From contig JAHDBD010000001.1 in assembly GCA_020630575.1 (NCBI GenBank), forward strand, positions 62,001 to 126,000: a DNA stretch of 64,000 nucleotides, read 5' to 3'. Both the position numbers and the translations under genes were made by a program. Shown piece after piece: positions 1-64,000 of this stretch. The notes beneath the pieces were generated by a model, which saw only the letters and a list, made by a program, of their open reading frames with translations, ran no database searches and had not been told where the DNA came from. The first letter of the stretch is position 1. Each line of letters starts with the position of its first letter. The stretch is from Bernardetia sp. Its GTDB lineage: Bacteria; Bacteroidota; Bacteroidia; Cytophagales; Bernardetiaceae.

Positions 1-621
1 GCACCAAGTGCAAATCCGTTTGGATATATTAGTCCTACAACTGCAAATCATGTTTTTGAGCAATTAGACGAAAAAGTAAACTATATTTTAGATGGAGGAA
101 GCTGTAAAATAGGTGTAGAATCTACTATTGTAGGAGAAGAAAATGGAAAATTGACAGTTTTTAGAAAAGGAGGAATAGCAATAGAAGAACTAGAGAAAGT
201 AGTGGGAAAACTGATTGTGAAAGAACATTCAAACTCAAATCCTCATTCTATTCAAGACAAAAATGAAAAAGAAGAACTCACAAAAGTAGCTTCTTCTGGA
301 ATGCTTTTGAGTCATTATGCACCAAAAATAAAAATGCGTTTGGGAAATATTGAGAAAATGTTGAAAGAATATGAAACAAGTAAAGAACTAGCTATGAATG
401 AAGTAGGAATTTTGTCATTTACTAAAAAATACAATCAAATTCCTACCGAAAATCAATTCACTTTATCAGAAGAAGGAAGTTTTTCAGAAGCAGCTCAACA
501 TCTTTTTTCTTATATGAGAGAATTAGACAAACTCAATATCAAAATTATATTAGCAGAACTTCTACCTGAAAAAGAATTAGGAAGAGCAATCAATGACCGT
601 TTGAGGAGAGCAGCCTATTAG
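1..621 (+). CDS. L-threonylcarbamoyladenylate synthase, Sua5 type (5' end missing)
   Basis: The reading frame is open from base 1, so the N-terminal part lies outside the window. The first residues read APSANPFGYISPTTANHV, followed by DGG.C..GVESTIV near residues 36-49 and a GGIAIEEL segment. These are the conserved YrdC/Sua5 signatures (the SANxSG-like and GVESTI motifs). After them, at about residues 95-205, comes SSGMLLSHYAPK and a Rossmann-like tail, which is the C-terminal Sua5 domain absent from short TsaC proteins. The enzyme makes threonylcarbamoyl-AMP from threonine, bicarbonate and ATP for the t6A modification of ANN-decoding tRNAs. The function is inferred from family membership. 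The true start cannot be seen. Confidence 0.9.
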   Translation, partial: APSANPFGYISPTTANHVFEQLDEKVNYILDGGSCKIGVESTIVGEENGKLTVFRKGGIAIEELEKVVGKLIVKEHSNSNPHSIQDKNEKEELTKVASSGMLLSHYAPKIKMRLGNIEKMLKEYETSKELAMNEVGILSFTKKYNQIPTENQFTLSEEGSFSEAAQHLFSYMRELDKLNIKIILAELLPEKELGRAINDRLRRAAY

Positions 622-746
622 GAAACAGGAGTTAGGATGCTAGAACGAGGAAATAAAAATATAGATAAATAGTAATTGATATTATTACATTATTACCTTG
701 ATTTGATTCATCCTACACAATCATTTACAATATATTTGATAGGCTT

Positions 747-1502
747 TTACAAAAAATGACTTCTTGAAGAAGAGCGTTCTGTTTCTATATTTTCTTGTAA
801 AATTATTTCTAAACTATCCAAATTCAGGGCTAAAAGCTGCCCCAAACCTGCTTTTCTGCGTGTTTTATATACACAGCCATTATCGATACAAATAGAAGGA
901 CAGCCATAATCAATCTCTTCTTGAATAAACTGTAAATACTCTGGAACATGTCCGTGAATAATTCTTTTTTCTCCTACTATACTTGTATCAACTTCAAAAT
1001 GACGCAACCAAAGCATTTTTTCAACTTCAGAAAAAGGGTCTGGAGCTTCAAAATCAAAACCTGCATGAACTAAATAATAGTCTTCTAATTCAAAATAATA
1101 ACATAAACTTTCTAAGAAAGGTAAATATTCAGGTAAAATACGGCGATTTTCATCTACCAATCCCCTGCCACGATGCAAAACAGGTACTAAACGAATAGAT
1201 TTATCGCCTCCTGCTCGTTGGTGCGCTCTAATGAGAAGTTCTTCATGGTTTCCTCGCAAGCAGAAAACAGAATACGTTTTTTGAAGTTCTATAATATAAT
1301 CTAAAACACCTTTGCTATCAGGTCCTTTATTGATATAATCTCCCAACAAAAAAAGTTGGTCATCGGTAGAAAGATTTATTTTCTTGATGAGAGCTTTAAA
1401 TGTTTGAACGCAACCGTGTATGTCCGAAATGGCATAACGAGTACCTTTGGAAGAATCAATTTTTGGAATAGAGCGAGTAGAAGGTGTATTTGAAGTATTC
1501 AT
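747..1502 (-). CDS. PPP-family metallophosphatase (serine/threonine protein phosphatase-like)
   Basis: This 251-aa protein carries the calcineurin-type metal motifs in order: SDIHG (D-x-H, about residue 27), GDYINKGPDS (GDxxxxG, about 54), LRGNHEE (GNHE, about 82) and IIHGHVPE (HGH, about 183). No signal peptide is seen. Length and motif spacing fit the bacterial PrpA/ApaH-like group, which acts on phosphoproteins or dinucleoside polyphosphates; the sequence does not decide which. The gene faces the neighbouring Sua5 gene and is divergent from the secreted-protein gene at 1815, with which it shares a 312-bp spacer. The ATG start follows directly after an AT-rich upstream region, as is usual in this genome. 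Confidence 0.85.
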   Translation of the reverse strand: MNTSNTPSTRSIPKIDSSKGTRYAISDIHGCVQTFKALIKKINLSTDDQLFLLGDYINKGPDSKGVLDYIIELQKTYSVFCLRGNHEELLIRAHQRAGGDKSIRLVPVLHRGRGLVDENRRILPEYLPFLESLCYYFELEDYYLVHAGFDFEAPDPFSEVEKMLWLRHFEVDTSIVGEKRIIHGHVPEYLQFIQEEIDYGCPSICIDNGCVYKTRRKAGLGQLLALNLDSLEIILQENIETERSSSRSHFL

Positions 1503-1814
1503 TTTTCAAAAATAATATAATTCTTTCAGAATAACAGTAATAAATTTTTCATTTATGATTTTATAATCAAAGTTGTGTGAAGAATTTAGATATAATTTTG
1601 CTAGAGTAAGTAATGCTATTTTAATGCAACACAAAATTTTGTATTTGCAATTGACTGCCTTATCTTTATATTTACCTTCTGAAAAGTGCAATTATAAATC
1701 AGAAATTATATTTAACATAAAATTCCCTTCTAATAAATTAATTGGAGACTTATAAAACCCTCCTTTAAAAATACAGTTATTTCGATATTACTTCGATAAA
1801 ATAAATATAAACCA
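1503..1814. other. 312-bp divergent intergenic region
   Basis: This AT-rich spacer lies between the phosphatase gene (minus) and the T9SS cargo gene (plus). Short open frames on both strands (1506-1691 and 1573-1755) look like chance ORFs: composition is biased, they overlap each other, and no family features are seen. A plausible plus-strand promoter, TTG-N17-TAATTTTG, lies at 1573-1600. Nothing else was recognised. Confidence 0.4.
1573..1600 (+). promoter_or_regulatory. possible Bacteroidota promoter for the 1815 gene
   Basis: TTG at 1573-1575 and TAATTTTG at 1593-1600 fit the -33 TTG / -7 TAnnTTTG pattern with 17 bases between them. It would leave a leader of about 200 bases, so it is only tentative. 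Confidence 0.3.
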
Positions 1815-4631
1815 ATGAATAAGGATTTTTTCTATTTTTTTAAAAATATAAAACCTATTAAATCAAATTTTTTTATGTCTGCTAAATTGATTTATAGCGT
1901 TTTTTTCTATTTTTTATTTTTATCTTTTCTTACTCAAAATGCCTACGCTACTCACGTAAGAGCAGGAGATTTGACAGCCGAACGTATTTCTGATATTAGT
2001 CTTAATTATCGAATTACAGCTATCATTTATACTGATGATGGAGGAGTACAGCCAGATGCAGAAATTGAATTTAATTTTGGAACTGGCGAAACCCGTATGG
2101 TAACTCGCCTTTCAGGAGTTAGTATTGGAAATGCAACTACTCGTAATACATATACCACTACTTATACTTTTCCTGGAGCTGGAGAATATAATGTGGGTGT
2201 GGCTATTCGAAACAGAAATGATAATATAGTCAATATTCCAAATTCTGTTAATACAGCTTTTCATATCCAATCTACATTTTTGATAAATCCTTTTTTGGGT
2301 CTGAATCGCTCACCTGTTTTACTTGTTCCACCAATTGATTTTGCTCGTGTTGGTGAAAAGTTTATTCATAATCCAGGTGCGTATGATGCTGATGGAGATA
2401 GTTTGGCTTATATTTTTGTTACTCCTAAACGTGCTGTAAATACTCCTGTTGAAGGTTTCAGACTTTTAGATGACCCTGCTTTTGGAGGCGAAAGTGAAGA
2501 TGGAGGAATAGCTACAGCAACTCTTGATCCAATTACAGGAGATTTAATTTGGAATACTCCTGGGCGAACAGGACAATTTAATGTTGCTTTTATTGTTCAA
2601 GAATGGCGAGAAGGTGTTTTGATTGGACAAGTAAACCGTGATATGCAAATTATTGTAAGAGATAATCCAAATAAGCGTCCGATTTTAGAAATTCCTAGAG
2701 ATACATGTGTTACGGCAGGAGCTTTTTTGAGAGATACTATTACAGGAAAAGATCCTGATAATGATTTTGTAAAACTTTTTGGATATAGTGCATTATTTAG
2801 AGAAGCAAATGTATTACAATCTGTACCACCAAGAAATTATGCTGATTTTAATATTTTGAATATTCAGCCTCCAAATGGAGAAGAAAAAGCTATTTTTGAT
2901 TGGCAAACAGTATGTGAAGATGTGCGTTTGCAACCCTATGCCGTTACCTTTAAAGCAGAAGATCAGCCTAGTCCGAGTAGTAATAAACTAGTAGATTTAA
3001 AAACATGGCAAATCCGAGTCGTGGGACCAAAACCTGATACATTGATTGCAGAAGTGAATACAGTTGATAATAGTATTTCATTGAATTGGTTTTCTTATCA
3101 GTGTCCCAATGCAAGCGAAATGACAATTTGGCGAAGAACAGGTTCGTTTGATTTTAATCCTGATACATGCGAAACAGGGTTACCAGCTTATACAGGTTAT
3201 ACACAAATTGGAACAAATGAAATAGGAGACAGATTCTTTTTAGATGATAATAATGGAGAAGGATTAGAACGAGGAAAAACCTATTGTTACCGTATTTTTG
3301 CAAAATTCCCAAATCCAGCGGGAGGAGAAAGTTATGTTTCTGATGAAGTCTGTGTAATCATTCCAACCAATGCACCTTATATTACAAAAGTAAGTGTAGA
3401 AGAAACAGATACACAAAATGGAGAAACGAAAGTAGAATGGACAAAACCTTTAGACCTTATAGAAACGGAATTTCCAAGACCTTATACCTACGAGCTTTTC
3501 CGTGCAGATGGTTTTACAGGAACGCAAAACTATACACAGTTAGGAGATCGTTTTGCTGAGGATGATACAACCTTTGTAGATACAAATCTGAATACAGAAG
3601 AAAAAGTTTATAATTATAGAGTTTATTTTTATTCAAATAATAATTTGGTAGATTCTTCGGCTGTAGCGAGTTCAGTTCGCTTGAATGCAACACCTAGAGT
3701 AAATGCAGCGACTTTAAATTGGAGTGCAGAAGTGCCTTGGAACAACACAGATTCACGTTTTCCACAACATTATATTTATCGTCAAACAGATGCTGATGGA
3801 ACTGATTTTGTTCTCTTGGATAGCATAAATGTCTTTAATGGTTCGTTTTCTTATACTGATACAGGATTAGAAGACAAAACAGAGTACTGTTATTTTGTTA
3901 CTACGCAAGGAAGTTACAACAAAGAAGGATTACCAGAACCACTTCTGAATAAATCTCAAAAGATATGTATTATTCCACTAGATGAAACACCTCCTTGTTC
4001 GCCTACAACGTTATTTTTGGATTCTTTGATTTGTGAAACAATTAATTTCAAAGACCCAATTTATTGTAGTGATTCTCTTTTTAGAAATAATTTGAGATGG
4101 CAAAATGATTATTCGCCTGATTGCGATTTGGAAATAAGTAGTTATAATTTATATTTTAAAGCTCAAATTAATGATTCGTTGCAGTTTTTAGTTAATACTA
4201 CTGACACGACTTTCACGCATGAACAAGTTCGTTCTGTGGCAGGTTGTTATGTCGTTACGGCTCTTGATGCGTCTGGAAATGAGAGTACATTTAGCAATCA
4301 AGTTTGTAATGATAACTGTCCGAATTATGCGCTACCAAATGTATTTACACCAAATGGCGACGGAATAAACGACACTTTTAGAGCCTTAGATTGTCCTGCT
4401 TTTGTCAAAAATGTAGAAACCAAAATTTATAGCCGTTGGGAACAGCTTGTTTTTGAAACTTCTAGTGAAGAAGATAATAATGTCTTTATTGATTGGAATG
4501 GAGAAAACAACAACGGAACAGCAATGCCTTCTGGAATGTATTTTTATCAAATCAAAGTTACTTTCAATCGCTTGAATCCAACTGATGAAGTTTTGATTTT
4601 GAAAGGCTGGGTCTCTTTGCTTAGGGAGTAA
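1815..4631 (+). CDS. large secreted protein with gliding-motility-type (T9SS type B, CHU_C) C-terminal domain
   Basis: This 938-aa exported protein starts with a hydrophobic signal peptide. Met21 (base 1875) is a tidier start than Met1, because the signal then begins MSAKLIYSVFF and is cleaved near NAYA-THVRAG. The ATHVRAGDL start of the mature part is typical of this Bacteroidota family. Several beta-sandwich segments follow, including fibronectin III-like stretches at about residues 400-700 (YCYRIFAKF, YNYRVYFYS, YCYFVTTQG). The last 85 or so residues hold ALPNVFTPNGDGINDTF and end SGMYFYQIKVTF..LKGWVSLL, which is the CHU_C / type B sorting domain read by the type IX secretion system. It is expected to be secreted or surface-attached. 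Ligand and role are unknown. The gene is monocistronic, with a terminator just downstream. Confidence 0.9.
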   Translation: MNKDFFYFFKNIKPIKSNFFMSAKLIYSVFFYFLFLSFLTQNAYATHVRAGDLTAERISDISLNYRITAIIYTDDGGVQPDAEIEFNFGTGETRMVTRLSGVSIGNATTRNTYTTTYTFPGAGEYNVGVAIRNRNDNIVNIPNSVNTAFHIQSTFLINPFLGLNRSPVLLVPPIDFARVGEKFIHNPGAYDADGDSLAYIFVTPKRAVNTPVEGFRLLDDPAFGGESEDGGIATATLDPITGDLIWNTPGRTGQFNVAFIVQEWREGVLIGQVNRDMQIIVRDNPNKRPILEIPRDTCVTAGAFLRDTITGKDPDNDFVKLFGYSALFREANVLQSVPPRNYADFNILNIQPPNGEEKAIFDWQTVCEDVRLQPYAVTFKAEDQPSPSSNKLVDLKTWQIRVVGPKPDTLIAEVNTVDNSISLNWFSYQCPNASEMTIWRRTGSFDFNPDTCETGLPAYTGYTQIGTNEIGDRFFLDDNNGEGLERGKTYCYRIFAKFPNPAGGESYVSDEVCVIIPTNAPYITKVSVEETDTQNGETKVEWTKPLDLIETEFPRPYTYELFRADGFTGTQNYTQLGDRFAEDDTTFVDTNLNTEEKVYNYRVYFYSNNNLVDSSAVASSVRLNATPRVNAATLNWSAEVPWNNTDSRFPQHYIYRQTDADGTDFVLLDSINVFNGSFSYTDTGLEDKTEYCYFVTTQGSYNKEGLPEPLLNKSQKICIIPLDETPPCSPTTLFLDSLICETINFKDPIYCSDSLFRNNLRWQNDYSPDCDLEISSYNLYFKAQINDSLQFLVNTTDTTFTHEQVRSVAGCYVVTALDASGNESTFSNQVCNDNCPNYALPNVFTPNGDGINDTFRALDCPAFVKNVETKIYSRWEQLVFETSSEEDNNVFIDWNGENNNGTAMPSGMYFYQIKVTFNRLNPTDEVLILKGWVSLLRE

Positions 4632-4665
4632 GAAGGTACAATTACGAATTACGAATTAAAAATTA

Positions 4666-4702
4666 CGAACTGTTCGCTTTTGTGTGAACTGTTCGTTTTT
4701 TT
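4666..4702 (+). terminator. hairpin terminator after the 938-aa T9SS gene
   Basis: GAACTGTTC is almost self-complementary and occurs twice (from 4668 and from 4686). The two copies can form a 9-bp stem with one T-T mismatch, followed by a seven-T run. It lies 35 bases after the stop codon and next to AATTACGAATT-type intergenic repeats. Confidence 0.55.
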
Positions 4703-4718
4703 ATAAATAAGTTTGTAT

Positions 4719-5248
4719 TTATACTGAAAAATCAAATTTATATACACCTTCTGTAATTAAAGACACTTTAATATCAGTTTTACCATAACTTTCTAAATGA
4801 TGTTTGCGAACAGGCTGACCTGAAGGAACATTAAGTGTATATCTGATATATTCTCCTAATTGAGCTTTATATGGAAATGAACTTATTTGTTTAGGATAAA
4901 CGAGGTCATTAATGGTTTGACTTCCTTCAAATAATCCTTCCATTGTAATTCCGTCATCCCATATTATTTCAATAGAATCATTATGTCTTTGTATTCTACC
5001 TCTACTATCACTTGTCAAAGGATTTATTTGTTTAGGTGGAAATAAATTAGGATAATCTCTAATATGTGAAGTTCTGATTGCAACATATGCATCATTAAGG
5101 GTAGTATGGTTATTAGGGTTTTGTCCCCAGTTTAGACCTGCTGCATTCTGTACTTCTCCATTTCTGCCCAATAATGTCATAATAAGAATATTGTATTTTC
5201 GATAACTCTATCTAAGTCTTTTTCTAAACAAGATTGAGATTTTTTATG
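4719..5248 (-). pseudogene. C-terminal remnant of an NgoFVII-like (PLD/B3-type) restriction endonuclease
   Basis: The open part (5180 to 4719, 153 aa) reads AGLNWGQNPN, then DDGITMEG, LGEYIRYTLNVPSG and SYGKTDIKVS, ending YKFDFSV. These are recalled features of the C-terminal DNA-binding half of NgoFVII-family restriction endonucleases. The family's N-terminal phospholipase-D nuclease half is absent. Just upstream, in another frame, about 20 more residues (SQSCLEKDLDRVIENTI) run to a stop at 5249-5251. This suggests a frameshift near 5175-5190 on top of the large N-terminal loss. It sits on the same strand as the HNH gene and the methyltransferase stump, so the three look like one broken R-M locus. 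The family assignment is from memory of motifs, not a search. Confidence 0.6.
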
Positions 5249-5296
5249 TTAAACTTTTACATCATTATTATTTTAAGATTTTAATTTAAACGAACA

Positions 5297-5494
5297 ATGG
5301 TACAAATTGGAAGAGCAGTAGAAGGTATTACAATAAACGGCAAAGAATGGTTATTAGATTCAGAAGGAAATATCATGACATTTTTTAGTATAAAAGAAGC
5401 CAAGATTTTTCTTATAAAAAATGGATTTGAAGAGTTTAATGAAGATGAACTAGAAAATTACTTTGTGTTTGAAGAATTAGAATTTAAGGTTTAA
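5297..5494 (+). CDS. small hypothetical protein (65 aa)
   Basis: A short acidic soluble protein with no signal peptide or membrane segment. It contains GKEWLLDSEGNIMTFFS followed by EAKIFLIKNGF and an E/D-rich tail. The pattern of a beta-hairpin, helix and acidic end resembles small accessory proteins often met beside mobile or defence genes, but no family was recognised. Its last 11 bases overlap the convergent end of the HNH gene. It lies inside the broken restriction-modification locus on the opposite strand. Its reading frame is intact. Confidence 0.5.
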   Translation: MVQIGRAVEGITINGKEWLLDSEGNIMTFFSIKEAKIFLIKNGFEEFNEDELENYFVFEELEFKV

Positions 5495-6257
5495 AAATAT
5501 TATCACGATGATAACTGATAAATTCTTGTTTGGGATAGAATTTTTCAGGTAGATTTAGTTGTTTATTTTCAAATGATTTGAATAATACTTCATATGAGTT
5601 TTTATCTGCTATACTAGAGAGTTTTGAAGAAAATTTAATTCTAAAATCCTCACTTATAGTCATTAAACCTCTGTCAAATGCTTTATCATATAAAGGAGAT
5701 AAACATATTCCATTAGAAGGATTTAATCTTTCTTTTTTATCAACAGACCACGGAATAATATGACTGGCAATAAGTAATTCTGGAATATTAATATTTGATA
5801 CTGCACATTTATTTGTATAAATTGATAGAATAACTTTTCTGAAAAAAGATTGATTAATTCTTACTTTGACTTTACGAAAAGCCTCCCTTCCAATTTTATC
5901 TTCTAATAATTCTGAGGGAGTAATTAGTAATGACTCTCCTAAAATGTTTTTTCCTAGTTTCTCTGCTAATAAAGATTCACTTTCATAAATCAAATTGTCC
6001 CAATTATTTGTAAACTCATCATACACCTGTTTGTCAAGTTTACTCCCATTCTTCATACCTTTTACCCCTCTATTTTGATGATAGGGGTCTAGACTAGCAA
6101 AATTGACTAATTTAAAAGCAACAGAACTTGGGGTTCTATTAATAATTTTAGACAAATTTATTACCTCTAAAGTTTTTTGATTGTATTTGCCAAAGGGAAT
6201 TTTACAATAAAGATTGAATGCCAAAAGTAATTCATCTCTCGTCCAGTTTCTTCTCAT
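5484..6257 (-). CDS. HNH endonuclease, restriction type (HNH_2-like)
   Basis: This 257-aa protein has a helical N-terminal half (MRRNWTRDELLLAFNLYCK; INRTPSSVAFKLVNF), which is the usual DNA-recognition-like head of this family. Its C-terminal HNH domain, at about residues 165-225, reads CAVSN..IPELLIASHIIPW..NPSNGICLSPLYDKAFDRG. The SHIIPW histidine, the N of NPSNG and the final D/H-equivalent region match orphan HNH restriction enzymes. The end (ISYHRDNIFKP) is also typical. The frame is intact. No complete methyltransferase accompanies it: only a 60-aa cytosine methyltransferase stump lies 72 bp upstream. It therefore either needs modified DNA, needs a distant methylase, or is silent. Confidence 0.8.
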   Translation of the reverse strand: MRRNWTRDELLLAFNLYCKIPFGKYNQKTLEVINLSKIINRTPSSVAFKLVNFASLDPYHQNRGVKGMKNGSKLDKQVYDEFTNNWDNLIYESESLLAEKLGKNILGESLLITPSELLEDKIGREAFRKVKVRINQSFFRKVILSIYTNKCAVSNINIPELLIASHIIPWSVDKKERLNPSNGICLSPLYDKAFDRGLMTISEDFRIKFSSKLSSIADKNSYEVLFKSFENKQLNLPEKFYPKQEFISYHRDNIFKP

Positions 6258-6329
6258 TTCAGAATTTATATGAGCTAAAATTTTTATTCCAAATTAGGTA
6301 AAATAACTGACAAAATACATAAAAATGTT

Positions 6330-6509
6330 TTAATTAATAGAATTATCTAAAAGTAGAGTGTTAGAATTGTGGTGATTGTGTTTAAATGTTTTTAATGCTA
6401 TTTCTGTATTATCGACACCTAACAAAATATGGAAACCTGCTTGTTGAAATCCATACGAAAAACCACCACAACCTGAAAATAAATTGATAGCTGTTAATTT
6501 TTTATTCAT
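6330..6509 (-). pseudogene. N-terminal stump of a C5-cytosine DNA methyltransferase
   Basis: From Met at 6509 the frame gives AINLFSGCGGFSYGFQQAGF and then LLGVDN, which is motif I/II of C5-cytosine methyltransferases (LFSGCGG.S.GF..AGF, then E/D binding). It stops after 59 residues (ending LLLDNSIN), where the family usually continues for 300 or more. The catalytic PCQ loop and the target-recognition domain are missing. It is followed on the same strand by the HNH gene and the NgoFVII-like remnant, so a deletion or replacement has removed the middle of an R-M operon. It is not expected to methylate DNA. Confidence 0.75.
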
Positions 6510-6572
6510 TGAAAGGCTATTTTTGTGAGCAAAATATAAATTAATTTGCAAAATTACAAAATCTTTACCCAA

Positions 6573-6608
6573 GAAAAAAACCACTCAATATTTTTTTATC
6601 AAGTGGTC
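6573..6608 (-). terminator. rho-independent terminator after mnmA
   Basis: On the minus strand, ACCACTTGAT pairs with ATTGAGTGGT and is followed by a seven-T run. It starts about 20 bases after the mnmA stop codon. Confidence 0.75.
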
Positions 6609-6629
6609 TGACAATTTTGAATTATATAT

Positions 6630-7832
6630 TTAAACCACCTTAGGCTTATAAACCTCTGTAGGAAACAAATTTTTCTCTATTCGTTCGTTTCCAATTTGTT
6701 GGAAGGAAGAAACTATCCAACCTCCACCAATGACATCATCGCCATCATAAAAAACGGCAGATTGTCCAGGGGCAATGGCATCAACAGGCTCATGAAAAAG
6801 AACAGTAAGTTCTTGACCGTCTTCGCTTTGTGTGATGGTTGCTGGTGCGCCTGCGTGGTGTACACGAACCTTTGTAGTGGTCAGTAAATCGCCTTCAATA
6901 TTTGCATATTTTTGAAGGTTTAATTTTTTGACAATCATTCCATCTCTATACAAATCATCTTTGAAACCTAAAATAACCTCGTTGGTATCTTTTTTAATTT
7001 CTACTACATAAGCAGGTTCGCCGAGTGCAATTCCTAATCCTTTGCGTTGTCCGACAGTATAAAATGGATAACCTTCATGTTGTCCGACTACTTCTCCAGT
7101 TGTCATGACAAAATTTCCTTGTCCGACTGTTTCCTCCAAATTAGGAACTCTTCTTTTTAAGAAACTACGGTAATCATTATCTGGAATAAAACAGATTTCA
7201 TACGATTCTGATTTTTTGACAAGCTCATCAAAACCTCTATCCAATGCCATTTGACGAATTTGTGCTTTGGTAAGATTGCCCAAAGGAAGCATTGTTCTAC
7301 TCAAACTTTCTTGCGAAACGCCCCACAAAACATACGATTGGTCTTTTTTGGTATCGACACCTTTCGAAACTACAAAACGTCCGTTTTCTTCTCTAATATT
7401 AGCATAATGACCAGTCGCAATATACTGACAACCCAAATTATCGGCACGTCTTAAAAGTGCGTCCCATTTGATATGCGTATTGCAAAGTACACATGGGTTT
7501 GGCGTTCTGCCTTCCATATATTCCTCTGTAAAATAATCGATGACGTAATCGCCAAATTCGGAACGAATGTCCAAAATATAATGAGGGAATCCCAAATCAA
7601 CCGAAATAGAACGTGCATCATTGATAGAATCTAAGCTACAACAGCCTGTTTCTTTTTTCATATTGCCACCCGAAGCAGCATAATCCCACGTTTTCATCGT
7701 CATTCCGATGACTTCATAACCTTGTTCGTGCAACAAAACGGCTGCCAACGAACTATCAATTCCACCACTCATGGCGACCAAAACCCTTCCTTTAGAATTA
7801 GGGTTTTCTGGATTTTTTGTAGTTATATTCAT
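6630..7832 (-). CDS. mnmA: tRNA 2-thiouridine(34) synthase MnmA
   Basis: The 400-aa length is slightly above the family norm. The PP-loop SGGIDSS lies at about residue 21. The catalytic cysteines are in NPCVLCNTHIK (about residue 114) and in ESYEICFIPD (about 213). The GQRKGLGIA segment and the C-terminal beta-barrel (GQSAVFYDGD..GGGWI) are present. The enzyme adenylates and thiolates U34 of tRNA-Lys, -Glu and -Gln, using sulfur relayed from a cysteine desulfurase. It stands alone, with its own terminator downstream. Confidence 0.97.
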   Translation of the reverse strand: MNITTKNPENPNSKGRVLVAMSGGIDSSLAAVLLHEQGYEVIGMTMKTWDYAASGGNMKKETGCCSLDSINDARSISVDLGFPHYILDIRSEFGDYVIDYFTEEYMEGRTPNPCVLCNTHIKWDALLRRADNLGCQYIATGHYANIREENGRFVVSKGVDTKKDQSYVLWGVSQESLSRTMLPLGNLTKAQIRQMALDRGFDELVKKSESYEICFIPDNDYRSFLKRRVPNLEETVGQGNFVMTTGEVVGQHEGYPFYTVGQRKGLGIALGEPAYVVEIKKDTNEVILGFKDDLYRDGMIVKKLNLQKYANIEGDLLTTTKVRVHHAGAPATITQSEDGQELTVLFHEPVDAIAPGQSAVFYDGDDVIGGGWIVSSFQQIGNERIEKNLFPTEVYKPKVV

Positions 7833-7944
7833 AGTATTGTTTTTTGAAACGGATTCAAAGTCCGTTAAAAACTTAATTTAATTACGAATTGTCAATTATG
7901 AATTACAAAATTCTATAGCTTGACTAGCTTCGCTGTTTTATTTA

Positions 7945-8297
7945 TTACTGGTTTCTCTTTAGAGAAGTTTGTATTTTGCCAATTATTTTACAGATTTCTT
8001 CTGCATCTTGAATCAGGCTTTTACTCATTTCTTCTGAAAGATAGTCAGTTGCTTCTAAGAGTTTACCCAATAAAGTGTCTCTCTAGCTTCCTTGTATGCA
8101 ATGGATAATTTAAAACCAAAATCTGTTCTAGAATATCCACCTATAGCTTCTTCTATGTTTGCACCTATTGAAGTTCCACTACGTAATAATTGCTTTGACA
8201 AAACATATTCTTGTTTAGAAATTAAAAACTTGTAAGCATTCACTATTCGGATAGCAAAATCAAAGCTCTTTTTCTGAATAATGTTGTCTTTTTTCAT
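7945..8297 (-). pseudogene. four-helix-bundle protein (23S rRNA intervening-sequence protein family), frameshifted
   Basis: The first frame (8297 down to 8055) gives 80 residues with LRSGTSIGANIEEA and KEARETLYW, the hallmark of the S23/four-helix-bundle family, which is normally about 115-120 aa. The missing last helix is present one frame over, from about 8060 to 7945: LLEATDYLSEEMSKSL, then EEICKI and a stop. Restoring one A in the short A-run of TGGGTAAACTC rejoins the halves into 117 aa. Either this copy is a recent pseudogene or the base was lost in sequencing. The family lies in rRNA intervening sequences or stands alone at many loci; its function is unknown. Confidence 0.8.
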
Positions 8298-8417
8298 ATC
8301 AATTACGAATTACGAGAGTAAAATAATGAATACTCAATCAGTTTTTGTTTTTATATATAAATACACTAGGTTTATTTTTGCATTTCAATTCGTAATTTGT
8401 AATTGAAAATTCGTAAT

Positions 8418-8660
8418 TTAACTTATTGAATTTCTAACTTTCTGCGTATATTCACGCATAGCAGAACGAGCATCAACGCCCTCTTTTTCCATTTTTTCTT
8501 TTACCCAAACGGCTGCAATTACGTGTGTAAATTGTTCGCCTTCATCTTCCCCTTTTACTTCAAAGGCTGGCGTTTCGCCTTCTTCCATTGCAGCTTCAGC
8601 TTTTTTGAGTTCTTCTAATGAGTGATTTTCGACTAATTGTTTTATAACTGGTAATTTCAT
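8418..8660 (-). CDS. DUF6952 family small protein
   Basis: An 80-aa acidic cytosolic protein. It begins MKLPVIKQL and ends AMREYTQKVRNSIS, which matches recalled DUF6952 members found beside thioredoxin and peroxiredoxin genes in Bacteroidota. It lies 18 bp after the RidA-like gene and in the same direction as the thioredoxin, so the three genes probably form an operon (thioredoxin, RidA-like, DUF6952). The peroxiredoxin often seen in this cluster is missing here. The role is unknown; a link to redox homeostasis is inferred from context only. Confidence 0.7.
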   Translation of the reverse strand: MKLPVIKQLVENHSLEELKKAEAAMEEGETPAFEVKGEDEGEQFTHVIAAVWVKEKMEKEGVDARSAMREYTQKVRNSIS

Positions 8661-8678
8661 AATATTAGTTCAATAATT

Positions 8679-9134
8679 TTATTTGATAGTAAAAGTAGCT
8701 GTTAATCCAACAGAGAAATTTCTAGGTAATTTATGAACTCCAAAAATAGCTCTTGAATGAATGCCTTTATCTTCTAATATTTCTAAAAATAAATCAGAAG
8801 CTCCATTTACAACTTTCGGAGAATCATCCCATGTTTGATTGGATTGAAAGTAAGCATCTATATGATTTAGACCTATAATATTTTCAAAACCTATTTTGGA
8901 ATTGATTTGAGCTAAAACATTTAAAGCACATAATTTCATTGCTTCATATCCTTCTTGTGTGGAAATTTCATCTCCTAATCTACCTTGAAACTTATACTCT
9001 CCATCTAAGATTGGAAATTGAATAGCAATGTAGGCAATGTTTGCCCTTACATTTACAGATACATAAGTTCCCCCAGGAGTTGAAACAGAAGGAAGAGTTG
9101 CATTAGCTTTTTCTAAATTTTTTGTAATATTCAT
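8679..9134 (-). CDS. RidA/YjgF-family protein
   Basis: A 151-aa protein of the longer RidA-like group. It has SVNVRANIAYIAIQFP, GRLGDEISTQEGYEAMKLCALNVLAQI, then the conserved central FENIIGLNHIDAYF and a C-terminal HSRAIFGVHKLPRNFSV segment. The RAIFGVHKLP region corresponds to the RxAVGVxxLP signature. The catalytic arginine of classical RidA (an enamine/imine deaminase) appears to be the R of SRAIFG, so deaminase activity is possible but not certain in this subgroup. It lies 14 bp after the thioredoxin gene and 18 bp before the DUF6952 gene, implying co-transcription. Confidence 0.8.
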   Translation of the reverse strand: MNITKNLEKANATLPSVSTPGGTYVSVNVRANIAYIAIQFPILDGEYKFQGRLGDEISTQEGYEAMKLCALNVLAQINSKIGFENIIGLNHIDAYFQSNQTWDDSPKVVNGASDLFLEILEDKGIHSRAIFGVHKLPRNFSVGLTATFTIK

Positions 9135-9148
9135 AATTATACAAATTA

Positions 9149-9463
9149 TTACAATTTCTCTAAAAGCTCAATTATATTTTCTTCTTTGCTTGTAGAAAGA
9201 CCTTCTACCAATTCTCCATTTTTGAAAATAGCAAAATAAGGAAGGCTCTGAACTCCTGCTAAACCTCTAGCTTCTGGATTGTGTTCTGCATCAGTATCCA
9301 AAAAAGTAATTCCTTCAAAACGCTCATCGTTAGAAAGACGTTTGTACTTAGGTTTAATAAGTCTGCACGAACCACACCAACCTGCATAATATTTTACAAT
9401 TACTTTTTCGTTTTGGTTCAAATTTTCTTTTACGTTTGAGTCGTCTATGTCTATAACTGCCAT
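9149..9463 (-). CDS. thioredoxin-family protein (WCGSC active site)
   Basis: A 104-aa single-domain thioredoxin fold without a signal peptide, so cytoplasmic. The redox motif is AGWCGSCRLIKPKYK at about residues 28-42. The cis-proline loop is GVQSLPYFAIFKNGE at about residues 73-87. WCGSC rather than WCGPC is common in the Bacteroidota group that is linked to a peroxiredoxin and DUF6952. It is the first gene of a three-gene cluster with the RidA-like and DUF6952 genes. Confidence 0.9.
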   Translation of the reverse strand: MAVIDIDDSNVKENLNQNEKVIVKYYAGWCGSCRLIKPKYKRLSNDERFEGITFLDTDAEHNPEARGLAGVQSLPYFAIFKNGELVEGLSTSKEENIIELLEKL

Positions 9464-9647
9464 AATAATAAAGTTAGATTTTAGATTTCAGAAGTTAGAA
9501 GTAAAACCAAATAAAATCTGAAGTGAGAATAATATTTTGCAAATTTACGAACAAAAAACGAAATAGTTTTTTGTCCATTCTAAATATCTTTTGTGAAATG
9601 GTTATGTTTTGGAATATTTGGGTGGGATAAATTTTGATTATTAAGGT

Positions 9648-10133
9648 TTATTCTTGATAGACTACTTCACCATTTTCAACCATGTACTCTCTCCACTTTC
9701 CATCTTTCCACTCTACTCCTTTTGTGTTTTTTTCAAGAAATGGAAATTTATAAAAAATAACTCTCAAATAATTCTCTTCTTTTTCATAATAAACCATTTT
9801 TACAAACTCTGTCAAATAAAGCTTAGAGGAAATATTATCAACACCTTCTACTTCTGAAATTATTTTGTTGAGTTCTTTTTCTTTGCAACTAAAGCAAGAT
9901 GCATTTCTATTAAAAGGGTGAAGCCAAAGGGAGTCATAACCAACATTATATCTACCTGTATATTTGTTTAACTCCTCACTTTGTATAAATCTAGTATGTT
10001 TGAACTCACGAACAATAGTTAGAATTTCATTCAATTCCTTTTTTCTATCTGCACCTTTCTTAATACAAGAAGACAAGAGCAATAAACTAGAGATAAAAAT
10101 CAATGAAAATGTAAAAGCATTTTTTTGTATCAT
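9648..10133 (-). CDS. hypothetical lipoprotein (161 aa)
   Basis: Residues 1-23 form an SPII signal peptide with lipobox LLSSC followed by IKKGADRK, so the protein should be lipid-anchored in the envelope. The mature part is charged and has a CFSC pair at about residues 81-84, which could bind metal or form a disulfide. The end (WKDGKWREYMVENGEVVYQE) is a small beta-rich segment. No family was recognised. It is divergent from rpoC across a 448-bp spacer. Confidence 0.7.
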   Translation of the reverse strand: MIQKNAFTFSLIFISSLLLLSSCIKKGADRKKELNEILTIVREFKHTRFIQSEELNKYTGRYNVGYDSLWLHPFNRNASCFSCKEKELNKIISEVEGVDNISSKLYLTEFVKMVYYEKEENYLRVIFYKFPFLEKNTKGVEWKDGKWREYMVENGEVVYQE

Positions 10134-10581
10134 TTTCTACTAATTTGGTTTAAAATTATATGCAAATTTACACAATAAAGATTACTACGTAATTTCAATG
10201 ATAGGAAGAAGTAGATTCTAATAAAAAAACAATCCGTGTTCTTGTATTCATTCATCATTTACATACAATTAATAATTCATTATTTCTATGATTGAGCTTC
10301 CATAACTTATCATACTTTTTACAACACCACCAAATTATGTATTTAGTTTCAAATCTAATATGTTTGCTTTTATTTTTTCCATATCTTTCAGTTCAAAGCT
10401 AACCCTCTTATTTCCAATTAGAAAGCAATAAGTAGAATTGATTTTCTAAAAAAAACTAAATTCTTCTCAAGGAATCCAAAAATCATCCTAACTACAAAAA
10501 TATTTCTTATAAAAAAAGGATTTTTCAAATTATTTTCCTACCTTTGTTGATTGTTACTCCAAATCCAAACCTGCATCGCCC
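10134..10581. other. 448-bp divergent spacer upstream of rpoC
   Basis: Noncoding and AT-rich. The only protein-like stretch is a start-less frame on the minus strand (10445 to 10335) reading NKRVSFELKDMEKIKANIL before a stop; it may be a gene fragment or chance. A TACCTTTG box at 10539-10546 lies 36 bases before the rpoC start and fits a -7 element. No ribosomal-protein or rpoB sequence is present. Confidence 0.4.
10539..10546 (+). promoter_or_regulatory. -7 promoter box (TACCTTTG) for rpoC
   Basis: An exact match to the Bacteroidota TAnnTTTG box, 36 bases before the rpoC ATG. No clear TTTG -33 box is seen at the usual distance; the region there is A/T-rich. Its presence means rpoC is probably transcribed from its own promoter. 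Confidence 0.5.
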
Positions 10582-13500
10582 ATGTCGTTCCAAAAGAACA
10601 GAAAGTTAAAAAACGATTTCAAGCGAATTACTATCAGCTTGGCATCTCCAGAATCTATTCTTAATAGTTCGTTCGGAGAAGTTACTCAACCAGAAACGAT
10701 TAATTATCGTACCTACAAACCCGAAATGGGAGGTCTTTTCTGTGAGCGTATCTTCGGACCTGTTAAAGATTGGGAGTGTCATTGTGGAAAGTACAAGCGA
10801 ATTCGCTATAAAGGAATTATCTGCGACCGTTGTGGCGTAGAAGTAACGGAAAAGAAAGTCCGTCGTGAGCGCATGGGACACATTCAACTTGTTGTTCCTG
10901 TGGCGCATATCTGGTATTTCCGTTCATTGCCTAATAAAATAGGTTACTTGCTCGGTCTACCAACTAAAAAATTAGATCAAATTATTTACTATGAGCGTTA
11001 TGCTGTAGTACAACCTGGTCCATTAGAAGATGAAGGATTACAACGTTTAGACTTCTTGACTGAAGACGAATATTTGGACATTATGGACAAATTACCTCGT
11101 GAAAATCAGCAAAAAGATGATAGCGATCCAACAAAATTCATCGCAAGAATGGGAGCAGAAGCAATTGTTATGCTTCTTGACCCAATCCGTTTAGATTTAG
11201 ATCAACTTTCGTATGATTTGCGTGCTGCTGCAATGAACGAAACTTCACAACAACGTAAGGCTGAAGCCTTGAAGCGTTTGCGTGTAGTGGAAGCATTCCG
11301 TGATGCCAAGTCTAGAAATGTTCCGAATGAGCCATCTTGGATGGTTATCAAAATGGTACCTGTTATTCCACCTGAATTGCGTCCTTTAGTTCCACTTGAT
11401 GGTGGACGTTTCGCAACTTCGGATTTGAATGACTTGTATCGTCGTGTTATTATTCGTAACAATCGTCTGAAAAGATTGATAGATATAAAAGCTCCTGAAG
11501 TAATTTTACGTAATGAAAAACGTATGCTTCAAGAAGCTGTTGATTCTCTTTTCGATAACTCTCGTAAAGTAAACGCTGTTCGTGGTGATGGAAACCGTGC
11601 ATTAAAATCACTTTCAGATATGCTCAAAGGTAAACAAGGACGTTTCCGTCAAAACCTTTTGGGTAAGCGTGTTGATTACTCGGGTCGTTCGGTAATCGTG
11701 GTAGGTCCAGAACTCAAACTTCATGAGTGTGGTCTTCCTAAAAATATGGCTGCCGAGCTATTTAAGCCGTTTGTAATTCGCAAACTTATTGAGCGTGGTA
11801 TTGTAAAGACAGTAAAATCAGCTAAGAAAATTGTTGATAGAAAAGACCCAGTTATTTGGGATATTTTGGAAAATGTATTGAAAGGACATCCAGTTCTCCT
11901 CAACCGTGCTCCTACATTGCACCGTTTGGGTATTCAAGCATTCCAACCAAAACTTATTGAAGGAAAAGCAATTCAGTTGCACCCGTTAGTTTGTACAGCA
12001 TTTAACGCCGATTTTGACGGTGACCAAATGGCTGTTCACGTTCCTTTGGGACAAGAAGCTGTTTTGGAAGCCTCTCTACTAATGCTTGCTTCTCATAATA
12101 TTCTTTCTCCTGCAAGTGGTAGTCCGATTACTGTACCTTCACAGGATATGGTTTTGGGTCTATATTTCTTGACAAAAGGAAGAAGAAGTATTCCAGAATT
12201 GAAAATTGAAGGAGAAGGCATGCGCTTTTACTCAGAAGAGGAAGTTGTAATGGCTCTCAATCATAAAGCTATATCTAAACATGCCTATATTTTCGTTCGT
12301 ACAAAAGTATTGAATGAGGATACAGGAGAGTTAGAATATAAAACTATCGAAACAGTAGCAGGACGTGTTTTATTTAACAAATGTGTTCCTGAAGAATCTG
12401 GCTATATTGATGAATTATTAAGTAAGAAAACACTTCAAAAAGTAATCTCTAAAATTGTTAAGCAAGTCGGTATGGCTCGTACTGCCGAATTCTTAGATGA
12501 GATTAAATTCTTAGGTTTTGATCAAGCTTACCGAGGTGGTCTTTCTATTGGTATCAATAATATTCCAGTTCCAGAAAATAAAGAGCGTTTAGTAGCAGAA
12601 GCTAAAGATGAAGTAGCAGCAATTACGCAAAACTACTACATGGGTCTGATTACTGATAACGAACGTTACAATCAAGTAATTGATATCTGGACAAAAGTAA
12701 ACCGTAGAATTACAGATGAATTGATGTTGCAGTTAGAAACTGACGAACAAGGATTCAACTCTATCTACATGATGATGCACTCAGGCGCACGTGGTTCTCG
12801 TGAGCAAATCCGTCAGTTAGGTGGTATGCGTGGTCTGATGGCGAAACCTCAAAAGAACTTACAAGGTTCGGTAGGGGAAATCATTGAAAACCCTATTCTT
12901 TCTAACTTTAAAGAAGGACTAGACGTTTTGGAATACTTTATCTCTACTCACGGTGCTCGTAAAGGTCTTGCAGATACAGCCCTTAAGACTGCCGATGCTG
13001 GTTACCTTACTCGTCGTTTGGTAGATGTTGCTCAAGATATTATTGTAAACGAAACTGATTGTGGAACTTTACGTGGATTGACAGTAACAGCTCTCAAAGA
13101 ACAAGAAGAGATTATCGAATCAATTTCTGACCGTATTTTGGGTAGAATATCATTGCATGATGTTTTCCATCCTGAAAATGAAGAACAAATTCTTATTGAA
13201 TCTGGCGAACTTATAGATGAAGTTTCTGCTAAGCGTGCTGAAGAAGCAGGTGTAGAAGCTGTAGAAATACGCTCTGTACTTACTTGTGAAACTCGCATTG
13301 GTGTTTGTGCTAAGTGTTACGGACGAAATCTTGCTTCTGGAAAATTAGTACAGCAGGGAGAATCAGTTGGTGTAATTGCTGCACAATCTATTGGAGAACC
13401 TGGTACACAGCTTACTCTTCGTACTTTCCACGTAGGTGGTACTGCTTCTAACATTGCAGCAGAACCAGTTATTAAGGCGAAAAAAGAAGGTAAAGTTGTT

Positions 13501-14976
13501 TTAGAAGAAATAAAAACAATAGATACACTTGATGAAGATGGCAAGAAAGCAAAAGTAGTTATGTCACGTACTGGTGAACTTCGTATCATCGATGTTGATA
13601 ATCCTTCTAAAACTTTAGCTTCTATCAATGTTCCTTACGGTTCATTCTTGACTGTAAAAGATGGACAATTAGTCAAAAAAGACGATGCTTTATATAGCTT
13701 TGATCCTTTTAATGCTGTTATCCTTTCTCAACAAGATGGAACAGTTCAATTTGAAGGTATTGAAGAAGGTATTACTTATAAAGAAGAGTCAGATGAGCAA
13801 ACTGGTTACCGTCAGAAAGTAATTATTGAAAGTAGAGACAAAACACGAAATCCAACTCTTACTGTTGTAAATGCAAAAGGAGAAGGAGCAAGTAGTAACG
13901 TTCCTGCTGGTGCTTATCTTTCTATTGAAGAAGGTCAGCAAGTTAGAGCTGGTCAGATTTTGGTAAAAATTCCTCGTTCAGTTTCTAAGAGTAGAGATAT
14001 TACAGGTGGTCTTCCACGTGTAACCGAACTTTTTGAAGCACGTAATCCTTCTAACCCAGCAGTAGTATCAGAAATTGATGGTATTGTAAGTTATGGTGGA
14101 ATCAAGCGTGGTAACAGAGAGATTTTTGTAGAATCTAAAAAAGATGGTATTATCAAAAAATACATGGTTCAGCTTTCTAAGCACATTCTTGTGCAGGAAA
14201 ATGACTTTGTAAAAGCAGGTATGCCACTTTCAGATGGTGCAATCACTCCAGCAGATATTTTGGCTATTAAAGGACCTACGGCTGTTCAGGAGTATTTGAC
14301 TAATGAAATCCAAGATGTATATCGCTTACAAGGTGTAAAAATCAATGATAAGCATATTGAGGTAATCGTTCGTCAAATGATGCAAAAAGTAGAGATTATC
14401 GATCCAGGTGATACGTATTTCTTACCGAACCAAATTGTAGATAAATTTGAAGTTCGTGCAGAAAATGATTCATTTATGGACAAGAAAATCGTTACTGATG
14501 TAGGAGAATCTACCAAACTTAAAGTAGGAATGATTCTGACAGCTCGTGAACTTAGAGATGAAAATTCTAGTCTGCGCCGTAGAGATATGAAAGTTGCTAA
14601 AGTGCGTGAAGCACAGCCAGCAGTTTCTAAACCTACATTACGTGGTATTACACAGGCATCTTTGGGTACGAAGAGTTTCATGTCAGCAGCCTCTTTCCAA
14701 GAGACTACGAAAGTATTGAGTGAAGCCTCTATACGTGGTAAATCTGATGATTTGATGGGCTTGAAAGAAAATGTAATTGTAGGACACCTTATTCCTGCAG
14801 GTACAGGTTTGCGTAAATATGAAGATCTTATTGTTTATGATGAGAACACATATAACAAACTTGAAAATTCATTAGCTGATGAGAATGTACAGTCTACTCG
14901 TACTGAAGCACAAATAAACCGTATGCGTTTAGAAGCCTTAGAAAAAGATGAAGAAACTACTGAAACAGTAGGATAA
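10582..14976 (+). CDS. rpoC: DNA-directed RNA polymerase subunit beta'
   Basis: At 1464 aa the length is normal for Bacteroidota. The N-terminal zinc ribbon [19 protein letters not shown] lies at about residues 69-87. The zipper/lid region ([18 protein letters not shown]) and the catalytic Mg loop [12 protein letters not shown] (about residues 473-484) are intact. The second zinc site is formed by [17 protein letters not shown]. The bridge and trigger region includes [16 protein letters not shown]. The C-terminus keeps [13 protein letters not shown]. It is the catalytic beta' subunit of RNA polymerase. Unusually, rpoB is not upstream: the nearest upstream gene is a divergent lipoprotein 448 bp away. 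Synonymous codons here are less AT-biased than in neighbours, consistent with high expression. A strong terminator follows 20 bases after the stop. Confidence 0.99.
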
Positions 14977-14995
14977 TTCTGAATTTATATAAAAC

Positions 14996-15035
14996 AAAAA
15001 GCCTTTCAAAATTTATTTTTTGAAAGGCTTTTTTC
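14996..15035. terminator. bidirectional terminator between rpoC and nrdB
   Basis: AAAAAGCCTTTCAAAA pairs with TTTTGAAAGGCTTTTTT around a six-base loop, giving a T-run on both strands. It serves rpoC (plus) and nrdB (minus), whose ends face each other. Confidence 0.9.
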
Positions 15036-15080
15036 ATACGTGTATTTTATTTTTATCTGTTTTTAGAGAACTAAAAGATA

Positions 15081-16076
15081 TTAAAAATCTTCATCTAAAG
15101 AAAACTTAGGAGAATCATCATTTGAGTTCATGACGCCTGCTTTTTGATATTCTGCAACACGTTTTTCAAAGAAATTTGTCTTTCCTTGCAAACTAATCAT
15201 TTCCATAAAAGGAAATGGGTTATGGCTGCCATATTGTTTTTCACAATTTAGTTCGCCTAATAATCTATCTGCTACAAATTCAATATACTGATTCATCAAA
15301 TCAGCATTCATTCCGATTAAACTTACAGGAATGGCATCTGTTACAAACTCTTGTTCAATTTTTACAGCATCTGTAATAATTTCGATGATACGTTCTTTTG
15401 GAAGTTTATTTTCAATGTAATTATTGTAAAGCAGACACGCAAAATCACAGTGCAAACCTTCATCACGAGAAATAAGCTCATTCGAAAAACTCAAGCCAGG
15501 CATTAAGCCACGCTTTTTGAGCCAAAAAATAGAGCAGAAAGAACCACTAAAAAAGATACCCTCAACAGCAGCAAAAGCAACCAAACGCTCAGCAAAATTA
15601 TCACTTTCAATCCATTTCAATGCCCAGTCTCCTTTTTTAGCAACACAGTCTAAGTTTTCTAGTGCATTGAATAAATAATCTTTTTCTTTTGTGCCTTTTA
15701 TATAGGTATCAATAAGAAGTGAATAGGTTTCTGCATGGATATTTTCCATCATTACTTGGAAGCCATAAAAACAACGAGCTTCTGGAAGCTGTACTTCCTT
15801 CATAAAATTAACTACTAAGTTTTCATTTACAATTCCGTCAGAAGCTGCAAAAAATGCAAGGACATGTTTTACAAAATGACGTTCGTTGTCGCTCATATTT
15901 TCCCAATCTTTCATGTCATTGGAAAGATCTATTTCTTCAGCAGTCCAGAAACTTGCCTCAGCTTGTTTGTACATTTGCCAAATATCGTCGTGTTTGATAG
16001 GAAAGAGGACAAAACGATTTGGATTTTCTGCAAGTAAAGGTTCGTGTAAAAGTTCTTTAGATGGTGTATTTGACAT
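15081..16076 (-). CDS. nrdB: ribonucleoside-diphosphate reductase class I beta subunit
   Basis: A 331-aa R2 protein. The di-iron ligands are visible in order: the Asp/Glu region around [21 protein letters not shown] (Glu, His and the radical Tyr at the same spacing as E. coli Y122), [11 protein letters not shown] (Glu) and [10 protein letters not shown] (Glu, His). The conserved C-terminal tail ending FSLDEDF would dock to NrdA. It makes the tyrosyl radical needed to reduce NDPs to dNDPs. No nrdA is next to it, so the two subunits are encoded apart or nrdA lies outside the window. A -7 box TACTTTTG is seen upstream. Confidence 0.96.
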
Positions 16077-16545
16077 AGAAAATGATTTTGATATTTATAT
16101 AAAAGGGCGCAAAAAACAGCCCTGTATTTGTTTAAAAAACGTTTATCAGATTTTAATTAGACTTTTTGGTCTTTAAAAAGTAAATGAATAGTGTAACAAC
16201 AAACTGTGAAACGAAAAGGGTTGCAAAAGTACGACATTATTTTTCTTTCCCTTACTTATATTCGTTTTTTTTGTTGATTTTAGTTTTGGCATGGATAGAT
16301 AGCTATTTAATAAACGAGAAATCTCTCCACATTATTCCCTCTACATTCTCACAATCTCATATTATTTTTCAATAGTTTGTGTATTTTTACAAAGGTCGAT
16401 ATTTTGATTTTATTTGAAGAATTTTTTTGAAATTAATCTCAAATTAATTTTTTTGTTCTTTTACAACCACCAAAATTTACACTACATAAAACCATTTTGG
16501 AAACAAAAAGTTGAATTTTAAAAACTAATCCATTCTATCTACTCT
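16077..16545. other. 469-bp divergent spacer nrdB / lipoprotein
   Basis: It holds the nrdB promoter candidate near 16224-16231 and T-rich sequence. A 63-codon open frame at 16184-16375 overlaps that promoter region and has no recognisable features, so it is not called. Nothing else was recognised. Confidence 0.4.
16224..16231 (-). promoter_or_regulatory. -7 promoter box (TACTTTTG) for nrdB
   Basis: The minus-strand TACTTTTG matches TAnnTTTG. It would give a leader of about 140 bases before the nrdB ATG. The -33 region is not clear. Confidence 0.4.
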
Positions 16546-17121
16546 ATGAAGTCTATTTTATATGTTTTTCTGATTCTTTTTCTCTCAACTTTCTTTTTTT
16601 CTTGTAATCCTGATAAAGAAAAACGAGTTTCTCCGACTGAACCAAAAAATTCTACTACTCAAAATTCAGTTTTATTTTTTAAAAATATGCGAAGTTTGGA
16701 TTATAACAAAAAAGATGAACCCAAACTAAAGCGGGAAATTTATGTACACGAAGATGCTAATAAAGATACTTTAGCTCCTGTTTTGAATATGACGATTGTT
16801 TATTTGTGGGATAAAGACAAAGCCTATATCATCACAGACCCAAATAAATATATTGAAGATTATTTTGATAAAAATAAAAATGACACATTCAAAATTAGAT
16901 GGAAAAACCCCAAAACAAAGGCACAAGGTACACTTTTTTATATTGCAGGACACGTCGATACGCAATACGAATTTGCAACACGTATTTACAACAGTCTTTT
17001 AGACAAACATGAGTTTTATATGTTACCTGATGAAATACCAATTTTGAATACTGAAAAAGAACGAGAAACTTTCCGTATTACGATGATGGATTATTATCGA
17101 TTAGTGGGGGTTTTTAGGTAG
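16546..17121 (+). CDS. hypothetical lipoprotein (191 aa)
   Basis: The first 20 residues are an SPII signal with lipobox TFFFSC, then NPDKEKR, so the product should be an envelope lipoprotein. The mature part is lysine- and acid-rich with a compact C-terminal domain (AYIITDPNKYIEDYF, TLFYIAGHVDTQYEFATRIY, YYRLVGVF). No conserved family was recognised. The frame is complete and monocistronic. Confidence 0.7.
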   Translation: MKSILYVFLILFLSTFFFSCNPDKEKRVSPTEPKNSTTQNSVLFFKNMRSLDYNKKDEPKLKREIYVHEDANKDTLAPVLNMTIVYLWDKDKAYIITDPNKYIEDYFDKNKNDTFKIRWKNPKTKAQGTLFYIAGHVDTQYEFATRIYNSLLDKHEFYMLPDEIPILNTEKERETFRITMMDYYRLVGVFR

Positions 17122-17428
17122 GTTATTTTTTTTTGAAAATTAGTTGTGTTAGAAAAATATAATCATTCATAAAATCATACACTACTAAAAATAATTTTTC
17201 TCTACCAAAAACGAACTAAATAAATATTTATAGGACTTTTTTATATTTAATTATACTTTTTTATTAAAAAAGTTTTTTTTAAGTGCTTTTATGTAACAAG
17301 GTGTCAAAATATCAAAAATGTTAATTTGGAAGGGAATGATTCTTTAGCGTACATTTGCATCAAGAAATCTAGCTAGTTATTCTTTTTGTGCTTTTTATAA
17401 ACAAAACCCTTTTTTTTAAAATAAAAAA
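17122..17428 (+). other. 307-bp upstream region of the phase-variable lipoprotein
   Basis: AT-rich and without genes. It contains one good promoter (17325-17357) and long T and A runs just before the ATG at 17429, including an eight-T tract at about 17410-17417 and a seven-A tract at 17423-17429, which could add further slippage. Confidence 0.5.
17325..17357 (+). promoter_or_regulatory. Bacteroidota promoter TTTG-N21-TACATTTG
   Basis: TTTG at 17325-17328 and TACATTTG at 17350-17357 match both promoter boxes. Start of transcription would fall near 17363, so the transcript begins about 65 bases before the ATG at 17429. This favours that ATG as the original start of the lipoprotein. Confidence 0.65.
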
Positions 17429-17488
17429 ATGAAGCTTAAACTTAGTTTTTGTAATTCAATTCAATTCAATTCAATAGTAAATCACTGA
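17429..17488 (+). CDS. 19-codon leader frame created by the repeat tract (true lipoprotein start, currently out of frame)
   Basis: ATG at 17429 follows an A-rich stretch typical of start sites here. It reads MKLKLSFC, enters the AATTC repeats, and hits TGA at 17486-17488. With one AATTC unit fewer (3) or two more (6), the same ATG would read into ...NSKSLKTLAFLSLVCILSAC, a complete lipoprotein signal peptide, and on through the 422-codon gene. At four copies the frame is off. Confidence 0.6.
   Translation: MKLKLSFCNSIQFNSIVNH
17453..17475 (+). repeat. AATTC pentanucleotide tandem repeat (4 copies plus AAT)
   Basis: Four perfect AATTC units (17453-17472) plus AAT, eight codons after an ATG and just before a signal-peptide-coding stretch. 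Five-base units change the reading frame when copies are gained or lost, so slipped-strand mispairing could switch the gene. Confidence 0.8.
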
Positions 17489-17508
17489 AAACTCTTGCGT
17501 TTTTATCA

Positions 17509-18777
17509 TTGGTTTGTATTTTAAGTGCGTGTGATAATGTAACTGACAAGTTAGAAGAAATACAAGTTGATAATCAAGAGTTATCACTACAAAAATTTGA
17601 ATCCGATAATAAATTTGATCAAGAAAACGAAAATAATTTTAAAGATATTCGCAGTGTGGGAAGCATTATTTCTCCTTTAATGGAAAGTAAAGATTATTCT
17701 TTCCTTTATGAAATTCTTGCAGCTATTAAGTCTAAATATTATTTAGATGAAATGGTGTTTTTAGGAGATTTATTAGATAACCATTCTGAGTTATATGCTT
17801 ATGAACCTTTTATAAAAGAGAACAAATATGATGGTCAGTTTAAGAAATTTTTTGAGGAAACTTCGGGTAATTTGAAATTATCTGAAAAAATAAATGGAGA
17901 TGTTACCTTTTATCTTCCTTATTCTGAAGATCATTTGGATAAAGATATAAAATCAACATTAGATCAAACAGGTGTAACTATTGTTTTAGTTCAAGTAGAA
18001 GCAGCCGATGTAGCTTCTGGACTTCGCTATTATGATGGAAAAGTAGAAAAAGTAAGAGTAGACGAAGATTATGTAATAAATAATTTGACTCTAATCATTG
18101 GAATGAATGAAGCTAGAGATAAAGCTATGACTTATAAATCAGCAATATCTACTATTAAAAACTCTACTAATTATGTAGAGCGAACAGAAGCTGTAATGCA
18201 AGTTTCCACTAGCCAAGCTATATTGACGGTTCAACTAGATCCTCTAATTGGTACTATTAATTCTGGTGGTTCAGAAATTTATATGGGACGTATAAACGGA
18301 TATTTGAAATATGAAGGAAGTCAAATAAATAGTGTAGAAGGAGATATACGACCTATTAAGTTTACAAGAAAAGAAATTAAAGATAAGAAAGTTAAAGATG
18401 TCTTTGGTTATTGGGATTATGATTGGAATGAAGCAAATTTAGAGCAAGTTTATGCTGTTTGGGAGGACGATAAAAAAGCAACTAAAACAATTTCAGGAGC
18501 TTTAAAAACTACTATTAAAAAACTAACAGGAATAGAAATAGAAGCTAATATAGGTTATAGTGTTGTAGTAGAAACGAAAGATCCTATTGTTAGACAGTTA
18601 AAGCTTACTCGTAGAGCTTTTTTAGAAACTAATATACCAAAATCAACTTCTCCTTGTAGTGCATACCCTAATTTCAAAGATAAAAGATTTTTGCCTACAA
18701 CAGGCTTAAATTATTGGACACCTTTTGATTGTGGTGGTAGTTCTTGGTGGGTCTATACTTTACCTTATACTAAATAA
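17509..18777 (+). CDS. hypothetical lipoprotein, probably phase-variable, 5' end out of frame
   Basis: The open frame gives 422 aa from a TTG, starting VCILSACDN, so the lipobox LSAC is only seven residues from the start, too short for a signal peptide. In the same frame upstream, after a stop at 17452-17454, lies KSLKTLAFLSL, the rest of a normal signal peptide; its ATG at 17429 is in another frame because of the AATTC tract. The mature protein is acidic and has a beta-rich middle with two GTINSGGSE / YMGRINGYL-like strands, then a WDYDWNEANLEQVYAVW segment and a Trp-rich C-terminus. No family was recognised. An outer-membrane-like gene follows 84 bp downstream and may be co-transcribed. Confidence 0.7.
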   Translation: MVCILSACDNVTDKLEEIQVDNQELSLQKFESDNKFDQENENNFKDIRSVGSIISPLMESKDYSFLYEILAAIKSKYYLDEMVFLGDLLDNHSELYAYEPFIKENKYDGQFKKFFEETSGNLKLSEKINGDVTFYLPYSEDHLDKDIKSTLDQTGVTIVLVQVEAADVASGLRYYDGKVEKVRVDEDYVINNLTLIIGMNEARDKAMTYKSAISTIKNSTNYVERTEAVMQVSTSQAILTVQLDPLIGTINSGGSEIYMGRINGYLKYEGSQINSVEGDIRPIKFTRKEIKDKKVKDVFGYWDYDWNEANLEQVYAVWEDDKKATKTISGALKTTIKKLTGIEIEANIGYSVVVETKDPIVRQLKLTRRAFLETNIPKSTSPCSAYPNFKDKRFLPTTGLNYWTPFDCGGSSWWVYTLPYTK

Positions 18778-18860
18778 TTTCATATAAAATAATTTTATAA
18801 GCTACTTTATTTTTTAGTAGAGTAGTTTATATATTTAAAATTTAATAAATAATTATTAAT

Positions 18861-19517
18861 ATGAACAAAAAAATTTTTTTGTTATTTTTTAATATTTTTG
18901 TTTTTGTTTCTTGTCTTAGTTATTCTCAAAATAAATGGAGTGCAGATATAGGAATTGGAGGAGTTAAGGCATTGGATTTTGTAAAACAAGTGCCTGAACA
19001 AACTTATGGATATGTTCCTTATAATCCATTAGGTTATCAAGTTGGAGCAGGAGTTTCACTCACAAAGGATGAAAAACATCGTTTTCGTTTTTCATATAGT
19101 CGTAGAAAACACATTTATTATTTAGAAGATGATATTTTTTTAAGTCAGAATGCAGCAATAATTATTGATGAATATAAAATGCCTTTTCAATGGACTACCA
19201 GACTTTATGAATTAAGTTATGAACGTAATTTGTTGAATAAAGGAAGACATGAGTTTTGGTTAGGTTCAGGAATTCTATTAGAAAGATTAGTAGATCAATA
19301 TTATACTTTTGATGCTGCAAATGGAATTTTGATATTAGAACAAAGAACTTTAAAACGAAATAAACTCAATGAATTAGGCTCATTTGCTCGTCTATCTTAT
19401 CAATATGAACTATACGAACATGTGTCAATAGGTTTACGTAGTCAAGTATATTTTATTATTACTGCTCCTGCTATTAGCCATGTAGCAATTACTCCTACTT
19501 TGGCTATTAATTTTTAA
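18861..19517 (+). CDS. outer-membrane beta-barrel-like protein (218 aa)
   Basis: A signal peptide (residues 1-22, ending CLSYSQ) is followed by alternating amphipathic strands (WSADIGIGG, RFRFSYSRRKHIYYL, WTTRLYELSYERNLL, HEFWLGSGILLE, LGSFARLSYQYEL). It ends in a C-terminal phenylalanine (TLAINF), as expected for an outer-membrane beta-barrel recognised by BamA. It lies 84 bp after the phase-variable lipoprotein and before a strong terminator. The specific function is unknown. Confidence 0.75.
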   Translation: MNKKIFLLFFNIFVFVSCLSYSQNKWSADIGIGGVKALDFVKQVPEQTYGYVPYNPLGYQVGAGVSLTKDEKHRFRFSYSRRKHIYYLEDDIFLSQNAAIIIDEYKMPFQWTTRLYELSYERNLLNKGRHEFWLGSGILLERLVDQYYTFDAANGILILEQRTLKRNKLNELGSFARLSYQYELYEHVSIGLRSQVYFIITAPAISHVAITPTLAINF

Positions 19518-19535
19518 TTAAAGTATTTATATCAT

Positions 19536-19581
19536 AAAACCGTTTACCAAAACTTCAAAAAAGTTAGGTAAACGGTTTTTT
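19536..19581. terminator. bidirectional terminator
   Basis: AAAACCGTTTACC pairs with GGTAAACGGTTTTTT, with a second small AACTT/AAGTT pairing inside. It lies between the convergent ends of the outer-membrane protein gene and the GCS2-CBS gene. Confidence 0.85.
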
Positions 19582-19610
19582 AGTACATAATAATTAAAAA
19601 TCAAAAAACT

Positions 19611-21668
19611 TTATTCTTCCTCCTCTCCAGCCAAAACATTGGTAAGTAAATCTATGCCTTCTATTTTTATTTCTCTATCTTTTATATTTTGAGGTTGTGA
19701 AGAGTTTTTTAGCTTTTCATTTTTTTCATTTTGTTCTCTGCGTTTTCTTCTTCGTTCTGCAATTCGTTTCAAAAGACTAGCTGTAATATTTAAGAAATTA
19801 GCTTCTGTAATTATTCCAACTAGATTTTTATTTGCCACAACTGGCAAACAACCCACTTTGTGTTTTCGCATCAAATCCATGGCTTCATGAATATTGGCTT
19901 CTGGCGAAACAGTATGTACATTAGTTATCATCAAATCTTTGACTGTTGTTATATTATTTTTTATATCTCTTTGTTGAGAGTTGAAATGACGCAGCAAAAG
20001 ACGAGAAGAAACCAAACCACCCAAAACACCATCACGACATTCAACAGGTAAATAACGAATGCGTTGCCAGTCCATAATATCGGCTGCAAATTCGGGAACA
20101 TCATCTTCTGTAACTGTAAAAAGGTCTGTATCCATAAACTCTTCTACTAACAAATCAGAAGGTTGCCAATCTGAAATATCTTCAATGGTTGCTAATTTCC
20201 ATGTATGAATGGGTTGATTACTTTTTTGTTTGGCTGCAATGGCTACCGTAATAGCTGTCATTACTTCCTCTTTTGTGGTCTGTTTTATCAGTTTAGAATA
20301 GGATTGTAACATCCAACTAGAGCCTGTTTGTTCGGATTTTACACGAGCCTCAACTATTCCGATGTATTTATCAATGTCTGTTTGATCGACATTTGCTTTT
20401 TGTAGTCCTTTTCTTGCCATCGGAATTATCTCGTTCAAGAGTAAATTCTTAACACTCATTTTTTTGCCATTTACCCACTTTACATCTACTCGTAATCCAT
20501 GACGAGCCACATTCATAAAATTTGCACGAGCATCATCAAAATCCATTATTTCAGTTACATCTTTATAGGTATCCTCAAAAGCATTCATAGTGCCAATCCA
20601 AAGAGCTGCATTTGCGACTTCATCTACCACAGTTGGACCTGCTGGCAGAATACGGTTTTCAATTCTCAAATGAGGTTTTCCATTCGGACTTACACCATAA
20701 CAAGGACGATTCCAACGATATACCGTCGAATTATGAACATTCAAGGCACGCAACTTTGGTGTTTTTCCTTCTTGAACCATCTTTAAAGCGTCTTCATCAA
20801 TATCAGTTGTAAGTAAAACTCTAAAACGCATAATGTCTTCACGGTACAAATCTAAAATTGAACCTTTGAGCCATTTATTGCCAAACATCACACGAGGACT
20901 GCGTTCACGCAAATGTTCTGATGAAATACGAGTATCGACCGACTGACGAAAAAGTGCAATTCTGGTTTCACTCCAAAGACGTTTATTAAAAAGCATTGGA
21001 GAGTTGCAAGCTGCTGCCAAAATAGGCGCAGAAATAGCCATAGCGACATTATATTTCGATACAAACTCTTCAGGCTTTATCTGCAAATGAACTTGAAAAC
21101 TGGTGTTACAAGCCTCTACTAACGCTGTATCGTGTAAAGTATTTAGTTCATCAATTCCTTCAATTTTTAATTCGTAAGTTTCCTTTCCTCGCAATTTTTT
21201 GAGAGAATTCATGAGGGCATAATACCTATCTAATGGAGTAATATTGTCAGTAGTGAGGTCAAATTTTCGTATTGTTGGTAATATTCCTGTCAAGATATAA
21301 TCAATATCCTGTTTTTTAGTAACTTTTTCTAAAGCCTTTAGTAAACTGATTGTTTCGGCTTCCAATTTTGAAAAACAATTACCCTTGAAAGGTTGAGGTT
21401 CTAGGTTACATTCTACATTAAAACGAGCCAATTCGGTTGTAAAACTATCATGATTTAGTTCTTCCAAAACTTCTAAACAAGTGGCAGAGGGTTTTCCGTG
21501 GTCATCTACCAGACAAATTTCTTGTTCTGCTCCAATGTGCATTTGTTCGTTATCGAAGCAGTCTTTTTTGAGCATCAAATCAAGAGCTTGAATATCTTTG
21601 AGTAAGTATCGTGTAAATTCATTGAGGTCAAGCTGATTATCTGCTATTCGTACATTCAAATCTCCCAT
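19611..21668 (-). CDS. glutamate-cysteine ligase family (GCS2) protein fused to two CBS domains
   Basis: A 685-aa fusion. Residues 1 to about 470 are a GCS2-like carboxylate-amine ligase: MHIGAEQEICLVD (glutamate/Mg site), CNTSFQVHLQI, SPRVMFGNKW and the HLRIENRILPAGPTVVDE segment. Two CBS motifs follow at about residues 505-560 (LLVEEFMDTDLFTV..RYLPVE) and 574-630 (VKDLMITNVHTVSPEANI..GCLPVV). The C-terminal 55 residues are charged. GCS2 enzymes form gamma-glutamyl bonds, and CBS pairs usually sense adenosine nucleotides, so nucleotide control of the ligase is a fair inference. The substrate cannot be read from the sequence. The gene is monocistronic. Confidence 0.85.
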   Translation of the reverse strand: MGDLNVRIADNQLDLNEFTRYLLKDIQALDLMLKKDCFDNEQMHIGAEQEICLVDDHGKPSATCLEVLEELNHDSFTTELARFNVECNLEPQPFKGNCFSKLEAETISLLKALEKVTKKQDIDYILTGILPTIRKFDLTTDNITPLDRYYALMNSLKKLRGKETYELKIEGIDELNTLHDTALVEACNTSFQVHLQIKPEEFVSKYNVAMAISAPILAAACNSPMLFNKRLWSETRIALFRQSVDTRISSEHLRERSPRVMFGNKWLKGSILDLYREDIMRFRVLLTTDIDEDALKMVQEGKTPKLRALNVHNSTVYRWNRPCYGVSPNGKPHLRIENRILPAGPTVVDEVANAALWIGTMNAFEDTYKDVTEIMDFDDARANFMNVARHGLRVDVKWVNGKKMSVKNLLLNEIIPMARKGLQKANVDQTDIDKYIGIVEARVKSEQTGSSWMLQSYSKLIKQTTKEEVMTAITVAIAAKQKSNQPIHTWKLATIEDISDWQPSDLLVEEFMDTDLFTVTEDDVPEFAADIMDWQRIRYLPVECRDGVLGGLVSSRLLLRHFNSQQRDIKNNITTVKDLMITNVHTVSPEANIHEAMDLMRKHKVGCLPVVANKNLVGIITEANFLNITASLLKRIAERRRKRREQNEKNEKLKNSSQPQNIKDREIKIEGIDLLTNVLAGEEEE

Positions 21669-21903
21669 AAAAATATATATAAGTGTTTGTGAAAAAGTGA
21701 TTTTTAAGTTATATGTTTTGGTAAATTAATCTAAAATACAAATTTTAATTTAATGATTTAATTATTTGTAAAATTTTTACAAGAGTAGACAATGCTTTTC
21801 AAAGTATCATTTAAATAAACAAATTTGATTTCGTATTTTTGTAAGACTAAATATAGTACCCAATTTCTAAAATATAGCCTCTCATCTTCAAAATAAAAAA
21901 TAC

Positions 21904-22515
21904 ATGAAAATACTTTGCATCGGCAGAAATTATGCAGACCATATCGCCGAACTCAAAAACGAACGCCCAACAGAACCAGTCATTTTCTTAAAACCAGATA
22001 CAGCTATTCTTAAAAATAATGATGCGTTTTATCATCCCGATTTTAGCAACGATATTCATCACGAAGTAGAATTACTTTTGAGAATTTGTAAAGAGGGAAA
22101 ACACATTGAAGAAAAATTTGCAGCTTCTTATTATGACAAAATTGGCTTAGGAATAGACTTTACAGCAAGAGATTTGCAATCCAAAGCTAAAGAAAAAGGA
22201 CTTCCTTGGGATATTGCAAAAGGCTTTAATGGTTCTGCACCTGTTTCAGAATGGCTAGAACTTTCAGATATTAGAGATATAAATTCAATTGATTTTCATT
22301 TGGACGTAAATGGAGAAACACGCCAAAAGGGAAATAATGAGTTAATGATTTGGAACTTTGATGAAATAATAGCGTATATTTCTAAGTTCTTTACTCTCAA
22401 AATTGGCGATATTATTTTTACAGGAACACCAGCAGGAGTAGGTAAAATAAATATTGGTGATAAATTGGAAGGTTTTATAAGAGAGAAAAAAATGTTAAAT
22501 TTCGAAATTAAATAA
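21904..22515 (+). CDS. fumarylacetoacetate hydrolase (FAH) family protein
   Basis: At 203 aa it is a short single-domain FAH protein. It begins MKILCIGRNYADHIAEL, with PVIFLKPDTAI, then HHEVELLLRI (metal-binding E-x-E), GLGIDFTARDLQ and the closing DIIFTGTPAGVG motif. Such proteins hydrolyse or decarboxylate acylpyruvates and related 2-keto acids using Mg. The exact substrate is open. A -7-like TATTTTTG box lies at 21834-21841. It is divergent from the GCS2-CBS gene. Confidence 0.92.
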   Translation: MKILCIGRNYADHIAELKNERPTEPVIFLKPDTAILKNNDAFYHPDFSNDIHHEVELLLRICKEGKHIEEKFAASYYDKIGLGIDFTARDLQSKAKEKGLPWDIAKGFNGSAPVSEWLELSDIRDINSIDFHLDVNGETRQKGNNELMIWNFDEIIAYISKFFTLKIGDIIFTGTPAGVGKINIGDKLEGFIREKKMLNFEIK

Positions 22516-22656
22516 TCTCATTTAGTAGTAAGTTATAATATAAGTGGTGAGTGATAAATTAACTTCAGAATTACCTTTACAGAAAAATACATTTGAATCT
22601 ATGAAGGAACAGAAATCAATTAAACCATTTATAAATCAATTAGATTCGTAATTTTT

Positions 22657-22688
22657 AATTAGCTTCACTGCTTTAGCAGGTCGTAATT
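22657..22688 (+). repeat. 32-bp intergenic repeat, copy 1 (upstream of TPR gene)
   Basis: The core reads AATTAGCTTCACTGCTTTAG and continues GCAGGTCGTAATT. It carries a small CTGCT/AGCAG palindrome. Copy 2 (24043-24074) is its inverse with 3 mismatches. The two copies bracket the 442-aa TPR gene. Confidence 0.7.
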
Positions 22689-22708
22689 ATTTCTAAGCTC
22701 TAAAAAGT

Positions 22709-24037
22709 ATGAAAAAAAACACTTCAATTTTTAAAATAATAGTTACAAATTGTAGCTTTCTATTCATACTTTTTATTTTTGGTTTTGCTAAGGCTCAACC
22801 AGAAGTTTATACCAAAGCCGTTGAAATGGCTCAAAAGGGAAATCCTCAAGATGGATTAAATCTTCTCAAAACAGAGTTAAATGCTGATTCTAAGAATACG
22901 GAGTTGCTTTATTATACAGGACTTTATTTGGAACAACTCAAAAATATTCCTAAAGCTGTTGAACTTTATAAAGAAGCTGTCAAAATAGATAAAACTAATT
23001 TTGAAGCAAATTATAGACTGGGATTTTTGTATGAAAAAGTAGATTCTATTTCACAAGCTTTTTCTTATTATGAAATGGCTCTCTCTCATGTTCCTGCTTC
23101 CAAAGAACAAGAAAAAAATACAATTTTGGGCAGGATTATTATTCTTTCTGATGAAGCTGAAAAATTCGATGAAGAAACTATAAAGTATGCCGATGAGTAT
23201 TTTGAATCTGAAAATACAGATAATATTCCTCCTCCTGTTGCACTTTCATTAGCAAATATTCTCTATCAAAATTCAGAATATGAAGATGCTCAAGAACTTA
23301 CAAAATCTATTTTAGAAAAGACTAATTCGAATGGTTATCCTATTCAAAAAGCTGCTTTTATTTATACTAGCTGTGCTTTTCGTTTACAGGATTTTGATGG
23401 AATGACGACCTATTATGCTAGAATAAAAGATGAAAAACTCAAAACTGAATTAGAAAATACAGCTCCTCAATATTATTATAATTTGGGTTATGCTTATTTT
23501 TTTATGTATGACTTTGATAGAAGTATGCGCTATCTTAGAACCGCTCTCACAATAAAGCCTGATTATTCTTCTGCACAGATTTTTTTGAATAAAGTAGAAG
23601 ACCAAAACACAGATAAATCAGATGCAATTTATCATATCAAGAAAAAGATAGAATTGTCTAAAGAACTTTCTCATGATGCAGCTTATTATTATGACCTCAC
23701 TCGTCTATTTGTGTATGAAAAACGCTATAACGAAGCTATAAAAGTAGCTGATTCATCTTTGCGTTTAGAACCTAATAGACATGAAGTTTATTTTTTAGAA
23801 TCAATAGCTAACTATAAAACTAATAGAGAAAAAGAAGGAATAGTAATTATACAAACAGCACTCAAAAACTTCCCAAAACTAGATAATGAAACACGTTCTA
23901 AATATTATTTTCTTTTAGGATTACTTTATAAAAGAACCCAAAATTATGGAGAAGCAAGGAAAGCCTTCGAACAATCCAAAAGGGGAATTTTCGAAGACGC
24001 ATCTCATTGGGAAATCAAATCAATTACCAGTAAGTAA
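22709..24037 (+). CDS. periplasmic TPR-repeat protein (442 aa)
   Basis: The N-terminal signal peptide ends near FGFAKAQPEV. The rest is helical with recognisable tetratricopeptide repeats, for example ELLYYTGLYLEQLKNIPKAV, NYRLGFLYEKVDSISQAFSY, YYNLGYAYFFMYDFDRSMRY and YFLLGLLYKRTQNYGEARKA. It is probably a periplasmic protein-protein interaction scaffold. No enzymatic domain is present. The gene is enclosed by inverted copies of a 32-bp intergenic repeat (22657-22688 and 24043-24074), and its right copy starts only 5 bp after the stop. Confidence 0.85.
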   Translation: MKKNTSIFKIIVTNCSFLFILFIFGFAKAQPEVYTKAVEMAQKGNPQDGLNLLKTELNADSKNTELLYYTGLYLEQLKNIPKAVELYKEAVKIDKTNFEANYRLGFLYEKVDSISQAFSYYEMALSHVPASKEQEKNTILGRIIILSDEAEKFDEETIKYADEYFESENTDNIPPPVALSLANILYQNSEYEDAQELTKSILEKTNSNGYPIQKAAFIYTSCAFRLQDFDGMTTYYARIKDEKLKTELENTAPQYYYNLGYAYFFMYDFDRSMRYLRTALTIKPDYSSAQIFLNKVEDQNTDKSDAIYHIKKKIELSKELSHDAAYYYDLTRLFVYEKRYNEAIKVADSSLRLEPNRHEVYFLESIANYKTNREKEGIVIIQTALKNFPKLDNETRSKYYFLLGLLYKRTQNYGEARKAFEQSKRGIFEDASHWEIKSITSK

Positions 24038-24042
24038 TTACG

Positions 24043-24074
24043 AATTACGACCTGCCAAAGCAGCGACGCTAATT
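24043..24074 (-). repeat. 32-bp intergenic repeat, copy 2 (inverted, downstream of TPR gene)
   Basis: This is the reverse complement of the copy at 22657-22688 with 3 differences. It is embedded in AATTACGAATTACGA-type sequence (24034-24084). A more distant partial match (AGCTTCGCTG) occurs near 7926-7935. Confidence 0.7.
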
Positions 24075-24151
24075 ACGAATTTTTCTCACTAAAAAAACAG
24101 TATCATTTATACTAAAAATCAGAGAAATGTAGTTTCACACTGATAACTGAA

Positions 24152-25000
24152 TTATTTATCCATTGCTACTCTAAAACCAATCAAGTTACTGCCAAAACCT
24201 TGAGGATTGTAATAACGATTTGCTGTACGTAGATTTCCTTTATTTCCAAACCAACTTCCTCCTCTGATGCAACGATTCAGACCTTGAGGAACTCCTTTAG
24301 GATTTTTTTCACGTCCTTGGCGATAGCGTCCATAATGGTCAGAACACCATTCCCAAACGTTTCCAGACATATCATATGTTCCTAGTTCGTTAGGTCTTTT
24401 TAATCCAACAGGTTGTACCATTTCTACAGAGTTTCCTTCGTACCACCCAACCACTTCTGCGTAATTTGCGCCTGCATAGGTATAATGTTGAGTTTTTAAT
24501 CCTCCTCGTGCTGCATATTCCCATTCTGATTCTGTTGGTAATCTTTTGCCTGCCCATTCTGCATACTGACTAGCATCATCCCAGGTTACGCCTACTACTG
24601 GGTGTGTATCATTCCATCCCCACATTGGTTCTTTTGGCATATCTCTTCCTGTGGCATCACAAAATTCTCTATATTGTTTTACTGTTACCTCATATCTTCC
24701 AATATAAAAATCATCTAAATCAACTTCATGAATAGGCATTTCATTTTCAAAAACTGTACTTCCCATATTAAAAATACTACCTTTTACAAAGACCATTCCT
24801 GCTGTATCTTCCTTCGTTTTGAGCAGGTGAGAAGGTAATAAAAAAGTGTAATTGTTCGAATATACTTTTGTGGTTTCTAAAGTAGTATATTCATTATCCA
24901 AAGAAGCAGGAAAAAAACCACTTCCCAAAATCAGAATTGCTAATCCTAAAGCAGAAAGCAAAACTGAAAAAATATGAGTAGCTGTAAAACGAGTTTTCAT
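24152..25000 (-). CDS. formylglycine-generating enzyme (SUMF1) family protein, membrane-anchored
   Basis: A single N-terminal hydrophobic segment (about residues 9-30) precedes a SUMF1-fold domain of about 210 residues: GMVFVKGSIFNMGS, YIGRYEVTVKQYREFC, HPVVGVTWDDASQYAEWAGKR, LPTESEWEYAARGG, GNVWEWCSDHYG, RGGSWFGN and a closing IGFRVAM. This fold includes formylglycine-generating enzymes and the gliding proteins GldJ/GldK; size and anchor fit the general group rather than GldK. The copper-binding cysteine pair of true FGE is not evident, so a structural or different catalytic role is likely. It is divergent from the 1211-aa mosaic gene. Confidence 0.85.
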   Translation of the reverse strand: MKTRFTATHIFSVLLSALGLAILILGSGFFPASLDNEYTTLETTKVYSNNYTFLLPSHLLKTKEDTAGMVFVKGSIFNMGSTVFENEMPIHEVDLDDFYIGRYEVTVKQYREFCDATGRDMPKEPMWGWNDTHPVVGVTWDDASQYAEWAGKRLPTESEWEYAARGGLKTQHYTYAGANYAEVVGWYEGNSVEMVQPVGLKRPNELGTYDMSGNVWEWCSDHYGRYRQGREKNPKGVPQGLNRCIRGGSWFGNKGNLRTANRYYNPQGFGSNLIGFRVAMDK

Positions 25001-25259
25001 AAAATTCTATATATAAAGTAAATGAGGTGATTTTTGGTATAAGGATGAATTTTGAATCAATTTTAATCCAATCTTTAAATCTACAAAATTATCAAAAAAT
25101 ATAAGGAAAAAATCTTGCCAATGTGATTTATCTTTGTTTTAGGTCAAATATTGACAGTATTTAATAAAGTATAAAACCAGCTTTGCAACGTTTCTTATAA
25201 AACTCATCGTAAAGGTTTTTTTAAGATTTGTTTACACTTTCTCACTAACCCAATTTATT

Positions 25260-28200
25260 ATGATGAAGTACTATTTACGCAACATTATTTTTTTTGCCTG
25301 TCTTTACTTTTGTGCTTTAACTTCTGTCTTTTCTCAACAATCAAATGATTTGGGCGATTTATCGATTCTAAAAATCAAAAATGATAGTGCGTTTATTTAT
25401 TTAGAAAACGTTTCTATTCAAGTAGAAATTATAGGAAATAGAGCTACAACAGTAACAAAACTTACTTTTTACAATCCAAATGATAGAATTTTGGAAGGAG
25501 AATTAAATTTTCCACTTGCCGATAATCAGCGTGTTTTTAGATTTGCAATGGATTTGAATGGAAAACTTAGAGAAGGCGTAGTAGTAGAAAAAGAATTAGG
25601 AAGACGAGCTTTTGAGGGAGTTGTCAGACAAGAAATTGACCCAGCTTTGTTAGAAATGACAGTTGGAAATAATTATAAAGCGAGGGTATATCCTATTCCT
25701 GCAAAAGGACGAAAAATAATTTTGATAGGATATGAAGAAGAACTACAAGACAGCAAAGCACCTTTGTATCAAATGAATTTGAAATATGGAAAAGTAAAAG
25801 GGTTTGACTTGAAAGTAGAAGTCATTAATCAAAAAGAAAAACCAACAATTAGGCAAAATGAACTTTCTAATTTTTCTTTTAAAGAATGGAAAAATGCATT
25901 TATTGTGGAAGCAAAGGAAAAAGATTTTAAGGCAACAGGAGTTTTTAGTTTTGAGATTCCAACACAAATAAATGAGCAAGTTTTTAGAGAGAAAAATAGT
26001 GATTCAAATGCCAAAAACGATTATTTTTATATCAATCTAATTCCGAATGTCATTCAAAAAGAAAAAGCCTTGCCTTCTTCTATCGCTGTTTTGTGGGACG
26101 TTTCGACTTCTAGTAAAGAACGAAATACAGAAAAAGAAATAGCTCTTCTTAAAAAATATTTAGAAACAATTAGCTCAAAAAAATCAGATAATTATTTGAA
26201 AGTAAAACTAATTTTATTCAATAATAGAGTAGTTAGTCAGAATGATTTTTTGATAAATCAATCTAATTTTGAAATAGAAATTACAAAAATTGTCAATCAA
26301 GTAGAAAACGTAGTTTATGATGGAGGAACAGATTTAAAAGCCATTGATTTTCCTAAATTAGACCAAGAAGAAATACTTCTTTTTTCAGATGGAATTTCAA
26401 ATTTATCTTATTCAAAGAATTCTTTTCCTCTCAAAAAAGATAATCTACAAACTATTTATACTATCGTCTCTAGTGGTACGAATGATGCTCCTTTTCTAAA
26501 TTCTTTAGCTCAAAAAACAGGAGGAAATTATATCAATCTCACTTACGAAACAGAAAAAGAAGCCTTAGAAGCTCTTTTATCTCAAAATTATCAATTTTTA
26601 GGAGCAAAATATAAAAACAAAACGATACAAGAAGTATATCCAATCACGCCTCAAACATTACAAAAAGGAAAAACATTTTCTTTAGCTGGACAAATAAACT
26701 CTAACAAAGATGCAGAAATAGAAATACACTTTGGAATAGGAAAACAGGTTTTAGAAACTAAAAAGATAACAATTCCCAAAAATTATAATTCAGAATCTAT
26801 TAGGCGCATTTGGGCAAATAAAAAAATTGATGAGTTGGCATTAGATGCTACTCAAAACAAAACTAAAATTATTGAAGTAGCTAAAAATTATAGTTTGATT
26901 ACACCTTATACTTCGCTTATCATTTTGGATAGAATAGATGATTATGTCAGATATGAAATTTCTCCTCCTGCCGAATTGAAAGAACAATATGATAAATTAG
27001 TAGCTCAAAAAATAGAGAAAATAGCTAGTACAGAAAGTCAACTTATAAGATATGCCATAATTGATTATGAATATAAAATAGAACAATGGATAGAAAATGA
27101 AAAGGATACAGTAGCTGAAAAACGTAGAACAACAAATAGAACGGTTACAGGAGCTACTATTCGAACCATAATTGAAGACGAAGAAGATGAAAATGAGGAA
27201 CAGGAAGAAGATGATGACCAAGACTATGGAAGAGGTCGCCCTTATTATTCTAGTGAAGATATTGACAATCAAATTGCAGAAACTAGTAATAATGGTGGTT
27301 ATAGTTTTGCAACTAGAAATGATGAACGTTTAATTACTGTAACAGGAACTATTGTAGATGAATATAATGAGTCTTTGCCAGGAGCTACTATTCAACTAAA
27401 AGGAACAGAAACTGGAGTAACAACAGATATGGATGGTAAATATTCTATTTTATGTAATGAACATGATATACTTGTTTTTAGATTTGTAGGTTTTGATGTT
27501 AGGGAGGCTCATGTTGATAATCATACTACTATAGATGTAATCATGACAGAAAGAAGGACTTTGGACGAAGTAGTGGTTTCTTATGTGCCTGAAGTGAAAA
27601 AAGAAAGTTTGAGCTATGATGACTATATTATTTCTGCCATTCAAGGAAAAGCAGTAGGTCTGCAAACCACTTCTTCACAAGTAATAATTAGAGGTAATTC
27701 TTCTATTACAATGAATGTAGAGCCTTTATATATAATAAATGGAGTTATTTCAGAAAAAAAGGAATACGCTAAGATTAATGCAGATGAAATACTATCTATA
27801 CATATATTAAAAGATGAACATGCAAAGGCTCATTATGGCGATAAAGGTACAAATGGTGTAGTCTTGATTATTACAAAAGAGGCTTCTCAAAATGGTTATA
27901 TATTGCCTGATTCTATTCAAAAAGAATTAGAAATACAGAAAAAACAACCTAAGTTAGTTGTGAAAAAATGGAGTTCAAAGGAGCGTTATATGGATTCTAT
28001 CAAAAATACACCAAAAGAAAACCGTTTTCAAACCTATCTTTCGCTCAAAAAAAATTACTCTTCTACACCTTCTTTTTTTCTAAGTGTGGGAACATTTTTT
28101 ATTCAAAATGGAGAACAAGAACTAGGTTTGCAAATTCTGTCTAATATTGTAGAATTGGAATTGGAAAATTATGAGCTTTTGAAAATGTTAGGGTATAAAT

Positions 28201-28895
28201 ATAGTGAACTAGACAAAATGGAAAATGCTATTTTTCTTTTTGAAAAGGTCAAAGAACTACGACCTGATGAACCTCATTCGACAAGAGATTTGGCATTGGT
28301 ACATCAAAAAAATGGTAATTATCAAAAAGCATTGGATTTATTCTATGAAATTTTGGTAATGGATTTTGATTCTTTTTATGATTTTAAATCTATTGTTCTT
28401 ACAGAGTTTAATAGCTTGATTGCCTTACATAGAAAAGAATTAGACTTGTCCAAGATTCATAAAACTATAAAAGATGAATTAGACAAAGAGGAAAAGCAGA
28501 ATTTATTCAAAAATCTGCCTGTTGATATACGAGTCGTTTTGGATTGGAATACACTAGAAACGGATATTGATTTGTGGGTAATCGAACCAAGTGGAGAAAG
28601 ATGTTATTATGGAAATGATTTGACTCAAAATGGAGGCATACTTTTCGAAGACTTGACAGATGGATATGGAGCAGAAGAATATCTTTTGAAAAAAGCGATA
28701 GAAGGAGAATATATAATTAAAGTAGATTTTTATGATGACAGAGTTCAGAAAATAGCAGGTGCGACTACATTAAAAGTAACCGTTTATTTTAATTATGGCT
28801 CTAAAAATCAAACTCAAAAAGAAATAGTTTTTCAATTAGAAGCAGGTAAAGAAGGGGAAGAGCTTGAAATTGGTAGATTTGAGTGGAAGAAGTAG
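25260..28895 (+). CDS. secreted mosaic protein: VIT, VWA-like, carboxypeptidase-regulatory, TonB plug, TPR and YfaP (DUF2135) modules
   Basis: 1211 aa with a signal peptide (residues 1-25, ending SVFSQQ). A VIT domain covers about 30-160 (GELNFPLADNQRVFRFAMDL; YKARVYPIPAKGRKII). A VWA-like domain starts near 275 (LWDVSTSSKE, a DxSxS metal site). A long linker holds acidic residues (about 640-660). A carboxypeptidase regulatory-like domain lies at 690-763 (VTGTIVDEYNESLPGATI). A TonB-dependent-receptor plug-like domain lies at 780-873 (VIIRGNSSIT, ..VEPLYIINGV, KGTNGVVLIITK), with no beta-barrel after it. TPR-like helices follow at about 935-1045. The YfaP/DUF2135 domain ends the protein (VVLDWNTLETDIDLWVIEPS). 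It is probably periplasmic or surface. The domain calls are from motifs. Function is unknown. Confidence 0.85.
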   Translation: MMKYYLRNIIFFACLYFCALTSVFSQQSNDLGDLSILKIKNDSAFIYLENVSIQVEIIGNRATTVTKLTFYNPNDRILEGELNFPLADNQRVFRFAMDLNGKLREGVVVEKELGRRAFEGVVRQEIDPALLEMTVGNNYKARVYPIPAKGRKIILIGYEEELQDSKAPLYQMNLKYGKVKGFDLKVEVINQKEKPTIRQNELSNFSFKEWKNAFIVEAKEKDFKATGVFSFEIPTQINEQVFREKNSDSNAKNDYFYINLIPNVIQKEKALPSSIAVLWDVSTSSKERNTEKEIALLKKYLETISSKKSDNYLKVKLILFNNRVVSQNDFLINQSNFEIEITKIVNQVENVVYDGGTDLKAIDFPKLDQEEILLFSDGISNLSYSKNSFPLKKDNLQTIYTIVSSGTNDAPFLNSLAQKTGGNYINLTYETEKEALEALLSQNYQFLGAKYKNKTIQEVYPITPQTLQKGKTFSLAGQINSNKDAEIEIHFGIGKQVLETKKITIPKNYNSESIRRIWANKKIDELALDATQNKTKIIEVAKNYSLITPYTSLIILDRIDDYVRYEISPPAELKEQYDKLVAQKIEKIASTESQLIRYAIIDYEYKIEQWIENEKDTVAEKRRTTNRTVTGATIRTIIEDEEDENEEQEEDDDQDYGRGRPYYSSEDIDNQIAETSNNGGYSFATRNDERLITVTGTIVDEYNESLPGATIQLKGTETGVTTDMDGKYSILCNEHDILVFRFVGFDVREAHVDNHTTIDVIMTERRTLDEVVVSYVPEVKKESLSYDDYIISAIQGKAVGLQTTSSQVIIRGNSSITMNVEPLYIINGVISEKKEYAKINADEILSIHILKDEHAKAHYGDKGTNGVVLIITKEASQNGYILPDSIQKELEIQKKQPKLVVKKWSSKERYMDSIKNTPKENRFQTYLSLKKNYSSTPSFFLSVGTFFIQNGEQELGLQILSNIVELELENYELLKMLGYKYSELDKMENAIFLFEKVKELRPDEPHSTRDLALVHQKNGNYQKALDLFYEILVMDFDSFYDFKSIVLTEFNSLIALHRKELDLSKIHKTIKDELDKEEKQNLFKNLPVDIRVVLDWNTLETDIDLWVIEPSGERCYYGNDLTQNGGILFEDLTDGYGAEEYLLKKAIEGEYIIKVDFYDDRVQKIAGATTLKVTVYFNYGSKNQTQKEIVFQLEAGKEGEELEIGRFEWKK

Positions 28896-28945
28896 TTTCT
28901 AATTTTTAAAAACTTTTAGGGTTTAAATTAAGGAGTAGTTTTTAG

Positions 28946-28953
28946 TACCTTTG
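28946..28953 (+). promoter_or_regulatory. -7 promoter box (TACCTTTG) before the PolX gene
   Basis: TACCTTTG matches TAnnTTTG. It lies about 93 bases before the ATG at 29047. No clean -33 box is seen. Confidence 0.4.
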
Positions 28954-29046
28954 TAGATTAAAACTAATTCTGATAAAATCTAATTGTCAAGACACTTTCA
29001 AGTGTCAGACAATTCAAATTTTCGCTCTTTTATTCCTTTTCAAAAC

Positions 29047-30747
29047 ATGACTAACAAACAACTCGCTCAAGCCTTCAAACTTACAGGTTCTTTACTAGAA
29101 CTTCACGATGAAAATTCTTTTAAAGTTCGTTCTTATACAGGAACGGCTACTCGTTTGGAAAATCTAAATGAAGTCGCTGCCGAATTATCTCAAAAAGAAC
29201 TTATTGCTTTAGGTTTTAGTCAGAATATGAGTGAAAAAATACTTTCTCTTTTAGAAAATGGAAGTTTTAAAGAGTTAGACGAACTGACAGCACAAACACC
29301 AGCAGGAGTTTTCGAAATGCTCAATATAAAAGGAATGGGAGCAAAAAAAGTTCGTGTTATTTGGACAGAATTAGAAATCGAAACAGTAAAAGATTTATAT
29401 GAGGCTACTCAAGATGGTTCGTTAGAAAAAACAAAAGGGTTTGGAAAAAAGACAGCCGAAAATATTGCTAATCAGATAGAATTTTTAGAAAAACAAGAAG
29501 GAAAACAGCGCATCAATATTGCTTTTCAATATTCAGATTATATTCTTCAAAACTTAGAAAATCAAGATTTTATTGAAAAAATAAGTGCAGCAGGGCAAGT
29601 GGCAAGACACGAACCTGTTATTGATACAATTTCTTTTGTAAGTACTTTAAAAGAAGTAAATACAAGCAAAGAGTTATTTCAATTTTTGAATAACTTAGAT
29701 GGAATTAGTCAAGATAAAAAACAGAGTTCGCCATTTCTTTGGAAAGGAGCTTTTGATGAAATTGATTTGAAACTAGAAATTCATATTACAGAAAAAGAAC
29801 AGTTTCATGGAAAACTATTGAGAGAATCGTCTTCACTTTCGCATCTATATTATTCTTCAAATAACCCGAATCATTTGGAAAGTTCTTTACTTTCGGCTTC
29901 GTATCAAAAGGCAAATTCAGAAGAAGAAGTTTATCAAAAAATAGGTTCAAAATCTATTCCTTATCCTTTGCGTAATGGTTTACATGAATGGAAATGGATA
30001 AAAGAAAATACACAAAATGACATTTTAGAATTAGAAGACTTGAAGGGAACAATTCATAATCACTCAACATACAGCGACGGACAAAACAGCATTGAACAAA
30101 TGGCTCTCGCTGCCAAAGAATTAGGACATTCGTATTTAGTCATTTCTGACCATTCTCAATCTGCTTTTTATGCAAATGGTCTGAACAAAGAAAGAGTAGA
30201 ACAACAATGGAAAGAAATAGAAGAGTTAAATAAAAAACTAGCTCCTTTCCGTATCTTCAAAGGAATAGAATCTGATATTTTGAATGATGGAAGTTTGGAT
30301 TATGACGAAAATACACTCAAAGGTTTTGAAGTTGTGATTGCTTCTGTGCATTCAGTTTTGGGAATGAGCGAAGAAAAAGCAACTGAAAGATTATTAAAAG
30401 CTATTCAAAATCCTTATACAAAAATACTAGGACATCCAACAGGAAGGCTACTTTTGAGAAGAGAAGGCTATCCAATAGACCACGAAAAAATCATTGATGC
30501 TTGTGCAGAATATAATGTAGCCATAGAAATAAATGCAAATCCTCATCGCTTAGATTTAGACTGGAAATGGATTGATTATGCGATGCAAAAAAATGTGTGG
30601 CTCTGTATTAGTCCTGATGCACATTCGACGGAAGGCTTAAAAGACACACAATGGGGCGTAAGAGTAGCACAAAAGGGAGGACTTTTGAAGAAAAAAACAT
30701 TGAATACTCTTTCTGCTGAGGAATTTGAGAGCTGGACGAAAAGTTAA
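29047..30747 (+). CDS. PolX-family protein with degenerate polymerase site and intact PHP phosphoesterase domain
   Basis: The best start is ATG at 29047 (MTNKQLAQAFKLTGSLLELH), giving 566 aa; an upstream TTG would add 21 unlikely residues. Residues 1-70 are the 8-kDa domain, then two helix-hairpin-helix motifs (MLNIKGMGAKKVRVIW; KGFGKKTAENI). The palm (about 180-300) keeps the fold but not the motif: the usual GS.RR and DxD read AGQVAR and VIDTISFV. The PHP domain (about 335-560) is complete: TIHNHSTYSDG, LVISDHS, GIESDIL, VIASVHS, GHPTGRLL, EINANPHR, ISPDAHS. It is therefore likely a metal-dependent nuclease or phosphoesterase working in DNA repair, with weak or no polymerase activity. Confidence 0.88.
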   Translation: MTNKQLAQAFKLTGSLLELHDENSFKVRSYTGTATRLENLNEVAAELSQKELIALGFSQNMSEKILSLLENGSFKELDELTAQTPAGVFEMLNIKGMGAKKVRVIWTELEIETVKDLYEATQDGSLEKTKGFGKKTAENIANQIEFLEKQEGKQRINIAFQYSDYILQNLENQDFIEKISAAGQVARHEPVIDTISFVSTLKEVNTSKELFQFLNNLDGISQDKKQSSPFLWKGAFDEIDLKLEIHITEKEQFHGKLLRESSSLSHLYYSSNNPNHLESSLLSASYQKANSEEEVYQKIGSKSIPYPLRNGLHEWKWIKENTQNDILELEDLKGTIHNHSTYSDGQNSIEQMALAAKELGHSYLVISDHSQSAFYANGLNKERVEQQWKEIEELNKKLAPFRIFKGIESDILNDGSLDYDENTLKGFEVVIASVHSVLGMSEEKATERLLKAIQNPYTKILGHPTGRLLLRREGYPIDHEKIIDACAEYNVAIEINANPHRLDLDWKWIDYAMQKNVWLCISPDAHSTEGLKDTQWGVRVAQKGGLLKKKTLNTLSAEEFESWTKS

Positions 30748-30832
30748 TATTAATTCAAGTTAAAGAATTAAAATGACTAAATTTGTAATACAATTTATAA
30801 AATAATATTCGTTTATAAAGATAAAATACTTC

Positions 30833-30856
30833 GTAGGTCAAAGGCTTACCTTTGAC
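30833..30856 (+). repeat. 24-bp palindromic intergenic repeat, copy 1
   Basis: GTAGGTCAAAGG, CTTA and CCTTTGAC form a GTCAAAGG / CCTTTGAC hairpin. A second copy at 60472-60495 keeps the frame of the motif but with GTTAAAG / CTTTAAC, so both arms changed together. Confidence 0.6.
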
Positions 30857-30887
30857 AAAAGATATAAAAACACGTCAGAATTAACCT

Positions 30888-33800
30888 ATGAAAAACCTAA
30901 TTTTTTGGAGAAAATGGTCTTTAGCAGAGCGTATATTGTGTACGCTTTCTATTTTTGCGCTTTTTGTTGGCTTGGGAGCTTATTTGTATGCCTTTATTTT
31001 GGGAGAAAAAGCTGTCTTCGAATGGACTTCCAATGGCGAACTTACTACTGTTCCTCTTCAAATTGATAGCTTTCAGCATATCTTTTTTCCATTTATTGCA
31101 GAAGTAGATGGTTATTTGCTTAACAAGACTTTTTCAACTTCCTTCTTGCAACTAAACTATTCGGCTGCTAATCTTTTTGCTTTTAGTGTTGCCTTTGCAT
31201 GGGTTTTAATTTTGACTGCTTCGACCTATTTGCGTGTGCATTGGTACGGAATTGTGCTTTTTGTTTTTGCCATTTTCCTGAGTTATTGTTCTATTGATGG
31301 ATTAGCTGGTATTCAAGGACTTATGGATTTTAGAAATGAAAAGACTTGGTTTATTGTCGTTCTTTTGAGCTTTGGAGTGGTTACTTTCTTGTTTCAATTT
31401 TTTGCGAAAGGTTCTTTGCTTGTTCGCTTTTTAGTTATTTCTGCTTTGGCTATCGGAATGGGTTTTTTAGTAGATTCTCAACTCAACACACTCAGTAATC
31501 CAGTGTTTTTTCTAGCAAACTATGGTATTGTAGTTCCTATTATTTTGACATTTTTGTTTATTATTTTTAATGGACACGAAATTCCTAGAGCTTTATATTG
31601 GCTAGTTTCTCGTGGTGCAGATGGCTCAAATAGTACCTTGACCCATTTTGCTATCGTCAGTGGAATATTTTTTCTACACATGGTTTATTCTTATCTTTTC
31701 AGTATTCATGGTATTACTTGGGAAATTATTTATATTCCTCCTTTTGTGATTTTTGTCATTATGACTGTGTTAGGCATTTGGGGATCTGTAGGAAGAGAAG
31801 CACATTATAAAAAGTTTTTTGATGCTCGTCCTGTAGGCTTGCTTTTGTATATCGGCTGGGCTTTGATTGCTTGTTCGACAATTATGTATGCCATTTCTAC
31901 TAATAATGACCCTTTAATTGATATTTTTTCAGATATAATTATTTATTCAAATATCGGTTTTGCGCTCGCTTTCTTCATTTATATATTTATTAATTTTAGT
32001 GAGCTTTTAGAAAAAAGTCTTCAAGCCTATCCTCTTTTATGGCAACCTCGTAAAGTAGATTGGAGTTATACAGCTTTGGTGGCTGGAATTGTAATAACAA
32101 TTCTGTTTTATCGTCATAATTTTATTCATTACAATCAAGCACAAGCAGGTTATTTGAATGGAATTGGAGATGTTTTCTTGTCAGAAGCAGATGCTTTAAA
32201 TAAAAAGGGAGTAGATGAAAATGCAATAGGAAATGGAATTACAAGCAATCTGACATTACAAGAAATTGAAGAGAGAGATAAAAAAGTAGAAGATACCTAT
32301 CAACTGGCGAAAATAAATTATAAATCTGCTCTTCAGAAAATTTATACAAATCATAAAGGATATTGGGGAATGGCAGGAATTGCATTGCGTCAATATCACT
32401 GGCAAGAAGCCTTTTCTTTTTTAAGAATTGCATCCGAACGTACAGCATCACCTTATACATATACAGCAGTTTCGGATTTAATGCTCAGAACAAATAATGC
32501 AGACCAATCTTACTACACACTTCTGAATGGTTCGGCTGAGTTTCCAGAAAATCCACAATTAAAAAATAATTTGATTTTTAGCTCTATTGAACGTTTTGGT
32601 TTACAAAATAATGATTCTTTGGCTAGAGAATTAGAGAAAGTCAAAAAATACGCTGATTCTGAGCAAGCAAAAGCTACTTTGGAAACAAACTGGTGGACAT
32701 TAAATGCACTAACAGATAATTATACTGCCTTAGATTCTTTAGAATTACGTATCAAAACGCAAGACAATACAGGCGCACTTTCAAACAAAATTTTATATCA
32801 AAAACGCTTCTTTGATTTAGATAAAAAAGAAACTAATTTAAACTCAAATACAGATATTAATTTTAATGAAAAGCTAGTTCAAGATTCAGTTTGGACGACG
32901 GAAGATTTACTCTATGTTTATCACTATGGACTGCTCAATCAGCGAGTAGCAGACGAGCAAGCCAATCAAAAAGTAGATAGCACAATTGTAGAACTTATCA
33001 AAAATAGAGAGCAAGTTTTGGCAAATCAAGAGCATGTTCCTTTTATGCTTTTGGTAAAGGCTGTCAATCAATATAAATTAGGTGATGTTTATAATGCTTT
33101 TATTACACTAAAATATTTAGATACAGCTTATGGAAATTCGTCTTCACAGTACAAACATTTATTAGGACTTTGGTTTTTAGAACATAAACAATACGATGAA
33201 GCAAGTTTGTATTTTAATAAAGCCTATTTGATGAATAGAGGATTGAATAACTTGTATGAAGCCATTGCACTTTCTGAAAAAGTACGTTATCAAGAAGACA
33301 AAGCAGAAGCTCTTCAAATGTGGAGAGGTTGGGATACGACAGCAACACATCCTTTTCAAGCAACAGCAAACGAAATGTATTTGACTCTACAAGCTGACGC
33401 TAACCAAAAAATAAATTTTGATTCTTTAGATGAAGATGCAAAAAGACGTTATTTCCATTACCAAATTCCATATTTGATAGGAGAAGAAGGTACAAAAGAA
33501 TTTGCTGAAAAGCTCCAAACCATGACAAATCAAAACTTGAAACTAGAAGTAGTTTTGGATAAAATAGAATTTGATTTAAAACGAGGAGATTTGCAAAGTG
33601 CATTAGTTTGGCGAAATTCAGCTACACAACTTAGCGCAGAAGAATTAGAATTCAGAACGCTTGAACGTTTCCAACTTATCGATTTAGAATTACTTTGGAA
33701 GGATAATAAATTGCTTTCTTCTGTTTCTATTTTGGATAATCTAAAACCTACTCGTGCGTATCAAAAAGCTAAAAAACAATTCTATACAGCTCTTTTTGCT

Positions 33801-34163
33801 GAGCAATTAGGAGATACTGCTCGTTCTAGAAAGGCAATGGAAAAAGCTATTGCAGGGCTTCCTTTTGATTTTGAAGTTTTGGAAGAAGCAATTGTATATT
33901 ATAAACGAAATAACCTGAAAGACAAAGCCTATAAAGTTGCTTTTCAAGTTGTAGAAACCTTTCCTTATTCGGCTAAAGCAAATGAAATTTATGCCTTGGA
34001 GGCATTAGATGCAGGATTAGATAATTATGCCGAACGCTCAAAAGAATTTTTGAGATTAAATATGCCAAAATACTATGAAGAGTTTTCTCCAAAATATGAT
34101 ACACTCAAGAAGCAAAAAGAACGAGAGGTAGAAGAATGGATGAATGGAGGAAATATTAATTAA
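30888..34163 (+). CDS. large integral membrane protein with C-terminal TPR-like region (1091 aa)
   Basis: Residues 1 to about 420 contain roughly ten hydrophobic segments (for example LCTLSIFALFVGLGAYLYAF, VAFAWVLILTASTYL, WYGIVLFVFAIFLSYC, YGIVVPIILTFLFIIF, FVIFVIMTVLGIWGS). Residues from about 440 onward form a long helical, soluble, TPR-like region (YWGMAGIALRQYHWQEAFSF, YLTLQADANQ, YYKRNNLKDKAYKVAFQV). The layout suggests a multi-pass inner-membrane protein holding a large helical scaffold. No known enzyme motif was recognised. It runs up to the RAYT element: the first REP-like hairpin begins 10 bp after its stop. Confidence 0.75.
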   Translation: MKNLIFWRKWSLAERILCTLSIFALFVGLGAYLYAFILGEKAVFEWTSNGELTTVPLQIDSFQHIFFPFIAEVDGYLLNKTFSTSFLQLNYSAANLFAFSVAFAWVLILTASTYLRVHWYGIVLFVFAIFLSYCSIDGLAGIQGLMDFRNEKTWFIVVLLSFGVVTFLFQFFAKGSLLVRFLVISALAIGMGFLVDSQLNTLSNPVFFLANYGIVVPIILTFLFIIFNGHEIPRALYWLVSRGADGSNSTLTHFAIVSGIFFLHMVYSYLFSIHGITWEIIYIPPFVIFVIMTVLGIWGSVGREAHYKKFFDARPVGLLLYIGWALIACSTIMYAISTNNDPLIDIFSDIIIYSNIGFALAFFIYIFINFSELLEKSLQAYPLLWQPRKVDWSYTALVAGIVITILFYRHNFIHYNQAQAGYLNGIGDVFLSEADALNKKGVDENAIGNGITSNLTLQEIEERDKKVEDTYQLAKINYKSALQKIYTNHKGYWGMAGIALRQYHWQEAFSFLRIASERTASPYTYTAVSDLMLRTNNADQSYYTLLNGSAEFPENPQLKNNLIFSSIERFGLQNNDSLARELEKVKKYADSEQAKATLETNWWTLNALTDNYTALDSLELRIKTQDNTGALSNKILYQKRFFDLDKKETNLNSNTDINFNEKLVQDSVWTTEDLLYVYHYGLLNQRVADEQANQKVDSTIVELIKNREQVLANQEHVPFMLLVKAVNQYKLGDVYNAFITLKYLDTAYGNSSSQYKHLLGLWFLEHKQYDEASLYFNKAYLMNRGLNNLYEAIALSEKVRYQEDKAEALQMWRGWDTTATHPFQATANEMYLTLQADANQKINFDSLDEDAKRRYFHYQIPYLIGEEGTKEFAEKLQTMTNQNLKLEVVLDKIEFDLKRGDLQSALVWRNSATQLSAEELEFRTLERFQLIDLELLWKDNKLLSSVSILDNLKPTRAYQKAKKQFYTALFAEQLGDTARSRKAMEKAIAGLPFDFEVLEEAIVYYKRNNLKDKAYKVAFQVVETFPYSAKANEIYALEALDAGLDNYAERSKEFLRLNMPKYYEEFSPKYDTLKKQKEREVEEWMNGGNIN

Positions 34164-34172
34164 AGATATTTT

Positions 34173-34250
34173 CCCTAAACTACGACTTTAGTCCTCGTTT
34201 ACGATTGCATTTCCCTAACCGTCGTTTAGGCTTTTAGCCGTAAACGAGGA
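34173..34250 (+). repeat. REP-like hairpin pair, left of RAYT
   Basis: Two imperfect palindromes, units A (34173-34207) and B (34213-34250). Unit B folds CGTTTAGGC against GCC-TAAACG. Unit A has the related arms TAAAC.ACG and CGTTTA. Mirror-ordered copies flank the other side of the transposase. Confidence 0.8.
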
Positions 34251-34275
34251 TTTATTCTACCTAAAATAAAAAACT

Positions 34276-34893
34276 ATGGCATATAAAATTCCTTTAGAGT
34301 CTGGCGAAATGTACCACATCTATAATCGTGGTATTGATGGTTGTAATTTGTTTTATGAGCAAAGAAACTATGCCTTTTTCTTGGAAAGATATGCTAAATA
34401 TGCTTCTCCTGTGATGGATACATTAGCGTATTGTTTGTTGGGAAATCATTTTCATATTTTAGTACGCATCAAATCAGAAGAGCAGCGTACACAGCTTAGA
34501 GGAAGACCCTCTCTGAAGGGAAAATATATTACATTAAGTCCTAGTAGGCAGTTGGCACATTGTTTTAATAGCTACGCCCAAGCGATTAATAAAGCCTACA
34601 AGCGAACAAGCTCACTTTTTGAAGAAGATTTTGAACGCAAAAAATTAACTTCCGACGCTTACTTGACTACGCTGATAGATTATATCCATAAAAATCCAGT
34701 CAAACAAGGCTTTACAGATGATTTTACAGATTATCCTCATTCATCTTATCAAAGTCATTTGTCAGAAAAAAAGACAAAATTAGATAGAGAATACGTTTTG
34801 GAATGGTTTGGAGGTAGAAATGAACTACAAAAATTTCATAATCAAGAACAAGATTATGATAAAGTCAAAGACTTAATTATTGAATTTGATTAA
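34276..34893 (+). CDS. REP-associated tyrosine transposase (RAYT, Y1/IS200-like)
   Basis: A 205-aa protein that begins with YHIYNRGIDG, the RAYT N-terminal signature. The HUH-type pair is GNHFHILVR (about residue 58). The tyrosine-containing helix follows near LIDYIHKNPVKQGF and YPHSSYQS. The frame is intact and complete. RAYTs are single-copy domesticated relatives of IS200/IS605 transposases that bind and cleave REP hairpins. The hairpin copies start 5 bp after its stop and 26 bp before its start, supporting this assignment. Confidence 0.92.
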   Translation: MAYKIPLESGEMYHIYNRGIDGCNLFYEQRNYAFFLERYAKYASPVMDTLAYCLLGNHFHILVRIKSEEQRTQLRGRPSLKGKYITLSPSRQLAHCFNSYAQAINKAYKRTSSLFEEDFERKKLTSDAYLTTLIDYIHKNPVKQGFTDDFTDYPHSSYQSHLSEKKTKLDREYVLEWFGGRNELQKFHNQEQDYDKVKDLIIEFD

Positions 34894-34897
34894 ATTT

Positions 34898-34975
34898 AAC
34901 CGTCGTTTAGGCTTCTAGCCGTAAACAAGGATTTTTTATTCCCTAAACGACGGCTTTAGTCCTCGTTTACGGTTG
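34898..34975 (+). repeat. REP-like hairpin pair, right of RAYT
   Basis: Units B (34898-34931) and A (34941-34975), in the mirror order of the left pair. The right A unit is the least eroded: CCTAAACGACGG, then CTTTAGTCC, then TCGTTTACGG. Confidence 0.8.
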
Positions 34976-34995
34976 TTGTATTAAAACAAAACCCT

Positions 34996-36312
34996 ATGAA
35001 ATATTTATACCTGTGCATACTCTCATTTTTTATTCTATCAAATCTCTCATCGTGTTCGCCTGCACAAGAAGCATCTGCAAATACAGAGAATAGTGATAAA
35101 ATAAAGGATTCATTAAAGGTAATTGCCAACTTTGAACATATAAAAGACTTTACAGAAAAGCCAGATACAAATAAAATTACGTTTGCTTTTACTGGAGACT
35201 TAATGTGTCATGGCTCACAATACAAAGCTGTTTTTCAAGGAAATGATACTTATGATTTTATTCCTGTTTTTGAAGGTGTAAAACCATTTTTATCGGCTGC
35301 TGATGTAATGGTCGGAAACTTAGAAACTGTTTTGGCAGGAGAAGGAAAGAATTATAAATCTTATCCTCAATTCAATACGCCAAACGCTTATGCTGATGCG
35401 CTCAAAGATGCAGGTTTTGACATTATCGTAACGGTAAATAACCATACTTACGACCAAGGAAAAGATGGTGTTTTGCGTACTTTAGACGAACTAGACAAAC
35501 GAAATTTTACAGGAGTTTTGGGTTCGTATCGCACACAGGAAGCACAAGATGAAATAAAGGTCTTTGAAAAAAATGATATTAAATACAGTATTTTAGCTTA
35601 TACACAATTTTCGAATATCACGCTTCGTGAATCTGAAAGTCATCTTTTTCAGCTTATTGATACTGTAAAAGTAGGACAAGATATTCAGAAAGCAAGAAAG
35701 CAAGGAGCTGAAATTGTTTTGATTCATTACCATTGGGGAGCCGAATATTTGCCAGAGCCAAATTCATATCAAAAGATGATTACTGAAAAAACGATTGAAC
35801 TTGGTGCAGATGTCATCATTGGAGGACATCCACATGTTTTACAGCCGTTGAAAAAGTATAAAGCTCAAGGCAATGCGACTTTAGATAGTGGAATTGTAGC
35901 CTATTCGATGGGAAACTTCTATTCTGGACAAAGAAAGCGTTTTCGTCATAATGGCGCAATTGTTTGGTTAGAAATGGAAAAAGTAACTGAAAAAAATGAA
36001 AAGAAAGACCCAAAAAATAATAATCAAAAAACATCAAAAATTGTCTTGAAAAACATTGCTCATTTGCCTACTTGGGTCTATTTTGGAAGAGTTCGTGATG
36101 CTTCAAAGAATGAATATCGTATTTATCCAGCTCAAAATGATTCTGTTCCTTTTTCGCCTTTTTTGTCTTTAGATACTCTTGATTTTATTTCAAAAAGTGG
36201 TAGAGCTTATCTCAATCAAAGTAGAAAAGATAGTGATAATGCACTGCGAATGTATAATGTAGATAGTAAGCATTTATTTTTAGATAAAAATGGAAAAGCG
36301 ATTTTGAAATAG
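34996..36312 (+). CDS. CapA-family lipoprotein (PGA_cap metallophosphatase fold)
   Basis: 438 aa with an SPII signal (lipobox LSSC, residue 20). The CapA core begins FAFTGDLMCHGSQ (about residue 67), then ADVMVGNLETVLAG, FDIIVTVNNHTYDQG, EIVLIHYHWGAEY, DVIIGGHPHVLQP and GIVAYSMGNFYSG. These Asp/His/Asn positions match the metallophosphatase-like PGA_cap domain. Family members act in poly-gamma-glutamate or other envelope polymer handling; here a lipoprotein form at the envelope is expected. It starts 20 bp after the RAYT element, so the element may lie in its promoter region. Confidence 0.9.
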   Translation: MKYLYLCILSFFILSNLSSCSPAQEASANTENSDKIKDSLKVIANFEHIKDFTEKPDTNKITFAFTGDLMCHGSQYKAVFQGNDTYDFIPVFEGVKPFLSAADVMVGNLETVLAGEGKNYKSYPQFNTPNAYADALKDAGFDIIVTVNNHTYDQGKDGVLRTLDELDKRNFTGVLGSYRTQEAQDEIKVFEKNDIKYSILAYTQFSNITLRESESHLFQLIDTVKVGQDIQKARKQGAEIVLIHYHWGAEYLPEPNSYQKMITEKTIELGADVIIGGHPHVLQPLKKYKAQGNATLDSGIVAYSMGNFYSGQRKRFRHNGAIVWLEMEKVTEKNEKKDPKNNNQKTSKIVLKNIAHLPTWVYFGRVRDASKNEYRIYPAQNDSVPFSPFLSLDTLDFISKSGRAYLNQSRKDSDNALRMYNVDSKHLFLDKNGKAILK

Positions 36313-36363
36313 GTATATCAAATTGCTTTTTGCCTTTGTAAATAGTTATACATCTGTAAAATA

Positions 36364-36400
36364 ATAGGGCAAATCTACTGACAGTGTAGAATTGCCCTAT
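36364..36400. terminator. strong hairpin after the CapA gene
   Basis: ATAGGGCAA and TCTAC pair with GTAGA and TTGCCCTAT around a TGACAGT loop. It lies 50 bases after the capA-type stop and before the convergent small lipoprotein gene. The T-run is poor, so terminator function is inferred. Confidence 0.5.
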
Positions 36401-36491
36401 ACCTAAAAACTTTTATTTCTATTTCTATAAAATATAGATTTACTATTAATTTTGCTGCTTTTTAGGGTTTAAATAACTTTGAAAATAATAA

Positions 36492-36638
36492 TTATTTATA
36501 CTGATTATTATAATGTGCACGCTTTTGTTTAGCAGCTTTCGGTTTAACATAACACGCCGAACGTTGACAAGAAGTACCTATACCAGCAAAAGCTAAGAAA
36601 GTGAAAGCAATAAAAGCACGAAAAAAAATAGAACGCAT
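36492..36638 (-). CDS. small lipoprotein (48 aa)
   Basis: From Met at 36638 the protein reads MRSIFFRAFIAFTFLAFAGI with lipobox GTSC, followed by QRSACYVKPK and a Lys/His/Tyr-rich tail. It fits the short SPII lipoproteins with a Cys-rich start and basic tail found in Bacteroidota. A longer frame reaching 36704 adds an unlikely hydrophobic stretch. Function is unknown. Confidence 0.5.
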   Translation of the reverse strand: MRSIFFRAFIAFTFLAFAGIGTSCQRSACYVKPKAAKQKRAHYNNQYK

Positions 36639-36833
36639 AAGTAAGATAAGGTTGAATAAAATAAAATAAAAGTGATTCTGAGTATATGAAAAAAGCTTTA
36701 ACAATGAACAAATGTTTTTTAATATACTCTATTCAGAAGGAAAAGGTTGTGTTAAATCAACAGTAAATGTTGTATTTTATGACAAAACAAAGAAAATCAT
36801 TTTTATTATACAACTCTTTTATAGTCTTTATTA

Positions 36834-36863
36834 TTGTGGATTAAATAAAGTATTGTATTTTTG
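36834..36863 (+). promoter_or_regulatory. promoter for cobT (TTG-N19-TATTTTTG)
   Basis: TTG at 36834-36836 and TATTTTTG at 36856-36863 match the Bacteroidota boxes at the standard spacing of 19. It ends 32 bases before the cobT ATG. No cobalamin riboswitch could be recognised in the short leader. Confidence 0.6.
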
Positions 36864-36895
36864 AAAAAAAAATATTTTTATTAACTTTTTATTCT

Positions 36896-37942
36896 ATGTC
36901 TTTATCCTTCACTATTGCTGCTCCTTCTTTGGGTTTGCGTCCAGAATTACAACGAAAAATCAATCAAAAAACAAAACCTATTGGCTCTTTAGGAAGGTTA
37001 GAAGGTATTGCTCTTCAAATAGGACTTATACAACAAACACTTTCTCCTACTCTTATCAATCCTCACATTGTTGTTTTTGCTGCTGACCATGGAATTGCAG
37101 AAAGTGGTGTTAGCCAATATCCACAGGAGGTAACACACCAAATGGTGAAAAACTTTTTAAAAGGAGGAGCAGCAATTAATATTTTTTGTAAGCAAAGTAA
37201 TATTCAACTCCTTGTTGTAGATACAGGAGTAAAAAAAGAATTCGATGAGCAACAAGAGAATTTTTTACAACTAAAAATAGCACTTGGCACAAATAATTTT
37301 TTAGACAAACCTGCTATGAGTGAAAAAGAATGTTGGAAATGTATAGAACAAGGAAGTAAAATTGTAGAAAATATTTCTAAAAAAGGTACAAATATTATTG
37401 GTTTTGGAGAAATGGGAATTGGAAATACTTCTTCTGCGTCTCTTATTTTGCATCATCTCACAGGAATAAAACTTGCTGAATGTGTAGGAAGTGGAACAGG
37501 ATTAAATGAAAGAGGAATAGATAAAAAACTTACTCTTTTGAAACAAGCTGATCGCAAATATCCAAAAAACATGAAACCCTTCGAAGTTTTAGCTACTTTT
37601 GGAGGTTTTGAAATTGCTCATATGGTAGGAGCAATGCTAGAAGCAGCGCAAAAAGGAATGGTGATTTTAGTAGATGGTTTTATCGCAACAGCTGCTGCTA
37701 TGATAGCACATGCATTTTATCCACAAAGTAAAGAGTATATGATTTTTTCTCATCAATCTGGCGAATATGGACATGCTCACATGTTAGAGCATTTGAGAGT
37801 AATGCCACTTCTTTTATTGGGAATGCGTTTGGGAGAGGGAACAGGGTGTGCTATTGCCTATCCTCTTTTGGAATCTGCTATTGCTTTTCTAAATAGTATG
37901 GCTTCGTTTGAAACAGCTAATGTTTCAGAATCATTAAAATAA
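36896..37942 (+). CDS. cobT: nicotinate-nucleotide--dimethylbenzimidazole phosphoribosyltransferase
   Basis: The 348-aa length is normal for CobT. Signatures are KPIGSLGRLE (about residue 26), FAADHGIAESGVSQYPQEVT, FGEMGIGNTSSAS and LGEGTGCAIAYPLLE at the C-terminus, which includes the catalytic glutamate. It makes alpha-ribazole phosphate for the lower ligand of cobalamin. It stands alone, which suggests corrinoid salvage or a cob locus elsewhere. A good promoter lies just upstream. Confidence 0.97.
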   Translation: MSLSFTIAAPSLGLRPELQRKINQKTKPIGSLGRLEGIALQIGLIQQTLSPTLINPHIVVFAADHGIAESGVSQYPQEVTHQMVKNFLKGGAAINIFCKQSNIQLLVVDTGVKKEFDEQQENFLQLKIALGTNNFLDKPAMSEKECWKCIEQGSKIVENISKKGTNIIGFGEMGIGNTSSASLILHHLTGIKLAECVGSGTGLNERGIDKKLTLLKQADRKYPKNMKPFEVLATFGGFEIAHMVGAMLEAAQKGMVILVDGFIATAAAMIAHAFYPQSKEYMIFSHQSGEYGHAHMLEHLRVMPLLLLGMRLGEGTGCAIAYPLLESAIAFLNSMASFETANVSESLK

Positions 37943-38098
37943 GTAAATTTTAGATAGAACTTAAAATGAGTTAATTAATAAAAAATCTATTAAAAACCAT
38001 ATTTTGCTTCTAAATATCAAAACATTTGGTATAATAATAGAGTAATCTATGAGTGAATTATTTTTTCAATTTATTTATTCTCATTATTAAATCCAATT

Positions 38099-38548
38099 AT
38101 GAAATCTTCTCAATTTTTCAAAACAGCTTTATTTGCTGTTTTATTTATGTCTATTTTTGCCTTTTCTACAACAGCATTTGCTCAACATACACTCACAGTG
38201 GAAGTTTCTAATATAAAAAGCGATAAAGGAACAATAATGATAGCTCTTTTTAAGGGAGAAGCTGGTTTTCCAAAAGATGATTCGAAGGCTGTCAAAAAAA
38301 TGAAAGTAACTATAAAAGATAAAAAAGCAACAATTACTTTTACAGATTTAGAAGCAGGAGATTATGCTTTTGCATTATTTCACGACGAAAACGGAAATAA
38401 TGAAATGGATAGCAATATGTTTGGAATTCCAAAAGAAGGCTATGGATTTTCTACTAATTTCAAGCCTAAGGTAAGCGCACCTGACTTTGATGAAGCTGAC
38501 TTTAAAATAGAAGCAGATACAGTTCAAAAAGTCAAAATTATCAACTAA
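38099..38548 (+). CDS. DUF2141 secreted protein (149 aa)
   Basis: The signal peptide (residues 1-28) ends TTAFAQ-HTL. The mature part is a compact beta domain of the DUF2141 type: VSNIKSDKGTIMIALFKGEAGF, LEAGDYAFALFHDENGN and MFGIPKEGYGFSTNFK. The HDENGN.EMD motif is the family hallmark and could bind a metal. It is periplasmic or exported. Role unknown. Confidence 0.88.
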   Translation: MKSSQFFKTALFAVLFMSIFAFSTTAFAQHTLTVEVSNIKSDKGTIMIALFKGEAGFPKDDSKAVKKMKVTIKDKKATITFTDLEAGDYAFALFHDENGNNEMDSNMFGIPKEGYGFSTNFKPKVSAPDFDEADFKIEADTVQKVKIIN

Positions 38549-38669
38549 TTTTGTGGCAAAATCATTGATTATGTTTTTCATGTTTTGGCGAAACAAACTG
38601 ACACTACCGTGATATTTAATTTATCTTTTAATAATAGACTTAGAAATCTATGATACTTTTAATTAACAA

Positions 38670-39002
38670 ATGATTCCTGTTACAATTTCTGATAAAGCAT
38701 TTTCTCATATTCAAACTATTTTAGCAACCAAAAGCATTCCTAAAGAATACGGATTGCGCTTGATTGTACAGGGTGGTAATGGATGTAGTGGAGTCAATTT
38801 CCGTCTAGGTTTTGATAAAAAAAAGGAAGAAGATGAATCGTATTTTTTAGAAAATCCTTTGAGTTCTTTAAGTAATGACAAAGAAAGATTAGAAGTTATC
38901 TATCAAAAAAAAGATATGTTATTTCTAATAGGATTAGAAATTGATTTTGAGGAGCGAAGCAGCGAACAAGGTTTTGTTTTTCAACCAAAATCTTCAGAAT
39001 AA
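38670..39002 (+). CDS. IscA/HesB-like protein lacking the C-terminal CxC motif
   Basis: A 110-aa HesB-fold protein that begins MIPVTISDKAFSHIQ and contains GLRLIVQGGNGCSGVNFRLGF. True A-type Fe-S carriers have a first Cys at GGCSG and a late CGCG pair; here only the first (GCSG) is present and the C-terminus reads EQGFVFQP. So it may not carry Fe-S clusters in the standard way. A bidirectional terminator follows. Confidence 0.8.
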   Translation: MIPVTISDKAFSHIQTILATKSIPKEYGLRLIVQGGNGCSGVNFRLGFDKKKEEDESYFLENPLSSLSNDKERLEVIYQKKDMLFLIGLEIDFEERSSEQGFVFQPKSSE

Positions 39003-39026
39003 AAAAACTTTCTTATTTTAAAAGGC

Positions 39027-39070
39027 AAAAATGACCAATAAATTAAATATGAATTTATTGGTCATTTTTT
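39027..39070. terminator. bidirectional terminator
   Basis: AAAATGACCAATAAATT pairs with AATTTATTGGTCATTTTTT around a seven-base loop. It is placed between the convergent IscA-like and DUF4870 genes. Confidence 0.9.
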
Positions 39071-39093
39071 ATGTGGTTGGTGCTAGAGAGCTT

Positions 39094-39489
39094 TTAAGCT
39101 CCCACACTTTTAAACCATTCTTGAAAATGCTCTCCTATAATTGGAACAGGCTTGCGTTCACCATTTATAGCTCCCATAAGTCCCATTACCCAAAAAATAA
39201 CTAAAGGTATTATTCCAAGTATAGAAATTAGCCATCCAAGTAATGGAATAATATTTACTACTGATAGAGCAATACCTGCTACTCCTATACCAAGCATTTG
39301 GCGAATATGAAAATTAACATATTCAGATTTTTGCTCTTGATTCTGAACAAAAGCTATAACCCATCCTATTATAGTAATATAGGCAATAATTCCATTTGAT
39401 TTTTCTTTATCTGAAATAGAAAGACTTCTTTGAGTAGCCGTTTCCATTTCGGAAAAGTTTTTTGATTGTCTTGATTCTTGAGATTCCAT
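39094..39489 (-). CDS. DUF4870 (Tic20-like) membrane protein
   Basis: 131 aa with a charged N-terminus, then three hydrophobic segments: IIAYITIIGWVIAFVQ, LGIGVAGIALSVVNIIPLLG and ISILGIIPLVIFWVMGLMGA. FHIRQMLG between the first two and the NGE.KPVPIIGE end are typical of DUF4870 proteins. It is an inner-membrane protein with no assigned role. Confidence 0.85.
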   Translation of the reverse strand: MESQESRQSKNFSEMETATQRSLSISDKEKSNGIIAYITIIGWVIAFVQNQEQKSEYVNFHIRQMLGIGVAGIALSVVNIIPLLGWLISILGIIPLVIFWVMGLMGAINGERKPVPIIGEHFQEWFKSVGA

Positions 39490-39631
39490 AATAATTGAGT
39501 AGTTTAATTTTTAAATTAGCAAAAATGAAATTTGGTTTTCACTTTAATACACAAAAAAAACAACTCAAAAAGCTCACACAAACAATGAAAAATTTAAATT
39601 TAAGATAAATCTATAAAAAATAATTTTATAT

Positions 39632-40534
39632 CTATTCGGCAGCTTTATCTTCCGAATAAGAAATCAAATCTTGTGGTTTTTGTAGAATATGAACATTTTT
39701 AGAAGTCTTATAATCTTGTCCCATTACTTGAAAGCCAGAAACTAAAATATCAGCATCTGGAAAACGTTCGCCAATCTCAAATAAATATTCTTCTACTGCA
39801 TTTGCACTTGGTGAAGACGTAATAATGGTTATTAAGGTAGCAGGTTTGTGAGTTGCATATACTTCTTGTAAGTCCTTCAAAGGAAGATTTTGACCTAAAT
39901 AAATCACTTGATTTCCTCTTACTTTCAATAAATAATAAGAAAATAAGAGAGAAATTTCGTGCAATTCTCCACTAGGTAAGAATAGAATATATTTTTTTCC
40001 TGTTCCAGATGACTTATCTCTATACTGCCCATCTATTGCAACAATTATTTTCTGACGAATAAGTCCTGTAATAAAATGTTCTTGAGCTGGATTAATTGCA
40101 TTGGTAGTCCAAAGCATTCCTATTCTGCTCAAAAAAGGATAAATAATATTGAGCATTGTCTTTTCAAAACCAAACTGCAAAATACTCGTCGACATGATTC
40201 TCTCAAACTGTTCTTCATTGATATCAATTGTAGCAGCTGTTAATGCGCTAATCTGAGATTGATAATCCGAAGTTCTTGAAAGAGTTTCCCTTACTTTTAC
40301 ATATACTTCGTTTTGGGACATTTTGGCAATCTTCGAAATACGAACCCCATTATTATTGAGTAATGCTACATTGAGCATATATTTCAAATCTTCTGAGTCA
40401 TAGTAACGAATGTTTGTATCTGTTCGTTTGGGCGTTACGATTTCATAACGCTGTTCCCACATTCGGATAGTATGTGCTCTAATGCCTGTTAGGTTTTCTA
40501 AATCTCGTATGGAATAAGTATTGGTATCTCGCAC
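39632..40534 (-). CDS. MerR-family regulator with B12-binding-type C-terminal domain
   Basis: A 300-aa protein. The N-terminal winged-helix (about residues 7-75) reads YSIRDLENLTGIRAHTIRMWEQRY and RYYDSEDL. The C-terminal half (about 95-290) matches the CarH/LitR type: a helical cap with LWTTNAINPAQEHF (W...EH) and a Rossmann part with SGELHEISLLF and VIYLGQNLPLKDL. The His of GELHEIS sits where the B12-ligating His lies, but the usual Gly two residues on is Ser. It may sense adenosylcobalamin and light, or have lost this. Targets are unknown; it is monocistronic. Confidence 0.85.
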   Translation of the reverse strand: MRDTNTYSIRDLENLTGIRAHTIRMWEQRYEIVTPKRTDTNIRYYDSEDLKYMLNVALLNNNGVRISKIAKMSQNEVYVKVRETLSRTSDYQSQISALTAATIDINEEQFERIMSTSILQFGFEKTMLNIIYPFLSRIGMLWTTNAINPAQEHFITGLIRQKIIVAIDGQYRDKSSGTGKKYILFLPSGELHEISLLFSYYLLKVRGNQVIYLGQNLPLKDLQEVYATHKPATLITIITSSPSANAVEEYLFEIGERFPDADILVSGFQVMGQDYKTSKNVHILQKPQDLISYSEDKAAE

Positions 40535-40772
40535 GATAAATAAATTTAAGAGTAAGTAGAGTAGATTATTAATATATTATTAGTATTATATCTTTTCTTT
40601 CAAAGTTAATAAAAACTATTTTCGTCTTCCTGAGTAGTAAATAATTTATACAATAACGCAAAAATATAAAATTTGTTTAATATGATTGTGAAAATATTCA
40701 ACAAAAATTAATCTATGTTTACCCCTCTTAAACAAAAGAACTATTTTGATCTAAATAAATAATTATAATTTT

Positions 40773-41762
40773 CTAACTCGTTTTACCCAAATGAAAGATA
40801 GCATCTCCTTGATTTACAACAGCTTGATGATTAATTGCTACTACATGACAACGTTGTTTGCAAATAATATCGTGATGAAGTTCGCCAAAAGGATCTGTAA
40901 GACTTCCAATAATTTGTCCTTCCTCTATCATCGAACCATTTCTAACAAAAGACCTAAAAAGACCTGAAAACTTAGCTCGCATCCAAGAAGTACGTTCCAA
41001 AATAACAGGTTCTGTAACTCGGTCTGCACCACGCATTTTGAGTATATCTTCTTTGTCTATCATATCCAAATGATACATCAAACGAACAGCACCACGCATT
41101 CCTTCTTTTACAGGTGCACGATTTAGGCGTTGTGACTCTCCTCCTTCATATACCAAAATAGGTTTTCCCATTTGTTGAGCAAGATTACGAAGCGACTTAT
41201 CTCTTAGTTTGGCATTAATAATAAAATGAGGTGCAAAAGCACGAGCATATTCTTCATTTTTTCCTTCAGCAAGCAAACAACGAAGCTGAGAGAAATTATT
41301 TATTCTGCCTCCTCCTGTATGAAAATCTAAGCCTAAATCTATGTGAGGTAAAATTTCGGTAGTAAACGCATTAGCCACACGACTAGCCAGTGAACCTTCT
41401 TTGCTCCCAGGGAAACTTCGGTTAATATCTTTTCCATCGGGAACTTCTCTAGAAAAATTCAAAAAGCCATAAATATTTAAAAGAGGAATGGCAATGACAG
41501 TTCCACGTTTAGGAATGAGTAATTCTTTAGAAATTAATTGTCTTATTATCTCTACTCCATTTACTTCATCGCCATGCATACCTGCAATTAACAACAATGT
41601 TTTACCAGGTTTTTTGGAACGATATACAAAAACAGGTGTATCAATAGAAGTACGTGAAGGAAGTTTGGCAATATTGAGATTGATTTGTTTGTGTTCACCT
41701 ACAGCTACTGAAACTCCATCAATGACAATGTCTTTATGATAATTTGGAAATTCGCTTTTCAT
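40773..41762 (-). CDS. succinylglutamate desuccinylase/aspartoacylase family protein
   Basis: A 329-aa M14-like amidohydrolase. Zinc motif GMHGDEVNG (H-x-x-E, about residue 59), then PDGKDINRSFPG and LGLDFHTGG (zinc His). A C-terminal biotinyl/beta-barrel-like part follows (RAKFSGLFRSF, VVNQGDAIFHLG). Family members remove acyl groups from N-acylated amino acids or related amides. The substrate is not determinable here. Cytoplasmic, no signal peptide. Confidence 0.9.
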   Translation of the reverse strand: MKSEFPNYHKDIVIDGVSVAVGEHKQINLNIAKLPSRTSIDTPVFVYRSKKPGKTLLLIAGMHGDEVNGVEIIRQLISKELLIPKRGTVIAIPLLNIYGFLNFSREVPDGKDINRSFPGSKEGSLASRVANAFTTEILPHIDLGLDFHTGGGRINNFSQLRCLLAEGKNEEYARAFAPHFIINAKLRDKSLRNLAQQMGKPILVYEGGESQRLNRAPVKEGMRGAVRLMYHLDMIDKEDILKMRGADRVTEPVILERTSWMRAKFSGLFRSFVRNGSMIEEGQIIGSLTDPFGELHHDIICKQRCHVVAINHQAVVNQGDAIFHLGKTS

Positions 41763-41819
41763 GGTTTTTGTTTTGAGTGATAAAAAATGTGTTTTAAAAT
41801 TAGTTTATACAACACATAT

Positions 41820-42680
41820 TTATTCCAAAATATAATTTCCTTTGTATTTCTCAAATTCTTTTTTCAAAAATTCTTTTACTTCTTCTGGTGATTTTTCTAA
41901 TAAATGGTCTATTTCTGAGTTATGTGCAAACTTTACTTTTCGGTCAGTTTGATTCAAATATCCTTTCTTGTACAATTCTTCTATCGAAGCAGGATTTTCA
42001 TTTAACTTTACAGCTTGGTTGAGTTCTTTTGGAACTAAAAAAGCATTGTTATAATGAATATTAACGACTTGATAATCATATTTTTCACAAATATCTTCTA
42101 ACATTGCCACGCTATATCCAAAAAAATTATCGCCTTTCCAAAACGTATCTGGGTGATAGGTTACTGTAAAACGAGTAGGATAAGGAATACGCTCATTAAT
42201 TTCAGTACAAATTACTCTAGGACGATATTCTGAAAGAATACTATCTAAAATAAAATAATCATAACTATCAATATCCAAATTTAGGAACAAAAAATCTTTT
42301 GGAGCTTCGGCTACTTTCAAGAGTGAAAGAACTGTATCAGGCAAAGCTTTGGTGCGTAAAAGCTGAACATTTGGATAAATTTTGTACAAATTAGATAAAA
42401 AAGCAAATTTTTCACTATCGTACTCAACAGCTACTCCTTCGTATCCATCCCTAAAAAAAACGAAAGTATTAGACATCGTAATTCCGTCGGAAGCTGCAAT
42501 ATCTACTATAAAATTATTATCTGATTCTGTATTTTTACTAATTTTATCAAAGTAAGAAGCCAGTATTTTGTCTTCTCCAAAATTAGCATAACTTTCTGTG
42601 CTATGTTGTGTAGGAACATATTTTTTTCGTGCTTCGTAGCCGAAGGTATCTAATACACCACGTAAAATATTTTTTATCAT
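41820..42680 (-). CDS. FkbM-like class I methyltransferase
   Basis: 286 aa. After an N-terminal helix, the Rossmann-type segment NFIVDIAASDGITMSNT (motif I), GYEGVAVEYDSEKFAFL (motif II acid) and FLFLNLDIDSYDYFILD (motif IV-like) resemble the FkbM methyltransferase fold. The lead-in SYANFGEDKILASYF is typical of these sugar or lipid O-methyltransferases. Neighbours do not form an operon with it: it starts 174 bp after the transketolase gene, across a terminator. Substrate unknown. Confidence 0.75.
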   Translation of the reverse strand: MIKNILRGVLDTFGYEARKKYVPTQHSTESYANFGEDKILASYFDKISKNTESDNNFIVDIAASDGITMSNTFVFFRDGYEGVAVEYDSEKFAFLSNLYKIYPNVQLLRTKALPDTVLSLLKVAEAPKDFLFLNLDIDSYDYFILDSILSEYRPRVICTEINERIPYPTRFTVTYHPDTFWKGDNFFGYSVAMLEDICEKYDYQVVNIHYNNAFLVPKELNQAVKLNENPASIEELYKKGYLNQTDRKVKFAHNSEIDHLLEKSPEEVKEFLKKEFEKYKGNYILE

Positions 42681-42695
42681 TTTTTTGAGTTAAAT

Positions 42696-42719
42696 GTTAT
42701 TGGTGAGGACACCAACAAC
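42696..42719. repeat. palindromic intergenic repeat (GGTG..CACC type), copy 1
   Basis: GTTATTGGTG and CACCAACAAC form a hairpin. A related copy with GTCGTTGGTG and CATCAACGAC is at 56032-56054. Confidence 0.5.
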
Positions 42720-42778
42720 GGCGCAACACCAAAAACAGCGAGAGAAATTTTCTTTGAAAAATAAAAGTCAAAATTTAC

Positions 42779-42815
42779 AAAAAAAAGGCAATCTATTTTT
42801 AAATTGCCTTTTTTA
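42779..42815 (-). terminator. terminator of the transketolase gene
   Basis: On the minus strand AAGGCAAT pairs with ATTGCCTT and is followed by eight T. It lies about 40 bases after the stop at 42855. Confidence 0.8.
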
Positions 42816-42854
42816 TCTAATAGAATAACAAATTCTATGCTATATAATTTTAGT

Positions 42855-43826
42855 TTAAACTGAAGCAAATTTTGCTTTACGTTCTAAAACAGCTTTTGCT
42901 TTTTTGATAATATCAGTTGAAGTAAGTCCATATTTTATCATCAACTCTTCTGGTGTTCCACTTTCTCCGAAGCTATCATTTACACCTACAAATTCCATTG
43001 GAACAGGATTATTCATCACTAAAGTTTGTGCAATACTACTTCCCAAGCCACCCATAATTTGATGCTCTTCAGCAGAAACAGCACATTTTGTCTTAGAGAC
43101 AGACTTCAAAATTGCATCTCTATCTAATGGCTTAATTGTATGAATATTGATGATTTCAGCAGAAATTCCTTCTTTTAATAATTCTTCGTGAGCCAAAAGA
43201 GCTTCCCAGACCAAGTGTCCAGTTGCAAAAATAGTAACGTCTGTTCCTTCTTGTAAAGTGATTGCTTTTCCAATTTCAAACTTTACATCAGTAGGCATAA
43301 AAACAGGAACTTTCGGACGACCAAAACGCAAATAAACAGAACCTTGATGTTCTGCAATTGCTAAAGTAGCTGCTTTTGTTTGGTTATAGTCACAAGGATT
43401 GATAACAGTCATGTGAGGAAGCATTTGCATCATTCCAATATCTTCCAAAATTTGGTGTGTTGCACCATCTTCTCCAAGTGTGATACCTGCATGAGAAGCA
43501 CAAATTTTGACATTTTTACCAGAATAAGCAATCGACTGACGAATTTGGTCATATACTCTACCTGTTGAAAAATTGGCAAAAGTTCCTGTAAAAGGAATCC
43601 AGCCACCAATAGTAAGACCTGCTGCAATACCCATCATATTGGCTTCTGCAATACCAACTTGATAGAAACGCTCTGGAAATTGCTTTTGAAAATCGCCCAT
43701 TTTGAGTGAACCAATAAGGTCAGCACAAAGTGCAACTACTTTAGGATTTGTTTTACCTAGTTCTGTAAGTCCGTCGCCAAAACCTGAGCGAGTATCGTTT
43801 TTCGTGTCGAAAGTATATTTTTTCAT
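42855..43826 (-). CDS. transketolase, C-terminal subunit (split enzyme)
   Basis: The 323 aa correspond to the pyrimidine-binding and C-terminal domains: [29 protein letters not shown] (the catalytic E of the TPP-activating site), [28 protein letters not shown] and [10 protein letters not shown]. The N-terminal PP-binding half is encoded separately in split transketolases, usually right beside it; here it is absent. The upstream neighbour is an NlpC/P60-like gene. The function requires the N-terminal partner to be made elsewhere. No signal peptide. Confidence 0.92.
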
Positions 43827-44000
43827 GTTCTTAAAACAATGATATAAATGATAGAAATAAGAAGAAGAATCTATTTATAACACAAAGATAAACGGTTTTG
43901 AAGTAAAATGCTAATACTTGGGAATTAGGAAATGGATATTGGCAAATAGGAAATATACGTATTTTTCATTCCTCAATTTCTAAATTCCATTTCCTAATTC

Positions 44001-44723
44001 CTATTCTAGCCATTTCTCTACTTGTAGTTGTCCTGCCACTCTGTATTTGGATTTTCTGATTGTATTCGAACTAAAAGCCATTTGATTCCGAACGCCTTTA
44101 AGAATTCCATTTGAAGAGTGAATAAAATGAGTAGAACTTCCATCAATGAACAAAAAACCTGTATGAGTATCTAATCCTAAAATATAAATTCCGTCGCCCA
44201 TTTCTTCTACTTCTTCCATAAAATCTTCAAAACCTGCATTGACTTTTAGTTTTATAAATTTCTTATCAACTGTTTTTCTGATAAGTGTTTCAGAAGCTGC
44301 TTGAGCCATTGTTATTCTTTCAATCGGATAGCCTAAGTCTCTCAAAATGGTAGTTACAAAATATCCACAAGCTATTTTTCCTTTCCCTGGTATTTGTGTC
44401 GTTCCCGAATAGCTCCATTTTGTTCCATACCAATACTTACAAACCTGCTCAAAACTATTTTCAAATATTTTTTGTGCTTTTTCTACAACTTTCTCTTTTT
44501 CTGAATCTGTTTTGGCTTCTTGATATTCTTTTTTGAGAGAATCTTGTTTTACTTTTATTTCAGAAAGCAGAATTTTGTAATCAGAATGAGAATAATACCA
44601 ACGATACAAAGGAGTTTGATATTTATAAGGAGAAAGATAAAAACCAATTCCCGCCAAAATAATAACGACAATGGAAAGTTTAAGTAAGAGTCTGAATAAG
44701 AAGCGTTTTAGACGTTTTAACAT
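44001..44723 (-). CDS. membrane-anchored NlpC/P60-like cysteine peptidase
   Basis: 240 aa with an N-terminal membrane segment (about residues 14-30) and a positively charged inside end. The C-terminal domain has WYGTKWSYSGTTQ, GKIACGYFVTTILRDLGY (catalytic-type Cys with following helix), then DTHTGFLFI (His) and THFIHSS. This order of Cys, His, His matches NlpC/P60-type folds that cleave peptidoglycan stem peptides. The anchor places it on the periplasmic side. The family call is by motif only. Confidence 0.65.
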   Translation of the reverse strand: MLKRLKRFLFRLLLKLSIVVIILAGIGFYLSPYKYQTPLYRWYYSHSDYKILLSEIKVKQDSLKKEYQEAKTDSEKEKVVEKAQKIFENSFEQVCKYWYGTKWSYSGTTQIPGKGKIACGYFVTTILRDLGYPIERITMAQAASETLIRKTVDKKFIKLKVNAGFEDFMEEVEEMGDGIYILGLDTHTGFLFIDGSSTHFIHSSNGILKGVRNQMAFSSNTIRKSKYRVAGQLQVEKWLE

Positions 44724-44858
44724 TGAATTTTGAGTTAAATGAAATGTAAGAAAAGCAAGTTACAAAATAAATTATAAGAAAATAATATCAAAATGATGCA
44801 ACCATTTGTACTACTCTTTGGGTCTTGATTAAAATACAACTTAACCCATTTTATTCGT

Positions 44859-47411
44859 ATGAATTATTTTAAATCAATCCAAAAGTATTTCTTAATACTA
44901 ATTTTTTCAGTCCTTACATTTCAATCTAGTTTTTCACAAACTATAAATCCTCCATTTCAACAAGTACCTGCTGTTCCTCCTAGTGGAAGTAGTGGAAGTG
45001 TTTTATTTAATATAAATGCTACTGGAGATTGGGTCGTTAAGACTGGATTTACTTCTACTAGAGGAAGTGGAAATAGTATTTATGAATATAACTATTACTC
45101 TAATAACTCAGCAGATGAACGTACTTATGATATAGAATTATATGATCAAACTACAACAGAAGGAAGTGTATCATCTGTAACCATAACACCTAATATATTT
45201 ACATTACCTCCTCAAACCACACTAAGTGAAGCAAGTTTGTATATTCCTAATACTTTTGGAGACCCTATAGTTCAATCTTCTATTGGGTTTTATCTTCAAC
45301 AAGTAAGTGGAAATGATTACGAAATAATTGTAAATATAAATGAGGCAGGTCTAGGATATACAGATACTCAATATCCTATTCGCCTAGTAGGAGGAGGAGA
45401 GGGAGCTACTATTAATGCTACTAATAATTATCTTGGTGGTTCTAATGCTGCTGTGTTTAGTGCTGATGCTAGTGGAGAGCTTATATGGAATACAGGTTCT
45501 TTTGTAAAAACACTTACTGCTTCAAGTGGGGAGGTTACGTTTCTATCAGGTTCTGGATATTTCGCCCCACCAAATATAGAGCTAATAGGTTGGCCAAGTT
45601 CTTTGCCTACTCCAGTATTTGAAACTCAAGTTATGGATGGAAGTGTTACTTCAGTTACTATTCTACCAATAGGAGGATTTACACCAAATACAGAATATAC
45701 TTGCACAGTTAATATCGTTCCTTCTTTTACTGTGGATGTACAAGCAGTTGTCAATATAAATAATCCTTCTACGAATCTCACTCCTGTTAGTAGTGCTGTT
45801 GTTTCTCAGCTAGGAAATGCTGACTATTATTCTGTAAGTGGAAAAGTATTTAGAGATTGGAATGGTAACCAAGTACAAGATAGTGGGGAAGAAGGTATTG
45901 GAGGTGTTAATATATTGAATAGTAATAGTTTTCCTAATTCTTGGGTTTTTACAGATTCGGAAGGAAACTATAGACTAAATTTTCTTCGTACTTTTGGTAA
46001 TACAGTTACATTTTCTCCTCAAATAACAGAAGCTACACCGATAAATAGAACAGTAACTTTATCAAATGCCAATCCATCCGTAACAGGACAAGATTTTGCT
46101 ATTGGAGCTACTGGAGGAAGAGTAGGTGGAATTATTGTTTCTCAAGATGGAGAGCGAATACTGCCAAATCAAGATTATAATTATCAGATTTTGTTAGATA
46201 ATCCGACTAATTCTAGTCAAACTATTTCAGCAAGTTTTACTCCTGATAGTAGATTTGAAATAGTGAGTAGTAGTGTAGATTTTGATGGAAATATTCCTGC
46301 TACATTTTCGGTTGATGTTCCTTCTTATTCTAGTCAAACGATAGATGTTGTTTTGAAAGCGAGTGAATCTGAATCTCTCACAAATGGAGATTATATACGT
46401 CATTATCTTGAAATAAATAATCCAACAGGAAGATACAATGAACAAGCACAAATCACGCAGCAAATAGATGAAAATGCAGTTTCTCAAAGTATAAATTTGT
46501 CGCTTTTATCAACTCCTTCGCTTACTCAAGAAGAAATTTCGTCAGACAAAACATTTACTTACCATATCTATAAAGGAAATAATGCGCCTGCTGAAACTGC
46601 TTATACTGAAATGGTTATTTACCTGAATGAAGATGCAGATATGAGTAAACTTGACATTTTAGAAAGTAGTTTAGAGTTTTCGAATGTAGAAGTAAGTAGT
46701 AGCAAAACAATTCGTTTGAAATTAAACCAAAACCCAAGTGAGACAGCTCCTTTGTCATTCTTATTTAATCTAATTAGCGAACAAACTGACCTGCGTGTCT
46801 ATGCTTTGCTAAATTATTATAATGGTTTTGGAAATCTTATTTCGTCTGATATATCTTCTATTATCACTACAGAAGTAGATGCTAATCCAGCACCTCAACA
46901 ACTCATCGGAATCTTTAAAGCTGCTGAAGGAAATGCTCTTAGTTGGGTGGCAAATGATGGTTTTTCCAACTTTGTCATTTCAAGAAAAAGTGAAAATGAA
47001 ACCGAGTTTAAGGAAGTGGGACAAATAGGAGGTGCAGAAAGAAACTGGTTAGACACACAGGTAAGTCCAACAACCACTTATACCTATAGAGTTTTGGGTA
47101 AAAAAGATGCAACTAGTTCTAATTTCTCAAATGAGGTAACCATAAAAACAGATGAGACCATTACAGCAATAGATGAAAAGCAAAGCAGTAGAATAACGCT
47201 TTATCCTAATCCAAGTCAAAACAGTATTCATTTTAGAGGAACAGAATCACTTTCTATTTCTCATATTGAAGTTGTGGATTTGTTAGGAAACAAAATTATT
47301 AAAGCTAAAAATTCATCAAATTTGGATATTAGTAACTTGAAAAGTGGAATGTATATAGTGCGTTTTGTATCTGAAAAAGGCGTATTTACAAAGACATTTT
47401 GTAAGATGTAA
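44859..47411 (+). CDS. secreted T9SS cargo protein (type A sorting domain)
   Basis: 850 aa. The signal peptide ends near FQSSFSQ. An SdrD-B-like domain lies at about residues 325-415 (VSGKVFRDWNGNQVQDSGEE..GGVNI). A fibronectin-like module at about 680-755 (ALSWVANDGFSNFVISRKS; TTTYTYRVLGKK) precedes the C-terminal sorting domain (about 775-850): ITLYPNPSQNSIHF..LLGNKI..LKSGMYIVRFVSEKG. This YPNP / GMYIV pattern is the type A signal cleaved by PorU. It is probably secreted or attached to the surface. Ligand unknown. Confidence 0.9.
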   Translation: MNYFKSIQKYFLILIFSVLTFQSSFSQTINPPFQQVPAVPPSGSSGSVLFNINATGDWVVKTGFTSTRGSGNSIYEYNYYSNNSADERTYDIELYDQTTTEGSVSSVTITPNIFTLPPQTTLSEASLYIPNTFGDPIVQSSIGFYLQQVSGNDYEIIVNINEAGLGYTDTQYPIRLVGGGEGATINATNNYLGGSNAAVFSADASGELIWNTGSFVKTLTASSGEVTFLSGSGYFAPPNIELIGWPSSLPTPVFETQVMDGSVTSVTILPIGGFTPNTEYTCTVNIVPSFTVDVQAVVNINNPSTNLTPVSSAVVSQLGNADYYSVSGKVFRDWNGNQVQDSGEEGIGGVNILNSNSFPNSWVFTDSEGNYRLNFLRTFGNTVTFSPQITEATPINRTVTLSNANPSVTGQDFAIGATGGRVGGIIVSQDGERILPNQDYNYQILLDNPTNSSQTISASFTPDSRFEIVSSSVDFDGNIPATFSVDVPSYSSQTIDVVLKASESESLTNGDYIRHYLEINNPTGRYNEQAQITQQIDENAVSQSINLSLLSTPSLTQEEISSDKTFTYHIYKGNNAPAETAYTEMVIYLNEDADMSKLDILESSLEFSNVEVSSSKTIRLKLNQNPSETAPLSFLFNLISEQTDLRVYALLNYYNGFGNLISSDISSIITTEVDANPAPQQLIGIFKAAEGNALSWVANDGFSNFVISRKSENETEFKEVGQIGGAERNWLDTQVSPTTTYTYRVLGKKDATSSNFSNEVTIKTDETITAIDEKQSSRITLYPNPSQNSIHFRGTESLSISHIEVVDLLGNKIIKAKNSSNLDISNLKSGMYIVRFVSEKGVFTKTFCKM

Positions 47412-47429
47412 GTATTACATTTTTTTTAT

Positions 47430-47482
47430 AAAAAAACAGAGCTTTCAAAAACTAATTAGTTTGTGAAAGCTCTGTTTTTTTG
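47430..47482. terminator. bidirectional terminator
   Basis: AAAAAACAGAGCTTTCA pairs with TGAAAGCTCTGTTTTTTT, placed between the T9SS cargo gene and the superoxide dismutase gene, which converge. Confidence 0.9.
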
Positions 47483-47500
47483 TGTAGTTAGATTTTGAAA

Positions 47501-48256
47501 CTAAGCATTAAAACGCTCTTCAATTTTTTCCCAGTTGATTATTTTATAAAAATTCTCAATGTATTCGGCACGTTTGTTTTGATATTTGAGATAATAAGCA
47601 TGTTCCCAAACGTCAAGAGCTAAAAGTGGTGTTCCTGTTTCCTCTGCAAGATTTTTCATTAATGGATTATCTTGATTTGGCGTAGAGGTAATGAAAAGTT
47701 TACCATCGTTTGCCTTACAAAGCCACGCCCAACCTGAGCCAAATACTCCTTTTGCTTCTTCTGAAAACTCCTTTTGAAAGGCTTCATACGAACCAAAATC
47801 TTTTTCTAAAGCTATTTTCAAATTTCCTGTAACAACCTGATTTTTTGGAGATAAAGATTCCCAAAAAAGACTGTGATTGTAATGTCCACCTCCATTATTT
47901 CGAACGGCTGTGTCATTTTCGCCTACGCTTTCCAAAATTTCTAATAAATTCTGATTGGCAAAGTTTGTTCCTTCAATAGCCTTGTTTAATTTATTGACAT
48001 AACCTTGATGGTGTTTTCCATGGTGGATTTCCATGGTTTGCTTGTCTATATTTGGAGCTAGTGCAGCAAAATCATACGGCAAGGCTGGTAATTCGAAGGG
48101 TGATTTTAGTGTAAAGAGTCCATTTTCAGTTGCTACTGCTGTCGAATCTGTTTCAGTAGTATCTGTCTTTTTAGAAGAATCACAAGCTGAAAGAGGATTA
48201 AACATGATTCCGATAGTGGCAAGACCTGCCGTTTTGAGAAAAGTACGCTTGTTCAT
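47501..48256 (-). CDS. Fe/Mn superoxide dismutase, exported lipoprotein form
   Basis: From MNKRTFLKTAGLATIGI the protein has a signal peptide with lipobox PLSAC, so it is probably anchored in the periplasm; the mature linker (about residues 28-50) is Thr/Asp/Ser rich. The SOD domain (about 50-250) has all ligands: IHHGKHHQGY (His), GGHYNHSLFW (His), and LDVWEHAYYLKYQN (Asp, His). GSGWAWL is typical. Metal specificity cannot be settled by eye. The KRTFLK start resembles a weak Tat motif but lacks RR. Confidence 0.93.
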   Translation of the reverse strand: MNKRTFLKTAGLATIGIMFNPLSACDSSKKTDTTETDSTAVATENGLFTLKSPFELPALPYDFAALAPNIDKQTMEIHHGKHHQGYVNKLNKAIEGTNFANQNLLEILESVGENDTAVRNNGGGHYNHSLFWESLSPKNQVVTGNLKIALEKDFGSYEAFQKEFSEEAKGVFGSGWAWLCKANDGKLFITSTPNQDNPLMKNLAEETGTPLLALDVWEHAYYLKYQNKRAEYIENFYKIINWEKIEERFNA

Positions 48257-48420
48257 TAACATAAAAATTCTTTTTAGAGTTAGAGTGCAGTTGTAATTTA
48301 TACTTTAATAATTAAATTACTGCCAAAATAGTTTTGAAAAATTTATTTTAACAAGGTATCATTTTTTATTGACTATTTTTTCAAAATGAATAACTACAAC
48401 CTAACTGATTTTTTTTGAAT

Positions 48421-50313
48421 TTAAACGTCTAGCAGTTGCAAACGAACTAATTGATTATATGTTCCTTCTTGATTTACCAAACTCTCATGTGTTCCTTGTT
48501 CACTAATTTGTCCATTTTCAATGACATAGATTGTATCTACTTTTCTAATTGTAGCCAAACGGTGAGCAATAATAATCGTCGTTCTATCTTTCATGAGTGT
48601 ATCTAATGCTTCCTGTACAAGTTGTTCAGATTCAGCATCTAACGAACTTGTTGCTTCATCTAAAATCAATATTTTTGGATTGCGTAAAATGGCTCTTGCA
48701 ATAGCAATTCTTTGACGCTGTCCACCCGAAAGTTTGACACCTCGTTCTCCTACAAGTGTTTCTAATCCTTCTGGAAAGGTTTCTATAAACTTAAATGCGT
48801 TAGCTTGTTTGGCTGCCGAAATAATTTCTTCTTCTGTTGCAGTTGGTTTTCCGTAGGCTATATTTTCTCTGATTGTTCCTCCAAAAAGTAAAATTTCTTG
48901 GGGTACAATTCCAATAGCAGAACGATAAAAACTCAAATCATACTCTAAATTATTTTTCCCATCTACTTCTATTGTTCCTGTTTGTGGATCATAAAAACGC
49001 TCTAAAAGCTGAATAATAGTAGATTTTCCTGCGCCACTATGTCCGACTAAAGCAATTTTTTCTCCTGCTTTTATATCCAAACTAAGTCCTTTCAAAACTT
49101 CTACATCAGTACGTGTAGGATAAGAAAAACGAACATCTTTAAAAGAAATATTTCCTTGAATTGGATTTTGATTTGTGCTAGATTTCTCTGTAGCATACGT
49201 TAATTCCGACTCTGATTCTTCTCCTAAAATCTCCAAAACTCGTTCTGATGCTCCGATAGCTTTCTGTATTTGTCCATAAATATTTCCTAGTCCTCCAATA
49301 GAACCAGCAATAAACATAGAATAAATAATAAAAGAGATTAAGTCTCCAGAAGTCAAATCACCTGCTGCTAGAAGTGTTGCACCATACCAAAAAACAGCCG
49401 TAATACTTCCAAAAATAGCAAAGACAATAAAAGAGACAAAACCACCACGATAGGTAGCTGCTTTTAGTGCTGTTTGAATGACACTATTTTGAGTAGTTGA
49501 ATAACGATTTGATTCAAAAATTTCGTTTGTAAATGCTTTTACAGTTGCAATAGCTTGAATAGTTTCTTCAACAATTATATTTGAAGTGGCAAGCTGATCT
49601 TGTGTTTTCTTAGAAAGTTTACGGATGAACTTACCAAAAATAATTGCTCCAATAATCAAAACTGGCATTACACCAAGCATAAAAAAAGTGAGTTTTGGAG
49701 TTTTGACAAATAAAATTCCTAAGCCAACAATAAGCGTAATTATCTGACGGAAAAACTCGGCTAATGTAACCGAAAAAGTGTCTTGCAAAAGAGCCACATC
49801 TGCTGTAATTCGACTCATAAGCTCTCCAGAACGATGCTTGTCATAAAAACTCATTGGCAAAGTCAAGTATTTTTGATACAACGCTTTGCGAATATCAGCC
49901 ATTGAATATTCACTTACTTGTGCAAACAAATACACTCTCAAAAATGAAAAAATGACTTGAATTACAATCACCACTACTAAAGCAAGCGTAATCTGATTGA
50001 TACTATCTAACAAGAAACTTTCGTCTCCTGTAGCTACATCAATAAGATTTCCTGTAAGCTCTGGAAAGGCTAAAAGAACAACACTAGATAAGAAAAGACA
50101 AATCATTCCACTAAAGAAATATCCTTTGTAAGGCATCATATATTTATAAATGCCTAACAAATATTGAAAACTCTCTTTGTTGAGTTTTCGCTTTTTGTGT
50201 TCATCTTCTTTATTGATTTCTGTAGAATCTTTTATAGATTTATCTGAAATAGATTCTGTCTTCTGAGACTGTCCATTTCTGTTTATATTTTCTTGTCCGT
50301 TCGTATTTTTCAT
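48421..50313 (-). CDS. ABC transporter, fused permease and ATP-binding (ABCB/MsbA-like exporter)
   Basis: 630 aa, a half-transporter. After a charged leader of about 55 residues, six membrane helices (for example YFFSGMICLFLSSVVLLAF) are followed by an ATPase with Walker A GHSGAGKST, Q-loop IGIVPQEILLF, signature LSGGQRQRIAIARA, Walker B ILILDEATSSLD and the His switch AHRLATI. It should export lipid, peptide or drug as a dimer. No neighbour shows the substrate. A promoter -7 box (TATCTTTG) lies 40 bases upstream of the gene on the minus strand. Confidence 0.96.
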   Translation of the reverse strand: MKNTNGQENINRNGQSQKTESISDKSIKDSTEINKEDEHKKRKLNKESFQYLLGIYKYMMPYKGYFFSGMICLFLSSVVLLAFPELTGNLIDVATGDESFLLDSINQITLALVVVIVIQVIFSFLRVYLFAQVSEYSMADIRKALYQKYLTLPMSFYDKHRSGELMSRITADVALLQDTFSVTLAEFFRQIITLIVGLGILFVKTPKLTFFMLGVMPVLIIGAIIFGKFIRKLSKKTQDQLATSNIIVEETIQAIATVKAFTNEIFESNRYSTTQNSVIQTALKAATYRGGFVSFIVFAIFGSITAVFWYGATLLAAGDLTSGDLISFIIYSMFIAGSIGGLGNIYGQIQKAIGASERVLEILGEESESELTYATEKSSTNQNPIQGNISFKDVRFSYPTRTDVEVLKGLSLDIKAGEKIALVGHSGAGKSTIIQLLERFYDPQTGTIEVDGKNNLEYDLSFYRSAIGIVPQEILLFGGTIRENIAYGKPTATEEEIISAAKQANAFKFIETFPEGLETLVGERGVKLSGGQRQRIAIARAILRNPKILILDEATSSLDAESEQLVQEALDTLMKDRTTIIIAHRLATIRKVDTIYVIENGQISEQGTHESLVNQEGTYNQLVRLQLLDV

Positions 50314-50353
50314 AGTATGTTTTAAAACGATAGTACGTCTAATTTTCGAAACG

Positions 50354-50361
50354 CAAAGATA
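50354..50361 (-). promoter_or_regulatory. -7 promoter box (TATCTTTG) for the ABC transporter
   Basis: Minus-strand TATCTTTG matches TAnnTTTG and is followed by a 40-base leader to the ABC gene start. The -33 region is not a clear TTTG. Confidence 0.45.
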
Positions 50362-50597
50362 CGCTTTTTGTTAGATAAGTGCTAACTCAAGATAGGGTGA
50401 TCAAAACTTTGTTAGTCGTTTTGATACTCTTATAAATAACTTTGAAAATAATTTAGTATAGTCAAATAAATACATAGTTTTATATTTTATAAATATACCC
50501 TGATGTTTTATTGTATTCTGAGAGTTTTTTTTTATCTTTCCTACATTAGAACGAAATCAATACAGAAAAACAATCTTTTTAGCAGGTACTAAAAATC

Positions 50598-53500
50598 ATG
50601 TTGCATTCCTTTCAACTTTTTATCAAAAATAGTTTATCGTCATTTCTTTTTGTGATTTTCTTTCTTTTCCTATTTGTTTTTCAAAATACGGCTTCAAACC
50701 TCTATGCACAGCAAATTGCATTAGATTGGCGTTTTGACAAACTTACTTCTCAGGAGGGATTATCTCAAAATACGGTTACGGCAATGCTTCAAGATAACTT
50801 AGGTTTTATTTGGATAGGAACTCAAAACGGACTAAATCGATACGATGCTAGTAATTTTAAAACTTATAAAGTAGAACAAAATAGAAATTCAATTCCTGAT
50901 AATCATATTACTTTTTTATTACAAACCGAAGATAATTTTATTTGGATAGGAACTCAAAGTGGAGGACTTTGTAGACTCAATACTATTACAGAACAATTTG
51001 AAGTTTTTGCTTATGAGCCACAAAATCCACTTAGTTTGAGTGCAGGAGCAGTTACTTGTATTTTAAGAGATTCTAAAAACAGAACTTGGATAGGTACTTC
51101 TATTGGTGGTTTAAATCTTTTTAATCCACAAACCAAAACATTTGACCATTATAGAAATGATGAGCGTAATCAAAATTCTTTGGCTCAAAATCATGTTACT
51201 GATATTATAGAGGATAACCAAAAACGCCTTTGGATAGCAACTGCTGAAGGTGGTTTAGATCGTTTTGAAGAAAATGAAAATAAATTTATTCATTTTAGAC
51301 CAAGTATTTATGGAAGTAGTTCGAGTGCCCCAAGTAGTGAACAAATAATAGGGTTAGAAATTATTGAAAGTGATGATTCGAAAAGAAATAAATTATGGAT
51401 TGCTACTCGTGATGGAGGGATTAATATTTTAGACTTAGATACTGAAATTTTTACCGTTTTGGAAGCTGATGAACAAAAGACAGTAGATAAAACAGGAAAG
51501 CCAACCACTAAAAATATTTTTTCTGGGAAAATAGTGACCACTTTTGAGAATTTTGGAGATGAGATTTTTATAGGTACACAAGAAGATGGCGTTTTGATTA
51601 TCAACTCTTCAACAAATCAAATAAAAACCCTTCAATCTAATCCTTCTCTACGTTATTCGCTTAGTAATAATCATATCACATGTGTTTTTAAAGATAATCA
51701 GGGTAGCATTTGGATAGGAACACTTGCCGAAGGAATCAATAAATTTAATCCTATCAAAAATAAATTTGCTCATTTTAGAGAAGAAGCTGACAAATCTAAA
51801 AGTCTTCCAGATAGTCGAATAACAAGTATTTTTAAGACAACTACTGATAATCTTTGGATAGGGACAGCTAGTGGAGGGGTTACCATCTTGACTCCTAAAA
51901 ATGAAAAAGAACGAATTTTTAATACCTACCAACATAGAGAAAAAGATGAAACTACGATTGCTAGTGATAAAGTATCAGTAGTTTATCAAGACAAACAAAA
52001 TCAAATTTGGGTAGGAACAGCAGAAGGTTTGGAAATTTTTAATGAAAAAACACAGACCTTTGAACAGATTTTAATTTATAATGAAAAACTAAATAATCCC
52101 AACAAATTATCCATAAAAGCAATTTATCAAGATGCAAAAAATAACTATTGGATAGGTTTATATCAACAAGGACTATTAAAACTTTTACCTTCTGGAGAAA
52201 CACAACTTTTCAAAACTGAAATATATAATGACTTTAGCTTAAGCAATAATTATGTCCGTGTAATTTTTGAAGACAGAATAGGTAATCTTTGGATAGGAAC
52301 AGAAGACGGACTAAATCTATACGACAATAGTCCAAATAGTGAAAAATTTGTGCGTTATATGCACCAAATCGAAAATCCAAACAGTATTAGTAACGATGAA
52401 ATTTTGTCTATTACAGAAGATGATGATGGTAATATTTGGATAGGAACAGCAAATGGACTTAATAAATTTGATGTCAAAAAAGGTGTTTTTACAGTTTTTA
52501 CTGAAAAAGATGGTTTGCCAAATAATATCATTCATGCAGTAGTTTGTGATTTGCAAAACCGTATTTGGGTAAGTACAAGCCAAGGAGTAGCAGAACTTGA
52601 CCCTTATTCTAAAACAATTCGTTCGTATGATATTTCAGATGGTTTGCAGAGTAATGAGTTTATTTCAGGTTCAGTTTATCAAGAAAGAATTGTTGACAAA
52701 GCTACAGGAGAGGAAAAGCAAGGATTTATTTATTTTGGTGGGATAAATGGATTTAATCGTTTTAATCCTGATAGTTTGAGTTATAATACAAGCGTTCCCA
52801 AACTGGTTTTTACTCAGTTTTCGCTTTTTAATAAAGTGGTTTCTCCTTCTAACAAAAATTCGTATTTAGAAAAGACAATTCCTTATACTAAAGAAATTAC
52901 GTTGCCTTATGATGCGAATGTCTTTTCAATTGATTTTTCAGTTTTAGATTTTATTGCTCCTCATAAAACCAAATACTCTTATTATTTAGAGGGGTTTGAT
53001 AAAGAATGGCATTCTACCAATCGAAATTTTGTTACTTATACCAATCTTGCTTCAGGAAGTTATACTCTGAAAGTAAAAGGTTCGAATAGTGATGGGATTT
53101 GGAACGATATAGGAATTGAAATGAATATTATTGTAACTCCTCCTTTTTGGCGAACATGGTGGTTTACTACTATTAGTGTTTTTCTTTTTTTAGTTATTAC
53201 AATAGGAGGATATAAAATTAGAACCTATCAAATTCAAGAACAAAAACGTCGTTTGGAGTATCAAGTAGAAGAAAGAACCAATGAACTGGCAGAAAAAACA
53301 TGGGAACTAGAAAGCCAAACGAAACAATTAGAAAGTCAAAACTCATTATTAGAGACTCAATCAAAAGAAATTCAGGTAGCTTATGATAATGTAAATATTT
53401 TGAGTGAGGTAGGACAAAAAATTACGTCTACTTTGGATATGAGGCAAATGATAGAAACAGTTTATCAAAATGTAAGTGGACTTATGCCTGTTGATAGATT

Positions 53501-54710
53501 CGGAATTGGTGTTTTTAATGATGAATTTCAGCGTTTAGAATTTCCATTTTTTGTAGAAGGTGAAACCTATTTTCCATTTCACACCAAATCATTGAATGAT
53601 AAAAAACGCCTTTCTGTAATTTGTTATGAAAAGCAAAAAGAAATTGTTATCCAAGATTTTCAGAAAGAGAATAAAAATTATGCTACCGAATATGCTAATG
53701 ATGGAATAGAAATGGAGCTGGGCAAAACGCCAAAATCAGCAGCTTATTTTCCTCTTAGTGTAGAACAGCATGCTATCGGAATTCTGACAGTTCAGAGTTT
53801 TCAAAAAAATGCTTATTCTAACCAGCATCTTACTATTTTGCGTTCGTTGGCAGCTTATACATCTATTGCTTTGGATAATGCACGAGCTTACAAAACCATC
53901 GAAACTAACAACAGAAATATTACAGATTCGATTCGTTATGCACTTACTATTCAGCAGGCAATGCTTCCAGAAAAAGAACTTATGGATTCGCTTTTTGATG
54001 CTCATTTTGTGATTTTTAAGCCACTTTCTATGGTTTCAGGAGATTTTTATTGGGTTACAAAAGTAGAAACAGAAGTGGAGGGAAGCATTCAAACACGAAT
54101 CTATGCAGCTATTATAGACTGTACAGGACATGGCGTTCCAGGAGGATTTATGTCTGTTATTGGAAAAACTCTTTTAGATGAAATTGTACAGACACAACAA
54201 GTAAAAGAACCCTCTAAAATTTTGGAATTATTAGATAAAAATACTCGTGCTGTTTTGAAACAAGACCAAACTTCAAATGATGATGGAATGGACATTGGTC
54301 TTCTTTGTTTAGAAGAAGATAAAGAAGAAGAAAAATTTAAAATTACTTTTTCAGGAGCAAAGCGACCTTTGTATTTTATTGAAAAAACAGATTCATTATC
54401 TAAATTAAAAATTATCAAGGGTAATCGTCGTTCGATTGGAGGACGTACTAGAAACAATCCTGTTCCATTTATTGATAATGAAATTATTTTGAAAAAAGGT
54501 GCATTAATTTATCTTACAACTGATGGTTTTTCAGACCAACCCAATCCAGAACGTAAAAAAATTGGTTCACTTAATCTGCGTAAAATAATAGAAAATAATT
54601 CTTTAAAAGTGATGACTAAGCAAAGAACAGAACTATTAAATGTTTTAAGAGAGCATCAACAAGAAAGCGCACAAGTAGATGACATTAGTTTAATAGGAAT
54701 TAGAATATAA
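50598..54710 (+). CDS. two-component-regulator-propeller sensor with Y_Y_Y, GAF and SpoIIE phosphatase domains
   Basis: 1370 aa. After a signal peptide, residues about 40-730 contain about fourteen W[IV]GT-type blades (WIGTQNGLNRY, WIATAEGGLDRF, WVGTAEGLEIF, WIGTANGLNKF), enough for two seven-blade propellers facing the periplasm. A Y_Y_Y domain lies at about 770-845, then a membrane segment (about 853-873), a coiled coil (about 880-930), a GAF domain (about 935-1095) and a SpoIIE/PP2C phosphatase (about 1112-1370: VSGDFYWVTK, DCTGHGVPGGFMS, YLTTDGFSDQ, QVDDISLIGI). It probably senses a periplasmic or polymeric ligand and dephosphorylates an unseen target. The last acid residues of PP2C (DD, STDG-like) are present. 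Confidence 0.92.
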   Translation: MLHSFQLFIKNSLSSFLFVIFFLFLFVFQNTASNLYAQQIALDWRFDKLTSQEGLSQNTVTAMLQDNLGFIWIGTQNGLNRYDASNFKTYKVEQNRNSIPDNHITFLLQTEDNFIWIGTQSGGLCRLNTITEQFEVFAYEPQNPLSLSAGAVTCILRDSKNRTWIGTSIGGLNLFNPQTKTFDHYRNDERNQNSLAQNHVTDIIEDNQKRLWIATAEGGLDRFEENENKFIHFRPSIYGSSSSAPSSEQIIGLEIIESDDSKRNKLWIATRDGGINILDLDTEIFTVLEADEQKTVDKTGKPTTKNIFSGKIVTTFENFGDEIFIGTQEDGVLIINSSTNQIKTLQSNPSLRYSLSNNHITCVFKDNQGSIWIGTLAEGINKFNPIKNKFAHFREEADKSKSLPDSRITSIFKTTTDNLWIGTASGGVTILTPKNEKERIFNTYQHREKDETTIASDKVSVVYQDKQNQIWVGTAEGLEIFNEKTQTFEQILIYNEKLNNPNKLSIKAIYQDAKNNYWIGLYQQGLLKLLPSGETQLFKTEIYNDFSLSNNYVRVIFEDRIGNLWIGTEDGLNLYDNSPNSEKFVRYMHQIENPNSISNDEILSITEDDDGNIWIGTANGLNKFDVKKGVFTVFTEKDGLPNNIIHAVVCDLQNRIWVSTSQGVAELDPYSKTIRSYDISDGLQSNEFISGSVYQERIVDKATGEEKQGFIYFGGINGFNRFNPDSLSYNTSVPKLVFTQFSLFNKVVSPSNKNSYLEKTIPYTKEITLPYDANVFSIDFSVLDFIAPHKTKYSYYLEGFDKEWHSTNRNFVTYTNLASGSYTLKVKGSNSDGIWNDIGIEMNIIVTPPFWRTWWFTTISVFLFLVITIGGYKIRTYQIQEQKRRLEYQVEERTNELAEKTWELESQTKQLESQNSLLETQSKEIQVAYDNVNILSEVGQKITSTLDMRQMIETVYQNVSGLMPVDRFGIGVFNDEFQRLEFPFFVEGETYFPFHTKSLNDKKRLSVICYEKQKEIVIQDFQKENKNYATEYANDGIEMELGKTPKSAAYFPLSVEQHAIGILTVQSFQKNAYSNQHLTILRSLAAYTSIALDNARAYKTIETNNRNITDSIRYALTIQQAMLPEKELMDSLFDAHFVIFKPLSMVSGDFYWVTKVETEVEGSIQTRIYAAIIDCTGHGVPGGFMSVIGKTLLDEIVQTQQVKEPSKILELLDKNTRAVLKQDQTSNDDGMDIGLLCLEEDKEEEKFKITFSGAKRPLYFIEKTDSLSKLKIIKGNRRSIGGRTRNNPVPFIDNEIILKKGALIYLTTDGFSDQPNPERKKIGSLNLRKIIENNSLKVMTKQRTELLNVLREHQQESAQVDDISLIGIRI

Positions 54711-54756
54711 TTTTATGAAAATATCAACAATATCAAGCGAAAGTGTTTTACATAAA

Positions 54757-54785
54757 AAAGCAACCTCAAAGAAGTTGCTGTTTAT
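54757..54785 (+). terminator. hairpin after the SpoIIE sensor gene
   Basis: AGCAAC pairs with GTTGCT across a 9-base loop and is followed by TTTATTTT. The stem is short, so function is tentative. Confidence 0.4.
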
Positions 54786-54864
54786 TTTCATGAAGAGATA
54801 ATTAATTACAGTAACATTCTAATGTAGAAGTCTGTAATTCAATGTTTTATTTTTTCTGATTGAA

Positions 54865-55455
54865 TTAGTCAATATAATATGTTTCGTAGCTTGTCTTGTC
54901 TTGACCAACAACTTGCAAAAAGTAAGTTCCTTGAGTTAAATCTTTAAGGTCAAATGTACGAGCTTTGCTTTCCTCATTGATAGTTTCTTCGTACAAAATA
55001 TTACCTTCTAAATCTGTAAGAGTTAATTTTACTGTTCCTTTGTTATTCTCTACAGATGCAAAAACTTTATTATTGGTTGCTTTTGGAGAAAATGTAGCTA
55101 TAAAATCATTTTTTAAAGCATTTTTCAAAACAACAGTTCTTTTTTCATTGTATGTTTCACCTTCTACAATTACTGTATAAGTTCCTTCACCAATAGCATT
55201 CATATCGTAGATACGTTGAATTTGAGCTTTTTTACCAAGAGCTTCTGAATATACAAGTTCTAAATTTGTATTATAAATCTTGATATTGAGTTTTTCTTGT
55301 TTTTCATTATCAAATTTCAAAATAAATTTGTTGCTATTTGGTAATGCCTCTACAGTTGCAATTATATTGTCTTCATCAGCAAAAGCAGAAGTAAATGAGG
55401 TAAAAGAAAGTGTAACAGCAAAAACGATGGCGAAAATTGAATTTAATGATTTCAT
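54865..55455 (-). CDS. secreted protein with two beta-domains resembling T9SS sorting domains
   Basis: 196 aa with a signal peptide ending TSAFA-DED. The mature protein has two similar stretches: NIKIYNTNLELVYSEAL..EGTYTVIV and VKLTLTDLEGNILYEETI..QGTYFLQVV. Each resembles the 'L.D..GN.....G.Y.L.V' core of type A sorting domains, but the end is TYYID rather than a basic GKF-like tail. It may be a small secreted protein that uses or mimics the sorting fold; the tandem repeat of the core is unusual. A promoter is seen at 55568-55601. Confidence 0.7.
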   Translation of the reverse strand: MKSLNSIFAIVFAVTLSFTSFTSAFADEDNIIATVEALPNSNKFILKFDNEKQEKLNIKIYNTNLELVYSEALGKKAQIQRIYDMNAIGEGTYTVIVEGETYNEKRTVVLKNALKNDFIATFSPKATNNKVFASVENNKGTVKLTLTDLEGNILYEETINEESKARTFDLKDLTQGTYFLQVVGQDKTSYETYYID

Positions 55456-55567
55456 AGTAATGATGTTTTTAGAGAATTTGAAATAAATAAGTTTGAATAA
55501 TATATTTTTTCGTTAGTGAGACTTCTTTTTTATTTGTTCTGTCTGTATTTTTTTTCGTTTGATGTTA

Positions 55568-55601
55568 CAAAGCTAACGCCTTATTTTGATACAAGTTGCA
55601 A
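55568..55601 (-). promoter_or_regulatory. promoter for the 196-aa secreted protein gene
   Basis: TAGCTTTG (-7, plus-strand positions 55568-55575) with TTG at 55592-55594 (spacing 16) or 55599-55601 (spacing 23) on the minus strand. The leader would be about 105 bases. Confidence 0.5.
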
Positions 55602-56031
55602 TTCAAAAATACGTTTTTGTTAACAAAGTATTTAACTAAAAAATGTGCAACCCCAAATTATAATGAATATATTTGCTTTATTTTAAAATAAAATTTTTTT
55701 TATGATGGTTTTTGGTGTATTAAATTCTGTTGTTTTGATATTTTAAGTTAACTTCTAAACCTCACAAAAAACAGATTCATAATAAATCACAACATAGAAA
55801 ATAAGATGCAACCCCTTATTTTTTGTGAAACAATATTCTGTTTAATTTATTTTTTCAAAATATTATTTTGCTTAGTGTCTTTTCTCTGTTCTTAACAATT
55901 TGTTAATATAGAATGTGTTAAAAATAATTAAAATAAAAAATTAAAATAAATTTACGTGATTTTATACTTTCCTTTGGAATTTTTACTGTGTTCGACAAAA
56001 AAAGCAACTTCTAAAAAGTTGCTTTTACTAT

Positions 56032-56054
56032 GTCGTTGGTGAGACATCAACGAC
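56032..56054. repeat. palindromic intergenic repeat, copy 2
   Basis: GTCGTTGGTG-aga-CATCAACGAC forms a ten-pair stem with one G-T pair. Related to the copy at 42696-42719. Confidence 0.5.
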
Positions 56055-56227
56055 CATAAATGAGTATTTTATTTTTTTCATTAGAAATAACTTTGTATTT
56101 TTCTAGGTAAATTTTAAATATCACAAAAATAATGAAGGTATTGTAAGGGTATATACGAAATTATGATATTCTGAAAGAGTGCTATATTTTCTATACATTA
56201 TGACTATACCTCTTCACAACAAAAACA

Positions 56228-56908
56228 ATGATTATAAGAATAGCAACTCAGGAAGACATTACTGCTGTAGAAAAACTACGAACTACTGCTTATCAAAATG
56301 CAACTGGTTCAATAATATCTGATACTTCATTTTTGCATTGGAATGAAAGTGATGAACAATCCATTACTCTAATATTAGAAAATGAGGAAAAGCAAATTAT
56401 TTCTACTTTGCAAGGAAAAATTCTGACTACAAAAGCAGAATTAGAAAAGTTCTTTGATATATCCTTGAACACTTCTTTTTCCTTTCCTATTTTCCCTACT
56501 TTTACTATAGGCAAAGCCTCTACTTTTTTAGAGTATAGAGGCTTAGGATATACAGCCATCATGAGAATATTATTTTTAAAAGCCTGTTTGAATTCTGAAA
56601 TTCAATCCATTAGCTCTACCATGCAAGCAGATGCTTCAAGAATTCCTTTATTAAAACAAATGGGTTATTTTATTGAGGAAGCTGATGTTAGTCATCGAAA
56701 AAATAGTCATTTTAATAATACAAGTGCAGTTCTTTTTAATCTTTTGCACAAACAAAATTTTGTAGAAGCTATAGCTGTTGCCAAGGATAAAATTATAACA
56801 CCAATTTCTGCCATTGAAATACCAGACGAATTACTACTGACAATGAAAAGGAAAATTAGTTATTTTTGTGTCAAAAAAAATGAAAATTCTACAAGTAGTA
56901 TATTATAA
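56228..56908 (+). CDS. GNAT-like N-acyltransferase
   Basis: 226 aa. It starts MIIRIATQEDITAVEKLRTTAYQ, the typical first strand and helix of GNAT proteins. The core shows TLQGKILTTKAE, then FPTFTIGKASTFLEYRGLGYTAIMRILFLKA, with a YRGLGY acetyl-CoA loop (R/Q-x-x-G-x-G/A-like), and IPLLKQMGYF. The extended C-terminus resembles the FeeM/N-acyl amino acid synthase-type subset. The acceptor is unknown. It ends in a duplicated 83-bp repeat with terminator. Confidence 0.65.
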   Translation: MIIRIATQEDITAVEKLRTTAYQNATGSIISDTSFLHWNESDEQSITLILENEEKQIISTLQGKILTTKAELEKFFDISLNTSFSFPIFPTFTIGKASTFLEYRGLGYTAIMRILFLKACLNSEIQSISSTMQADASRIPLLKQMGYFIEEADVSHRKNSHFNNTSAVLFNLLHKQNFVEAIAVAKDKIITPISAIEIPDELLLTMKRKISYFCVKKNENSTSSIL

Positions 56909-56934
56909 GAATATAGACTTTTTTCATAGTGTTC

Positions 56935-57017
56935 CACTTTAAAAGATATTTATAAAATCAAACCTTCCTCATTCCAATTAAAAAAGAGGAAGGTTTTTTT
57001 GTGTATTTGATGATTAT
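56935..57017 (+). repeat. 83-bp direct repeat, copy 1 (contains terminator)
   Basis: An 83-base unit with the stem AACCTTCCTC / GAGGAAGGTT and a T-run. Copy 2 at 58089-58171 differs at just two positions, C to T and G to A, which lie on opposite sides of the same stem pair. The two units flank the SRPBCC gene. Confidence 0.9.
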
Positions 57018-57115
57018 TTTCTGAATTTAGATGAAGTAAATAATACTGCTTTTATTGATAGCTTTGCCAAAATAAAAATAGATATTATAATTGAGATGTT
57101 AACCACAATTTAAAA

Positions 57116-58072
57116 ATGAACAAAAAATTAAAAAATACCCTTATTGCAATCGGAGTTCCGACACTTTATGCAATAATTTTGAGACTGGCTTTTGGAGTTA
57201 AAAGTTGGAATGAGTTATTCTCTGTTATGTCTTTTACATTTCTTTTTTTTCTTCCAACAATAGTTGGAGCACTGACTGTTTATCTTTCTGACAAAAATAA
57301 AGTTGAAAAATTATGGTATCGCATTTTTATACCTTGGATACCGATTATTTTATTTCTTATAATTACACTTACATTAGCCATAGAAGGTTGGGCATGCTGG
57401 TTAATGATTCTTCCTGTATTTCTAATTGCAGCATCAGTTGGAGGACTAATTGGAGGTCATTTGAAATTAAAAAGAAGAAATGACAAGTTAAACATTTCAT
57501 TGCTCATACTTATTCCTTTTCTAATTTCGCCAGCCGAACAATTAATTGAAAAAATTCCTGGAACTTATAAAGCATATACCTATATAGATATTAATTCAAG
57601 TGCAGAAAAAATTTGGGAAAATATAACTAGAGTAAAAGAAATAGAACAAGAAGAAGATACAGGATATTTAACAGAGTTTTTAGGATTTCCAAGACCATTA
57701 AAAGCTGAATTGAATTATAATGGAGTTGGGGCTTATAGAGAAGCAGTTTTTACAAATGGGCTTATATTTAGAGAAACTGTAACCGAATATGAGGAAAATA
57801 AAAAAATGGTATTTTCAATTAAAGCGAATACTTACGAAATTCCATCTACAACTCTTGACGAGCATATTTTAATTGGAGGAGAATATTTTGATGTGTTAGA
57901 TGGAACATACGAACTTGAAAAGTTAGATGAAGGCAAATACCGTCTACATTTATACAGTAAATTCAAAATGAATACAACTTTTAATTTTTATGCTGGCTGG
58001 TGGGGAAAAATAATAATGAAAGATATTCAAAATAATATTCTGAAAGTGGAAAAGAAACGAGCAGAAGAATAA
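57116..58072 (+). CDS. membrane protein with C-terminal SRPBCC domain
   Basis: 318 aa. The N-terminal 130 residues hold about four hydrophobic segments (TLIAIGVPTLYAIILRL, FTFLFFLPTIVGALTVYL, FIPWIPIILFLIITLTLAI, CWLMILPVFLIAASVGGLIGG). From about residue 155 an SRPBCC (START-like) domain follows: YIDINSSAEKIWENITRVKEI, FRETVTEYEENKKMVFSI and the end KIIMKDIQNNILKVEKKR. It is probably a membrane-tethered ligand-binding domain. It sits in a cassette between two copies of an 83-bp repeat, so it may be an insertion or duplication product. Confidence 0.75.
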   Translation: MNKKLKNTLIAIGVPTLYAIILRLAFGVKSWNELFSVMSFTFLFFLPTIVGALTVYLSDKNKVEKLWYRIFIPWIPIILFLIITLTLAIEGWACWLMILPVFLIAASVGGLIGGHLKLKRRNDKLNISLLILIPFLISPAEQLIEKIPGTYKAYTYIDINSSAEKIWENITRVKEIEQEEDTGYLTEFLGFPRPLKAELNYNGVGAYREAVFTNGLIFRETVTEYEENKKMVFSIKANTYEIPSTTLDEHILIGGEYFDVLDGTYELEKLDEGKYRLHLYSKFKMNTTFNFYAGWWGKIIMKDIQNNILKVEKKRAEE

Positions 58073-58088
58073 ATGTATTTAAGTGGCA

Positions 58089-58171
58089 CACTTTAAAAGA
58101 TATTTATAAAATCAAATCTTCCTCATTCCAATTAAAAAAGAGGAAGATTTTTTTGTGTATTTGATGATTAT
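58089..58171 (+). repeat. 83-bp direct repeat, copy 2
   Basis: Same length as copy 1, with a compensatory pair change in the terminator stem. Its right end overlaps the last codon and stop of the minus-strand pseudogene (58168-58170), so the unit is the terminator shared by the pseudogene. Confidence 0.9.
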
Positions 58172-58946
58172 CCTTTACTAACAGCAAAACCAACTACTAA
58201 AACATCATCAATTTAAGGTTCATTTCCTTTCCATTTTTCCATTACTTGCTCTAAAGTAGAACATTGAGTTTCTAGATTTTGAGATGTTCTTTCTGTGTTA
58301 TTTATATTTACTAATAGTTTTTTGAAGTTTTTAGACATGAATTTTTTACTTGCTTGTTCTTTTCCTTCTTCATTGTTTCCTCCAAATTGGTCGCTATATC
58401 CATCAGACGATAAATAAACATTCATCTGTTGTCTTTCTAGGATTAATATTTAATATAAAAATTAAGTCAGCATCTTTTATTTCTCGTTGGGTATAAGGCA
58501 TCTTGTCGCCCAGTAATTGCACTTGAATAATATTTTGTGCGCTATCTACTTCGTATAACCAAACAGAATCTAATAAAGGATATTGTATTTCTAACCAACG
58601 ATTTTGAGTGTTATTAGTAGCATTTTTCAAGTTGGAATCTACACCAATACGTAGAAGAAGTATAACCGAAATTTGGTTTGGCTTCCTTAGAGTTTTCAAA
58701 ATCTAAGCCTTTTATGGCTTGTTGGATAGATAAAAAACCTGTTTTGTCTTCTGCAATTTGAGAAGAACTAGAAATAATTACTTTTTCTTGTTGGGTTGAG
58801 AGCCAAATTTTCTCAAATGATTTATCTTGAAAAGAGTTAGAATTATTTTTTTGAGCCTTCACAAAAAAAACAGGAATACATATAAGAAAAAATACTATAC
58901 AGAGTTGTACATAAATTTTATAATAATTGTATTCTCTATTTCTCAT
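58168..58946 (-). pseudogene. collapsed 7TMR-DISMED2 / SpoIIE signalling gene
   Basis: Read on the minus strand, a signal peptide and the start of a DISMED2-type sensor (SIQQAIKGLDF; YTSSTYWCRFQL) break at about 58632 by one extra base. They continue in another frame (LKNATNNTQNRWLEIQYPLL) to about residue 165, then jump out of frame near 58425-58440 to a SpoIIE phosphatase tail (VYLSSDGYSDQFGGNNEEG, FMSKNFKKLLVNI). The last part KGNEP ends in TAA at 58213-58215, where homologues have Q, followed in frame by IDDVLVVGFAV and a stop at 58168. So there is one frameshift, one large internal deletion and one nonsense codon. Confidence 0.8.
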
Positions 58947-59176
58947 ATCAATTTTTATTATAAATAGAAGGCTTTTCTATTCGAATAAATAGAAAGTAAA
59001 AAAGTATATAGTGTAAGGCTTAACAAACTCTAAATTAGGCTTTATTTTTGTGTTTTCAAGTAAAATAAAAGCAAAAACTCTTTATAAATCAATTCATTAC
59101 AAATTGAGGTCTAGTACACTTTTTTTAGCTAAATAATATATAATTTTTAAACTCATTTTTTGAATATCACGAAACT

Positions 59177-60166
59177 ATGATAAATCGATTACTTTTTTTA
59201 TCTTTTTTTACTTTTGTGACCTTTTCTTCTCTTAGAGCGCAAAATTCGCTTTATTCTGGAAATTATATTTGGAATTGGGCAACAGTTAATACTGCTGCAT
59301 TAGGAACTGAAAATGCCTTAGATATAAAGATGAACTATCGCAAACAATGGTCTGGAATTCAAGGTGCTCCAAATAGCTTTTCGTTTTTGGCGCAGACACC
59401 ACTTTTTCAAAACAAAACAGAAGTTTTATCAGCAGCTTATCACGCTACAGGATTAGAAGCCTATCACAATGAAGCAGGACTGTGGAGTGAAACAGGTATT
59501 TATGCTCGTTATGCGTATCATCTGACACTTTCACAACGTGATGAATGGGATGCAAATTCTAGACTTCGAATGTCTTTTGGAGCTAGTTTTGGACTCAAAA
59601 CTATTGGCTTTGATGCTTCAAAGGCGACTTTATACAATCCAAATGATAATGCTATTCAGAACAATCAACAGAGTACAGTTCCAGATGCAAATGTAGGCAT
59701 TTGGCTACAAAATGACCGTTTTTTTGGTGGATTTGGTGTCTATCAATTATTTGAAAATAATATAAATATAGGGAGTTCTGATACAGAAGCTAATAATTTG
59801 GAACGCTATTATAATGTTTCAACAGGAGCAAATATAAATCTAAGTGAAAATTTAATATTATCGCCCTCAGTAGTAATGAATGTAAATAAAACGACAGATA
59901 TGAATTGGGATTTGAACACCAAACTTTCTTATACTGATTTGATTTGGACAGCCGTAAACTACCGTCATAAAAGAGCTATTCAGACTTTTTTGGGAACTCG
60001 CATTACTTCTTGGTTAGATATTGCTTATTCGTATGAGTTTTCAAGTTTTATAAAAAGTAACGAGAATAATTTTAATTCATTAGGAACAACAAATGAAGTT
60101 CTTGTAGGAATTCGAATTTTTAATAAAAGTGCAGATTCTGATACAAAAAGAAATTCCATTTTTTAA
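59177..60166 (+). CDS. PorP/SprF-family type IX secretion membrane protein
   Basis: 329 aa with a signal peptide ending FSSLRAQ. It has the N-terminal family signature NWATVNTAALG, then LDIKMNYRKQWSGIQGAPNSF, and a beta-barrel of repeated strands ending in YSYEFS...NEVLVGIRIFNK. PorP/SprF-type proteins help anchor or transport T9SS cargo carrying type B sorting domains, such as the 938-aa protein at 1815. It is not in an operon with other T9SS genes; downstream is a decayed secreted-protein remnant. Confidence 0.9.
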   Translation: MINRLLFLSFFTFVTFSSLRAQNSLYSGNYIWNWATVNTAALGTENALDIKMNYRKQWSGIQGAPNSFSFLAQTPLFQNKTEVLSAAYHATGLEAYHNEAGLWSETGIYARYAYHLTLSQRDEWDANSRLRMSFGASFGLKTIGFDASKATLYNPNDNAIQNNQQSTVPDANVGIWLQNDRFFGGFGVYQLFENNINIGSSDTEANNLERYYNVSTGANINLSENLILSPSVVMNVNKTTDMNWDLNTKLSYTDLIWTAVNYRHKRAIQTFLGTRITSWLDIAYSYEFSSFIKSNENNFNSLGTTNEVLVGIRIFNKSADSDTKRNSIF

Positions 60167-60248
60167 AATCTAAATCTAGAATATAATACAAGTCTGAGAA
60201 ACTGTTCTATTTACTTGTAAGCAAATAAATGTACTTCAAATATTTTTA

Positions 60249-60434
60249 GTGAAATTTAGTTTATTCTTATTTTTTTTACTCTCATCGTTCGTATATTGTC
60301 AATCTAAATAAAATCATTCAATCAATATCCAAGCAGGAAACTATATTGTAATAGACGGTGGTTTTTTGCAGCCAGTTTAGCAAGAGATAGAAAAGAAAAG
60401 GTTTTTAAAATTTATCAAGAGTAGAATAGAATAA
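60249..60434 (+). pseudogene. decayed secreted-protein remnant next to PorP/SprF
   Basis: From a GTG at 60249, one frame reads KFSLFLFFLLSSFVYCQSK, a signal peptide, then a stop. It continues in the same frame with SINIQAGNYIVIDGGFLQPV, a second stop, and QEIEKKRFLKFIKSRIE before a third stop. The stretch NYIVIDGGF...KRFLKFIKS resembles a SPOR-type domain such as those next to PorP/SprF genes, but it is short and this match is from memory. Three stops with preserved sequence in one frame suggest a nonsense-decayed gene and not noise. Confidence 0.5.
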
Positions 60435-60471
60435 AGTCAGAAGTCAGATTTCAGAAGTTAGAATTTTCAAT

Positions 60472-60495
60472 GTAGGTTAAAGTCTTGCCTTTAAC
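60472..60495 (+). repeat. 24-bp palindromic intergenic repeat, copy 2
   Basis: GTAGGTTAAAG, TCTTG and CCTTTAAC; arms GTTAAAG / CTTTAAC. Copy 1 is at 30833-30856. Confidence 0.6.
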
Positions 60496-60519
60496 AATCA
60501 TATATTTCAAAAAAATAAT

Positions 60520-61500
60520 ATGCCAAAAACATTTTTAAAAAATACTACGCTCATTCAGTACAATGAAACTGATTATAAAACAGGTAATTATGAAAAAATA
60601 GAACATGTAATTACATCTGAAAAAGATGGTCTTATACGTTGGATAAATACGTATGGAATGGAGTATGAAGACCAATTAAGACAAGTAATTATTCAAAATA
60701 AGTTAGATGATTTTTTATTGAAGTTAATAAAAGATGATGAGCAATCCAATAAAGTGATTGAGTTAGAAGACTTACTTTTTGTTTCAATCAGAGTATTAAA
60801 AACAGAAAATGATTCTTTAGATTCAGAACAAATGTTTTTTATTGTTTCTTCTGATTTTGTGTGGAGTATTCAAGAGCAAAAAGGAGATTATTTTGGTTGG
60901 ATTAGAGAGCGAATTAGAGATAATAAAGGATTGATAAGAAAAAAGAAATCTGATTATTTGCTTTTTCTTTTAATAGAATCAATTATTGATAATTATTATG
61001 AAACAAATCAGAATTATATTGAAATGTATTCTGAAATGCTAGACACAACCAAAGTAAAACCAACACCAGAGTTTACCAATCAAATCGAGAAACAAAGACG
61101 CAACCTTTTAAAATTTAAAAAATCAGCAAACAGTTTGCGAACTACACTTTTACGTTTAGAAAAAGTCAAAAATAAAAATATAAAAAGTAGTTATTTTTCA
61201 GAACTAAAAGAACAAACCAACGACTTGATTACAGATATTGACTTTGACCTCCAAACACTTGAAAGCAGTCTAAATCTTGTTTTTAGTATTCAAGGACATC
61301 GTTTGAATGAAGTAATGAAAACACTTACTATCTTCTCTGTTATCTTTATTCCTCTGACATTTTTAGCAGGAATTTATGGAATGAATTTTAAAAATATTCC
61401 CGAACTTGAAACACAGAATGGTTATTATGTTTTATTGGGTGTAATGTCTGTTATTACAGTCGGAATTATAATTTATTTTAAACAAAAAAAATGGTTTTGA
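60520..61500 (+). CDS. corA: CorA-family divalent cation transporter
   Basis: 326 aa. The long soluble N-terminal part with coiled-coil helices is followed by two C-terminal membrane segments: IFSVIFIPLTFLAGIYGMNF and YYVLLGVMSVITVGIIIYF. The YGMNF motif at the end of the first is the CorA selectivity loop, and the chain ends KQKKWF. It probably mediates Mg2+ or Ni/Co influx as a pentamer. The gene begins 25 bp after a 24-bp intergenic repeat. Confidence 0.93.
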   Translation: MPKTFLKNTTLIQYNETDYKTGNYEKIEHVITSEKDGLIRWINTYGMEYEDQLRQVIIQNKLDDFLLKLIKDDEQSNKVIELEDLLFVSIRVLKTENDSLDSEQMFFIVSSDFVWSIQEQKGDYFGWIRERIRDNKGLIRKKKSDYLLFLLIESIIDNYYETNQNYIEMYSEMLDTTKVKPTPEFTNQIEKQRRNLLKFKKSANSLRTTLLRLEKVKNKNIKSSYFSELKEQTNDLITDIDFDLQTLESSLNLVFSIQGHRLNEVMKTLTIFSVIFIPLTFLAGIYGMNFKNIPELETQNGYYVLLGVMSVITVGIIIYFKQKKWF

Positions 61501-61523
61501 TTTATCAATAAATAAACAACAAA

Positions 61524-61895
61524 ATGAAACGAGTTACAGGAATTGGAGGAATATTTTTTAAGTGTCAAAATCCTAAAGCCATGAAAGCATGGTACAAGAA
61601 ACATCTAGGGTTTGATACAAATGACTATGGAACGAGCTTTGAATGGCATCAAGCCGAAGATGCTACCGAAAAAGGCTCTACACAATGGTGTCCTTTTGAT
61701 GAAAAAACAACCTATTTTGAACCTTCTAAAAAAGACTTTATGATTAATTATAGAGTGGAAGATTTAGAAAAGCTAGTCGAAGCTTTGAAAGAGGAAGGAG
61801 TTACTATTCTTGATGAAATAGAAAGTTTTGATTGTGGAAAATTTGTTCATATTCTGGATATAGAAGGCAACAAAATTGAACTTTGGCAACCTTAA
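61524..61895 (+). CDS. VOC (glyoxalase/bleomycin-resistance fold) protein
   Basis: A 123-aa single VOC domain that begins VTGIGGIFFKCQNPKAMKAWYKKHLGF and closes HILDIEGNKIELWQP. The strand pattern with one potential metal ligand in the start (KHLGF) and the Glu of KIELWQP fits the family, whose members range from glyoxalase-like to unknown. No substrate can be given. It lies 23 bp after corA in the same direction and may share its transcript. Confidence 0.9.
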   Translation: MKRVTGIGGIFFKCQNPKAMKAWYKKHLGFDTNDYGTSFEWHQAEDATEKGSTQWCPFDEKTTYFEPSKKDFMINYRVEDLEKLVEALKEEGVTILDEIESFDCGKFVHILDIEGNKIELWQP

Positions 61896-62048
61896 TATTT
61901 TTTTTAGAATAAAATTGTAGAAGAAAGAATAGATTTATAGAATTTTATTTTGTTTTTTGAAAAAAGGTTTGCTACTTTAATAAATTGTAAATGAATTAGT
62001 ATTTTGCATTCGTTTATCACTAATCACTAATAATTTATCACTCAATAA

Positions 62049-63296
62049 ATGTCGCATTTAGAACAGTTACAAAACACCATTTCGGAACTTCAAACTCAAA
62101 GTACAACTCTAAATTCTTTGACAGAAGTCTATGCAAAAGCCGAAAAAACAGAGGAAAATTACAGACAAAATTTAGAGCTTTTCGAAAAACTGCGACTACA
62201 ACTAGAAAGCTATGAAAATCTGCTAGACCAAAAAATAATCTCTATTTCTAAGCAAAATACAGATTCGGTTTCGGCACTGCAAGCAACCAATCAAAAAATA
62301 GAACAAGCTGAAAGTCAAATCAAGCAAACTAGAGACGAATTAGATGAGCAAACAGCATCTATAGAAGCGCATTTGAAAGAAGTAAAATCTCAAAATAAAG
62401 CATTTTACGAACAAACACAGGATTTGCTTGTCCAAAAAACAGATAATTTAAACGCCAATCACGAAAAATTTTATTTAGAAACAACAGAAAGAATACAAAA
62501 TCGTTTGACTGCACTCACGCAGAAAAACGAAGATTTTTATTCGCTTACTTCGCATACATTATCCACACAGTTGGAAAAACTGGAAAATCAAGCTACTGGG
62601 TTTTATGAGCGAGCTACAAAGAGAATCAAAATGAATCTTTCTGATTTTGCCTCACATACAAAAGAACGTGATGAAGAATTAGAAAAAATGTTGGTGCTAA
62701 AAATTGATACAATCCAACAAGAAAATCAAGCTCTGCATATTCAAGCAAACACACTTTTTGAAAAACTGGAAAAAACATATACCCAGTTTAAGACTGTTTT
62801 GGATAAAATGAGTGAATTCCAAATGCAGTTTGATACAATAGGAACAAACTTGGAAAATCAAGAACGAGAAATCTATAATCAATCTGAATTTTTAAAAGAA
62901 GCCCAAAAAAGTGTACAAGAAAACCAAAAAAAACAGTTTGATACTTTTGCCGATTATCAGAAAAAGGCATTGAAGTTTATTTATGACAACCAAAGCAAAG
63001 AATTTAAAGAAATAAAGGAGAATTTGGAAAATAAATTTGATTTGCAAAGCAAAAGCTATAATCAAAACCAAATAAAGTTAGAAGAAGAAATTTCTTTGCA
63101 ACAGAAAAATCAATTAGTATCATTACAAAAGGCTCAAAATGAAGCAATTATTCCAATCAGAGAACAAATTTCAGAAGAGCTAACGCTACAAAAATCAAAG
63201 CTGGATAAATTAGAAAAAATTAGTACGTTTCAAATCATTACCTTTGTCGGAGTGCTAATCAATTTGGCTTTACTCATCTATTTGCTAATAAAATAA
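62049..63296 (+). CDS. coiled-coil protein with 22-residue repeats and C-terminal membrane anchor
   Basis: 415 aa, nearly all helical and rich in Q/E/K. From residue 119 there are four exact-length units of 22 residues starting with FY (FYEQTQ, FYLETT, FYSLTS, FYERAT at about 119, 141, 163 and 185), which equals two hendecads and suggests a right-handed coiled coil. The last 20 residues (ITFVGVLINLALLIYLLIK) form a single C-terminal membrane segment. No family is recognised. It could be a tail-anchored structural or scaffold protein in the cell envelope. A 19-bp repeat array follows. Confidence 0.7.
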   Translation: MSHLEQLQNTISELQTQSTTLNSLTEVYAKAEKTEENYRQNLELFEKLRLQLESYENLLDQKIISISKQNTDSVSALQATNQKIEQAESQIKQTRDELDEQTASIEAHLKEVKSQNKAFYEQTQDLLVQKTDNLNANHEKFYLETTERIQNRLTALTQKNEDFYSLTSHTLSTQLEKLENQATGFYERATKRIKMNLSDFASHTKERDEELEKMLVLKIDTIQQENQALHIQANTLFEKLEKTYTQFKTVLDKMSEFQMQFDTIGTNLENQEREIYNQSEFLKEAQKSVQENQKKQFDTFADYQKKALKFIYDNQSKEFKEIKENLENKFDLQSKSYNQNQIKLEEEISLQQKNQLVSLQKAQNEAIIPIREQISEELTLQKSKLDKLEKISTFQIITFVGVLINLALLIYLLIK

Positions 63297-63305
63297 GGTT
63301 TTTAA

Positions 63306-63358
63306 TAACTGGTTCAAGTATCGATAACTGGTTTAAGCGTCGACGCTTGAACTAGTTA
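63306..63358 (+). repeat. three copies of a 19-bp motif before the D12 methyltransferase
   Basis: Two direct copies (63306-63324 and 63325-63343; TAACTGGTTCAAGTATCGA and TAACTGGTTTAAGCGTCGA) and one inverted copy (63340-63358). The second and third form a 34-bp palindrome centred on GTCGAC; with G-U pairs its 17-bp arms match fully. It ends 11 bp before the methyltransferase ATG, so it is an operator, REP-like unit or terminator without T-run. Confidence 0.75.
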
Positions 63359-63369
63359 TTTCAATAAAA

Positions 63370-64000
63370 ATGAATTACATCGGCTCAAAACTTCGTCTTT
63401 CAGATTGGATAATACAAACTATTACTGAAAAATATAATAAATCAAATCCTTCAAAACCTCTTTCTCAAACCATTTTTGCAGAACTTTTTGCAGGAACAGG
63501 AATCATTAGTAGAAAACTAAAACCATTTGTAAATCAAATTATTGCAAATGATTTAGAACCATATAGTTATGTTTTACTCAAAAATTATATAGAAAATACA
63601 AAAGCTATTCCGAATGAAAGAATTGTTTTTTTGATAGAAGAATTGAATAATTTATCTATAAAAGAACAAAAAGATGGTTTTATTTATAAAAACTATTGTC
63701 AAGGAAGTGGAAGCCAACGACTTTATTTTAGCGATGACAACGGAAAAAAAATTGATGTAATTAGACAGAAATTAGAAGAATGGAAATTAAATAATTTTGT
63801 TTCTCAAAGTGAATATTTCTTTCTTTTGACTTCTTTGTTAGAAAGTGCTGATAAAATAGCAAATACAGCTTCTGTGTATGGCGCATTTTTAAAACAACTC
63901 AAAAAATCAGCTCAAAAAAATCTAGTTCTTTCTCCTGCTCATTTTCCAAAACCTCAAAATGGGCATAACCAAGAAAATCAAGTTTTCAAAGAAGATGCAA
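63370..64000 (+). CDS. D12-class N6-adenine DNA methyltransferase (3' end beyond the window)
   Basis: The ATG at 63370 opens a frame of 210 codons up to the window edge. It begins MNYIGSKLRLSDWI, has AELFAGTGIIS (SAM motif I, FxGxG type) and IIANDLEPYSYVLL, and runs on with a NYCQGSGSQRLYFSDDNG segment of the target-recognition part. The catalytic DPPY-type motif lies beyond the window. A restriction partner may lie downstream. The repeat array directly upstream may govern its expression. Confidence 0.88.
   Translation, partial: MNYIGSKLRLSDWIIQTITEKYNKSNPSKPLSQTIFAELFAGTGIISRKLKPFVNQIIANDLEPYSYVLLKNYIENTKAIPNERIVFLIEELNNLSIKEQKDGFIYKNYCQGSGSQRLYFSDDNGKKIDVIRQKLEEWKLNNFVSQSEYFFLLTSLLESADKIANTASVYGAFLKQLKKSAQKNLVLSPAHFPKPQNGHNQENQVFKEDA

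Follow-up and report, generated by a model that had tools for sequence, protein, structure and literature searches.

An AATTC tract as a candidate frame switch of a lipoprotein gene in Bernardetia, with other repeat units at the homologous site of relatives

The opa genes of Neisseria are described to carry CTCTT repeats in the code of the leader peptide, where slippage changes the reading frame (PMC3960869, PMC3745409). For Mycoplasma fermentans, the phase-variable lipoprotein p78 is described with a poly-A tract (PMC3711429), and in Bacteroides, invertible promoters are outlined as a form of phase variation through DNA inversion (PMC11868660).

In the window, which is the whole 64-kb stretch of Bernardetia sp. 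DNA that was analysed, an AATTC tract precedes the lipobox of a lipoprotein gene. The arrangement resembles opa in having a frame-shifting repeat in the 5' leader-coding part, the tract here being at the signal sequence. Unlike opa, which encodes a single outer-membrane protein, the lipoprotein gene is followed by a separate gene for a barrel-like protein, the host belongs to another phylum, and the repeat unit varies between lineages in this lipoprotein family. In searches of Pfam and PDB sequences, no homology to Opa outer-membrane proteins was seen, and the lipoprotein itself has no match reaching a cut-off in Pfam, NCBIfam, or the PDB sequences, with no PDB match below an E value of 0.07. 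Frameshift switching of a surface lipoprotein would be shared with the phase-variable lipoproteins of mycoplasmas, another phylum, which are likened here by description. With the invertible promoters of Bacteroides, the locus shares the phylum and would share phase variation, but those invert DNA, whereas slippage is proposed here. The switching mechanism is of a known kind. Neither the family nor the exchange of units at a single site seems to have been described in the searched literature; in the open-licence literature, we found no report of this lipoprotein family and no paper on phase variation with Cyclobacteriaceae, which we take to be the family coded f19.

The AATTC tract and its reading frames in the window

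The features of the locus are collected in Table 1. The sequence-only reading had placed an AATTC tract between an ATG and a differently framed signal sequence of a lipoprotein, and the tract is present there. The promoter-like site, the eight codons preceding the repeat (the ATG counted), the closing TGA, and an open reading frame (ORF) of 422 residues, running from TTG 17509 to 18777 within the lipoprotein frame, all lie where that reading had put them. Its frame arithmetic is also right: the ATG lies 56 bases 5' of the CTG and in frame 2, i.e., out of frame with it, and the ATG frame and the lipoprotein frame join at three or six units, not at four or five. No in-frame ATG was found in the lipoprotein frame of the window upstream of the lipobox Cys codon, and at the assembled tract length of four units the gene reads, on its sequence, as OFF.

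Table 1. Features of the lipoprotein locus, in window coordinates
Feature	Position	Strand	Basis or remark
Strain-specific segment holding the lipoprotein/partner pair	17133..19611	.	
Promoter-like site: TTTG (17325-17328), 21-base spacer, TACATTTG (17350-17357)	17325..17357	+	Bacteroidota type (presumed consensus)
ATG (17429-17431) and 19-codon frame, closed at four units by TGA 17486-17488	17429..17488	+	Sequence reading
AATTC, 4.6 copies, presumed frame switch	17453-17475	+	TRF, 100% matches, sequence reading
Lipoprotein reading frame, stop-free over 440 codons	17455..18777	+	Signal sequence KSLKTLAFLSLVCILSAC; Cys codon of the lipobox at 17530-17532
CTG (lipoprotein frame) where G005b has its ATG; candidate weak start when OFF	17485..17487	+	
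Partner gene, 218 residues, barrel-like by position, signal sequence, C-terminal F	18861..19517	+	

The signal sequence with lipobox and Cys was identified by reading and is that expected of a bacterial lipoprotein; the lipobox Cys is aligned in all 17 rows of profile A5, where C16 is invariant. The tract is longer than chance would give: over 100 dinucleotide shuffles, the expected number of AATTC triplets in a row is 0.00, and the longest period-5 tract observed is 23 bp, compared with a maximum of 18 bp (mean, 13.7 bp) in 100 shuffles. Perfect arrays passing the threshold (units of 1 to 9 bases, A/T homopolymers excluded) are scarce, with four in 464 kb, the AATTC tract being one of them and the only one in the window. 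Promoter-like sites of the TTTG-N21 form, whose Bacteroidota type we assign on a consensus taken as given, lie at most 260 bases upstream at 12 of the 42 loci; the expectation for TANNTTTG by itself is 0.17 occurrences in 260 bases.

Repeat units and frames among relatives

Homologues were gathered by protein profiles and not by repeats, and the profile searches led to 42 loci with a readable 5' part, broken ones included. The single-protein query matched 2 of 59 genomes, its own included, and a search of genome contigs gave two loci (the first scan none). The homologue draws of the successive profiles overlap: A1 matched 3 of 11 family genomes (E 10) and 10 of 390 order genomes (E 0.01), A3 matched 1 of 13 genomes in the family of Thermoflexibacter ruber DSM 9560 (G060, a culture-collection strain of the order Cytophagales) and 6 of 344 in the family of G353, A4 matched 3 of 395 genomes of the class and 20 of 390 of the order, and A5 matched 33 of 344 in the family of G353. 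In the window's own family, A5 matched 5 of 11 genomes at E 0.1, only the window's genome (G000) and G005 being convincing; the latter is, by homologue, Flexibacter sp. CG_4_10_14_3_um_filter_32_15. Matches without the N-terminal part (e.g., G445, G492, G423, G217, G595, G540, G212, and G250) stand outside the 42, and the weak profile matches L031, L046, L047, L061, and L062 were rejected, since their translations look like unrelated proteins.

A tandem repeat lies at the gene start, before the lipobox, in 20 of the 42 loci, with units of 1, 2, 4, 5, 8, or 19 bp, none of them a multiple of three, and lineages differ in their unit. The copy number of AATTC is not the same everywhere, being 4.6 in the window and 7.6 at the homologous place in G005b (L003/L038), from the same genus. 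Relatives other than G005b have different frame-shifting units at the homologous place: AAATTTCC in G060 (5.8 copies), TTCCAAAG in G160 (4.5), C14 in G353, TATC in one phase or another in G198 (5.8), G282 (6.5), G276 (9.8), G333 (6.0), G270c (5.8), G461 (4.0), G554a (6.0), G419 (3.5), and G554b (three, by eye), CT in G270a (18), G270b (8), G327a (8 plus 5), G324 (5.5), and G327b (9), and, in G005a, a 19-mer (2.1) that spans the ATG itself. The tracts of G554b, G419, and G005a are short; the repeat count takes in neither the 10-mer of G644 (2.6 copies) nor the G8 of G224 nor any short A run. In the TATC and CT members, the hydrophobic stretch of the signal peptide (YLSIYLSI, LSLSLS) is encoded by the tract itself.

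A fixed-threshold scan with A/T homopolymers excluded, which misses G005a, G333, G554b, and G419 of the 20, found repeats in 16 of 42 family starts versus 1 of 310 background ORFs that are not matched for gene class (Fisher p 1.4e-15); with the window removed, the family count is 15 of 41 (p 1.1e-14), and with A/T homopolymers included, repeats are found in 17 of 42 starts and 9 of 310 background ORFs. The background consists of stop-to-stop ORFs of at least 150 codons from 464 kb, taken from nine other genomes and the window, and its lipobox-like subset, which is class-matched, has any repeat in 1 of 32 ORFs.

Counted from the ATG nearest upstream of the tract, the nine TATC members show all three frames (frame 0 in G282, G419, G554a, and G554b; frame 1 in G198 and G276; frame 2 in G333, G270c, and G461). 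An in-frame ATG 14 to 50 residues before the Cys is present in 8 of 20 repeat members, G005b being counted through its post-repeat ATG, versus 14 of 19 others (p 0.054), a count that omits G532b, G567, and G224; we infer that the repeat members lie near the one third expected of random frames. G264, G421, G644, G025a, and G025b have neither a counted repeat nor an in-frame ATG. Among the repeat members without an in-frame ATG, 10 of 12 keep open frames of at least 414 codons, the two others being G270c and G160.

Three near-identical pairs were chosen for a comparison of tract lengths. G282 and G419 (253 of 258 aligned bases identical) are three CTAT units apart, G554a and G554b (235 of 248) differ by three TATC units and also by small changes 5' of the ATG, and G270a and G270b (245 of 251) have 18 versus 8 CT and a net difference of 18 bases. 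The net differences of 12, 12, and 18 bases are all multiples of three and thus imply no on/off change among these pairs, which show tract length moving while the frame is kept, and not a change of state. The tracts of the window and G005b likewise differ in length by a multiple of three, 15 bases.

In a tree of 33 members, which excludes 9 of the 42 with open frames below 150 codons (among them the repeat members G005b, G270c, G327b, and G160), the window, G005a, and G060 form a starred clade, each with a different unit. At least eight changes are needed for repeat class and at least four for repeat presence, and some terminal branches are long. From these sequences, the presumed switch seems to have been remade more than once among relatives, and the different units at one homologous place offer a natural series for studying how switches arise and get replaced. 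Two runs of single bases were seen in other settings. The distant family member L067 (G1028) carries, between promoter-like elements, a C12 run some 190 bases 5' of the ATG, and in L078 (G224) the G8 run stands directly 5' of the lipobox Cys, with flanking frames not cleanly joined to the gene body.

Proposed slippage and alternative explanations

The tract, the frames, the other units at the same place, the whole-unit differences, and the conserved coding frame are direct observations. The locus is likely to be a contingency locus, in which AATTC slippage would switch translation of the lipoprotein on and off. Transcription would run from the promoter-like site, and translation would initiate at the ATG. 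Replication slippage within the population would then add or remove AATTC units and shift the frame, and the lipoprotein would be made only at unit numbers that join the ATG to the signal sequence in one frame. Its location would be the cell surface, with a putative coupling to the partner gene, and the selective force may be phages, predators, or rivals. As in contingency loci, a tandem repeat with a unit length not divisible by three lies between the start codon and the gene body, and the gene body of the window is intact while out of frame. The tract of 4.6 units is short, which counts against a switch, as do the frame-keeping length differences of the close pairs, the in-frame ATG contrast with a p of only 0.054, the five members that lack both a counted repeat and an in-frame ATG, and the high or undefined dS of most pairs. 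The frame-shifting repeats of relatives at the same place support slipped-strand phase variation, as the sequence-only reading had proposed, and make it a rather probable explanation.

A start after the repeat, at the CTG of the window or the ATG of G005b, would instead place the repeat within a leader or short upstream ORF, where it could tune expression without frame switching. The TGA overlaps the CTG at four units, which would permit termination-reinitiation, and the in-frame ATG of G005b adjoins the 3' side of the repeat, at the place of the window's CTG, and gives MKPLVALCIVGFLNSC; G276 has a late in-frame ATG, and G060 has an in-frame TTG. Homologues starting downstream of the repeat had been named in the sequence-only reading as an objection, and this holds in part: such ATGs exist in G005b and G276 and speak against a switch in those members. 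CTG start codons, however, are rare, and in G282, G419, G554a, G554b, and G324 the only in-frame ATG at most 50 residues from the Cys is 5' of the tract, which is read through. A post-tract start would also lose the hydrophobic part of the signal sequence in the TATC and CT members, and we regard expression tuning of this kind as unlikely.

It is more doubtful still that the gene is dead or misassembled, the frame difference being due to permanent damage, or to a draft assembly that collapsed the repeat, and not to switching. The window's genome is such a draft (94 contigs, 84.5% completeness), stops break several relatives (G327b, G421, G567, G585b, and G644 among others), and the segment holding the pair is strain-specific, all of which would fit. 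Against this, the window frame runs through its 440 codons without a stop, the dN/dS relative to G005a is 0.33, though with a dS of 1.6, and out-of-frame members with long open frames are found in several families of the order. An artefact of one assembly is unlikely, since AATTC is also present at the homologous place in G005, the assembly of another species. Over the 12 chosen pairs, dN/dS is 0.08 to 0.34 in 11 and undefined in one; dS exceeds 1, or has no defined value, in 9 of the 12. For the slippage switch, T. ruber DSM 9560 is a culture-collection member in which switching could be measured.

Partner genes, mosaic gene bodies, and locus context

An ORF of 150 to 260 residues is next on the same strand at 24 of the 35 loci whose downstream sequence extends for roughly 800 bases or more; the remaining 11 are broken, followed by another family member, or without such an ORF. 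The partner starts between -6 and +10 bases from the first base of the lipoprotein stop codon in 16 of the 24, and in the window 83 bases separate the stop codon from the partner. An aromatic residue is found in the last three positions of the partner in 16 of 24. The partners following the lipoprotein genes of the window and T. ruber are homologous (32% over 104 residues), and no Pfam match was found for the window partner at E 0.1. Pfam outer-membrane barrel models match some partners only, below the cut-off, so that the barrel is what we infer. The lipoprotein and a small, probably barrel-shaped outer-membrane protein would form a two-gene unit.

The gene bodies of L117 (G270a/G270b), L121 and L087, and L131 are mosaic, with near-identical early parts and diverged later parts. 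In blocks of 40 codons, the DNA identity of G270a and G270b (L117) is 95 to 100% over 200 codons and then 50 to 70%, that of G554a and G282 is 81 to 88% and then 41 to 53%, and that of G282 and G419 is 92% in the first block and 41 to 65% later. Parts of the gene bodies seem to have been exchanged between copies. Tentatively, these could be undescribed phase-variable, mosaic lipoprotein/barrel pairs of Bacteroidota that we take to be free-living, in which the repeat was replaced several times by other units at a single fixed position, the C-terminal part was exchanged between copies, and phages, predators, or rivals did the shaping; this broader picture is possible without being the likelier outcome. 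If true, it would mean phase plus antigenic variation outside pathogens, and the family would extend repeat-driven switching of lipoprotein pairs to Bacteroidota with this presumed lifestyle. Section 8 of a review from 2025 raises the question of whether multi-locus phase variation is truly confined to pathogens or whether this impression stems from database bias (PMC11868660).

In G059, a genome of the same species (96% complete), 926 other bases with a 194-residue ORF replace the strain-specific segment, and four profile searches did not find a family member there. A defence gene was rejected as an explanation, with no PADLOC match among four proteins, and so was a plasmid gene, with no tblastn match in the plasmid collection. 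The last approximately 54 bases of the upstream 191-residue gene (window 17064-17117) recur with 89% identity at L038:3091-3144, 5' of the G005b lipoprotein gene, as if, judging by this remnant, the G005b copy once stood at the window's locus. The last approximately 100 bases of the two G005 lipoprotein contigs, L002 and L003, are similar (TTAGGG(C/T)AAACGCACGAAA); this sequence cuts the G005b gene and might represent a mobile-element terminus.

A dispersed AATTC element was considered and rejected: AATTC stands three times in a row, without mismatch, at a single further position of the window's genome and in 3 of the 11 genomes of the family, the triple of G059 being inside an ORF and that of G005:C450 outside the listed ORFs. 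Partly degenerate heptamer arrays of the AATTACG or AATTCGT type lie in the window at 4640-4669, 8301-8315, 8387-8418, and 24036-24050, one of them right at a gene's end. In G059, an AAAAT array of 26.2 copies (L152:12144-12274) stands directly 5' of the ATG of a predicted secreted protein of 406 residues and is likely a second length-variable locus.
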